Below, piece by piece: positions 1 to 42,685 of a stretch of DNA of 42,685 nt. The stretch comes from Eubacterium sp. (GTDB taxonomy: Bacteria; Bacillota; Clostridia; Lachnospirales; Lachnospiraceae), in assembly GCA_024692605.1 (NCBI GenBank), contig JAILMQ010000037.1, positions 1 to 42,685 on the forward strand, in the 5' to 3' direction. How positions within the stretch are numbered: the first letter of the stretch is position 1; each line of letters begins with the position of its first letter. The translations under genes and the position numbers were made by a program. The notes beneath the pieces were generated by a model that was not told the DNA's origin, searched no databases, and saw only the letters and a program-made list of their open reading frames with translations.

Positions 1-672
1 GAAGAATCTGTTGAAGAAACAGAAGAGGAAGCTGTGGAAGAGGCGGTTGAAGAAGCTGCAGAAGAAACATCAGAAGAAGCAGCTACAGAAGAGGCTGCTG
101 AAACTGTAGAAGAAGCAAGTGATGAGGCTGAAGAGGAAGCTGCAGAAACTGTAGAGGAAACTATGGAAGAAATTCCGGCAGAGGAACCTCAGGAAACAGT
201 TGAAGAGATTCCTGTAGAGTCTGCTGAAGAGGCACAGGAAACTCAAGAACAGGAGCCTCAGGCAGAAGAAACAAAGATGGCTCCGGTTGAGGAGAAGGAT
301 GATTTTGATGAAGAGGAAGAAAACAGTAAGGTAGTTGAGTTCCCTTCTGATAAGAAAGAGAAGAAAAAGAGAAATAAGAGAAATAAAAAGAATAAGAAAG
401 CTAAGAAGGAAGAAGTTCAGGAAGAAGTAAAGCAGGAAAAAGAAGAATCACTGGATGACTTTGATGATGAAGAACTTAGCGGTCTTGATGAGGTTACTAA
501 TCTTGATGAGATCCTTGACAGACAGGGAATCAACATTACTGACGGAGATACAGTTGGAAATGTAATGGCTATGTTCAATGCCGGATTCAGTATTATTGAG
601 ATATCTAAGGTTTTGGAACTTGGAGTAGAAGAGGTTAAATCAGTTATTGATGATCATCAGGGAGAGAACTAA
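1..672 (+). CDS. Acidic Glu/Ala-rich protein with C-terminal helical domain (5'-truncated by window)
   Basis: The reading frame is open from base 1, so the gene starts outside the window; the GTG at 34 is only an internal codon. About 100 residues of Glu/Ala/Thr-rich low complexity are followed by a Lys/Arg-rich stretch, an acidic stretch, and a C-terminal segment of about 50 residues that looks like a small folded helical domain (ILDRQGINITDGDTVGNVMA, then GFSIIEISKVLELGVEEVKS). That end resembles the helix-turn-helix-like tails of the DUF6115-type proteins of Lachnospiraceae, which is a memory-based comparison. The stop is followed after one base by the MltG-like gene, so the two are probably co-transcribed. 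No function can be assigned. Confidence 0.75.
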   Translation, partial: EESVEETEEEAVEEAVEEAAEETSEEAATEEAAETVEEASDEAEEEAAETVEETMEEIPAEEPQETVEEIPVESAEEAQETQEQEPQAEETKMAPVEEKDDFDEEEENSKVVEFPSDKKEKKKRNKRNKKNKKAKKEEVQEEVKQEKEESLDDFDDEELSGLDEVTNLDEILDRQGINITDGDTVGNVMAMFNAGFSIIEISKVLELGVEEVKSVIDDHQGEN

Positions 673-673
673 G

Positions 674-1270
674 ATGAAGACAAAGTATTTACTTAGAGGA
701 ATAGGAATAGGCATTATAATTGGTGCCTTGATCATGTATGCAGCCGGTGTAACCGGTAATAAAGCTTCAGCTAATGATAAAAAAGTTGCTAAGGAAGTGA
801 CAACAGAAGCTGAGAAGACTACAACTGAAGAAAAGACTACTGAAGCAACAACAGAAAAGACGACAGAAAAAACTGAAGAGAAGACTACTGAAGCTACAAC
901 AGAAAAGACAACAGAGAAAACTACAGAAAAGACTACAGAGGCTACTGAGGAAAAAACCACAGAAGCTACCACAGAGAAGAAAACTGAGGAAAAAACCACA
1001 GAAGCCACAACTGAAGAAAAGACAACTGAGGAAAAGACTACAGAGGCTAAGTCAACAGGAACAAAGAAGATTACTGTTACATCAGGTATGGGTTCGGAAA
1101 CCATATCAAGTCTTCTTGCAGAGCAGGGACTTGTAAAGTCAGCATCGGATTATAATGCATGGCTTATTGAGAAGGGGTATGATTCAAAGCTTCATATCGG
1201 AACCTTTGAAATAAAAGAGGGTGCTACATATGAAGAGATTGCAAAGATCCTGACAACCCAGGGACAGTAA
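674..1270 (+). CDS. Membrane-anchored MltG/YceG-like protein lacking the catalytic domain
   Basis: The ATG at 674 is preferred over the upstream in-frame codons because GGAGAG lies 8 bases before it. The 198-residue product has one N-terminal membrane segment (about residues 7-27, GIGIGIIIGALIMYAAGV), about 90 residues of Thr/Glu/Lys repeats (TTEKTTE, TTEEKTTE) and a C-terminal domain of about 65 residues (ITVTSGMGSETISSLLAEQG, then IGTFEIKEGATYEEIAKIL). That domain resembles the LysM-like part of endolytic transglycosylase MltG. MltG enzymes are around 340-380 residues with a catalytic domain after this part; none is present here, so a lytic role is unlikely. It may bind glycan or a partner outside the membrane. 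It sits one base after the acidic protein gene and is closed by the terminator at 1305-1344. Confidence 0.75.
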   Translation: MKTKYLLRGIGIGIIIGALIMYAAGVTGNKASANDKKVAKEVTTEAEKTTTEEKTTEATTEKTTEKTEEKTTEATTEKTTEKTTEKTTEATEEKTTEATTEKKTEEKTTEATTEEKTTEEKTTEAKSTGTKKITVTSGMGSETISSLLAEQGLVKSASDYNAWLIEKGYDSKLHIGTFEIKEGATYEEIAKILTTQGQ

Positions 1271-1304
1271 TATTAAATCCCAAATAATATTGTAAAATGT
1301 ATTA

Positions 1305-1344
1305 AAATAGCACCTGCTTATTCAGAGCTGAGGTGCTATTTTTC
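1305..1344 (+). terminator. Intrinsic terminator after the MltG-like gene
   Basis: An 11-bp perfect inverted repeat (AAATAGCACCT / AGGTGCTATTT) with a 15-base loop runs straight into a T-rich tract. It ends the transcript of the two genes on its left. Confidence 0.85.
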
Positions 1345-1426
1345 TTAAGGACTTCTTAATAAAAAAAGCTATATGATAAAAATAACCCATAAAGTTTTTA
1401 TATTATAATTTAAGGAGAGACTTATA

Positions 1427-1828
1427 ATGAGAAGAAAATCCATAATAGTTATAACATTAATGTTGATGGCACTTTGCTTTAGTCTTACGGGCTGCAATTC
1501 GTATACAAGCCATGGAACCGGGACATTAATAGTTCAAAATAATGTTTCTGATAAAGCTGAAGTTGCATTTCACTCCCTTGATGGAACCAGGGTCTATGAA
1601 ATGAAGGTGAAGGATTCAAAGAAAGTACTAAAATACTCAGGAAAACTTGATAAAGGAAATGTTACAGTATATTATGATAACGATGGTGCTAAGAAAGAGC
1701 TTTTTTCTGTTTCTGCCGGAGAGAATGTAGATTCAAGCTTTGAAGCTCTGGAAAAAGGGACTCTTTACATCATCCTGGAAACAGACGGAGAGGCTGAAGG
1801 TGGAAACTTTAGTTTTTCCTTAGAATAG
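1427..1828 (+). CDS. Small secreted lipoprotein of unknown function
   Basis: The 133-residue product starts at an ATG with TAAGGAGAG 6-10 bases upstream. It has a type II signal peptide: MRRKS, a hydrophobic core, then the lipobox LTGC, with the modified Cys at about residue 23. The mature part of about 110 residues is predicted to be beta-rich (alternating segments such as GTGTLIVQNNV, GNVTVYYDN and GTLYIILETDG) and holds no motif I recognise. It stands alone between two terminators, so it is probably a monocistronic unit. No clear promoter could be fixed; a TATAAT at 1404-1409 lies too close to the ribosome binding site to be convincing. Confidence 0.8.
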   Translation: MRRKSIIVITLMLMALCFSLTGCNSYTSHGTGTLIVQNNVSDKAEVAFHSLDGTRVYEMKVKDSKKVLKYSGKLDKGNVTVYYDNDGAKKELFSVSAGENVDSSFEALEKGTLYIILETDGEAEGGNFSFSLE

Positions 1829-1857
1829 AGTTATTAAAAAATCTTTACAATTACTGG

Positions 1858-1882
1858 AAAAACCCCTTGCATTGGGGTTTTT
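1858..1882 (+). terminator. Intrinsic terminator after the lipoprotein gene
   Basis: A 9-bp perfect stem (AAAAACCCC / GGGGTTTTT) with a 7-base loop ends in five T residues. The -35 box of the putative rpsB promoter lies in the loop. Confidence 0.8.
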
Positions 1883-1895
1883 CTTATGCTATCAT
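1867..1895 (+). promoter_or_regulatory. Putative rpsB-tsf promoter
   Basis: TTGCAT (1867-1872) and TATCAT (1890-1895) are separated by 17 bases. The -10 has one mismatch to consensus and the -35 three. Transcription would start near 1902, just before the structured leader. Confidence 0.5.
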
Positions 1896-1908
1896 AGAGG
1901 TCGCGCGG

Positions 1909-2035
1909 TCTACGGACCGTAGATTAATCATGCAGATTTAAACGTATGGTGCCGCTTTCATAACACAAAAAATATTAAGTAAAGAAAGTGTTATAAGCTC
2001 ATAGGGCGGTTTAACGTGTTTAAATGAGATCTGCA
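1909..2035 (+). promoter_or_regulatory. Structured 5' leader of rpsB (candidate ribosomal-protein autoregulatory RNA)
   Basis: Several nested complementary segments can be seen. A local hairpin pairs TCTACG (1909-1914) with CGTAGA (1918-1923). A long-range helix pairs TGCAGAT (1931-1937) with ATCTGCA (2029-2035), continued by TTAAAC (1938-1943) with GTTTAA (2018-2023). Inside lie GCCGC (1951-1955) with GCGGT (2006-2010) and ATAACAC (1960-1966) with GTGTTAT (1988-1994). The outer helix ends about 12 bases before the AGGAGG of rpsB. This suits feedback control of the S2/EF-Ts transcript by S2; that mechanism is an inference. Confidence 0.6.
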
Positions 2036-2059
2036 GAAGAAAAAACCAGGAGGTAAAAT

Positions 2060-2815
2060 ATGAGCGTTATTTCAATGAAACAGTTACTTGAGGCAGGTGT
2101 TCACTTCGGTCACCAGACAAGAAGATGGAACCCTAAGATGGATGAGTTTATCTACACAGAGCGTAATGGTATTCACATCATTGATCTTCAGAAAACAGTT
2201 GGTAAGATGGATGAAGCTTACAAGGCTGTATTTGATACTGTAGCTAATGGTGGAAAGGTTCTTTTCGTAGGAACAAAGAAGCAGGCTCAGGATTCAATCC
2301 AGACAGAAGCTGAGAGATGTGGACAGTATTTTGTAAACCAGAGATGGCTTGGTGGTATGCTCACAAACTTTAAGACAATTCAGTCAAGAATTGAGACACT
2401 TAAGAAGTATAAGAAGATGGAAGAGGATGGAACTTTTGATGTTCTTCCTAAGAAAGAAGTTGTAACTATCAAGAAGATGATGGATAAGCTCCAGAAGAAC
2501 CTTGGTGGTATTGAGAATATGAAGGGTCTTCCTGAGATTATTTTCGTAGTTGATCCACATAAGGAAAGAATCTGCGTTCAGGAAGCTCATGCTCTTGGAA
2601 TTCCTCTTATCGGTATTGCAGATACAAACTGTGATCCGGATGATCTTGACTATGTAATCCCTGGAAACGATGATGCTATCCGTGCAGTAAAGCTTATCGT
2701 TTCAAAGCTTGCAGATGCTGTTATCGAAGCTAACGAGGGTGCTACAGAGACTGCTGAAGAAGAGGCTGCTGAGGAAGAAGTTGCAGCAGTTGAAGCAGAG
2801 GCTACAGAAGAGTAA
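2060..2815 (+). CDS. rpsB: 30S ribosomal protein S2
   Basis: S2 is a primary component of the 30S head/body junction. The 251-residue product has the family N-terminus ([20 protein letters not shown]), the conserved block [27 protein letters not shown] and the C-terminal block [19 protein letters not shown] followed by [11 protein letters not shown]. The last 25 or so residues are an acidic Glu/Ala tail, a common low-GC Gram-positive variation. An AGGAGG lies 7 bases before the ATG. It is followed 33 bases later by tsf, the usual pairing, and is preceded by the structured leader, which suggests autoregulation. Confidence 0.98.
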
Positions 2816-2848
2816 TAAGAGTATTAAAGAATATAGGAGGAAACTAAT

Positions 2849-3949
2849 ATGGCTATTACAGCTGCAGATGTTAAGAAGCTTAGAGAGATGACTGGTGCCG
2901 GTATGATGGACTGTAAGAAGGCTCTTACAGAAACAGATGGCGATTTTGATGGTGCAGTAGAATTCCTTCGTAAGAAGGGTCTTGCTCAGGCAGAGAAGAA
3001 GGCTGGCCGTATCGCTGCTGAAGGTGTTGTTGCAACAGTTATTTCAGATGATTCTAAGACAGCTACAATTATAGAAGTAAACTCAGAAACAGACTTCGTT
3101 GCTAAGAACGAAGTATTCCAGACATATGTAAATGGTCTTGCTACACAGATCAACAATGGAAACTATGCTGATATGGCTGCTTTCCTTGCTGATAAGTCAG
3201 CTATCGATCCTTCAGCAACAGTTGAAGATCATCACAAGGCTATGGTTGCTAAGATTGGTGAGAACCTTACAATTCGTCGTTTTGAAAAGATTTCAGGTGA
3301 TGAAGTTGTTTCATATATCCACATGGGTGGAAAGATTGGTGTACTTGTTGAAGCTCAGAATGATCAGCCAGGCGATGCTACTAAAGAAGCTATGAAGAAT
3401 ATCGCAATGCAGATCGCTGCTATGAATCCTCAGTACATCAGCAGAGATGATATCTCAGCAGAGACACTTGATAAAGAGAAGAAGATCGTTATTGACAGTT
3501 CACTTGCAGATCCTGCAACACTTCCTAAGCCAATCCTTAACGGTGTTATCCAGGAGGCTATTGAGTCAGGTAAGTGGAGTGATGAGGATAAGGCTGCTTA
3601 TGAAGAGCAGAAGAACAATAAGTTCCTCTTCAACTTCCTTTCAGATGAAGGAATTCAGGTTCTTAGAGATATCGCTGATTCTCATAAGGATGAGTACCTT
3701 CAGAATAAGATCTTCGGTGGTCTTGTAGAAGGACGTTTCTCAAAGCACCTTAAGGAAATCTGCCTTGTAGATCAGACATACGTTAAGGCTGAGGACAAGG
3801 AAAATGTAGCTCAGTATATCGCAAAGGTTGCTAAGGAAAACAACTGTAACTTCAATATCAAGAGATTCATCCGTTTTGAGACAGGTGAAGGTCTTGAGAA
3901 GAAGAATGAGGACTTTGCTGCAGAAGTTGCTGCACAGATGAATCAGTAA
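2849..3949 (+). CDS. tsf: Elongation factor Ts with internal insertion
   Basis: EF-Ts is the guanine-nucleotide exchange factor for EF-Tu. The N-terminal UBA-like domain (ITAADVKKLREMTGAGMMDC), the EF-Tu contact motif TDFV (residues 81-84) and the C-terminal block LKEICLVDQTYVK are intact. At 366 residues it is clearly longer than the usual 280-310. The excess lies at about residues 217-283, in the second half of the dimerisation region, between EKKIVIDSSLADPA and the conserved (F)GGLVEGR; the insert is charged and helical in character (KWSDEDKAAYEEQKN). The frame stays open, codon use matches the rest, and GGAGG precedes the ATG. It is co-transcribed with rpsB. Confidence 0.97.
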   Translation: MAITAADVKKLREMTGAGMMDCKKALTETDGDFDGAVEFLRKKGLAQAEKKAGRIAAEGVVATVISDDSKTATIIEVNSETDFVAKNEVFQTYVNGLATQINNGNYADMAAFLADKSAIDPSATVEDHHKAMVAKIGENLTIRRFEKISGDEVVSYIHMGGKIGVLVEAQNDQPGDATKEAMKNIAMQIAAMNPQYISRDDISAETLDKEKKIVIDSSLADPATLPKPILNGVIQEAIESGKWSDEDKAAYEEQKNNKFLFNFLSDEGIQVLRDIADSHKDEYLQNKIFGGLVEGRFSKHLKEICLVDQTYVKAEDKENVAQYIAKVAKENNCNFNIKRFIRFETGEGLEKKNEDFAAEVAAQMNQ

Positions 3950-3971
3950 TATTTTATATTAGATTTAATCA

Positions 3972-3995
3972 GCCCTGTTCGATTTTGGACAGGGC
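3972..3995 (+). terminator. Hairpin after tsf
   Basis: GCCCTGT (3972-3978) pairs with ACAGGGC (3989-3995). The following run (AATATTTGATTATT) is only moderately T-rich, so termination may be partial. The first 13 bases are nearly the same as in the hairpin after the next gene at 8014. Confidence 0.6.
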
Positions 3996-4025
3996 AATAT
4001 TTGATTATTGAAGGAGATTGTATTT

Positions 4026-7000
4026 ATGGAAAGGAAAAGTAAGAACATTATTAAGAACATATTGACATTTATGCTGTTATTAACGATTGCATTGGGGACA
4101 GCACTAATGCCGTTTGTGCCTGGGGTTACAGTGGTACATGCAGAGACAACAACAGAAAAACTTGGTAGTTATACTTTTAATAAAGAAGATGATTGGTATC
4201 TCATTGAGAATGCTCAAGATCTGAATAATCTTGCCTCATACTCGCAGAAAAATGAATGCATTGGTCTGAAATTTAAACAGACCAAAGACATTTACGCTGA
4301 TATAAATTATTTGGGCCTTGGATCGTATAATACCTACTTCAAGGGTACATATGATGGCGGTGGATATACTATTTCCGGACTCAGGATGAATGACGAAAAA
4401 AACACACAATATTATTGGGGCTTTATACGTAGCGCTTACGATGCAACAATTAAAAATGTGATATTGTATGAACCACAGGTTTTACGTAGAACAGACTATG
4501 GAATTGGGATGGCTGATGTTGGTGCACTGGGTGGCTATATAAGGATGACTAATTTTAATAACTGCATAATATATGAACCCCAAGTTTCTGGGTATAGAAA
4601 TATCGGTGCTGTTTGTGGTTACAGTCAATACAACACATGGCAAGGTGTATACTATTATGCATCAGGAAATAACGTTCGCAATGCATTTGGTCAATTGGAT
4701 AATTCAACTACTGGTTATGGAACAATTTATAGAATGCATACTCTCACTTTGAGAAATGGTATTACTGTAGTATCTGATCCGTCGTTTACTAATAATGGAA
4801 AAACTTACTACGGAGAGCCACTCCTTACTGCCACCGCGCCGACATCAGGCATGGTGAAGTTTAATACTACTGCGGGAACTATTAAATCAACTTCCCAGGA
4901 GAATACCGTTAAACTGACTGCTGATACCTTTGATAACGTTACAGTAAGTCTTTCATCAGTTACGCCAATTGTTACGGTTTCTGATGCGACATATACGGGC
5001 TCAGTACAGCAACCTGCTGTAACAGTCAAAGTAGGTGAAGAGACTCTTACGGAAAACAAGGACTATACCTTATCATACAGTAACAATATTAATGCAGGAA
5101 ATAATACAGCGACAGTTACCGTAACGGGCAAGGGTATATATCTCGGTTCGGTTTCAAAAAAATTCTCTATTGGAAAAGGAAATGGTCCTGCAGCACCAAC
5201 TGGGCTCTCGGGAGTTGCACCGACTTTTGTGGATGGAAACAATGGTAAGATTACCGGTGTTTCGACATCGATGGAATATTCCACATCTTCCAGTTTTAGT
5301 TCTAAAAAAACTTGTACAGGTACAGAAATCACAGGATTGTCTGCAGGGGATTATTATGTCCGCATAGCGGAGACTGATAACCGTAAAGCCGGTGAAGCAG
5401 TGAAAGTGGAAGTTCCTGAATGTATTGAAACGATTTACGATGTCAGTTTTGCGGCAGGTGATGGTGGAACCGGTACAATGGATACTGTGAATGTTAAAGA
5501 AAATAGAGATTTTACTCTGCCTGACTGTGGATTTACAGTATTGGAAGGAAAGAAGTTTTATAAATGGCAGATTAACGATGATACAGAGAACCTGAAATCT
5601 GTCGGTGAAAAAATAACAATTACCAAGGATACTGTTATTAAAGCAATTTATAAAGATTTGATCCGTTTTACAGATAGTAATATAACGGTAGAGAATCTGA
5701 CATATAATGGTAATGATCAGGATATTATTGTAAAGTTTGACGAAACTACGCTTACACCAGATTCGGATTATACGGTTGTTTATAAGCAAAATGATGTTGA
5801 AACTACAGTGTATAATGCTGGAAAGTATACCGCTACTATTTCTGGTAGTGGTGAATATTTTGGCACAGTGAACAAGACCTTTACTGTAGATGAAGTACCT
5901 CTGACTGTTACAGCTAATGATAACAATATAATTTATGGCGAAGAACCTGCTGGTAACGGTGTTGAATACAGCGGATTTGTGGACGGTGAATCAGAGAGTG
6001 TTCTTGATGGTACTCTGGATTATAACTATACATATAAGCAGTATGATGATATCGGAAGTTATTCCATAACACCGGAAGGATTGACATCTGATAATTATGA
6101 TATCAGTTTTGTATCCGGTATATTGAATGTGAAGCAGAGGGAAGTCGAATTGATATGGAGTGATGAGGCGCTGACCTTTAATGGTGCAGCACAGACTCCG
6201 GAAGTTTCGATAAATGGTCTTGTGAATAGTGATGATATTTCAGTTAATGTTTCAGGTTCTCAGACTGATGCAGGAACTGATTATACTGCTGTGGCATACA
6301 GTCTGACTGGAACGAAGGCAGGGAATTATATGCTTTCGGGTGAAAATACGAAGTCATTCTCTATAGGTAAAGCAAGGGAACAGAAACCTTCATATATAAA
6401 ACTGGTTAAGTTCTATCAAACAACTGAGATTACAGTATCAGTAGAAGGAAAGATGCCTGCGGATGCAGGAACCCTTACTTATTCAACGGGAGAAGAGAGT
6501 ATATACGGAGAAGTTTCAATTACAGATTGGAACGTTGATAGTTCAACTGGTTTTGTGACGGCTACGATATCAGGTGCAAAAGAAAACGATATGATTATAT
6601 TGCCAGTAAAGATTTCGTCAAAGAATTATGAGGATTCAACAGTCAATGTAATAGTTACGCTTATGGATAAAACTAACGCGGGTGTGACAATTACAGGTGA
6701 TAATACAAAAAACTATGGCGATGCAGAATTTTCTTTGAAGGGAGAGGTTCTGAATGCTGGGAATGACGGAGCTTGGAGCTGGGCAAGTAGCAATGAGAAT
6801 GTGGCTACTGTATCCGATTCCGGAATAGTAACGATAAAGGAAGCGGGTACAACAACTATTACAGCTTCTTATGAATCGGATATGACTAAAGGCTCCCAAA
6901 CCTTAGAACTTACAGTAAATCCTAAGACTGTTACAATTCCATCTGCTGTAGCTGGACTAAAATGGACAGGTGATGAGCAGACGGGTATTGCCTCTGGAAA

Positions 7001-8003
7001 CGAATATACCGTGACTAACGCAACAGGGACTGATGTAGGAAATTATGTTGCAACAGTTTCTCTGATCAGCACCACCAATTACAGATGGAGTGATGATACT
7101 ACAGAGGATAAAGAAATCTCATGGAGTATTGAAAAGGCTGATGGACCGGTGGCACCAACAGGACTTTCAGGAGTTGCACCGACAAGCGTTGATAGAAATG
7201 ATGGTAAGATTACAGGTGTTACGGCTGATATGGAGTATTCTACACAAAATGACTTCAGTTCAGTTACGCCTTGCTTAGGCTCTGAGATTACCGGACTTTC
7301 TGCGGGAACATATTATGTTCGTTTGAAGGAAACCGATACACATAAGGCTGGTGAAGCTGTAGCGGTTGAAGTAAAAGCAGCAGAAAAAGCAACAGTGGTT
7401 CCTGAACCTGTAAAGAATGATGAAATCATCAATCTTAAGTCTGTAAAACAGAAAGGTAATAAGGTTAAGATAAGCTGGACAAAGGTTTCGGAAGCTGATG
7501 GATATGATATATATATTCAATATTGTGGAAGAAAAGCCAGCAAGGCCGCTAAGTCAATAAATAATAATTCTACAACCAAGACTTCTGTTACCAAGATTAA
7601 TGGTAAGAAGATTAATCAGAAAAAGAACTTCTTTGTGTATGTAGCAGCCTATAAGATGGTAGATGGAAATAAAGAAATCCTTATGAAGACCATTTCGGCT
7701 TATGTTGCAGGAGCGAAGAGCATTAAGTATACTAATCCTAAGACATTAAAGCTTAAAAAGAGTAAATTCAATATAGCTGTAGGAAAGACAGCTAAGATTA
7801 ATGCTAAGGTTACACTTACAAATAAAAATAAGAAACTTATTCCAAAGAAATACGGAGCAAAGTTAAGGTATATGAGTTCAGATACTGATATTGCAACCGT
7901 TGATAAGAATGGAAAAATAAAAGGTATTAAAGAAGGCTCTTGCGATATTTATGTTTATACAATAAATGGCCTTATGAAAAAAGTAAAAGTAACAGTTAAG
8001 TAG
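4026..8003 (+). CDS. Large secreted MBG/Ig-like repeat protein (adhesin-like)
   Basis: The ATG at 4026 is chosen because AAGGAG (4011-4016) lies 9 bases upstream; a TTG at 4008 would precede it in frame. The 1325-residue product has a signal peptide ending near VVHA-ETT (residue 40), then an N-terminal part with beta-helix/GLUG-like stretches (GGYTISGLRM, AYDATIKNVILYEP). Ig-like MBG-type modules follow (YTGSVQQPAVTVKVGEET; YGEEPAGNGVEYSGF), then a Big_2-like module (SSNENVATVSDSGIVTIKEA, about residues 880-960), an FN3-like module (KVKISWTKVSEADGYDIYI) and a C-terminal Big_2-like module ending in KVKVTVK. No LPXTG, transmembrane anchor or SLH domain is visible. It is probably extracellular and binding-related, but the ligand is unknown. 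It lies alone between two related hairpins. Confidence 0.8.
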   Translation: MERKSKNIIKNILTFMLLLTIALGTALMPFVPGVTVVHAETTTEKLGSYTFNKEDDWYLIENAQDLNNLASYSQKNECIGLKFKQTKDIYADINYLGLGSYNTYFKGTYDGGGYTISGLRMNDEKNTQYYWGFIRSAYDATIKNVILYEPQVLRRTDYGIGMADVGALGGYIRMTNFNNCIIYEPQVSGYRNIGAVCGYSQYNTWQGVYYYASGNNVRNAFGQLDNSTTGYGTIYRMHTLTLRNGITVVSDPSFTNNGKTYYGEPLLTATAPTSGMVKFNTTAGTIKSTSQENTVKLTADTFDNVTVSLSSVTPIVTVSDATYTGSVQQPAVTVKVGEETLTENKDYTLSYSNNINAGNNTATVTVTGKGIYLGSVSKKFSIGKGNGPAAPTGLSGVAPTFVDGNNGKITGVSTSMEYSTSSSFSSKKTCTGTEITGLSAGDYYVRIAETDNRKAGEAVKVEVPECIETIYDVSFAAGDGGTGTMDTVNVKENRDFTLPDCGFTVLEGKKFYKWQINDDTENLKSVGEKITITKDTVIKAIYKDLIRFTDSNITVENLTYNGNDQDIIVKFDETTLTPDSDYTVVYKQNDVETTVYNAGKYTATISGSGEYFGTVNKTFTVDEVPLTVTANDNNIIYGEEPAGNGVEYSGFVDGESESVLDGTLDYNYTYKQYDDIGSYSITPEGLTSDNYDISFVSGILNVKQREVELIWSDEALTFNGAAQTPEVSINGLVNSDDISVNVSGSQTDAGTDYTAVAYSLTGTKAGNYMLSGENTKSFSIGKAREQKPSYIKLVKFYQTTEITVSVEGKMPADAGTLTYSTGEESIYGEVSITDWNVDSSTGFVTATISGAKENDMIILPVKISSKNYEDSTVNVIVTLMDKTNAGVTITGDNTKNYGDAEFSLKGEVLNAGNDGAWSWASSNENVATVSDSGIVTIKEAGTTTITASYESDMTKGSQTLELTVNPKTVTIPSAVAGLKWTGDEQTGIASGNEYTVTNATGTDVGNYVATVSLISTTNYRWSDDTTEDKEISWSIEKADGPVAPTGLSGVAPTSVDRNDGKITGVTADMEYSTQNDFSSVTPCLGSEITGLSAGTYYVRLKETDTHKAGEAVAVEVKAAEKATVVPEPVKNDEIINLKSVKQKGNKVKISWTKVSEADGYDIYIQYCGRKASKAAKSINNNSTTKTSVTKINGKKINQKKNFFVYVAAYKMVDGNKEILMKTISAYVAGAKSIKYTNPKTLKLKKSKFNIAVGKTAKINAKVTLTNKNKKLIPKKYGAKLRYMSSDTDIATVDKNGKIKGIKEGSCDIYVYTINGLMKKVKVTVK
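5173..5413 (+). repeat. Internal protein-coding repeat, copy 1
   Basis: This stretch encodes a module of about 78 residues, PTGLSGVAPTFVDGNNGKIT through ITGLSAGDYYVRIAETD to KAGEAVKVEV, that recurs at 7132-7369. The copies are about 70% identical in protein. Confidence 0.75.
7132..7369 (+). repeat. Internal protein-coding repeat, copy 2
   Basis: Second copy of the module at 5173-5413, with PTGLSGVAPTSVDRNDGKIT through ITGLSAGTYYVRLKETD to KAGEAVAVEV. The copies are about 1960 bases apart within one gene. Confidence 0.75.
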
Positions 8004-8004
8004 A

Positions 8005-8053
8005 ATAAATAACAGCCCTGTTCGAGTTTTTGAACAGGGCTGTTTATTTATTC
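8005..8053 (+). terminator. Strong bidirectional terminator after the repeat protein
   Basis: A 13-bp stem (8012-8024 with 8033-8045) is extended by AATAAATA / TATTTATT flanks. A/T tracts on both sides make it suitable for both strands; it also covers the stop codon of the minus-strand remnant. Confidence 0.85.
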
Positions 8054-8269
8054 TGTTAGAATATTCGAAAATTTATTTTTTACTTTTTCTTCTATAGCTT
8101 TTATAAATTCTTCATCTTCTGCGGTGAGTTCTGGGATTTCATCCGGTCCACCATCATCCATATATAGATATTGATTATCACTGATATATAAGTATTCGTC
8201 TTTCGAAAACAGTTCATTTAATGTTATTATATGCAGAATCAGATAGGGTTTATTTATATTTATTATTTG
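8048..8269 (-). pseudogene. 3' remnant of an unidentified minus-strand gene
   Basis: The minus strand between 8226 and 8048 reads as protein-like sequence: LNELFSKDEYLYISDNQ, then YLYMDDGGPDEIPELTAEDE, then EFIKAIEEKVKNKFSNILTE and a TAA stop. The frame is open back to a stop at 8270-8272 but has no ATG, GTG or TTG start upstream. The only in-frame ATG (8159-8161) would give 37 residues with no good ribosome binding site. The composition (acidic, amphipathic C-terminal helix) is typical of a real protein end. I infer a gene truncated by rearrangement; a small gene using a rare start is possible. The family is not recognised. Confidence 0.4.
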
Positions 8270-8316
8270 TTATAATAGATTCATTGAATAATCATAGGAA
8301 AAGGGTGACAAATAAA

Positions 8317-9399
8317 ATGAACATCAATTATAGTCAGTTATTGAATGATTCGGGTGTAAGCGCACTGCTTATAACCGATCCATATAATCTAAGATACTAT
8401 ACCGGATTTCGCGGTGGTGAGGGCTATGCTTTAATAACTAATAAAGACAGTAAGGTACTTATTACCGACTCCAGGTATACTGAAGCGGCTGAAAAGGAAT
8501 GCTACACAGGTTTTACTGTAAGACAGTATGATACAAAAATATCTATATATGACATAATGAAAGAGTATATATCCCGGGACAAAGTTATCAAACTGGGGTT
8601 TGAGAATGAGTCGATTAGTTATTTAATGTATTCTAAACTGGTTGATAAACTCTGCGGGTCAGATTCACAGCTTAACCTGGAACCACTAGGGGATGTATTA
8701 CTTGTTCCAAGGCAGATTAAAACCCGGGAAGAAATAGAGCTTCTTCGTGAGGCTGAGCATATCGGTGATCTGGCATTTGAAGATATACTTGGAATTCTTA
8801 AACCCGGTATGACGGAGCTGGAGGTTGCGGCAGAACTTGAATATAGTATGAAGAGACATGGTGCTGAAGGTCTTTCCTTTGATACCATAGCAGCTTCCGG
8901 TAAGAATTCTTCTATGCCTCACGCTATTCCTTCAGATAAAAAACTGGAAAAGGGTGACTTCCTTACCATGGATTTTGGCTGCATATATCAGGGATATTGT
9001 TCCGATATGACAAGAACAGTCTGCATAGGAAAAGCCAGCGATGAGCAAAAGAAGATTTATAATATAGTTCTTTCAGCTCAGCTTAGTGTTCTGGATAACC
9101 TTAAACCCGGAATGATGTGTAAGGATGTAGACAGAATAGCAAGAGATTATATAACCGCGCAGGGGTATGGTGATTATTTTGGACATGGTCTGGGACATGG
9201 AGTAGGACTTTATATTCATGAAACACCAGCCTTTAATACAAGGGATACATCTATTGTAAAACCTGGAATGATTGAGACTGATGAGCCGGGTATATATCTT
9301 CCGGGAAAATTCGGTGTAAGGATAGAGGATATGATACTTATAACAGAGGATGGCTGTGAGAGTCTTGCAAAGTCACCTAAGGAGCTTATTGAACTATGA
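8317..9399 (+). CDS. Xaa-Pro peptidase, M24 family (aminopeptidase P-like)
   Basis: Cytoplasmic metallopeptidase expected to remove N-terminal residues ahead of proline. The ATG at 8317 is preferred over the earlier in-frame ATG at 8221: AAGGGTGA, a good anti-SD match, lies 8 bases before it, and the extra 32 residues look non-coding. The 360-residue product has an N-terminal creatinase-type domain (about 1-130; ITDPYNLRYYTGFRGGEGYA) and a pita-bread catalytic domain with the metal ligands in place: the two Asp in MDFGCIYQGYCSDMTRT, His in GHGLGHGVGLYIHETP, and Glu in DEPGIY and RIEDM. Its stop overlaps the next gene by 4 bases (ATGA), so the two are translationally coupled. Confidence 0.9.
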   Translation: MNINYSQLLNDSGVSALLITDPYNLRYYTGFRGGEGYALITNKDSKVLITDSRYTEAAEKECYTGFTVRQYDTKISIYDIMKEYISRDKVIKLGFENESISYLMYSKLVDKLCGSDSQLNLEPLGDVLLVPRQIKTREEIELLREAEHIGDLAFEDILGILKPGMTELEVAAELEYSMKRHGAEGLSFDTIAASGKNSSMPHAIPSDKKLEKGDFLTMDFGCIYQGYCSDMTRTVCIGKASDEQKKIYNIVLSAQLSVLDNLKPGMMCKDVDRIARDYITAQGYGDYFGHGLGHGVGLYIHETPAFNTRDTSIVKPGMIETDEPGIYLPGKFGVRIEDMILITEDGCESLAKSPKELIEL

Positions 9400-10340
9400 T
9401 AAAGGATTTATATGTTTCTTATTCAGCTGGTTCTGATTCTTCAACCCAGATCAAATCAATATCTGATTATTATGATAAACTTGCCAGGCAGATTTATGAC
9501 AGAGAGGCCTATAGATATTATGAAGTGGAGGATACTTCCTTACGTGATGCGTTAGTTCATATTGATATGGCAGCATTTGGACGTCATTACAACTCTAAAG
9601 AACCCTTACTTAGTGGAAGTTATCTGTCATATTATCTGGAAACGGTATATACAGAATACAGTGCAGGAAAATTAAAGGTGAGAATTAATTTTCCATACAA
9701 TAAGCCGGATATGGACAGACATTTTGAAAAGATGGAAAAACTATCTAAAGAGCTGAAGGGTGATACAGATTATGAAACAGTTTTAAATGTACATAATTAC
9801 CTGATCGATCATTTTGATTATGATGATAGTTCATCTATGAAAAATCATACTGATATTGATGGCTTTAAGGATGGGGTTATGGTCTGCTCCGGATATGGAC
9901 TTGCTACGTATTATCTGCTTAATAAAGCAGGTGTTGATACCAGAATAATAACAGGCTATGGTGGAGAAGGAGACGGCCCCAGTAATCATTTGTGGAATAT
10001 GGTAAAGCTGGATGGACAGTGGTATAACCTGGATGTGACCTGGGATGATCTGGGTGGTGAAAACAAAACCTATAATTATTTTTTAAAAAGTGATAAGGAT
10101 TTTCCAAAGCATATCAGAGTTGGTGGATATGATATAGATGGTGGCACACCTGCAGTAGCTAAAACTTCTTACAAGCACCCCTTTACATTTAATGACATCC
10201 AAAATCCTGAAATGATTCCAAGACTATTATTCGGAGTTTTTATTCTTGGAATTGTTATTCTTATATGTATTAAAAAGATTAAAGCGAAAAGAGAAAACCG
10301 TCTTATAGAACCTAATTCTGAATCTTCAGGAAAGGTATAA
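9396..10340 (+). CDS. Tail-anchored transglutaminase-like protein
   Basis: The 314-residue product starts in an ATGA overlap with the peptidase gene, with AAGGAG 11 bases upstream. A transglutaminase-like papain fold spans about residues 125-220, with Cys164 (GVMVCSGYG), His198 (SNHLWN) and Asp213 (YNLDVTWDD) forming the expected triad. There is no signal peptide or N-terminal membrane segment; instead a single hydrophobic segment lies at 274-291 (LLFGVFILGIVILICIKK) followed by a basic tail. Related transglutaminase-like proteins in Firmicutes are usually secreted, so the orientation here is unclear: without a leader, the catalytic domain should stay inside. The coupling with a peptidase suggests a peptide or protein substrate, as inference only. 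Confidence 0.8.
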   Translation: MIKDLYVSYSAGSDSSTQIKSISDYYDKLARQIYDREAYRYYEVEDTSLRDALVHIDMAAFGRHYNSKEPLLSGSYLSYYLETVYTEYSAGKLKVRINFPYNKPDMDRHFEKMEKLSKELKGDTDYETVLNVHNYLIDHFDYDDSSSMKNHTDIDGFKDGVMVCSGYGLATYYLLNKAGVDTRIITGYGGEGDGPSNHLWNMVKLDGQWYNLDVTWDDLGGENKTYNYFLKSDKDFPKHIRVGGYDIDGGTPAVAKTSYKHPFTFNDIQNPEMIPRLLFGVFILGIVILICIKKIKAKRENRLIEPNSESSGKV

Positions 10341-10357
10341 TGAATTATTAAAAACAC

Positions 10358-10385
10358 TTGCAAATATATCGCACTGTGATAGAAT
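10358..10385 (+). promoter_or_regulatory. Promoter of the Thr-rich lipoprotein gene
   Basis: TTGCAA (10358-10363), 16 bases, TAGAAT (10380-10385), with an extended -10 (TGA before TAGAAT). The 11 bases TGTGATAGAAT recur exactly in the next promoter at 11048-11058. Confidence 0.7.
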
Positions 10386-10423
10386 ATGCTAATTAAATCA
10401 AATATAAAAGGAGAATTACAATA

Positions 10424-11023
10424 ATGAAAAAGTGTTTAGCAGTTTTACTTGTTGCAGGTCTTTCTTTATCAATGGTCGCTTGTGGCGGAAAAGAAGAGAA
10501 GAAAGCAAAGGCTACAACAACAGCAGCAACAACAGAGGCGACAACACAGGCTGAAACACAGGCAGAGACTCAGGCAGCTACAGAGGCAACAACTCAGGCC
10601 GAAGGGACTACAGCAGCAACAACAGAGGCAACTACAGAAGCTGCAGGAGAGAATTCATATGCCGCAGCAACAATGGCTTCTGATGATGTTGTTAAAGCTT
10701 ACGCAACACAGGTACAGAATGCTGTTATAGCATACGACTGGTCACAGTTTGGAGATATGATACAGTATCCTATAACAATTGACGGAAATACAGTTAATAA
10801 CAAGGATGAGCTTGTTAATCTGTTTAATTCACATACAATCAGTACTGATTTTGTGTCGGCAGTAGGTCAGCCGGATGTTCCTGATAACCTGTTTGCTAAC
10901 GGACAGGGAATCTGCCTTGCAGATGGTAATATCTGGATAACTGATCAGAGTTTCGACGGGATATCAGAGAATGGTGATCCAAGCTTCAAGGTATTTGCTA
11001 TAAACGGTATTCTCGCTGATTAA
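10424..11023 (+). CDS. Thr/Ala/Glu-rich lipoprotein with a small C-terminal domain
   Basis: The 199-residue product begins with a lipoprotein signal (MKKCLAVLLVAG, lipobox MVAC, lipid Cys at residue 20). A linker of about 55 residues of TTEATTQAE-type repeats follows, then a folded domain from about residue 85 (VVKAYATQVQNAVIAYDWSQ, then GDMIQYPITIDGNTV, ending in FKVFAINGI). That domain resembles the NTF2-like/SnoaL-like fold, with a helix, a cradle and beta strands; this is a weak, shape-based guess. The long Thr-rich linker would hold the domain away from the membrane. AAGGAG lies upstream of the ATG and its own promoter is at 10358-10385. Confidence 0.75.
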   Translation: MKKCLAVLLVAGLSLSMVACGGKEEKKAKATTTAATTEATTQAETQAETQAATEATTQAEGTTAATTEATTEAAGENSYAAATMASDDVVKAYATQVQNAVIAYDWSQFGDMIQYPITIDGNTVNNKDELVNLFNSHTISTDFVSAVGQPDVPDNLFANGQGICLADGNIWITDQSFDGISENGDPSFKVFAINGILAD

Positions 11024-11030
11024 TTTCTAC

Positions 11031-11058
11031 TTGATTTTTCAGGAAAATGTGATAGAAT
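11031..11058 (+). promoter_or_regulatory. Promoter of the rimP-ribF operon
   Basis: TTGATT (11031-11036), 16 bases, TAGAAT (11053-11058), with the extended -10 TGTGATAGAAT. It has the same layout as the promoter at 10358. Transcription would start near 11065. Confidence 0.7.
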
Positions 11059-11085
11059 GTTTTCTAACTTAATAATTATTACTGG

Positions 11086-11109
11086 AGTGGGTTCGGAAAC
11101 GAGCACACT
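11086..11109 (+). promoter_or_regulatory. GNRA-capped hairpin in the rimP leader
   Basis: AGTG-G-GTTCG-GAAA-CGAGC-A-CACT folds into a 9-bp stem with one G/A mismatch and a GAAA tetraloop. It lies in the 5' untranslated region 36 bases before the rimP ATG. Structured leaders ahead of rimP-nusA are common in Firmicutes; its role here is not known. Confidence 0.5.
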
Positions 11110-11144
11110 TTAGTTTTGTGAAATGCTTGGGAGGAAAAGCATAT

Positions 11145-11624
11145 ATGAAAAAATCGGATGTGGTTAAGAGAACTGAAGAGTTAGTTCAGCCGATTATCGA
11201 TTCCGGAGGCTTCAGTCTGTGGGATGTTGAGTATGTTAAGGAAGGTTCTGATTTCTATCTCAGGGTTTATGCTGATAAAGAGGGCGGTATCAATATTGAT
11301 GACTGTGTACAGATCAGCAGAGCGCTTGAAGCAAAGCTGGACGCTGAGGACTTTATCGAAGAAGCCTACATACTTGAAGTAAGTTCACCGGGACTTACAA
11401 GGAAGCTGAAAAATGACAGAGATCTTGAAAGAAGCATTGGTAAACTAGTTTACATAAAACTATACAAGGCTGAAGAGGGAGCCAAGGAACATACAGGTTA
11501 CCTGAAGAGCTTTGATAAGGAAAGTATAGTTATCAATTATGATAAAGAAGCTGATGAAGCAGAAAACATCAGTTTATCAAGAGCAAATATCTCAAGTATC
11601 AGGCTTGAGTATGAAGAAATATAA
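11145..11624 (+). CDS. rimP: Ribosome maturation factor RimP
   Basis: RimP assists assembly of the 30S central region. The ATG at 11145 (159 residues) is preferred over the in-frame GTG at 11118 because GGGAGG lies about 10 bases before it. The two domains are clear: the N-terminal alpha/beta domain (FSLWDVEYVKEGSDFYLRV, then GGINIDDCVQISRALEAKLD, then YILEVSSPGLTRKLK) and the SH3-like C-terminal domain (GKLVYIKLYKAEEG onward). It heads the operon rimP-nusA-ylxRQ-infB-rbfA-nrnA-truB-ribF. Confidence 0.95.
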   Translation: MKKSDVVKRTEELVQPIIDSGGFSLWDVEYVKEGSDFYLRVYADKEGGINIDDCVQISRALEAKLDAEDFIEEAYILEVSSPGLTRKLKNDRDLERSIGKLVYIKLYKAEEGAKEHTGYLKSFDKESIVINYDKEADEAENISLSRANISSIRLEYEEI

Positions 11625-11685
11625 ATATTACATTTAACTGAGAAACAATAATTACATTTTAGTTATAAGGAGGAATACTGGAAAA

Positions 11686-12891
11686 ATGTCAGAGATAATT
11701 GAAGCATTAAATGTGCTGGAGAAGGAGAAGAACATAAGCAAAGAGGAAATGATCGAGTCTATTGAAAAGGCTATTCTTTCTGCTTGTGAAAAGGATTTTG
11801 GTAAAGAGGGTGTTGAGGTCCATATGGACAGAGAGACAGGTGCCATACAGGTATTTGCCAACATGGTAGTTGTTGAGGAGATTCAGGATCCACATACTGA
11901 TATCCTTATTGAAGATGCAAAGCATATCGATCCTGATTGTGAGCTTGGTGAGGATGTTCGTTGTGAGGTTACAACAAAGGACTTCGGAAGAATCGCAGCT
12001 CAGAAGGCACGTGGTATCATCCTTCAGAATATTAAAGAGAAGGAAAAGGACGCTCTTTATAACTATTTCAAAGCTAAGGAAAAGGAAATCATTACAGGTA
12101 TTGTACAGAGAGAGGTTGGTTATAACATCAGCGTAAATCTTGATAACAAGACAGATACAATACTTAGCTCAAAGGAAATGATTCCTGGTGAGAAGTACAG
12201 AATCGGAGACAGAATCAAGCTGTTTATTGTAGAAGTTAAGAAGAATGAGAAGGGTGGTTTCAGAATCATTACTTCCAGAACTCATCCGGAACTTGTTAAG
12301 AGACTTTTTGAAAGAGAAGTTTCTGAGATTAAGGATGGAACTGTTGAGATAATGAGTATCTCAAGAGAAGCCGGTTCAAGATCAAAGATTGCGGTTCGTT
12401 CTGAGGACCCGGATGTGGATGCTGTAGGAGCATGTGTAGGTCTTAACAGTAACCGTATCAACAATATAGTTGAAGATCTTGGCGGAGAGAAGATAGATGT
12501 TATCGAATGGGATGAGAACCCTGCTATATTCATTCAGAATTCTCTCAGACCATCTCCGGTAATATCAGTTGATGTTTATGATGATGAGAAGCTGGCTAGA
12601 GTAGTCGTTCCTGACGAAAAGTTATCTCTTGCAATCGGTAAGGAAGGTCAGAATGCAAGACTTGCAGCAAGATTGACCGGATACAAGATTGATATCAAGA
12701 GCGAGTCTCAGGCTGCTGAAGAAGATGAGTATTATGACGAGTATTATGATGAGGACGAAGAGGAAGATGAGGCTCTTACAGATGAGGATGTAAGCGCTGC
12801 TATCGAGGAATATGAGTCTGATTCAGAGGCAGAAGAAAGTGCTGAAGCTGAAGATGCTGAAGAAACAGATGAAACTTCAGACGAGGAGTAA
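11686..12891 (+). CDS. nusA: Transcription termination/antitermination factor NusA
   Basis: NusA binds RNA polymerase and nascent RNA and modulates pausing and termination. The 401-residue product has the polymerase-binding N-terminal domain (1 to about 130), an S1 domain (about 130-200, ITGIVQREVGYNISV), and tandem KH domains (GACVGLNSNRINNIVEDLGG; then LAIGKEGQNARLAARLTGYK). A strongly acidic tail of about 55 residues (DEYYDEYYDEDEEE) ends the protein; it has no E. coli-type C-terminal repeats, as is normal in Firmicutes. AAGGAGG lies 12 bases before the ATG, a rather long spacing. It is the second gene of the operon. Confidence 0.96.
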   Translation: MSEIIEALNVLEKEKNISKEEMIESIEKAILSACEKDFGKEGVEVHMDRETGAIQVFANMVVVEEIQDPHTDILIEDAKHIDPDCELGEDVRCEVTTKDFGRIAAQKARGIILQNIKEKEKDALYNYFKAKEKEIITGIVQREVGYNISVNLDNKTDTILSSKEMIPGEKYRIGDRIKLFIVEVKKNEKGGFRIITSRTHPELVKRLFEREVSEIKDGTVEIMSISREAGSRSKIAVRSEDPDVDAVGACVGLNSNRINNIVEDLGGEKIDVIEWDENPAIFIQNSLRPSPVISVDVYDDEKLARVVVPDEKLSLAIGKEGQNARLAARLTGYKIDIKSESQAAEEDEYYDEYYDEDEEEDEALTDEDVSAAIEEYESDSEAEESAEAEDAEETDETSDEE

Positions 12892-12927
12892 AAACTGGTA
12901 AGAATTCAGTTTGAGACATGGAGATAG

Positions 12928-13488
12928 ATGAGTACAAAAAAGAAAAACAGAGGTAAAAAGCCACTTAGGATATGCGTGAGCTGCGGACAGGAAAATACAA
13001 AGTCAGAAATGATGAGAATTGTTGTTTCCGGCAGGAATACGGAGGCAAAAGAAAAAGCATATGACGAAACAGGTCGCAGCCATGGAAGAGGTGCTTATAT
13101 CTGCAGGAAAGAAAAATGTGTTGAAAAAGCTTTCAATGACGGTCTCATTGATGATGAGTTAAGAGACATTACATTAAAAGAGATTGAAAGATATCGTATT
13201 CAGATGATAAGCCTGGCTATGAAGGCCGGAAAGCTGGCATCAGGCGAGTTTCAATGCGAGGAAGCAGTTAAGCAGGGAAAGGCCGGCGTGGTCATAATAG
13301 CTGAGGATGCCTCAGAAAATACAGAAAAGAAGTTCATTAATAAATGTGAATATTACAATATCCCATACATAAAGATAAGCGACAAGGCAAGTCTTGGAAA
13401 TGCCATAGGAAAGAATGAACGTTCTGTTGTGGCAATAACCGATGAAGAATTTAGTGCTCATTTTAAGAAACTTTTTGGAGGTAATTAA
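12928..13488 (+). CDS. YlxR-YlxQ fusion (DUF448 plus L7Ae-type RNA-binding protein)
   Basis: The 186-residue product carries two proteins that are separate genes (ylxR, ylxQ) in Bacillus. Residues 1-82 are YlxR/DUF448: [10 protein letters not shown] with the first Cys pair, [12 protein letters not shown] with the second, and the KAFN ending. Residues 88-186 are a ribosomal L7Ae/L30e-type domain: [20 protein letters not shown], then [13 protein letters not shown], then [19 protein letters not shown]. No stop or frameshift separates them. Both domains bind RNA in known relatives, so the fusion fits the translation operon. It overlaps infB by one base (TAATG), which suggests translational coupling. 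Confidence 0.93.
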
Positions 13489-16289
13489 TGAAAATACACG
13501 AGTTTGCAAAGGAATTAACTAAGGAATCCGGAAAGCAGGTTACCGCTAATAATATAATCATGCTTCTCAGTAAAAAGAGAGAAGGACTTAGAATGACCAG
13601 TGACATAGGGGAAGACCTTATGGAATATGTCAGAATAAGAATTACAGGTAAAACACCTGCAAAACCTGCTGCAAAGAAGGCTGCTCCGGCAGCTGATAAA
13701 AAGACTAAGACAGCTGTAAAGAAGGTTGCAAAGATAGATGCAAAAACAAAAACTGCTGCAGATAAGGCAGAAAAGACTAAGGATGCAAAGGATGCAGCAA
13801 AGGCCGGTGATAAGCCAAGAAAGAGACCTTCTGCATCGACCAGACCCGGTGCCAGAAGACTTACAGCATCAACAAGACCTGATGCAGTTATAGTTGCACC
13901 TAAGAAAGAGGAAAAGCCTGTAAAGCCTGCCAAGACAGAAACTCCTGAGGTTAAGGAGGCAGAAGAAAAGGCAGAGGTTAAGGCAGCAGAAGAAGTTAAA
14001 GATACTGCAGTTAAGACTGAAGAAGTTAAGACAGAAGAAAAGACTGTTGAAGTTGCAGAAAAGGTTGAAGAAAAAACTGAAGCAGCAGATACAGCTAAAG
14101 AAGAAGCAAAAGAGGCTTCAGAAACTGCTGAGGTTAAGAAAGAGACCAAGGCAGCCAAAGCTGAAAAGACTGAAAAAACTGAAAAGCCTGCTAAGGCAGA
14201 GAAAGCAGAGAAAACAGAAAAAGCTGAAAGAACTAAAAGATCTGAGAAATCAGAAAGACCTGCAAAGAGTGCTAAAGCTCCAAAGGCAGATAAAGGTGCT
14301 TCAAGAGATTCTGCAGCAGAGTCTCAGATGGATTCCAGCAAGAAGAGAGGCTCAGGAAGAAAGGGCGACAAGTCAAAGGATAAGGAAAAGGAAGCACGTA
14401 GAGAAAATCGTGAGTCCAGAGTACGTGGCCGTGAGGACAGAAGATCCAAGAAGAATGATTTCAGGGATACTGATGAAATAAAAGAGAGAAAGAAGAAGCC
14501 GGCTAAGAAGCAGGAGAAGAAGGAAGAGGAGACAATTAAGACAGTTACACTTCCGGAGACACTTACTCTTAGTGAGTTTGCTTCAAAGATTAAGCAGCCG
14601 GTAAATGTACTTATTAAGAAGCTCTTTATGGAAGGTAAGATGTATACAGTGAATACAGACCTTACTTATGAAGAGGCTGAACTCATAGCTTTAGAGTATA
14701 ATATTATCTGTGAGCAGGAGGTTAAGGTTGATATCGTAGAGGAAGCCCTTAAGGATATTGAAGATCCTGAGGATTCTCTTGTAGAAAGACCACCGGTTGT
14801 CTGCGTAATGGGTCACGTTGACCATGGTAAGACATCACTCCTTGATGCAATCAGAGAGACAAGCGTTACATCCGGTGAGGCAGGTGGAATCACACAGCAC
14901 ATCGGTGCTTATACAGTTAATATAAACGATAAGATGATCACATTCCTGGATACACCGGGACACGAAGCATTTACATCTATGCGTCTTCGTGGTGCACTTG
15001 CTACAGATATAGCAATTCTTGTAGTTGCTGCTGATGATGGTGTTATGCCACAGACTATTGAGGCTATTAACCATGCAAAGGCTGCAGGAGTTCAGATAAT
15101 CGTTGCAGTTAATAAGATTGATAAGCCAAGTGCAAATGTTGAAAGAGTTAAGCAGGAGCTTACTGAGTATGGACTTATAGCAGAAGACTGGGGTGGAAGT
15201 ACAATATTCTGTCCTGTTTCAGCTAAGTCAAAAGAGGGTATTGATAACCTTCTTGAGATGATTCTTCTTACAAGTGATATCCTTGAGCTTAAGGCTAATC
15301 CAAAGAGAAAGGCCAGAGGTATTGTTATCGAGGCTAAGCTTGATAAGGGTCGTGGTTCTGTTGCTACACTTCTTGTTCAGAAGGGTACTCTTAAGGTTGG
15401 TGACTTTATCGCCATTGGTGAGTCCCATGGACGTGTAAGAGCTATGACAGATGATAAGCAGAGGACACTTAAGGAAGCAACTCCTTCAATGCCTGTTGAG
15501 GTAATCGGTCTTTCATCCGTACCTAATTCAGGTGAGATATTTATTGCTACAGATAATGAAAAGGAAGCACGTTCAATAAGTGATGCATTTATCACAAGAG
15601 GAAAAGAGAATCTTATTGCTGAGACAAAGGCTAAGATGTCACTTGATGATATATTCAATCAGATGCAGGAAGGAACTCTTAAGGAACTTAATATCATTAT
15701 TAAGGCCGATGTTCAGGGTTCTGTTGAAGCTCTTAAGCAGAGTCTTCTCAAACTTTCCAACGATGAGATCATCATCAAATGTATTCACTCCGGAGTTGGT
15801 GCAATAAATGAAAGTGATGTGAGCCTTGCGGCTGCATCAGATGCAATCATTATCGGATTTAATGTAAGACCGGAGCCGATTGCTAAACAGCTTGCAGACA
15901 CTGAGAAGGTGGATGTAAGACTTTATAAGGTTATCTACAATGCTATTGATGATATCGAATCAGCTATGAAGGGTATGCTTGATCCTGTATATGAGGAGAA
16001 GGTTATCGGACATGTTGAGATCCGTCAGACCTTCAAGGCTTCAAGTATTGGAACAATTGCAGGTAGCTACGTTCTTGATGGAGCAGTTGAAAGAAATGCT
16101 TCTGCCAGAATCTCCAGAGGTGGCGATCAGATCTGGGAAGGAAAGATTGCATCTCTTAAGAGATTTAATGATGATGCTAAAGAAGTTAAGGCCGGTTACG
16201 AATGTGGTATTGTATTTGAGAATTACAGTGATATCACAGAGGGTGATCAGGTTGAGGTTTATAAGATGGTTGAGGTGCCTAGAGATTAA
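13488..16289 (+). CDS. infB: Translation initiation factor IF-2
   Basis: IF-2 is the GTPase that positions initiator tRNA on the ribosome. The 933-residue product has an N-terminal helical domain (1-50, [19 protein letters not shown]), a linker of about 290 residues rich in Lys, Ala and Glu, a second IF2N domain (about 355-430, [20 protein letters not shown]), then the GTPase with G1 GHVDHGKT (442-449), G3 DTPGHEAF, G4 NKID and G5 SAKS. The beta-barrel and C-terminal fMet-tRNA-binding domains follow to the end ([18 protein letters not shown]). It is long because of the linker, which is common in this group. The ATG overlaps the ylxRQ stop. Confidence 0.98.
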
Positions 16290-16321
16290 CTAGCACTTTA
16301 ACCTCAGAAAGGTGTAATAAA

Positions 16322-16699
16322 GTGAGAGGAAATAATCCAAGAGGGGCACGCGTAAATAGCGATGTTCAGAGAGTTATAAGCCATATTATCGAGTTTGAGA
16401 TTAAGGACCCCAGAGTAAGTTCCTTTGTATCAGTTGTAAAATGTGATGTTACAAATGATCTGAAGGAATGTAAATGTTACATATCCGTTCTTGGTTCAGA
16501 AGAGGATGGGGAAAGTACAATTAAAGGATTAAACAGCGCCAACGGATTCATCCGTAAGCGTCTTGCTGAGTCCCTTAATCTTCGTTATACTCCATCCATC
16601 GAATTCAAGCTTGATAAGTCTATTGAATATGGCGTAATGATGTCTAAGAAAATTGATTCAATAATGAATTCTTCTAAGTCAGATGAAGAGCAGGAGTAA
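16322..16699 (+). CDS. rbfA: Ribosome-binding factor A
   Basis: RbfA is a late 30S assembly factor with a KH-like fold. The 125-residue product starts at GTG (16322) with AAAGGTG about 10 bases upstream; no better ATG exists. The family signatures are present: VQRVISHIIEFEIKDPRVS, the AAN-like kink replaced by GLNSANGFIRKRLAESLNLR, and YTPSIEFKLDKSIEYGVMM. The tail is acidic. It lies between infB and nrnA as in other Firmicutes. Confidence 0.95.
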   Translation: MRGNNPRGARVNSDVQRVISHIIEFEIKDPRVSSFVSVVKCDVTNDLKECKCYISVLGSEEDGESTIKGLNSANGFIRKRLAESLNLRYTPSIEFKLDKSIEYGVMMSKKIDSIMNSSKSDEEQE

Positions 16700-16715
16700 T
16701 AAAGAGGAGTAGTAA

Positions 16716-17696
16716 ATGAGTGCTGACAGTAGAAAAAAAGCTAAACAGCTGGCCCAGATGATAGATGCAGCAGATTCAATAGCTATTATCGGTCATATTC
16801 ATCCGGACGGTGACTGCATGGGCTCCAATCTTGCTATGTATAATTACATTATAGATAATTACAAAGGCAAGACAGTTGATGTATATGATGAAAGCTTCTC
16901 GACTACATTTAAAATTATGTCAGGATACAGACGTGTTAAGCACGAGCCTACTGATAAAAGATATGATTTGGCTATTGCTCTTGATGTTTCCGATGAGGAG
17001 CGTCTTGGCAAGTTTCAGGATATTTTTAATAGTGCCATATCTACTGCAATAGTTGATCATCATATTAGTAATAAGGGCTTTGGAGATCTGTGTTATATAG
17101 TTCCTACAGCTTCCAGTGCCTGTGAGGCGTTATGCGATCTCATCGATCTTGATAAAGTAAGTCAGAAGACAGCTACATGCCTTTATCTGGGTATAGTCCA
17201 TGATTCAGGTGTGTTTAAGTATCCAAATACCAGCCGGAATACCATGGAAGTTGCCGGATTACTTTTGGATAAGGGCGTTGATGCAATATCAGTTATTGAT
17301 GATACATTTTACAAAAAGACCTATAAACAGAATCGCCTTATGGGTCAGGTTATTGTTAATTCCCAGCTTTATGCCGAAGGAAAGATAGTTTCAGGTCAGA
17401 TTACAAGAGAATTATTTAAAGAGTTCAAATGTACAACCATGGATACAGAAGGAATCGTGGAGCAGCTTAGACTGACAGACGGTGTTGAGGTTGCGATTCT
17501 GGGATACCAGAAAACAAAAAAGCAATATAAGTTCAGTCTTCGTTCCAAAACGGTTGTTGATGTAAGTAAGGTTGCATCAATGTTTGGTGGCGGAGGTCAT
17601 GTTAGAGCTGCGGGCTTTGAAACCACAGAAGACTACGATAAGGTATTTGCTGAATTGATAGAAATCCTAACTAAGGAAATTAACGAAGCAAAGTGA
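16716..17696 (+). CDS. nrnA: DHH/DHHA1 phosphoesterase NrnA (nanoRNase/pAp phosphatase)
   Basis: NrnA-type enzymes degrade short oligoribonucleotides and dephosphorylate pAp; some relatives also act on linear dinucleotides from cyclic dinucleotide turnover. The 326-residue product has motif I (GHIHPDGDCMGS), motif II Asp (ALDVSDEE), the DHH motif (IVDHHIS), motif IV (GIVHDSGVFKYPNTS) and the DHHA1 glycine-rich loop (FGGGGHVRAAGF). GAGGAG lies upstream of the ATG. Its stop overlaps the in-frame GTG upstream of truB. Because the organism also encodes a diguanylate cyclase (26805), a role in clearing pGpG is possible but is an inference. Confidence 0.93.
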   Translation: MSADSRKKAKQLAQMIDAADSIAIIGHIHPDGDCMGSNLAMYNYIIDNYKGKTVDVYDESFSTTFKIMSGYRRVKHEPTDKRYDLAIALDVSDEERLGKFQDIFNSAISTAIVDHHISNKGFGDLCYIVPTASSACEALCDLIDLDKVSQKTATCLYLGIVHDSGVFKYPNTSRNTMEVAGLLLDKGVDAISVIDDTFYKKTYKQNRLMGQVIVNSQLYAEGKIVSGQITRELFKEFKCTTMDTEGIVEQLRLTDGVEVAILGYQKTKKQYKFSLRSKTVVDVSKVASMFGGGGHVRAAGFETTEDYDKVFAELIEILTKEINEAK

Positions 17697-17701
17697 TAGA
17701 T

Positions 17702-18661
17702 ATGTTTAATGGAATAGTCAGTATATATAAAGAACAGGGGTTTACATCCCATGATGTGGTAGCAAAGCTTCGGGGCATCTATGGCCAGAAGAAGATTGGT
17801 CACACAGGCACCCTTGATCCCATGGCGGAGGGCGTACTTATTGTATGTCTTGGCCAGGCTACAAAGCTTTCCAATCTTATAATCAGTAAGGATAAAAGAT
17901 ACATAGCTACTATGCGTCTTGGTATAAATACTGATACAGATGATATTACAGGTCAGGTGACCTCTGAATGTGATCCGGAGACTTTAAAGAATCTTCTGGC
18001 AGATGAGGATTCCTTTAAAGAAAAACTTTGCCGGATATTCAGCAAATATATGGGCAGCAGTATGCAGATTCCCCCTATGTATAGCGCAATCAAGGTGGAG
18101 GGAAAAAAGCTTTATGAATATGCCAGAGCAGGTATAACCATTGAAAGAAAGCCCAGACCCATAGAGATATTTAAGCTGGAACTACGGAGCCTGGAATCAG
18201 AAAAGGCAGAGATTACATTTGAAGTTGAGTGCTCCAAGGGAACCTATATCAGAAGTCTGATACGTGATATAGGGGAAAACCTTCAGGTGGGAGCAAGTAT
18301 GTCTATGCTGGTTCGTGATGAGGTAAATGGTATAACCATAAAGGATTCCTACCGGATATCGGATATACAGAGAATGAAAGAGGATGGTAATCTGGCGGCT
18401 TCAGTTATGCCTATGGATGTTTTATTAAAGAATTATCCTTCAGTAGATATTAATGATACAGGAGTAAAATACCTGCAAAACGGCAATAAACTGTTACAGA
18501 AGGACCTGAAAGTCAGGGAAATCATTTCAGACGGAGAAGAACAGTTCTGGGAGACAGTAAAGAACTCTGACTTTATCCGCGTGTATATGGATGACAGTTT
18601 AAAGGCGTTATATAAATACGACAAAGAAAATACATGCTATAAGGTTTTTAAGATGCTATGA
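17702..18661 (+). CDS. truB: tRNA pseudouridine(55) synthase TruB
   Basis: TruB makes pseudouridine 55 in the T arm of tRNAs. The start is set at ATG 17702 because the product then begins MFNGIVSIYKEQGFTSHDVV, aligning with the usual family start; an in-frame GTG at 17693 overlapping the nrnA stop would add three residues. The catalytic Asp39 lies in GHTGTLDPMAEGVL. Other family blocks are MYSAIKVEGKKLYEYAR and CSKGTYIRSLIRDIGE. At 319 residues it is a normal length, with a PUA-like C-terminal part. It overlaps ribF by 4 bases (ATGA). Confidence 0.95.
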   Translation: MFNGIVSIYKEQGFTSHDVVAKLRGIYGQKKIGHTGTLDPMAEGVLIVCLGQATKLSNLIISKDKRYIATMRLGINTDTDDITGQVTSECDPETLKNLLADEDSFKEKLCRIFSKYMGSSMQIPPMYSAIKVEGKKLYEYARAGITIERKPRPIEIFKLELRSLESEKAEITFEVECSKGTYIRSLIRDIGENLQVGASMSMLVRDEVNGITIKDSYRISDIQRMKEDGNLAASVMPMDVLLKNYPSVDINDTGVKYLQNGNKLLQKDLKVREIISDGEEQFWETVKNSDFIRVYMDDSLKALYKYDKENTCYKVFKML

Positions 18662-19530
18662 TTAAATCAGCAGTTACTATAGGAAAGTTTGATGGATGTC
18701 ATCTTGGACACCAGGTGTTATTAGAAGACATTTCCGGAGTATCAAAAAGTAAAGGATATAGGGCGGTTTGCTGTAAGCTTCTTATGGGTGGCTCCCGAAT
18801 CCTGAGCTTTGATGAAGGAAAAAAACTGGTAGAAGAAAAGTTTCCTGAGATAAAGGAAATGGTACCAATACAGTTCACTCCGGAATTTGCTGCAATGAGT
18901 CCAAAGGAATTTGTTGAGAATATTCTCGTAAAACAGTATAATGTTGGTTATGTTGCAGTTGGAAATGACTTCAGGTTTGGTAAGGACAGAGCAGGAGACA
19001 CTGACACCCTCATCAGTTTAGGCAGGGAATTCGACTTTGAAGTAAATGTAATTCCCAAACTTAAAAAAGATGATGAGATAGTCAGTTCTACAAGAATAAA
19101 GAAGCATCTTGCCAGTGGCGAGATGAAGGAAGCAGACGCACTTCTTAATTATGAGTATATGATCAGTGGCAGTGTGGAGCATGGGAAAAAGCTTGGAAGA
19201 TCCCTTGGTTTTCCCACCATCAATCTTATACCCGGTGCGGATAAGCTTCTTCCGAGATTCGGTGTATATGCCAGCAAAGTTCAGATAGGAGATAAATCCT
19301 ACAGAGGTATAACCAATATCGGAATAAGGCCATCCATAGATGATGGTGATACAGCAAATGTTGAGACCTTTATATATGATTTTAATGATGATATATATGG
19401 CTCCTGGCTGGAAATAATTCCGGAAACCTTTATTCGCTCCGAGATGAAATTCCAAAGTCTGGATGAATTAAAAAATCAGATAGATAAAGATATATTAGCT
19501 GCAAGGAACTCAGAATTTACGCACCAGTAG
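18658..19530 (+). CDS. ribF: Bifunctional riboflavin kinase/FAD synthetase RibF
   Basis: RibF converts riboflavin to FMN and then FAD. The N-terminal adenylyltransferase domain shows TIGKFDGCHLGHQ, with FVENILVKQYNVGYVAVGNDFRFG and SSTRIKKHLASG; the C-terminal kinase domain shows GRSLGFPTINL, FGVYASKV and NIGIRPSIDDG. At 290 residues it is slightly short, but the C-terminal helix (LKNQIDKDILAAR) is complete. The last three codons and the TAG stop lie inside the tRNA-Arg gene (tRNA starts at 19521), so mature tRNA processing would cut the end of this coding sequence. The ATG overlaps the truB stop. Confidence 0.95.
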   Translation: MIKSAVTIGKFDGCHLGHQVLLEDISGVSKSKGYRAVCCKLLMGGSRILSFDEGKKLVEEKFPEIKEMVPIQFTPEFAAMSPKEFVENILVKQYNVGYVAVGNDFRFGKDRAGDTDTLISLGREFDFEVNVIPKLKKDDEIVSSTRIKKHLASGEMKEADALLNYEYMISGSVEHGKKLGRSLGFPTINLIPGADKLLPRFGVYASKVQIGDKSYRGITNIGIRPSIDDGDTANVETFIYDFNDDIYGSWLEIIPETFIRSEMKFQSLDELKNQIDKDILAARNSEFTHQ

Positions 19531-19592
19531 CTCAGTGGATAGAGCAATGGCCTCCGGAGCCATGCGCGTGGGTTCGATTCCCGTCTGGTGCA
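19521..19592 (+). tRNA. tRNA-Arg (anticodon CCG)
   Basis: A complete cloverleaf of 72 bases: acceptor GCACCAG / CTGGTGC, D arm GCTC / GAGC, anticodon stem ATGGC / GCCAT with loop CTCCGGA (anticodon CCG), a 4-base variable loop, and T arm GTGGG / CCCGT with loop TTCGATT. The outer two T-stem pairs are G-U wobbles. CCA is not encoded. It overlaps the ribF 3' end by 10 bases and is probably transcribed with that operon. Confidence 0.95.
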
Positions 19593-19606
19593 ATTAGACT
19601 AAATAT

Positions 19607-19635
19607 TTGAAAGTCAATTCTTTTTAAAATAAAAT
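19607..19635 (+). promoter_or_regulatory. Promoter of the small membrane protein gene
   Basis: TTGAAA (19607-19612), 17 bases, TAAAAT (19630-19635). It leaves a very short 5' untranslated region before TTGGAGG and the ATG at 19653. Confidence 0.6.
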
Positions 19636-19652
19636 TTTCGTTGGAGGTTAAC

Positions 19653-20276
19653 ATGAACAAAAAGGGTAAAAATAAACAGCTTAAGGTAATGCTTTTAGTT
19701 GTGTGGATTCTATTTATTGTTGTACTTGGTCTTTTTGGATATTATTTTTATACCAAAAAGGATGATGTAAAGAGTGATCTGGATTTTGGAACAAAGTTCT
19801 CCTATCAGACCAATGCAAATCAGGATATTAACGCACTTATAATCACTTACCTGAATGCTCTTGCATCAAGTGATCAGGATATTCTTAAGGAGTGTGTTAC
19901 TGATCCATCTATGTTTGATGATATGTCAAAGATACAGAGTCAGTCAAAGGTCGTTACTTCTTATAGCAATATAAACTGTTATTCAATAGATGGACTTGAT
20001 GATTCCTCGACCCTTGTATATACAGTGGCAAATATAACTATAGCCGGAGTTGAATCCAGTCCATTGGATATGATAGGTCCTTTTTATGTAGTTAAAGAAG
20101 GAAATCATTATCTTATAAATAACGAAAAGCTTGGAGATGATGTAAATAAGTTTATTTCAAAGACAAGCAAGAAAAAGGATATCCAGGAGCTGTTTGAAAC
20201 TGTAAAGAAGGATCAGGATACCAAAGCAGATGCTGATCCTGCACTTAAGGAGTTCATGAACAGACTTGGAAACTAG
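19653..20276 (+). CDS. Single-pass membrane protein with extracytoplasmic domain, unknown function
   Basis: The ATG at 19653 follows TTGGAGG at good spacing; the in-frame TTG at 19641 is part of that site. The 207-residue product has a basic start (MNKKGKNKQLK), one membrane segment (about residues 12-33, VMLLVVWILFIVVLGLFGYY) and an outer domain of about 165 residues. That domain opens with helical sequence (DINALIITYLNALASSDQDI) followed by predicted strands (TLVYTVANITIAGVES, GPFYVVKEGNHYLINN), a plan reminiscent of NTF2-like outer domains. It ends with a charged helical tail. No family is assigned. The terminator at 20285 follows. Confidence 0.75.
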   Translation: MNKKGKNKQLKVMLLVVWILFIVVLGLFGYYFYTKKDDVKSDLDFGTKFSYQTNANQDINALIITYLNALASSDQDILKECVTDPSMFDDMSKIQSQSKVVTSYSNINCYSIDGLDDSSTLVYTVANITIAGVESSPLDMIGPFYVVKEGNHYLINNEKLGDDVNKFISKTSKKKDIQELFETVKKDQDTKADADPALKEFMNRLGN

Positions 20277-20284
20277 AAAAGTGT

Positions 20285-20320
20285 AAAAAAAACGAGTGCT
20301 GTAATGGCACTCGTTTCTTT
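20285..20320 (+). terminator. Bidirectional terminator between convergent genes
   Basis: AACGAGTGC (20291-20299) pairs with GCACTCGTT (20307-20315); an A tract precedes it and a T-rich run follows. It separates the membrane protein gene from the minus-strand Lrp gene. Confidence 0.8.
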
Positions 20321-20348
20321 GATTTAATAGTTCTTTGATTAATAGTAT

Positions 20349-20813
20349 TTATTCTTCATTCTCATCTTTGGTATCTATTACATTTACATCAATACCTCTG
20401 GAGGGAACCGGTGTAGAGAATACAATCTGAGTCTCTGTCTTTCCGTAGGTCTGAATCTGTCCGATAAACTGATCCAGCTCCTGTGTACTGGGAAAACATA
20501 CTTTTATCAGCATTGAATAATTGCCGGTGACACAGTTACATTCCAAAACATTCGGACATGCCTCAATGAAGGGATAGAATTCTACCTTCTGGCGGGGTTC
20601 CAGTGTAAGATTAATGAATGCCATGATATGATATCCCAGTGTGTCAGGATTTACCGAAGCATGATATCCGTTAATGATGCCCTGTTTTTCAAGTCGTTCG
20701 ATTCTGGAGGATACAGCAGGAGAAGAAAGATTAACTTTTTCAGCCAGAAACTTTAGCGGATATCTGGCGTTCTCCTGAAGTAAAGACAGAATTTTCTTAT
20801 CAATTTTATCCAT
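20349..20813 (-). CDS. Lrp/AsnC family transcriptional regulator
   Basis: The 154-residue product has an N-terminal winged helix-turn-helix (MDKIDKKILSLLQENARYPL, then LAEKVNLSSPAVSSRIERLE, then KQGIINGYHASVN) and a C-terminal RAM ligand-binding domain (IMAFINLTLEP, then VLECNCVTGNYSMLIKVCF, then YGKTETQIVFSTPVPSRGI). Family members sense amino acids or related metabolites and form octamers. GAGAGG precedes the ATG. It is divergent from the pseudouridine synthase gene across about 140 AT-rich bases, which may hold its own operator; no target is evident from the sequence. Confidence 0.92.
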   Translation of the reverse strand: MDKIDKKILSLLQENARYPLKFLAEKVNLSSPAVSSRIERLEKQGIINGYHASVNPDTLGYHIMAFINLTLEPRQKVEFYPFIEACPNVLECNCVTGNYSMLIKVCFPSTQELDQFIGQIQTYGKTETQIVFSTPVPSRGIDVNVIDTKDENEE

Positions 20814-20952
20814 GATATGCCTCTCTACTTAAAAAAATTATGTATTTTTGAAAAATTCTTAACTATTATAACTCTAAATTAAAAAATAATCCATATAATT
20901 ATTTTGAAAATCAAAAAATCATAGAAAAAACCTATTACAAAAGGGGATTTAA

Positions 20953-20976
20953 ATGATGGCCTCAGACTTGAAATGA
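20953..20976 (+). CDS. Possible 7-codon upstream ORF coupled to the pseudouridine synthase gene
   Basis: A short frame encodes MMASDLK and stops in an ATGA overlap with the downstream ATG at 20973. AAGGGG lies 6-10 bases before its start, a better ribosome site than the main gene has. It could feed ribosomes into the main frame. Coding is not proven. Confidence 0.4.
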   Translation: MMASDLK

Positions 20977-21722
20977 ATATGAATAAATGTTATATTTTGG
21001 GAATGGAAAAACCAATTCAAAATGATGATTTAATCAGAATAAATAAGTATCTTAGTCAGGCGGGAATTCTGTCAAGAAGGAAGGCTGATGAGGCTATCGA
21101 ATCAGGACTTGTGACCCTTAATGGGGAAACTGCAGTTGCCGGGGATAAGGTGGGCCCGGGAGACAGTGTATGCTATAAAGGAAAGCCGGTAGGTTCTGTC
21201 AATAAAGAGAAGGTCATTCTGGCCTATAATAAACCTCTTGGTCTTGTCTGCACCTCGAAAGAAGCTGATAAGGACAGTATATTCCATCATATTGATTATC
21301 CGGGAATGCTTTATTATGTAGGCCGTCTGGATAAAAACTCCCAGGGGCTTTTGCTGCTTACCAATGATGGTGAACTGGCTAATAAGATTCAAAAGGCCCG
21401 TAACAACCATGAGAAGGAATATGTGGTAAGGGTAGATAAGCCTGTTACGGAGGAATTCCTTAAGGGGATGTCCGATGGAGTTATGCTGGATCGAATGACT
21501 AAGAAATGTAAAGTAAAGAAAATAAGTACGAACACATTTAATATCATTATTACAGAAGGTATTAACAGACAGATAAGACGAATGTGCGAATGCTTTGATT
21601 ACAGAGTTGTATTTCTTAAGCGTATAAGAGTAATGAATATAAAATTGGGGAACCTTGAAAAAGGCGCTATAAGAAAACTTACAAAACAGGAAGAAGAGGT
21701 TTTGAGGAAGCTTTGTAACTAA
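20973..21722 (+). CDS. rluF: rRNA pseudouridine synthase, RluB/E/F (RsuA) family
   Basis: The 249-residue product has an N-terminal S4 RNA-binding domain (IRINKYLSQAGILSRRKADE, then SGLVTLNGE), a catalytic domain with the active Asp in YVGRLDKNSQGLLLLTNDGE, and the conserved EGINRQIRRMCECF block. The RINKYLSQAG start and MCECFDYRV closely resemble RluF, which modifies 23S rRNA near position 2604; the exact site is inferred. The start is uncertain: 20973 is coupled to a 7-codon upstream frame, while ATGs at 20979 and 21003 are also in frame. It is followed 16 bases later by ligA. Confidence 0.85.
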   Translation: MNMNKCYILGMEKPIQNDDLIRINKYLSQAGILSRRKADEAIESGLVTLNGETAVAGDKVGPGDSVCYKGKPVGSVNKEKVILAYNKPLGLVCTSKEADKDSIFHHIDYPGMLYYVGRLDKNSQGLLLLTNDGELANKIQKARNNHEKEYVVRVDKPVTEEFLKGMSDGVMLDRMTKKCKVKKISTNTFNIIITEGINRQIRRMCECFDYRVVFLKRIRVMNIKLGNLEKGAIRKLTKQEEEVLRKLCN

Positions 21723-21738
21723 AAGCTGCGGGGTTAAT

Positions 21739-23700
21739 ATGGATAAAATAGGAAGAATTAAAGAATTAATCGAGATACTAAATAAAGCATCAAGAGCATA
21801 CTATGCTGAAGATGTTGAGATAATGAGTAACTTTGAATATGATAAGCTTTATGATGAGCTTCTCATGCTTGAAGCTGAAACCGGTACGGTGTATGCCAAC
21901 AGCCCAACCCAGAATGTAGGATATGAGGTTGTCAGCGAGCTTCCAAAGGAAAAACATCCATCACCTATGCTTTCTCTTGATAAAACAAAGGAAGTTGAGG
22001 TGCTTGTCAGCTGGCTGGGTGACAAGGAGGGACTTCTTTCCTGGAAAATGGATGGACTTACTGTGGTTCTTACCTATGAGAATGGGACATTATCCAAGGC
22101 TGTTACACGAGGTAACGGTGAGATAGGAGAGGTTATAACTCCAAATGCCAAAACCTTTGTTAATATACCAAGTAACATAAATTATAAGGGTAAGCTTACT
22201 ATTCGTGGTGAGGCTATCATTACCTATTCTGAATTTGAAAAGATAAATGCATCAATAGATGATGTTGATGCCAGATATAAGAATCCAAGAAATCTCTGCA
22301 GTGGTTCGGTAAGACAGCTGAATTCAAAGATTACAGCAGAAAGACACGTGAAGTTCTATGCATTTTCTATGGTGGAAAGCGAAGATCCTGAACTAAATGC
22401 AAGGGTTGGCAATACATTTTCCGGAAGATTTGATTATCTTACTGACCTGGGCTTTGAGGTTGTAGAATATAAGAAGGTACAGGCCGGTAATCTGCCGGAT
22501 ACAGTTAAGTGGTTTTCTGAGCAGATACCAAAGAATGATTTCCCTACAGATGGACTTGTTCTCAGCTTTGAGGATATTGCCTATGGAAGAAGTCTTGGAA
22601 CCACTGCTAAGTTCCCAAGAAATGCAATAGCCTTTAAGTGGAGGGATGAAGAGGCAGAAACAACCCTTCGTGAGATAGAGTGGAGCCCATCAAGAACCGG
22701 TCTGATAAATCCGGTGGCGATTTTTGATACAGTGGATCTTGAAGGAACTGATGTAACCAGAGCTAGTTTACATAATATTAGTTATATAGAAGATATGGAG
22801 CTGGGAATAGGAGACAGGATCAAGGTTTATAAAGCCAATATGATCATTCCTCAGATATCTGAGAATCTGACTAAATCGGGTGGAATAGTTCCGCCTGATA
22901 GCTGCCCGGCCTGTGGTGGTGAAACAAGAATAAAGAATGAAAATGATACCAAGACTCTTTGCTGTATCAATCCTGATTGTCCTGCAAAGAATATAAAGCT
23001 TTTCAGTCTTTTTGTTTCAAGAAATGCTATGAATATTGATGGTATGTCAGAGGCTACAATAGAAAGATTTATAGGAGAAGGATTTCTCCATGGGCTTTCA
23101 GATATATATCATCTGAAGGAGCATAAGGATGAAATAGTTGTTCTGGATGGTTTTGGGGAAAAATCTTATGTAAACCTAACAGAAGCTATTGAAAAATCAC
23201 GCAAGGCAGATATGGCCGCCTTTCTGTATGGTCTTGGTATTCCGGGCTTTGGTGTGGCAAATGCAAAGCTTATTGTGAAGGCTTATAAGAGCGATATGGA
23301 AGCCATTATAAACGCAAAGGAAGAAGACCTGGTTGAGATAGATCAGGTGGGAGATGTGCTTGCCCGTGACTTTGTTGCATATTTTAGGGATGAAAAGAAG
23401 CTTGCTGAGGTAAGAAAGCTTCTTGATGAGATTGAGTTTGTGATAGAAGAAAATACGTTGGAGCAGGATCTTGATGGAATGACCTTTGTTATAACAGGCT
23501 CTCTTGAAACCTATCCTAACAGAGATGCACTTAAGAAGGAGATTGAAGACAGAGGTGGAAAGGTTGCAGGTTCAGTAAGTGCAAAGACCACCTGTCTCAT
23601 TAATAATGATATTAATTCTTCTTCATCTAAGAATAAGAAAGCCAAAAGTCTTGGAATTCCTATAATTAATGAAGAGATGTTTAAAAATAAACAGTTTTAA
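21739..23700 (+). CDS. ligA: NAD-dependent DNA ligase LigA
   Basis: LigA seals nicks in replication and repair. The 653-residue product has the Ia domain (NKASRAYYAEDVEIMSNFEYDKL), the adenylation domain with Lys103 in WKMDGL, an OB fold, a four-Cys zinc finger (CPACGG with CCINPDCPAKN), helix-hairpin-helix repeats and a C-terminal BRCT domain (GMTFVITGSLETYPNRDALK). It is close to full length. The active-site context WKMDGLTVVL differs slightly from the common KxDGLA, but the Lys and Asp are kept. It lies between the pseudouridine synthase and metA in a tight cluster. Confidence 0.96.
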   Translation: MDKIGRIKELIEILNKASRAYYAEDVEIMSNFEYDKLYDELLMLEAETGTVYANSPTQNVGYEVVSELPKEKHPSPMLSLDKTKEVEVLVSWLGDKEGLLSWKMDGLTVVLTYENGTLSKAVTRGNGEIGEVITPNAKTFVNIPSNINYKGKLTIRGEAIITYSEFEKINASIDDVDARYKNPRNLCSGSVRQLNSKITAERHVKFYAFSMVESEDPELNARVGNTFSGRFDYLTDLGFEVVEYKKVQAGNLPDTVKWFSEQIPKNDFPTDGLVLSFEDIAYGRSLGTTAKFPRNAIAFKWRDEEAETTLREIEWSPSRTGLINPVAIFDTVDLEGTDVTRASLHNISYIEDMELGIGDRIKVYKANMIIPQISENLTKSGGIVPPDSCPACGGETRIKNENDTKTLCCINPDCPAKNIKLFSLFVSRNAMNIDGMSEATIERFIGEGFLHGLSDIYHLKEHKDEIVVLDGFGEKSYVNLTEAIEKSRKADMAAFLYGLGIPGFGVANAKLIVKAYKSDMEAIINAKEEDLVEIDQVGDVLARDFVAYFRDEKKLAEVRKLLDEIEFVIEENTLEQDLDGMTFVITGSLETYPNRDALKKEIEDRGGKVAGSVSAKTTCLINNDINSSSSKNKKAKSLGIPIINEEMFKNKQF

Positions 23701-23712
23701 AGAGGAAAAATT

Positions 23713-24645
23713 ATGCCGATAAGAATTGACAATGATCTACCCGTAAAACAAATACTTGAGGAAGAGAATATATTTGTTATGGACGAAAACCGTTCTAACA
23801 GCCAGGATATCAGACCTATTGATATACTTATTCTTAACCTTATGCCCCTGAAGGAGGATACGGAACTTCAGCTTCTCAGAAGTTTATCAAATACTCCTTT
23901 ACAGGTTAACATAACATTTGTCAGAACTATGTCACATGAAAGTAAACATACTTCAAAGGAACATCTGGAAAGGTTTTATTCTAACTTCCGGGAGGTTAAG
24001 AGACATAAATGGGATGGAATGATAATTACAGGAGCACCTGTTGAAAAGATGCAGTTTGAAAAGGTGGAGTATTGGAATGAGCTGACCAAGATAATGGACT
24101 GGGCTTCCCATAATGTTACTTCAACACTTCATATCTGCTGGGGAGCACAGGCAGGTCTGTATTATCATTACGGAGTACAAAAATACGAGCTTCCAAAGAA
24201 GCTTTCAGGAATATATGAACATAGAACTATGCATAAGAGTCAGGAACTGGTACGTGGCTTTGATGATACATTTCTGGCACCTCATTCCAGATATACCGGA
24301 ATTGATGCAAGTGCTGTAAGAAATGATCCAAGGCTGGTGGTTCTGGCTGATTCTGTTTTATGCGGTCCGTATATAATTGTAGGAGATGGTGGAAAGAATA
24401 TATTCATTACAGGACATCCTGAGTATGATACCCTGACTCTGGATCAGGAATATCATAGAGATCTGGGTAAGGGAATCGATCCTGATATCCCGGTTAATTA
24501 TTATCCAGATGATGATCCTAACAGAGAGCCGGTAAAGTCCTGGAGATGTCATGCCAATACTCTCTATACAAATTGGCTGAATTATTACGTATATCAGCAG
24601 ACTCCTTACGATTGGACCAGAAGAACTTCGGAGAATGATGAATGA
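23713..24645 (+). CDS. metA: Homoserine O-acyltransferase MetA (predicted acetyl-CoA-using)
   Basis: MetA activates homoserine in methionine synthesis. The 310-residue product begins with the family block MPIRIDNDLPVKQILEEENI and carries Cys142 (HICWGAQAG), His235 and Glu237 (GHPEYD). Residue 111, in TGAPVEKM, is Glu. In characterised MetA enzymes Glu at 111 goes with acetyl-CoA and Gly with succinyl-CoA, so this one should be a homoserine O-acetyltransferase despite the usual succinyltransferase label. GAGGA precedes the ATG, 12 bases after the ligA stop. No SAM riboswitch or T-box lies ahead of it. It overlaps the next gene by 4 bases. Confidence 0.95.
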   Translation: MPIRIDNDLPVKQILEEENIFVMDENRSNSQDIRPIDILILNLMPLKEDTELQLLRSLSNTPLQVNITFVRTMSHESKHTSKEHLERFYSNFREVKRHKWDGMIITGAPVEKMQFEKVEYWNELTKIMDWASHNVTSTLHICWGAQAGLYYHYGVQKYELPKKLSGIYEHRTMHKSQELVRGFDDTFLAPHSRYTGIDASAVRNDPRLVVLADSVLCGPYIIVGDGGKNIFITGHPEYDTLTLDQEYHRDLGKGIDPDIPVNYYPDDDPNREPVKSWRCHANTLYTNWLNYYVYQQTPYDWTRRTSENDE

Positions 24646-26777
24646 CCATTACAAGGAAAGTGATTAAAGATATATCTTTAGTTTTATTATCTGTTTTTTT
24701 GGTGCTTTCCTTTACGGCCTGTGGTGAAGGCTTCTGGGAGGAGGAAGTTGATCCTGAAAACCAGATAATACCTGAGGGTGAAGTGGATTCCATAAGCGGT
24801 CTCACTATGCAAGTTGATAAAGAAAGCGGTAAGCTTAACATTTCCAGGAAGGAATTTGACAAAGCCGAGATTCCTGAGGATGGAGTGTGGACTATTTTTG
24901 TTTATCTCTGTGGTACAGATCTTGAGTCCCGGAACGGAATGGGGACTGATGATATGGAGGAGATGAAAAAAGCTGCTTCCAGTGACAAGGTGAGATTTGT
25001 AGTTCAGACCGGTGGAACAGATGGATGGCTTAGTGATGTTGAGGATGATGTGATCCAGCGTTTTGTGATTCAGGGCGGCAGCATCACAAAGGTTCATGAA
25101 ACAGATAATAAAAGTATGGGTAGTCCCGATACACTTTCTGATTTTCTTATCTGGGGTACAAAGGAATATGCTTCTGAACATATGGGTCTTATTATGTGGA
25201 ACCATGGCGGAGGAAGTATAACCGGAGTATGCTTTGATGAATTATATGACATGGATTCAATTACACTTATGGAGATGGACTCGGCACTTCTTAGCTGTGC
25301 TGAAACTTCAGGCCGTAAGTTTGATTTTATTGGATATGATGCCTGCCTTATGGGTACGGTTGAGGTGGCAAATGTATTAGCCACATATTCGGATTATATG
25401 TTTGGTTCGGAGGAAATGGAGCCGGGCAGCGGTTGGGATTATACTGCCATAGGCGATTTCCTTGCAAATAATCCTGAGGCGGATGCCGGGGATTTAGGAA
25501 GGGTTGTATGTGACAGCTTCCTGGAGGCTTGTAAAAAGCAGAAGGATGATTCCCTTACAACACTTTCGGTTATAGATCTTTCTAAAATGGATAATCTTCT
25601 CATCAGCTTCAATGACTTTGCTAAAAGCATGTACAGCGTTGGAGAGAATTCGGCCGAGATCGGTGAGATGATCCGTGGTATAGAAGAAACAGATAATTTT
25701 GGCGGAAATAATAAAACCGAGGGCTATACCAACATGGTTGATCTTGGTGGTATCTGTGATGCCTGCACCACTTATGTTGCGGGAGCAGAGGCTGTAAAGA
25801 CAGCACTATCAGATGCAGTTGTATATAAAATAAGCGGAGATACACATCCGAATGCTTCGGGACTTTCTATCTATTATCCTCTTGCGATTCAGGGGTCAAA
25901 TGAGCTTTCCCTTTTCAGCAAGGTTTCAGTAAGTCCTTATTATCTGTCCTTTGTGGACAGACAAAATAACACAGGTGCTACAGATAACAGCTTTGAAAGC
26001 TACGATGAAGAGCAGTGGTTTGAAGATGGTGAACAGTGGGACTGGGGTGAATCCTCAGATGACAGCTACTGGAACTATCTGGATGATTATGAGCAGACGG
26101 GTGAAAGTTCTTTTATTACATTTTCAGAGGAACCTTCTGTAAGGGAAGATGGCAGCTATGGACTCACACTTGATGAAAATGGTATCGATAATTCTGCAGG
26201 TATTTGCGCCATAGTTTATGAACTTTCAGAGGACGGAAAAAATATTCTTGAGATAGGTGAAACTACAGATGTCCGGGGAGACTGGGATAGTGGCAGCTTC
26301 AGTGATAATTTTGACGGCTATTGGCTTTCACTTCCGGATGGACAGAATCTTGCCACCTACATAGTTGAGGAAACCCAGGACTATGTTATCTATACTTCGC
26401 CAATTCTTTTAAACGGTGAAGAAACAAACCTTCGTATGAAGCAGTATTATTCTGATGAGCACGTGGAGATAGAAGGAACCTGGGAAGGGATAAGTGAAGA
26501 AGGAGCATCGGCTCGAGAGATAGTTAAGCTTAAAAATGGGGATGTGATCACCCCGGTATATTTTGCTTTTTCTGTGGATGATGATAAGGAAGAGTCTGAA
26601 TACTCAGGCCAGGAATTTACTGTGTCAGGAGACATGGATATACAGTATGATATGATGCCTGTGGGACAGTATTATTATTCCTTCTGCATAGATGATATCT
26701 ACGGGGATTATTACCTGTCAGATAATGCTTTGTTTGATATAGATGAAGACGGAGAGATTACATTTATTACAGAATAA
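24642..26777 (+). CDS. C11 family (clostripain-like) cysteine protease lipoprotein
   Basis: The 711-residue product starts in an ATGA overlap with metA. It has a lipoprotein signal peptide (VLLSVFLVLSFTAC; lipid Cys at residue 27), then a C11/caspase-like domain from about 83 (WTIFVYLCGTDLES), with His188 (WNHGGG) and Cys235 (YDACLMG) as the predicted dyad. After about residue 440 come a Trp/Asp/Glu-rich acidic linker (YDEEQWFEDGEQWDWGE) and a beta-rich C-terminal region with no assigned family. C11 enzymes cleave after Arg or Lys and often self-activate. It is anchored outside the membrane; the target is unknown. Confidence 0.88.
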   Translation: MTITRKVIKDISLVLLSVFLVLSFTACGEGFWEEEVDPENQIIPEGEVDSISGLTMQVDKESGKLNISRKEFDKAEIPEDGVWTIFVYLCGTDLESRNGMGTDDMEEMKKAASSDKVRFVVQTGGTDGWLSDVEDDVIQRFVIQGGSITKVHETDNKSMGSPDTLSDFLIWGTKEYASEHMGLIMWNHGGGSITGVCFDELYDMDSITLMEMDSALLSCAETSGRKFDFIGYDACLMGTVEVANVLATYSDYMFGSEEMEPGSGWDYTAIGDFLANNPEADAGDLGRVVCDSFLEACKKQKDDSLTTLSVIDLSKMDNLLISFNDFAKSMYSVGENSAEIGEMIRGIEETDNFGGNNKTEGYTNMVDLGGICDACTTYVAGAEAVKTALSDAVVYKISGDTHPNASGLSIYYPLAIQGSNELSLFSKVSVSPYYLSFVDRQNNTGATDNSFESYDEEQWFEDGEQWDWGESSDDSYWNYLDDYEQTGESSFITFSEEPSVREDGSYGLTLDENGIDNSAGICAIVYELSEDGKNILEIGETTDVRGDWDSGSFSDNFDGYWLSLPDGQNLATYIVEETQDYVIYTSPILLNGEETNLRMKQYYSDEHVEIEGTWEGISEEGASAREIVKLKNGDVITPVYFAFSVDDDKEESEYSGQEFTVSGDMDIQYDMMPVGQYYYSFCIDDIYGDYYLSDNALFDIDEDGEITFITE

Positions 26778-26804
26778 AAAGAGTTATAAAACAGGGGTAA
26801 GGTT

Positions 26805-29171
26805 ATGTCGGAGAAAAAGGTATTTCATATCGGTGTGATGGTGGGAAATGTACATACCCAGCATCCCATGGAACTGATCCAGGGAGTCTGCGAAGCAGCA
26901 AAAACAGAAAATGTGAATATATCATTTTTTGTAGGTGCACAGGGAAATGCATTGGATTTCTGGAAAATGGATAATAATGATCTATATGCCTATAACTATC
27001 AGTACAATGCTCTTTATGATTATTCGCTGATAGCCGGTCTAGATGCCCTTATTATTTCTTACGGAACTCTGTGTATCTATCTTGAGAAGGATGACAGGGA
27101 AGCTTTTACCCAAAGATACCGCAGTCTGCCACTGGTAATGACAGAGGAATATGATGAGAATTCCGACGATAGTTTTCTTATGAGTGATAACTTCAAGAGT
27201 ATGTATACCATTATGGACCATTTGTTGGATTTCCATGGTTACAGAAAGATAGTTTTCCTCAGTGGTCCTAAGAATAACAGGGATTCCAATGAAAGAGAAC
27301 GTGCATATCGGGAAGCCATGAAGAAATATAATCTTGAAGTGACTGAGGATATGGTGGAATACGGCGATTATTCTTCAAAAGTGGATCATCTCGTGGAGAA
27401 GCTTCTGGATGCACATCCTGACGCGGAGGCCATTGTTTCTGCGAATGATGAGATGGCTCAGAGTATTTATAATGTTTGCAAGAGAAGGAAGTTGAGACCG
27501 GGAAGAGATATTGCGGTAACCGGCTATGATGATGTAAAGTTTGCCAAGAGAATGGATCCGCCCCTTACAACTGCAAACCAGGATGGGCTGGACATGGGAT
27601 ACAAGGCATTAAAATGTGCTGTATCACTTTGCGAGAATGGTAAATCTCAAAAATATATGCTTCCGGCCAGATTCATGAGAAGAATATCCTGTGGCTGCCG
27701 GGGACGTCGTTCTGAAGATGGCAGAGAGCTAACAGATATTCTTAAATCGATACAGGATAAAAATGATACAGAAAGGATAGAGGCTGCTGTAAGTCTTGCG
27801 GTTTCCAATTCCTATCAGAGCCTTGCACTGGAAGAAACAGGTGAGGAAAAGGGTAGAGAGTTCTTTAGAACCTTAATAGAAATCTTATTGGATATATCCG
27901 ATAAAAAGATCAGATTTCAAGATAAAGAAATAACTGACAAAATAATGTATCAGATGCATAATCTATGTTCAAATGATGAGAACCTTGACTGCTCGGGCTT
28001 TATGAGGTTATTTCATCAGCTGATTCATTATTTTATGGAAAAAGAGAAGGAGTCGGATGTACTTGTTCAGCTGGGACTTATTCTTGAAATTGCTGATAAT
28101 TATATCACTTCTTATGTTATGAGAAGTGATGAAGACAGGATAAATATGCTGCTTAATAAAAACTGGGTGGCACCTGCTTCCATAAGATACATGATCGACA
28201 AGGTTGAAGATGAGAATGAGTTTAACCGTCTTGCTATGGAAAATGTAGTTGCCCAGGGGGCAGAAAGTGCATTTCTTTTCCTGCTGCCGGAGCCTCTGGA
28301 ATGCGACAGGGAAAAGGTCTTTGAATGTCCTGAAATTCTTCATCTTGCAGCAGAGTATAAGGATGGGGCTATCAATGTATATGATAAAGAAAAGCGTCCT
28401 GTAATTACGAAGGAAGAAGGATACGGTGTTCAATTTCCTTCTGATTCAAAACATAATTACGTTACATTTCTCCTTTTTGCAAAGAAATATCAATACGGAA
28501 TACTTGTGTGTGAGATAGATCCTTCCTCCATAGGACTTCTTTATGGAGTGGCACTTCAGATAAGTACGGCAAAGGCATATAAGCAGATAAGTGAACAGGA
28601 GAATGAGGCAAAGCGCCAGCTTTTTGAAACTCTCCGGGAATTGAAGAATAAAAACCAGATGCTGAGCTTTATATCTTCAACAGATGAGCTTACAGGACTT
28701 TATAATAGACGTGGCTTTATTGAAAATGCTGTTGAAGAGGTTAATAAACATATTGGTACTAAGGCAGCTGTCTTTTTCTCTGATCTTGATCATTTGAAAC
28801 AGATAAATGATGAGTTTGGCCATAAGGAAGGCGACTTTGCTCTTAAAAATGCTGCTGAGATAATGAAGAAAGCATTTAATGATTATCGAAGTGAAGGAAC
28901 AGTCTGTGGCCGTATAGGCGGAGATGAGTTTGTATCTTTTATGATATGTGAAAATGAATCTGATGCCGGGGAGGTACTGGATTTACTGAAAAGAAGATGT
29001 GAAGAGTTTAATGAGACTTGTGATAAACCTTACTATGTAGAATTCTCAACAGGAAGCTACATATTCGTCTGCGAGGAAAATTATTCTATTGCAGAGGTTT
29101 CAGAAAAGGCAGATGAATGTCTTTACGAAGAAAAAAAGAAAAGACGTCCTAATGTATTTAAAAAGGGATAA
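26805..29171 (+). CDS. Diguanylate cyclase with LacI-type ligand-binding sensor domain
   Basis: The 788-residue product begins directly with a LacI/GalR-type type I periplasmic-binding fold (FHIGVMVGNVHTQHPMELIQ, then AIVSANDEMAQSIYNVCKRR, then VTGYDDVKFAKRMDPPLTT). There is no DNA-binding helix-turn-helix before it and no signal peptide, so it should sense a ligand in the cytoplasm. A middle region of about 300 residues follows, opening with RRISCGCRGRR and possibly GAF-like, then a coiled segment and a GGDEF domain with intact GGDEF at 705-709. The RxxD inhibitory site is not evident (RSEGTVCGRI). It is the last gene of the cluster and ends in the terminator at 29165. Confidence 0.9.
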   Translation: MSEKKVFHIGVMVGNVHTQHPMELIQGVCEAAKTENVNISFFVGAQGNALDFWKMDNNDLYAYNYQYNALYDYSLIAGLDALIISYGTLCIYLEKDDREAFTQRYRSLPLVMTEEYDENSDDSFLMSDNFKSMYTIMDHLLDFHGYRKIVFLSGPKNNRDSNERERAYREAMKKYNLEVTEDMVEYGDYSSKVDHLVEKLLDAHPDAEAIVSANDEMAQSIYNVCKRRKLRPGRDIAVTGYDDVKFAKRMDPPLTTANQDGLDMGYKALKCAVSLCENGKSQKYMLPARFMRRISCGCRGRRSEDGRELTDILKSIQDKNDTERIEAAVSLAVSNSYQSLALEETGEEKGREFFRTLIEILLDISDKKIRFQDKEITDKIMYQMHNLCSNDENLDCSGFMRLFHQLIHYFMEKEKESDVLVQLGLILEIADNYITSYVMRSDEDRINMLLNKNWVAPASIRYMIDKVEDENEFNRLAMENVVAQGAESAFLFLLPEPLECDREKVFECPEILHLAAEYKDGAINVYDKEKRPVITKEEGYGVQFPSDSKHNYVTFLLFAKKYQYGILVCEIDPSSIGLLYGVALQISTAKAYKQISEQENEAKRQLFETLRELKNKNQMLSFISSTDELTGLYNRRGFIENAVEEVNKHIGTKAAVFFSDLDHLKQINDEFGHKEGDFALKNAAEIMKKAFNDYRSEGTVCGRIGGDEFVSFMICENESDAGEVLDLLKRRCEEFNETCDKPYYVEFSTGSYIFVCEENYSIAEVSEKADECLYEEKKKRRPNVFKKG

Positions 29172-29190
29172 GAGGTCATCCTCTTATCCC
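29165..29190 (+). terminator. Bidirectional terminator containing both stop codons
   Basis: GGGATAAGAGG (29165-29175) pairs with CCTCTTATCCC (29180-29190) around a TCAT loop. T tracts follow on both strands. The stem encodes the stop codons of both converging genes. Confidence 0.85.
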
Positions 29191-30479
29191 ATTTTTGTTG
29201 TAAAACGGATTCTGTAGCCTTCAGATTCCTTTTTTACAATTTTAGCATATGAAGTATTATCATTTTTTGAAATCATTATATTTTGTCTGTCTTCAAGATC
29301 AGTATCTGTTAAAAGGATAGCATATTTCTTATCTTTGGATATTTTACTGAAGTTTCCTTTATATTCCTTTTCCACAACTACTTTTCCGTCAAGCTTGAAG
29401 AAAGAGATTCCTTCAGTATCAGTGGCATCTGTCCATTCAATAACTTTACTCATGGCATTTTCATAGTTCATATCACCAATTCCTGCGATTTCATAGATGT
29501 TCAGTTCCTTCTTGGCACCTTTAGGTAAGAAACTGCTTTCCAAAGAAATGTTAAGTTTTTCAGGAATTAGTTTTTTAGTGTGTTCTGTGATGTAAATCTG
29601 TCCACCAACTGTAAGACTTTCAACACGGCCGGCTATATTAACTGTTTCACCCATACATCCGTATTTCATCTTTTTTTCAGAACCAATATTACCTACAACT
29701 ACAAGTCCGGAATTAATGGCAATGCCCATTTCAAGTTCCGGATAAATCATCTCCTTATTCCATTCATTAACCTGAGTCATTGCATTTTCCATCTCAACTG
29801 CACATTTTAATGCAAGAGAGGCATGGTCTGAATAATCCTTTGGAGCACCGAAGACAACGAATATTCCGTCTCCCAGAAATTCTATTATGGTTCCGTGATA
29901 TTTATCTATAATTGCAGACATTATTTCAAAATAATGATTGAGCATGACAATCAGGTCATCAGAAGGCATCTGGGTACTGAGAGCAGTAAAACCTCTTAGG
30001 TCACTCATAAGGATAGAAACATTCTTTTGTTTGCCACCTCGTTTCTGACCGTCAGGTGTTGAAAGAACATATTCTGCAATATCAGGAGAAGTATATCTGG
30101 AAAATGCTGATTTTACCTTGAAAAGCTGAGTAAGATTAGTGATAACAATAAGATATACGGATAATTCATCTTCAAAATGCTTCATTCTTACATGGAGATT
30201 GAATACATTTCCATCGTTATTGGTATAATCAACTATTCCTTCGTGGGAGTTCATCTTCTGTGATACGGCATCGATGAATATCTGAAGCAGATCGTCATTG
30301 GTGCTTACATATGGGATGGCCTTCCATATCTTCATATTGTTTTCGGCTGAGATTCCGAATAATTCTTCTGCTGCCGGGTTAGTGAATAGAAGATTTCCGG
30401 AGGAAGAAATAATGCATATGGCATCATCAGTATTTTTGATTATAAAGCTTATTTTATTGGTGCTGAGGTCCTGACTCAT
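29184..30479 (-). CDS. PAS domain-class III adenylate/guanylate cyclase
   Basis: The 431-residue protein is predicted to be cytoplasmic: a PAS domain (about 8-118, IIKNTDDAICIISSSGNLLF), then a class III catalytic domain (about 150-310). The metal-binding Asp160 (MSDLRGFT) and Asp204 (FLGDGIFVVFG) and the transition-state Asn281 and Arg285 (TVNIAGRVES) are present. The base-selecting Lys of adenylyl cyclases is Glu200 here (IIEFLGD), and the second position is Gly274 (KYGCMGE), so GTP may be the substrate; ATP cannot be excluded. A beta-rich C-terminal segment of about 95 residues has no family. GGAGGTG lies before the ATG. It is downstream of the tandem cyclic-nucleotide receptor gene, same strand. 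Confidence 0.88.
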   Translation of the reverse strand: MSQDLSTNKISFIIKNTDDAICIISSSGNLLFTNPAAEELFGISAENNMKIWKAIPYVSTNDDLLQIFIDAVSQKMNSHEGIVDYTNNDGNVFNLHVRMKHFEDELSVYLIVITNLTQLFKVKSAFSRYTSPDIAEYVLSTPDGQKRGGKQKNVSILMSDLRGFTALSTQMPSDDLIVMLNHYFEIMSAIIDKYHGTIIEFLGDGIFVVFGAPKDYSDHASLALKCAVEMENAMTQVNEWNKEMIYPELEMGIAINSGLVVVGNIGSEKKMKYGCMGETVNIAGRVESLTVGGQIYITEHTKKLIPEKLNISLESSFLPKGAKKELNIYEIAGIGDMNYENAMSKVIEWTDATDTEGISFFKLDGKVVVEKEYKGNFSKISKDKKYAILLTDTDLEDRQNIMISKNDNTSYAKIVKKESEGYRIRFTTKMG

Positions 30480-30507
30480 ATGACACCTCCATATAAGATG
30501 TTAAAAT

Positions 30508-30531
30508 GCCCGCCCTCACTGGAGAGCGGGC
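30508..30531 (-). terminator. Hairpin between the receptor and cyclase genes
   Basis: GCCCGC-C-CTC-ACTG-GAG-A-GCGGGC forms a GC-rich stem with one mismatch. On the minus strand ATTTTA follows, a weak T tract, so it may only partly end the receptor transcript and reduce cyclase expression. Confidence 0.6.
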
Positions 30532-30545
30532 AAATACATGTAAAA

Positions 30546-31448
30546 TTATTCTTTCCAGTTACTATCAAGCAACTTGCAGGCTGAGATGTAGTCCCTTGTA
30601 AGAAGTCTTAAACGATGAGACATGTGACGAAGGAGCATATCTACTTCAATAGGATTAGACTCGAAGAGTGCTTCCAGATCGTTTTCTCTAATGATTTCAA
30701 CAATCGTACAATCTTCCTCTGTAACAGCTGTAGCACTACGAACCTCGTGATCGATCATTCCCATCTCACCAAAGAAGGTGCCGGACATAAGCTCTGTAAG
30801 CTTTTTCTCATTAGGTGTACCGTAGTCACTGTAGATTCCTACTGAACCACCATGAACTGCATACATACAGTCGCCTTTTTCTCCCTGCTTAAAGATAACA
30901 GTATTTTTGTTATAGGATTCAACCTTGAGAACGGAAGTACCAAAGTCTTCAGTGGCATGTGCTTTTCTGAGTTCCTCAGCACTGGGTTTTGCAAGGTTCT
31001 TTTCTGAGGATTTATAAAATCCCAAATGTTTCTTAATCTTGTTTTTAAGACTATATCTCTTAGTTTCATCTGCGTCAGCTAATTCATTTATTAAGGAATT
31101 AACTTCGCTATAATCATCGGAGAGAGCTCTGATTCTGCTTCCCAGATGCTTCATCAAAGCATATATCTTATCAGGATGCTCTTTGAAGTAGTTATTAAGC
31201 TCATCTTCAGTGATTTCTATTACGCTGGTATCGTCTTCGGCAACAACGGTTGTGCTGCGTGGCCAGGTTTCGATAACTGCCATTTCTCCAAAATACTTTC
31301 CGGCTCCGAGTTCTGTAAGTTTCTGCTGGCCTTCCTGCTGGTAATTAGCATATATTCCTACATTTCCCTCTGTAATCTGGAAAAAGCTATCACCGGAATC
31401 TCCTTCACGGAAAATCACTTCACCCTTGCCAAATTTCTTTTCATTCAT
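30546..31448 (-). CDS. Tandem cyclic-nucleotide-binding domain protein
   Basis: The ATG at 31448 (300 residues) is chosen because AAAGGGGA lies just upstream; the frame extends further without a better site. CNB1 (about 5-110) has the phosphate-binding cassette YFGEMAVIETWPRSTT with Glu55 and Arg64; CNB2 (about 175-290) has FFGEMGMIDHEVRSAT with Glu228 and Arg237. Both therefore keep the residues that grip the cyclic phosphate and ribose. Each ends in a similar helix (LGSRIRAL; MSHRLRLL). There is no helix-turn-helix, kinase or membrane segment, so it is a receptor without a recognised output and probably acts by binding a partner. It precedes the cyclase gene in tandem and is divergent from the sugar-sensing operon. 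Confidence 0.9.
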   Translation of the reverse strand: MNEKKFGKGEVIFREGDSGDSFFQITEGNVGIYANYQQEGQQKLTELGAGKYFGEMAVIETWPRSTTVVAEDDTSVIEITEDELNNYFKEHPDKIYALMKHLGSRIRALSDDYSEVNSLINELADADETKRYSLKNKIKKHLGFYKSSEKNLAKPSAEELRKAHATEDFGTSVLKVESYNKNTVIFKQGEKGDCMYAVHGGSVGIYSDYGTPNEKKLTELMSGTFFGEMGMIDHEVRSATAVTEEDCTIVEIIRENDLEALFESNPIEVDMLLRHMSHRLRLLTRDYISACKLLDSNWKE

Positions 31449-31500
31449 TATGGATCCCCTTTCTGCCAGGTTCATCAGTAAATCAGTAATGCTTACATCT

Positions 31501-31529
31501 AATTTAATACGAATAAAAATATTTGTCAA
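31501..31529 (-). promoter_or_regulatory. Promoter of the receptor-cyclase unit
   Basis: On the minus strand: TTGACA (31529-31524), 17 bases, TAAATT (31506-31501). The -35 is perfect and the -10 matches at four of six. Transcription would begin near 31494. Confidence 0.7.
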
Positions 31530-31540
31530 TTAAACTGATT

Positions 31541-31589
31541 AGCATAATTTTAAGCATAATAGTACATTTTTGGGAATTATTGAATAATT
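31541..31589. promoter_or_regulatory. Repeats in the divergent promoter region
   Basis: AGCATAAT occurs twice 12 bases apart (31541-31548, 31553-31560), and AATTATT-G-AATAATT forms a palindrome (31575-31589) over the -35 of the plus-strand promoter. Both could be regulator sites, though such AT-rich symmetry can arise by chance. Confidence 0.35.
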
Positions 31590-31608
31590 ATTTACTTTAT
31601 GATATAAA
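31580..31608 (+). promoter_or_regulatory. Promoter of the sugar-sensing operon
   Basis: TTGAAT (31580-31585), 17 bases, TATAAA (31603-31608), with an extended -10 (TGA before it). It faces away from the promoter at 31501. Confidence 0.65.
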
Positions 31609-31644
31609 TAAGTTGCTTTAGACTAACCGGGTAGGAGATGGGTT

Positions 31645-32703
31645 TTGAAGAGTGTTAAGGATTTCAATAAAAAAAGACTTCAGCTTATTACAGTGGTTTT
31701 AGGGGTTATGTTCCTTACCACTGTTTTGATGGGTATAGTCTTTTTTTATATTCGTACGAGATATGCTAAGGAGATAATAGAAAAATCGGATTATAAAACC
31801 TACAACAATTATTATGTTCTAATAACTGACAATGCTGAAACGGACTATTGGAGAGGTGTATATAGCGGGGCAGAGAAGGAAGCCGAAAAGCTAAATGCCC
31901 ATGTTGAGGTTATGGGAGAAGGTCTTGATAAGAATCTTACAAAGGAAGATTATATCAGGATCGCATTAAGTGCAGGTGCGGATGGCATAATAGTTGAGGG
32001 TGACGATAATAAAAAGATTCAGCAGCTTCTGCTTATGGCTGATGAATATGGGGTTCCGGTAGTTGCTGTCTCTGAGGATTGTGTGAACAGTGGCAGAAAG
32101 AGTTTTATTGGAGTCAGTAGTTTCAATATAGGCAAGGAATACGGTAATCAGATAGCAGAATATGCTAAGGAAAATGAATCTGAAGATCTGGATGTTATGG
32201 TTCTGATGGATGAAAATATGACCAAGAACAGCCAGACAGTTGTAATGACGGCTATCCGTGAAACTCTGGTAAATAATAATCTTTCAGACAGAGTCAGTCT
32301 TGACAGCAAGGAGGTCAGCAGTAATGTTGACTATGCTGCCGAGGAAGAAATACGTGATATCTTCGTTGGTAATAATGAGATTCCTGATGTCATGATCTGT
32401 CTAAGTGAACAAAGCACTATATGTGCATATCAGGTAGTAGTTGATCATAACAAGGTTGGACAGGTGGAAATCTTCGGATATTATATGTCTGATAAGATAA
32501 GTGAAGCTATTGATAAAAAGATCATCCGTTCTTCTATAGTTGTGGATACAGAGCAGATTGGCTCTACAGCTGTAAAAGCACTGGACGAATATAAGGAAAG
32601 TGGTTATGTAAGTGATTTCTATCTTATAGATACCAGTATAGCCAATTATAAAAATATCGCTTCCTTCATGAAAAAAGAAGAAGGAGGTGAGACGGATGAT
32701 TAG
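31645..32703 (+). CDS. Membrane-anchored sugar-binding sensor protein
   Basis: The start is a TTG at 31645 with GGAG seven bases upstream; no in-frame ATG fits. The 352-residue product has an uncleaved N-terminal membrane segment (about residues 12-36, LITVVLGVMFLTTVLMGIVFF) and a type I sugar-binding fold outside (YYVLITDNAETDYWRGVYSG, then LSAGADGIIVEGDD, then EYGVPVVAVSEDC). It resembles the RbsB/XylF class but is anchored, like XylFII of the XylFII-LytS xylose sensor. It overlaps the kinase gene by 8 bases. It probably presents the sugar signal to the kinase rather than feeding a transporter; the ligand is unknown. Confidence 0.85.
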   Translation: MKSVKDFNKKRLQLITVVLGVMFLTTVLMGIVFFYIRTRYAKEIIEKSDYKTYNNYYVLITDNAETDYWRGVYSGAEKEAEKLNAHVEVMGEGLDKNLTKEDYIRIALSAGADGIIVEGDDNKKIQQLLLMADEYGVPVVAVSEDCVNSGRKSFIGVSSFNIGKEYGNQIAEYAKENESEDLDVMVLMDENMTKNSQTVVMTAIRETLVNNNLSDRVSLDSKEVSSNVDYAAEEEIRDIFVGNNEIPDVMICLSEQSTICAYQVVVDHNKVGQVEIFGYYMSDKISEAIDKKIIRSSIVVDTEQIGSTAVKALDEYKESGYVSDFYLIDTSIANYKNIASFMKKEEGGETDD

Positions 32704-34258
32704 GAAAATCTATCGCTGGTTTAATAACCGCCACCTTTTTACAAAGCTTTCAATGGTTATTGTCGGCACCATGCTGCTGATCCTGACAGTTAATATTTTC
32801 ATGTATGTAAATATTAACCGTATTACAAGGCAGATGGACAGGATATATGCTGAGAATATCCGTCTTAATGAGCTGGAGGATTCCCTGGACGGTCTTCAGT
32901 CAAGTGTTACTGCCTATCTGAATACTAAGAGCACAGATTCTCTTACAGATTATTATAATTATCGTCAGTCGTATCTGAGCCAGCTGTCTGTTCTTGAGAT
33001 GAGAGTAACAGATAATAAGCTTAAGATGATGGAACGAAATATCTACTTTATGTCTCAGGATTATCTTGGCCTTCTGGCGGGGATAGTAGAAGCAAAACGT
33101 GGACGAAATGTAGAAAAATATAAAGAGAATTATGAGGATTCCGAAAAAATATACGGATATATACATTCCTATATATCCAGTCTTAACAGCTACCGGTTCA
33201 GGGGGAATACAGAGAGTTATTCCTATCTTTCATCATCTCTTGCTTTCCTTGAAATCTTCAGTATGGGTATGCTTGTTATAATGGCCATATTTGATATAAT
33301 TCTTGTTGTTTTGGTTACGGGAAATATAACCCGACCTCTTCATGAACTATCTAAGGCTGCTGATAAGGTTTCGGAAGGTAAACTGGATGAGGTAGGACAG
33401 GTTAAGTTCTACAGCCGTGATGAGGTAGGTTCTGTTACTGTGGCCTTTAACCAGATGGTGAGCAGTATTCCTGACTATCTGGACAGGCTTCGTGAGGGCA
33501 TGGAAAAGGAGCAGCTTCTTAAGGAAAAGGAGCTTATGATGGAGGCTAATCTTAAGGATGCCAGGCTGAAGATCCTTCAGGCACAGATCAATCCACATTT
33601 CCTTTTTAATACAATGAATGCAGGAAGTCAGCTGGCTATGATGGAGCATGCTGACAAAACCCATGAATATATTCAGAATGTAGCAACATTTTTCAGATAT
33701 AACATATCCCAGAATGATGAGGTATCTCTCAGTCAGGAGATAGAACTGGTTGATATCTACATATATATACTGAATGTAAGATTTTCCGGAGATATACATT
33801 TTACTAAGAACATTGAGGATGAAAATCTTTTAAATGTTATACTGCCAAGTATGATCATCCAGCCAATAGTTGAGAATTCGGTTAATTACGGAATTCGAAA
33901 CATTGAATGGGAAGGCAGAATAGAATTAAATGTCAATAGAGTTGATGATAATGTATGTATAAGTATTTCTGATAATGGTGTGGGTATGGAGCCGGAGGTT
34001 ATTGAGAGTATTCTAAAAGGTACCTACATTAATTCCGATAAAAAGAAGATTACGGATTCAACCGACATAGAAGAAAAGAAGGGTAATGGGGTAGGTCTCA
34101 GAAATGTTATGGAGAGACTGAGACTTTACTATAATGATAAAAATGATTTTGAGATAATAAGCGCCGGTCGAAACCAGGGCACCGAGGTTGTGATAACTAT
34201 ACCATTACCGGATGAAGCTTATAATCAGACTTTAGAAACCGCGAAAGAGGAAGAATAA
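32696..34258 (+). CDS. LytS/YesM-type sensor histidine kinase
   Basis: The ATG at 32696 lies 9 bases after AGGAGG; the earlier in-frame GTG at 32687 is part of that site. The 520-residue product has membrane segments at about 17-39 and 190-212, enclosing an extracytoplasmic helical region of about 150 residues. A HAMP domain follows (NITRPLHELSKAADKVSEGK), then the His_kinase motif with phospho-acceptor His301 (QINPHFLFNTMN) and the ATPase domain (VENSVNYGI, ISDNGVGMEP, GVGLRNVMERL). It overlaps both neighbours and forms a three-gene sensor with them. Confidence 0.95.
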   Translation: MIRKIYRWFNNRHLFTKLSMVIVGTMLLILTVNIFMYVNINRITRQMDRIYAENIRLNELEDSLDGLQSSVTAYLNTKSTDSLTDYYNYRQSYLSQLSVLEMRVTDNKLKMMERNIYFMSQDYLGLLAGIVEAKRGRNVEKYKENYEDSEKIYGYIHSYISSLNSYRFRGNTESYSYLSSSLAFLEIFSMGMLVIMAIFDIILVVLVTGNITRPLHELSKAADKVSEGKLDEVGQVKFYSRDEVGSVTVAFNQMVSSIPDYLDRLREGMEKEQLLKEKELMMEANLKDARLKILQAQINPHFLFNTMNAGSQLAMMEHADKTHEYIQNVATFFRYNISQNDEVSLSQEIELVDIYIYILNVRFSGDIHFTKNIEDENLLNVILPSMIIQPIVENSVNYGIRNIEWEGRIELNVNRVDDNVCISISDNGVGMEPEVIESILKGTYINSDKKKITDSTDIEEKKGNGVGLRNVMERLRLYYNDKNDFEIISAGRNQGTEVVITIPLPDEAYNQTLETAKEEE

Positions 34259-35883
34259 TGTATCGTATTATGATAGCAGATGATGAAGGAATCGCAATAG
34301 AGTCCTTCACCTATATGATCAGAGAAGAATTTGAAAATAATTGCATAATAGAATCCGCAAAAACCGGAAGAAGTGTAATAGAGCTTGCTGAAAGATTTCG
34401 CCCGGATATTGCACTTATGGATATAAGAATGCCGGGAATTAATGGAATCGATGCTATAAAGGAAATCAGAAAGAGAAATCCGGGAATTATTTTTATTATC
34501 ATTTCGGCATATGATAAGTTTGGTTATGCAAAGGATGCACTTAGTCTTGAGGTTATGGAATATCTTAATAAACCTGTGGACAAGAATGTATTTATTGAAA
34601 CCATCCGTAAGGCCATGATGAAGGTAGACAGTGAAAGGGAGAAGAGAACCCGGGAACTGGCTGTTCTTGAGAAGATGGAAGCTGTTACGCCAATTCTTGA
34701 AAACGGATTTGTTTATAATCTTCTTTTTCAGGATTACAGTGGAGAAAATATTGAAAACTACAAGAATCTTCTGGATATAGATACTAACTATGGATATATG
34801 ATAGCCCTTGAGTTTGGTGATGTTCAGGAGGACGGCAATCTGTCCAATGTGGTAGGTGCTTCCGTAAGACTTCAGACCATGTCCAGAGATCTGCGGGATA
34901 TAGTAAAGAGTTATATAAGTGGTATGGTTGGTTCTATAATGGCCAACAGAATAGCAATCTTTGTTCCTTATAAGAAGAAATCCGGTGATACTTCTTATGG
35001 TGAAAAGGATGAAAGAAACGAACTGAATTACAATGAAAGACTGGAAATCATAGATCTTACCAGAAATATGGTTCGCCGTCTGGACAGTCAGATGGATGCT
35101 GTTTTCAGAGCAGGTATCGGAACTGTGAGACCGCTGTCGGAACAAATGATTTCATATAATGAAGCTTTGGAATGTATCTCCCTGGGCTCCGGTCCTGTGG
35201 CCCATTCCGGAGATCTGGCTGTGGGCTGTGAGTATGAAGATAATTATCCCGTTGATTCGGAGCGGGCAATCTTTGAGGGTGTAAGAAAGGGAGAGGAAGT
35301 AACTACCATAAGCGCGGCTAATCATTTCTTCGACTGGATGGTGGATGATTATGATAATTACACGGATGATATCAAGCTGAAGACCCTTGAATTTGTTCTT
35401 CGTGCAGAAAGCATTGCCTACGGAATAAGCGGTGAAACCTATCGTTTCAGATCCCGTGAGGATTATCTTAAGTTTATAAATGGTGTTAATAACTACGAGG
35501 ACCTTCGCAAATGGTTTACAAGTAAGCTGGCAGAGGCCTGTCATGATGTTAAATGCCGTAAGGAAAATCGTTCCAACGGAATAATTGACCGGGCAAAGGA
35601 ATATATAATGAATAACTATCGAAAGGATATATCTCTTGATGATGTGTCCCGGGAGGTGGACATCAGTCCATATTATTTCAGTAAGCTGTTTAAAGAGGCT
35701 ACCGGAGATAATTTTATAGAATATCTTACCAACATCAGAATAGACAAGGCTAAGGAACTTCTGGATAATACTAATCTCAGTATGAAGGAGATATGTGTTC
35801 AGGTAGGTTATTCTAATCCTAATTATTTCAGCAGGATTTTTAAGAAAAATGTAGGAGTTACACCTACGGAGTATAAGGCATAG
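34258..35883 (+). CDS. YesN-type response regulator with AraC DNA-binding domain
   Basis: The 541-residue product has a REC domain (1 to about 118) with acidic pocket Asp8/Asp9, phospho-acceptor Asp55 (LMDIRMPG) and Lys in LNKPVDK. A long middle region of about 300 residues is not assigned. The C-terminal AraC/XylS domain (about 440-541) has two helix-turn-helix units (ISLDDVSREVDISPYYFSKL; EICVQVGYSNPNYFSRIFKK) and the usual VTPTEYKA end. The ATG overlaps the kinase stop by one base. The likely target is the chvE promoter, where an inverted repeat replaces a normal -35 box. Confidence 0.95.
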   Translation: MYRIMIADDEGIAIESFTYMIREEFENNCIIESAKTGRSVIELAERFRPDIALMDIRMPGINGIDAIKEIRKRNPGIIFIIISAYDKFGYAKDALSLEVMEYLNKPVDKNVFIETIRKAMMKVDSEREKRTRELAVLEKMEAVTPILENGFVYNLLFQDYSGENIENYKNLLDIDTNYGYMIALEFGDVQEDGNLSNVVGASVRLQTMSRDLRDIVKSYISGMVGSIMANRIAIFVPYKKKSGDTSYGEKDERNELNYNERLEIIDLTRNMVRRLDSQMDAVFRAGIGTVRPLSEQMISYNEALECISLGSGPVAHSGDLAVGCEYEDNYPVDSERAIFEGVRKGEEVTTISAANHFFDWMVDDYDNYTDDIKLKTLEFVLRAESIAYGISGETYRFRSREDYLKFINGVNNYEDLRKWFTSKLAEACHDVKCRKENRSNGIIDRAKEYIMNNYRKDISLDDVSREVDISPYYFSKLFKEATGDNFIEYLTNIRIDKAKELLDNTNLSMKEICVQVGYSNPNYFSRIFKKNVGVTPTEYKA

Positions 35884-35895
35884 GGGATGAAGAAA

Positions 35896-36978
35896 ATGTA
35901 CTGTTTTAATAGAAATAAAAAAATAATATCAATCCTTTCTTTGCTTTTATGCATTTGCATGCTTCTCACTTCCTGTGGAAAGGAACAGAAGCAGACGGTT
36001 CAGCAGGAGGAGAAGCCATCAGATAATCTTTTGATAGGGCTTTGTTTCGATTCATTTCTTATTGAAAGATGGCAGAGAGACTGTGATGTTTTTGTATCCT
36101 CAGTAAAAGAACAGGATCCGGAAGCAGAGGTAAATGTTCAGAACGCTAACGGAGATATAGAAACACAGAAATCCCAGATCAGATATCTGATAGAGAAGGG
36201 AGCGGATGTTCTTGTAATCGTATGCATAGATTCTGACGGGCTGGGGGATGTAATGAACGAAGCGAAGAATGCAGGAATTCCAGTAATAGCCTATGACAGA
36301 CTTATAAATAATTCCAATGTTGATCTTTATATCTCCTTTAATAATGAAAGAGTTGGAACCCTCATGGGACAGGCACTGGTGAATTCAGGTCTTGAGAATA
36401 ATAATGTACTTATGCTGTCGGGACCTACTGAGGACAGCAATGTTGCCTGGGTAGAAAAGGGCTTTAGAAAAGTAATGGAAGATAATTCCGTCACCATTAA
36501 AGACTGTTACCACGCTCCGGGATGGCGTTCAGAGCAGGCAGCGGAATATCTTGGAAATCATATTGAAGAACTGGATGATGTGGATGCCATAATGTGTGGA
36601 AATGATGATATAGCCACTACAGTATTCAGAACCCTGTCTGAGCGAAGGCTCGCGGGAAAGATAAAGACCGTGGGACAGGATGCTGATCTGGAGGCCTGTC
36701 AGAGAGTAGTTGAAGGTACTCAGGTCATGACAGTTTATAAGCCTGTTGAGAAACTTGCCCAGAATGCTGCCGAGTTTGCAATAATACTGGGTAACAATAA
36801 GAAACAGGAAATAAGTGAGCCGCTTGAAAATGTTAAGGACACTATATATGATGGAACCTTTGATGTTCCTTACTTCTATATAGACCCGGTTGCAGTAAAT
36901 AAGGATAATATAGATGATACTATTATAGCTTCCGGATTCCATACCCATGATGAAGTATATCTCTATGAGAATGAATAG
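35896..36978 (+). CDS. XylF-like sugar-binding lipoprotein
   Basis: The ATG at 35896 fits AGGGGATGA about 8 bases upstream better than the in-frame ATG at 35887. The product is about 360 residues with a lipoprotein signal (IISILSLLLCICMLLTSC). The mature part is a type I sugar-binding fold close to D-xylose-binding XylF: IGLCFDSFLIERWQRDCDVF, AGIPVIAYDRLINNSNVDLY, ISFNNERVGTLMGQ and AIMCGNDDIATTVFRTLSE. It follows the regulator by a few bases and is closed by a strong terminator, so it is expressed with the sensor genes rather than the transporter. It may supply ligand to the sensor or be a second receptor for the transporter. Confidence 0.88.
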   Translation: MYCFNRNKKIISILSLLLCICMLLTSCGKEQKQTVQQEEKPSDNLLIGLCFDSFLIERWQRDCDVFVSSVKEQDPEAEVNVQNANGDIETQKSQIRYLIEKGADVLVIVCIDSDGLGDVMNEAKNAGIPVIAYDRLINNSNVDLYISFNNERVGTLMGQALVNSGLENNNVLMLSGPTEDSNVAWVEKGFRKVMEDNSVTIKDCYHAPGWRSEQAAEYLGNHIEELDDVDAIMCGNDDIATTVFRTLSERRLAGKIKTVGQDADLEACQRVVEGTQVMTVYKPVEKLAQNAAEFAIILGNNKKQEISEPLENVKDTIYDGTFDVPYFYIDPVAVNKDNIDDTIIASGFHTHDEVYLYENE

Positions 36979-36998
36979 TATATTCTAAGTAAACTGTG

Positions 36999-37046
36999 AA
37001 TAGTAATATAAATAGTAATTAAAATAGTTAATAGTAATATAAATAG
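36999..37046 (+). repeat. 17-bp direct repeat before the terminator
   Basis: AATAGTAATATAAATAG occurs at 36999-37015 and 37030-37046, 31 bases apart. The second copy runs into the terminator stem. It looks like local duplication. Confidence 0.6.
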
Positions 37047-37097
37047 CACGATATTGTCATAAAAGTATAACTAATGACAATATCGTGCTATTTTTTT
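37041..37097 (+). terminator. Strong terminator ending the sensor operon
   Basis: A 20-bp perfect inverted repeat (37041-37060 with 37074-37093; AAATAGCACG... / ...CGTGCTATTT) with a 13-base loop runs into a T tract. It separates the sensor operon from the transporter operon. Confidence 0.9.
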
Positions 37098-37136
37098 AGG
37101 AAATAATGTTCACATTTTTTTGATAAATGTCAAAAA

Positions 37137-37181
37137 TTGAAAGATAGTTGCAACCAATTGCTATTTTCAAGGTGCTATACT
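37137..37181 (+). promoter_or_regulatory. chvE promoter with candidate activator site
   Basis: TATACT (37176-37181) has an extended -10 (TGC before it), but no -35 box lies at the right distance. Instead an imperfect inverted repeat, TTGAAAGATAG (37137-37147) and CTATTTTCAA (37161-37170), covers that place. This fits a promoter that needs an activator, presumably the AraC-type regulator encoded at 34258. Confidence 0.55.
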
Positions 37182-37185
37182 CAAT

Positions 37186-37220
37186 TTGTCGAAAGGAGAA
37201 AGGGATTTGAATTTCGACAA
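37186..37220 (+). promoter_or_regulatory. Hairpin at the 5' end of the chvE transcript
   Basis: TTGTCGAAA (37186-37194) and TTTCGACAA (37212-37220) form a 9-bp perfect stem with a 17-base loop holding GGAG. It would lie at the very start of the mRNA and could stabilise it. Confidence 0.6.
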
Positions 37221-37230
37221 GGTTTTGTAA
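37207..37230 (+). CDS. Possible 7-codon leader ORF before chvE
   Basis: TTG (37207) opens a short frame, MNFDKVL then TAA, with AAAGGAG 8 bases upstream. It overlaps the 3' arm of the leader hairpin, so its translation would disturb that stem. Coding is not proven. Confidence 0.25.
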   Translation: MNFDKVL

Positions 37231-37273
37231 CTAATATTAAACATAATAAAAAGAAAATAGGAGGTTTTTAAGT

Positions 37274-38407
37274 ATGTTTAAAAGAAAATTAGTTGCGCTT
37301 ATGCTTGGTACAGCATTGGCAGCAAGTATGCTCACAGGTTGTGGAAGTGGATCAACATCTTCTTCAGATCAGACAGAAACTACAGAGGCAGCAGCTTCAT
37401 CAGATTCAGCTGATACAGCTGATTCAGGCGACAAGAAAGTCGGCGTTTCAATGCCTACTAAGGATCTCCAGAGATGGAATCAGGATGGAGACAACATGAA
37501 GAAAGAGTTCGAAGCAGCAGGATATGAAGTTGATCTTCAGTATGCTTCAAACGATGTTCAGACACAGCTTTCACAGGTAGAGAACATGATCTCAGGTGGA
37601 TGCGACGTTCTCGTTATCGCAGCTATCGAAGGTTCATCACTTGGTGAGGCACTTGATATGGCTAAGGAATCCAACATTCCGGTTATCGCTTATGACCGTC
37701 TGCTTATGGATTCAGATGCAGTTTCCTACTATGCAACATTTGATAACTACATGGTAGGTACAGTTCAGGGTACATATGTAAAAGATACACTTGATCTCGA
37801 CAATGCTGAAGGTCCTTTCAACATCGAGTTCACAGCCGGTGACCCTGGTGACAACAATGCTGGTTTCTTCTTCAACGGTGCTTATGATGTTCTTAAGCCT
37901 TACATCGAGTCAGGAAAGCTCAATGTAGTTTCAGGACAGAAGACATTTGACGAAGTTGCAACACCTGCATGGGCTACAGAGACAGCTCAGTCAAGAGCAG
38001 AGAACATCCTTTCATCTAACTATGCAGATGGAACAAACATCGACGTATGGCTTTGCTCAAACGACTCAACAGCACTTGGCGTAGAGAATGCACTTGCAGC
38101 TAACTACAATGGTAACTATCCAATCATCACTGGTCAGGACTGTGATATCGAGAATACAAAGAACATGATCGCTGGAAAGCAGTCAATGTCAGTATTCAAG
38201 GATACACGTACACTTGCAAGCCAGGTTGTTAAGATGGTTGGTCAGATTCTTAACGGTGAGACAGTTGATGTTAACGATACAGATACATATAACAACAACG
38301 TTATAACAGTTCCTTCATACCTTTGCGAGCCTGTATTCGCAGACGCAAACAACTATAAGGAAATCCTTATCGACTCTGGATATTACACAGAGGATCAGCT
38401 TAAATAA
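37274..38407 (+). CDS. chvE: ChvE-like multiple-monosaccharide-binding lipoprotein
   Basis: The 377-residue product has a lipoprotein signal (LMLGTALAASMLTGC), a Ser/Thr/Ala/Asp-rich linker and a ChvE-type sugar-binding fold: VGVSMPTKDLQRWNQDGDNM, NIPVIAYDRLLMDSDAVSYY, FTAGDPGDNNAGFFFNGAYD, WLCSNDSTALGVENAL and ITGQDCDIENTKNMI. Known relatives bind several aldoses and feed GguAB (MmsAB) importers. AGGAGG lies upstream of the ATG. Codon use is strongly biased (ACA, TCA, CTT, ATC), like rpsB and tsf, which points to high expression. A hairpin after the stop may favour this gene over the downstream transporter genes. Confidence 0.92.
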   Translation: MFKRKLVALMLGTALAASMLTGCGSGSTSSSDQTETTEAAASSDSADTADSGDKKVGVSMPTKDLQRWNQDGDNMKKEFEAAGYEVDLQYASNDVQTQLSQVENMISGGCDVLVIAAIEGSSLGEALDMAKESNIPVIAYDRLLMDSDAVSYYATFDNYMVGTVQGTYVKDTLDLDNAEGPFNIEFTAGDPGDNNAGFFFNGAYDVLKPYIESGKLNVVSGQKTFDEVATPAWATETAQSRAENILSSNYADGTNIDVWLCSNDSTALGVENALAANYNGNYPIITGQDCDIENTKNMIAGKQSMSVFKDTRTLASQVVKMVGQILNGETVDVNDTDTYNNNVITVPSYLCEPVFADANNYKEILIDSGYYTEDQLK

Positions 38408-38436
38408 TCCCAGTACTAATAGCACTTTTATTCCTA

Positions 38437-38465
38437 GGATAGGCGGGAAGATTTCCCGTCTATCC
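38437..38465 (+). promoter_or_regulatory. Stable hairpin between chvE and the ATPase gene
   Basis: GGATAGGCGGGAA (38437-38449) pairs with TTCCCGTCTATCC (38453-38465) around a 3-base loop: 13 pairs, one G-U. No T tract follows, so it probably stabilises the chvE message or halts only part of transcription. Confidence 0.7.
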
Positions 38466-38486
38466 TTAAATAAAGGAAAAATACAA

Positions 38487-38611
38487 ATCAGTAAATCTAA
38501 AAAAATCAGATCAGTAAATCATAAATATCATATTAATCAGTAAATCAAAATTAGTTTTAATCAGTAAATCAGATAATAATTCAGTAAAATCAGTAATTTA
38601 GTAAGTCAGTA
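38487..38611 (+). repeat. Array of ATCAGTAAATC direct repeats
   Basis: ATCAGTAAATC occurs exactly at 38487, 38510, 38536 and 38560 (steps of 23, 26 and 24 bases), followed by degenerate copies around 38580, 38589 and 38606. The spacers are unrelated AT-rich sequence. The array fills the leader of the ATPase gene. Confidence 0.75.
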
Positions 38612-38647
38612 ATGTAAAAAATCTATTTAAGGAATGGAGGGATAATT

Positions 38648-40192
38648 TTGGCTAAGATATTGCTTGAAATGAAGAATATCACCAAAACCTTCCCGGGTGT
38701 AAAAGCCCTTGATAATGTCAACTTCCAGGTAGAAGAGGGAGAAATCCACGCCCTGGTAGGTGAGAACGGTGCCGGAAAAAGTACACTTATGAATGTTCTT
38801 TCAGGAATATATCCGTTTGGAAGCTATGAAGGCGATATTGTCTACAATGGGGAGGTTTGTCAGTTTCAGACTATCAGAGATTCTGAAAGCAAGGGAATCG
38901 TTATTATACACCAGGAACTGGCGCTTGTTCCGCAGATGTCCATAGGAGAGAATATGTTCCTTGGAAATGAGCGAGGCAAGAAAAATGCAATCAATTGGAA
39001 TGAAACTTACGGAGAGGCTGACAAGTACCTTAAAATGGTAGGACTTTCAGAATCCTCCCGTGTTCTTATAAAAGATATCGGAACCGGTAAACAGCAGCTT
39101 GTTGAGATTGCAAAGGCTCTGGCAAAGAATGCAAAGCTTCTTATTCTTGATGAGCCTACATCATCTCTTAATGAAACAGATTCAAGAGCACTTCTGGATC
39201 TTATGCTGGAGTTCAAGAAGCAGGGTATGACTATGATCATCATTACCCATAAGCTGAATGAGGTTGTTTACGTAGCCGATAAGATCACTGTTGTTCGTGA
39301 TGGCTCCACAGTAGAAACTCTGGACTGTCATTCAATGCAGATTGATGAAGACAGAATCATAAAGGGAATGGTTGGTCGTGAGATCACAGATCGTTTCCCT
39401 AAGAGATCCGGTGTTGAAATCGGAGATGTAAATATGGAAGTAAAGGACTGGACAGTTTATCATCCACTTTACTCCGGTCGAAAGGTTGTAGACAACGTTA
39501 ACTTTAATGTTAAGAAGGGTGAGGTTGTCGGTATCTATGGTCTCATGGGAGCAGGAAGAACAGAGCTTGCCATGAGTATATTCGGAAGATCCTATGGTGC
39601 GGATATACAGGGTACACTTTCTGTTAAAGGAAAGAACATGGTATTAAAGACACCGAGACAGGCTATCGATGCAAAGATTGCTTACGTAACTGAAGATAGA
39701 AAGGGTAATGGACTTGTTCTTTCAAATCCTATCAGAGTAAATACATCCCTTGCCAATATGAAGGGTATCAGCTCAAAGGGTGTTATTGATTCAGATAAGG
39801 AATATGCAGTTGCAGTAGAGTATAAGGACAAGCTGAAGACGAAAACACCTTCAGTTGAGCAGAACGTAGGTAACCTTTCCGGAGGTAATCAGCAGAAGGT
39901 TCTGCTGGCAAAATGGATGTTCACAGATCCGGATATTCTTATTCTCGACGAGCCTACCAGAGGTATTGATGTAGGCGCAAAGTACGAGATTTACTGTATC
40001 ATAAATGATCTTGTTGCAGCCGGAAAGTCGGTAGTCATGATTTCTTCAGAGCTTCCTGAGGTAATAGGAATGAGCGACAGGATCTATATCATGAATGAAG
40101 GAAAGATCGTTGGTGAAATGCCTTCATCTGAAGCGACACAGGAAAATATTATGGCCTGTATCTTACAATCTTCAAAAGGGGGTGATCAGTAG
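38648..40192 (+). CDS. mmsA: Multiple-monosaccharide ABC transporter ATP-binding protein
   Basis: The start is TTG (38648) with GGAGGG upstream. The 514-residue product carries two ABC domains, as in the sugar importers RbsA/XylG/GguA. The first has Walker [10 protein letters not shown], signature region [14 protein letters not shown] and Walker [12 protein letters not shown]; the second has a degenerate Walker A ([11 protein letters not shown]), signature LSGGNQQKV and Walker [13 protein letters not shown]. The overall sequence fits the GguA/MmsA subgroup. It overlaps the first permease gene by one base (TAGTG) and would energise the ChvE-linked importer. Confidence 0.94.
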
Positions 40193-41358
40193 TGGAACTG
40201 AATGTAAAAGACGCTTTAAAGAAATATACAATGGTCATCGCTCTTATTGCGGTTATGATACTGTTCCAGATACTGACCCATGGAAGTATTCTTCTTCCTC
40301 AGAATGTCAACAATCTGATCAGCCAGAACGCTTATGTGTTCGTGCTTGCAGCAGGTATGCTGCTTTGTATCCTTACCGGTGGTAATATCGATCTTGCCTG
40401 CGGTTCCGTTGTCTGCTTTGTTGGTGGTATAGGCGCAGTGCTTATGGATAAAAACATAAATGTATGGGTAGCAGTAGCTGTTATGCTGGTAGGCGGACTT
40501 CTTGTAGGTTTATGGCAGGGCTTCTGGATTGCCTATATAAAGGTTCCGCCATTTATCGCAACCCTGGCAGGAATGTATGCCTTCAGAGGACTTTCAAATG
40601 TAGTTCTTCAGGGCTTCACAGTAGGTATCCGAAACACTACATTTCTCAATGTATTTGGTGGTGGAGCTGATTGCTACATCCCTGACGTATTCCATGGAAA
40701 GGGTATCAATATAACCTGTCTCCTTGTTGGAATCATCCTTGCTGCAGCTTATTTAGCTCTCATCATTAAGAACCGTGTGGCAGCAAAATCAAAGGGATAT
40801 GAGGTTGGTCCTCTCTATGCAGATATTGCAAAGATAGTTGCGGTTTCAGCAGCAGTGATCTGGTTCTTCTTTAAGCTTGCTAAGTATAAAGGAATACCTA
40901 CTTCACTTATATGGATAGGTCTTGTACTTCTTGCATATGCTTATATCACAGGTAACACAAGAATGGGACGTTACTTATACTCAGTCGGTGGTAATGAAAA
41001 AGCTACCAGACTTTCAGGTGTTGATTCCAGAAAGGTTTATCTGTTTGCTTATATCAACATGGGACTTATGTCCGGACTTGCAGGAATCCTTACAATCGCC
41101 AGAGCAACCCAGGCTCAGCCTACATTTGGTATGGGTTATGAGATGGATGCTATTGCAGCCTGCTTCATCGGTAGAGCAAGTGCATATGGTGGTGAAGGAA
41201 ATGTATTCGGTATCGTTATAGGTGCTCTTCTTATGGGTGTTATCAACATGGGTATGAGTATCATGGGTATCGAAGCTAACTATCAGAAGGTAGTTAAAGG
41301 TTTGGTTGTTCTTGTAGCTATCATCTTTGACATCATGTCAAACAGAAAGAAAAAGTAA
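40192..41358 (+). CDS. mmsB: Sugar ABC transporter permease, first copy
   Basis: The 388-residue integral membrane protein starts at GTG (40192) after AAGGGGGTGA. It has about ten membrane segments and the family blocks NVNNLISQNAYVFVLAAGML, TGGNIDLACGSVVCFVGGI, YIKVPPFIATLAGMYAFRG and SVGGNEKATRLSGVDSRKV. A charged loop near residue 200 (KSKGYEVGPLYADIAKIV) is typical of the GguB/MmsB subgroup. It is about half identical to the permease that follows, which suggests gene duplication. Confidence 0.93.
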   Translation: MELNVKDALKKYTMVIALIAVMILFQILTHGSILLPQNVNNLISQNAYVFVLAAGMLLCILTGGNIDLACGSVVCFVGGIGAVLMDKNINVWVAVAVMLVGGLLVGLWQGFWIAYIKVPPFIATLAGMYAFRGLSNVVLQGFTVGIRNTTFLNVFGGGADCYIPDVFHGKGINITCLLVGIILAAAYLALIIKNRVAAKSKGYEVGPLYADIAKIVAVSAAVIWFFFKLAKYKGIPTSLIWIGLVLLAYAYITGNTRMGRYLYSVGGNEKATRLSGVDSRKVYLFAYINMGLMSGLAGILTIARATQAQPTFGMGYEMDAIAACFIGRASAYGGEGNVFGIVIGALLMGVINMGMSIMGIEANYQKVVKGLVVLVAIIFDIMSNRKKK

Positions 41359-41374
41359 GGGAGGAGGATGAATC

Positions 41375-42550
41375 ATGGCTAAAAAATATGTTGATATACT
41401 TAAGAAAAATGCGATGCTTATCGTCCTTGTCCTGGTATATATTTTCTTCGTTATCATGACAAGCGGTGGAATGTTTGATCCAATGAACTTTAATGCACTT
41501 ATAACTCAGAATGCATACGTATTCGTTCTTGCAACAGGTATGCTGATGTGCATGCTTACAGGTGGTAACATCGACCTTTCATGTGGTTCCTTTGTATGCT
41601 TCCTGGGAGCAATCGGTGGAATTGTAATGACTACTAAGCAGATGGGCGCAGGAGTATCGATCGGAGTAATGCTTCTTATAGGTGTTATATATGGTTGTGT
41701 ACTTGGTTTCCTTATTGCATATGTAAATATCCCACCATGGATTGCAACACTTGCAGGTTATCTTGCATTCAGAGGCTGGGGAACAGCACTCCTTTCAGCC
41801 AACAGTACAACCGGTTCTATATCCTTTGCAGCAGAGAAAACATTCCTTAATATCTTCTCAGGAAAACTGTTTTCAACACCAGCCGGTCAGCTGAATATTG
41901 TATGTATTGTGGCAGGAATTGTATCTTGCGTGATAGTAGTAGCGGTTAATTTCCTGTCCAGAGCAAGAAAGATTAAAAAAGGTTACGAAGCTGAGTCATT
42001 AATATCAGTTATCATAAAGACTGCAATTGCAGTGGCAGCTATAATGCTTTTCGCTTACAAGCTTGCTCTTGCAGGTGGAATTCCTACAGTACTTGTATGG
42101 GTAGTTGCAATCGTTCTGATCTACAGCTTTATAACATCTAAAACAGTAGTTGGACGTTATTTCTACACAATCGGTGGAAACGCAGAAACAACAAGACTTT
42201 CAGGTGTTAACACTAAGATGATCATGTTCCTGGCATATCTCAATATGGCAGTACTTACAGCAATCACTACATTTATCGTAGCAGCAAGATTCCAGGCAGC
42301 TAACTCAACTGCAGGAACAAACTACGAGATGGATGCTATCGCAGCCTGCGTTGTAGGTGGAGTTTCAGCCTATGGTGGATCAGGTAAGATAATCGGTATG
42401 GTTATCGGTGCAACTCTTATCGGTGTTATCAACCTTGGAATGTCACTTACAGGTGTAGATGCCAACTGGCAGAAGATAGTTAAAGGTATCGTTCTTCTTG
42501 CAGCAGTAGTATTCGATATTGTAGCAGCAAAGAAGAATGCAACAAAATAG
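41375..42550 (+). CDS. mmsB: Sugar ABC transporter permease, second copy
   Basis: The 391-residue integral membrane protein starts at ATG (41375) with GGGAGGAGG upstream, 16 bases after the first permease. The blocks match its neighbour: NFNALITQNAYVFVLATGML, TGGNIDLSCGSFVCFLGAI, YVNIPPWIATLAGYLAFRG and TIGGNAETTRLSGVNTKMI. It has a similar loop (KKGYEAESLISVIIK). The two may form a heterodimer, whereas most importers of this type use one permease gene. No further gene is visible before the window ends. Confidence 0.93.
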   Translation: MAKKYVDILKKNAMLIVLVLVYIFFVIMTSGGMFDPMNFNALITQNAYVFVLATGMLMCMLTGGNIDLSCGSFVCFLGAIGGIVMTTKQMGAGVSIGVMLLIGVIYGCVLGFLIAYVNIPPWIATLAGYLAFRGWGTALLSANSTTGSISFAAEKTFLNIFSGKLFSTPAGQLNIVCIVAGIVSCVIVVAVNFLSRARKIKKGYEAESLISVIIKTAIAVAAIMLFAYKLALAGGIPTVLVWVVAIVLIYSFITSKTVVGRYFYTIGGNAETTRLSGVNTKMIMFLAYLNMAVLTAITTFIVAARFQAANSTAGTNYEMDAIAACVVGGVSAYGGSGKIIGMVIGATLIGVINLGMSLTGVDANWQKIVKGIVLLAAVVFDIVAAKKNATK

Positions 42551-42623
42551 TAAGGTTAAAATTAATATATAAACCCTCATATTTATTAAAAAGACTTCTT
42601 AAATACTTTTTTTCACATTCCGG

Positions 42624-42660
42624 CCGGTGGTCTGGTGGGACATCCCCATCATTCCACCGG
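42624..42660 (+). terminator. Two-tier hairpin after the transporter operon
   Basis: CCGGTGG (42624-42630) pairs with CCACCGG (42654-42660), and inside it TGGTGGG (42633-42639) pairs with CCCATCA (42645-42651), leaving a 5-base loop and small 2/2 internal loop. TCTTTG follows, a short T-rich run. It probably ends the operon. Confidence 0.65.
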
Positions 42661-42685
42661 TCTTTGTATATACATCATTTTGTTA

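Follow-up and report, generated by a model that had tools for sequence, protein, structure and literature searches.

The tandem cyclic-nucleotide-binding receptor and the neighbouring class III cyclase of this Eubacterium sp. contig are best read as a small cyclic-GMP pathway, a reading drawn from sequence comparison to which we give a probability of about 0.5. Both genes lie on the minus strand of the window (the whole stretch of 42,685 nucleotides that was analysed), with the cyclase gene directly downstream of the receptor gene across a spacer of 66 bases. The two open reading frames named by the first-pass annotation were found in place and intact, and Pfam bore out its description of a PAS-class III cyclase adjoining a 300-residue protein with two cNMP-binding domains. 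The features used below are as follows.

26805..29171, plus strand: LacI-like sensor with a GGDEF domain, convergent with the cyclase gene (Pfam)
29184..30479, minus strand: cyclase gene, encoding PAS, class III nucleotide cyclase and C-terminal region, 431 aa (ORF list, Pfam)
29187..29447, minus strand: C-terminal region of the cyclase, alignable across nine Glu/Gly cyclases
29487..30029, minus strand: class III cyclase domain (Pfam), with the Glu200 codon at 29880-29882 and the Gly274 codon at 29658-29660
30126..30449, minus strand: PAS domain of the cyclase (Pfam)
30507..30532, minus strand: GC-rich hairpin followed by TTTT, terminator-like, between the receptor and cyclase genes (spacer fold)
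30546..31448, minus strand: tandem cNMP-binding receptor gene, 300 aa, without output domain (ORF list, Pfam)
30657..30920, minus strand: cNMP-binding domain 2 of the receptor (PF00027), cassette FGEMGMIDHEVRSATA
31176..31439, minus strand: cNMP-binding domain 1 of the receptor (PF00027), cassette FGEMAVIETWPRSTTV
31645..35883, plus strand: operon divergent from the pair, encoding a periplasmic-binding-like protein, a histidine kinase and an AraC-type response regulator (Pfam)
35887..42550, plus strand: binding proteins and a sugar-type ABC transporter, with homologues directly 5' of the receptor-cyclase pair in locus L164

The best start of the receptor is the ATG at 31448, which is preceded by AAAGGGG, and its minus-strand frame ends at 30546; alternative in-frame starts lie at 31475 and 31529.

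In the cyclase, Pfam placed PF00211 at residues 151-331 (6e-29) and a PAS domain of type PF00989 (5.4e-9). The four residues that had been proposed as catalytic, Asp160, Asp204, Asn281 and Arg285, were all present when the protein was aligned with Cya2 and CyaB, and the protein thus combines PF00211 with the two metal-binding Asp residues and the Asn/Arg of a class III cyclase. In a PDB sequence search the best match was 6fht and the second 2w01 (166 bits), which is Synechocystis Cya2; the cyclase part of 6fht is nearly identical to 2w01 but has Lys at the Glu position. At its base-selecting positions the window cyclase carries Glu200 and Gly274, the same residues as 2w01 in the alignment. The excerpts of PMC4215837 state that Glu replaces Lys in guanylyl cyclases, that the bacterial guanylyl cyclase Cya2 carries the E-G pair, and that guanylyl cyclase activity of Ma1120 was highest in its E/G double mutant. 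They also state that a Tyr next to the catalytic Arg raises the guanylyl cyclase activity of Cya2, and that Cya2 has the same affinity for ATP as for GTP. Because Glu200/Gly274 matches the Cya2 pair, the window protein is quite likely a guanylyl cyclase and its product is probably cGMP; Gly284 stands at the position of Cya2's Tyr, beside the catalytic Arg, and some use of ATP is therefore possible. Thus, the earlier identification of the protein as a cyclase holds, whereas the nucleotide, which had been left open, can be narrowed down since a guanylyl-type Glu/Gly pair is present.

Substrate residues were read in 15 Glu/Gly, six Glu/Asn and six Lys/Thr cyclases, weaker matches being left out. 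Glu occupied the first position in all 21 cyclases read from the window's branch, the window's own among them, with Gly at the second position in 15 and Asn in six, and the two other PF00211 proteins of the window's own genome were of the Lys/Thr, adenylyl type. A tree built from 29 catalytic domains set the Glu-type apart from the Lys/Thr-type cyclases with support of 97/96; in it the window cyclase grouped with those of L140, L141 and L142 (98/93), and L164 came next (90/86). This tree, which has long branches for L003 and CyaB, did not decide whether the Glu/Gly cyclases form one clade. The linker between the PAS and cyclase domains was about 24 residues shorter in the window, L140-L145 and L164 than in more distant Glu/Gly cyclases. 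Like the Glu/Gly pair and the spacer hairpin, the C-terminal region of about 90 residues is an addition to the first-pass annotation; it had no credible match in Pfam (nine members) or, as a profile, in the PDB; a PilZ-like look that it had by eye was dropped on this outcome. An AlphaFold model of the single cyclase sequence reached a mean pLDDT of 36.4 and was set aside.

In the receptor, Pfam recognised two stretches of PF00027 (1.9e-43 for the whole protein) and no other domain at E 0.001. Pfam found no DNA-binding HTH of the kind that follows the cNMP domain in a CRP/FNR transcription factor. Both phosphate cassettes were intact, as had been claimed from the sequence, with the Gly-Glu and the Arg kept in all seven aligned tandem proteins. 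The receptor was the sole PF00027 protein found in its own genome, which is 89% complete; the same search returned matches down to 21.5 bits in congeners and is therefore able to see weak relatives. Among related loci the receptor was one tandem protein in L068, L140, L141, L142, L147, L148 and L164, two single-domain ORFs in L066, L070 and L073, and one single-domain ORF in L069 and L149. Since the domains are fused in the window and split in relatives, the two probably work together. The cassettes showed no feature that separates cGMP from cAMP binding; a Ser after the cassette Arg was considered as a marker of cGMP and ruled out, as cNMP proteins beside the Lys/Thr cyclase of L075 share it.

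A hairpin in the spacer RNA was found in six of the six directly adjacent tandem pairs (window, L140, L141, L142, L148 and L164). The fold of the window's 66-base spacer was more stable than all of its 200 shuffles, and the shuffle test gave z-scores of -5.05 (window), -2.42, -3.67 and -5.94 for four spacers. TTTT starts at most one base from the end of the stem in four of the six pairs, three bases off in L148 and further away in L164. A strict terminator scan of the window called no terminator, and promoter-like sites did not exceed shuffles (4 versus a mean of 4.2). It is a reasonable guess that the hairpin acts as a partial terminator, which would hold the cyclase below the receptor.

We analysed the conservation of this arrangement in samples of 250 genomes from the family, 392 from the order, 61 from the genus and 391 from the class, the sets overlapping one another. 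The surroundings were read for 15 intact Glu/Gly cyclases, which were chosen by high similarity of the cyclase and not by the presence of a receptor. A cNMP-binding gene was adjacent or one gene off in 11 of the 15: it was directly adjacent in eight (window, L140, L141, L142, L070, L148, L149 and L164) and separated by a single TIM barrel gene in three (L068, L069 and L147). No receptor gene was seen near the cyclase in the remaining L072, L143, L144 and L145; in L145 only 63 bases of contig precede the start of the cyclase, and that genome had no receptor match elsewhere either. Four of the 61 genomes of the genus had the receptor, and in all four its gene stood immediately 5' of the cyclase gene. 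A full cyclase occurred in seven genomes, and the receptor was present in four of these seven compared to none of the 54 others (Fisher 6.7e-5, a value that ignores kinship and for which G639, with cyclase fragments only, was placed among the 54). The pairing counts leave out G639, L067, and L066 and L073, where receptors were present and no cyclase was seen. Thus, the adjacency from which the first-pass annotation had deduced a functional link is kept in related genomes, and the link therefore rests on more than one neighbour pair.

Class III cyclases are not rare in the family: at E 1e-3 or better the window cyclase had matches in 49 of the 250 genomes of the family, and in the genus matches were found in 41 of 61 genomes, those in G605 and G630 via the PAS part only. 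Some loci of other composition were also encountered. Genome G233 has two single receptors (L073) and no cyclase match, a case that speaks against strict coupling of the two genes. Likewise, L066 (SVKM01000065.1) has two single receptors; a large protein that looks secreted comes next, then a TIM barrel gene truncated at the end of the contig, and no cyclase was seen on these 11.7 kb. L144 and L145, which belong to the same genus and have a Glu/Gly cyclase and no receptor, both have a MoxR AAA ATPase gene near the cyclase (81% alike), and the stretch of L143, of the same genus and also lacking the receptor, had no MoxR match.

The receptor is without an output domain, and action via a protein partner is expected for that reason. 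Conserved adjacency strengthens the earlier notion of a synthesis-and-reception unit. Output through a protein partner, which had been taken as a necessity, is plausible, and the foremost candidates for it are partner-switching genes. These genes, whose Rsb names are given by domain likeness, adjoin the receptor in three relatives and lie further off in a fourth. In L142, a minus-strand run comprises an RsbW-like HATPase_c_2 protein, a STAS protein, a SpoIIE phosphatase with an N-terminal half that reads as hydrophobic, the receptor and the cyclase. A STAS gene lies directly 5' of the receptor in L141 and about 4 kb upstream in L148, where it shares 67% identity with the L142 gene. L149, which comes from another family, has a single receptor and the cyclase preceded by a SpoIIE-HATPase_c_2 fusion that is truncated at the end of the contig. 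When the STAS, kinase and phosphatase of L142 were used in tblastn searches, at least one had a match in each of these four stretches, and none had a match in the 11 others of the 15, the window among them (the L140 stretch has only 3.7 kb), so that partner-switching genes occur in the stretches of just four of the 11 receptor-bearing loci. In the window's genome, an RsbW-STAS-PP2C group is found on contig C17. Furthermore, cNMP domains are fused to SpoIIE (PP2C) in two adenylyl-type loci, L075 and L085, with STAS and RsbW-like kinase genes in the same stretches. Because such genes stand beside the receptor in relatives, a partner-switching module is the best candidate output and the likeliest partner of the receptor, although we would give this about one chance in three.

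In the cGMP pathway that we favour, the PAS domain would take in a cue and control a dimeric class III cyclase, which would convert GTP to cGMP; cGMP would then fill both pockets of the tandem receptor encoded next to it and change the receptor's shape, and the receptor would act, in one direction or the other, by binding another protein. Its likeliest partner would be the PP2C phosphatase, the RsbW-like kinase or the STAS protein, whose genes adjoin the pair in some relatives and lie on a separate contig in this genome. It may be that cAMP made by the two adenylyl-type cyclases is sensed by the same receptor, which would then integrate two signals. An elaborate form of the pathway, in which the free two-pocket receptor docks on the phosphatase-kinase-STAS module as a cGMP-gated partner switch, cAMP is co-read and a TIM barrel phosphodiesterase is included, is unlikely as a whole.

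This TIM barrel gene, of the PF01261 type (AP-endonuclease fold), neighbours the cyclase in four Glu/Gly loci (L068, L069, L144 and L147) as well as in several loci with Lys/Thr or Glu/Asn cyclases; it was assigned by Pfam for L068 and L144 and by alignment and tblastn for the others. Its alignment contains conserved His/Glu/Asp columns that look like metal ligands, and which we take to resemble those of endonuclease IV, and its best PDB match is the uncharacterised protein MJ1311. In the related loci, its product may terminate the signal as a phosphodiesterase. The gene was not found in the window's genome, in a search that had no positive control, and is therefore not counted in the window's unit.

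The other cyclase groups have surroundings of their own. The Lys/Thr cyclases of L075, L080, L081 and L085, which we assume to be CHASE2-like, stand in gene runs with a TIM barrel and with cNMP-DUF2225 proteins (by Pfam in L075, with similar genes in L080 and L081) or the cNMP-SpoIIE proteins described above. The Glu/Asn cyclases of L074, L076, L077, L078, L079 and L082 adjoin a gene of 242-287 aa, recognised as TIR_2 by Pfam in L074 and 44-49% identical in the five others, and a gene of 300-342 aa that had no Pfam match in L074 and belongs to the cyclase frame in L082. None of these six cyclases was seen to have a cNMP-binding gene next to it, and the Glu/Asn loci may represent a trio, other than Pycsar, that works in signalling or defence.

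Other explanations of the pair start from the nucleotide or from the neighbouring genes. The cyclase might make mainly cAMP, or both nucleotides, so that the receptor would pool cAMP from the window cyclase and the two adenylyl-type cyclases. The presence of these Lys/Thr enzymes in a genome where no second cNMP-binding protein was found agrees with this, as does Gly284 in place of Cya2's Tyr; however, the unbroken Glu across the window's branch, with Gly in 15 and Asn in six, and the placement of the Lys/Thr cyclases in a separate group, albeit in a tree with long branches, make it improbable. We regard as similarly doubtful that the pair serves sugar sensing, with cGMP tying the binding-protein/kinase/transporter locus to transport or uptake and the receptor touching the transporter or the kinase; only under this reading does the divergent binding-protein/kinase/regulator operon belong to the unit. 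In its favour, a genome of another order, G738, has a homologous transporter immediately 5' of the pair, with identities of 84% for the binding protein (over 329 aa), 80% for the ATPase and 58% for the permeases; the region may have been transferred from one order to another. In the window, by contrast, the sensing operon sits between the pair and the transporter, and the window's binding protein had no tblastn match around 13 other Glu/Gly cyclases (the stretches of L140 and L149 being under 5 kb).

Two further readings are much less probable than these. Control of the convergent GGDEF protein by the receptor, and thus cross-talk with c-di-GMP, is suggested by the end of the GGDEF gene only 12 bases from the cyclase gene and by the XC_0250/XC_0249 precedent of Xanthomonas, where, by the excerpts of PMC3770947, cGMP acts in this way on the GGDEF part that is fused to the receptor in XC_0249. 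Yet here the genes are convergent and the proteins separate, and the window's GGDEF domain had no tblastn match in the stretches around 14 other Glu/Gly cyclases, which renders this very unlikely. Least probable of all is an antiphage pair of the Pycsar kind, with a cyclic pyrimidine as product, even though PADLOC models of PycC matched the cyclase (best 2.7e-16) and those of Pycsar effectors and PycTIR matched the receptor (best 1.6e-22). The best of the receptor matches cover the nucleotide-binding part of the models, Pfam found no TIR domain, and no transmembrane part was apparent from reading the receptor sequence. Moreover, the cyclase is close to Cya2 and bears its Glu/Gly pair, and the Pfam names of the 13 other window proteins that were scanned suggest no defence gene.

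The favoured cGMP pathway shares components with several known systems and differs from each. The window cyclase has the same Asp/Asp/Asn/Arg and Glu/Gly residues as Synechocystis Cya2 (2w01), but has Gly in place of its activity-raising Tyr, and the comparison covers the cyclase domain. As in the window, the genes for the Xanthomonas class III guanylate cyclase XC_0250 and the cGMP receptor XC_0249 are linked, according to the excerpts of PMC3770947. However, by the same excerpts XC_0249 joins a cNMP domain to GGDEF and XC_0250 has Leu/Ala in place of Asn/Arg, whereas the window receptor has two cNMP domains and no GGDEF, and the window cyclase retains Asn/Arg. In the cyst pathway of Rhodospirillum centenum, as outlined there, a guanylate cyclase makes cGMP and a CRP homologue reads it (PMC3770947); that receptor is a transcription factor, while the window receptor has no DNA-binding domain by Pfam. 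The regulatory subunit of PKA, and PKG, have at least two cNMP domains per chain and appear among the receptor's top sequence matches in the PDB; the receptor itself shows neither a kinase nor an inhibitor segment. The STAS, HATPase_c_2 and SpoIIE genes of an RsbU-RsbV-RsbW system adjoin the pair in some relatives, but not in the window, and a cyclic nucleotide would be the presumed input. A 2004 survey speaks in its title, as cited in PMC4215837, of a dearth of guanylyl cyclases among bacterial class III cyclases, and no description of such a pair was seen among the matches listed from the open-access literature (titles and abstract starts, most subscription papers lying outside it). The two bacterial cGMP pathways described in the excerpts of PMC3770947 use a CRP-type or a GGDEF-fused receptor; if our reading is true, a conserved cGMP-type pair with a partner-dependent receptor would add another kind of output to these, together with named candidate partners.
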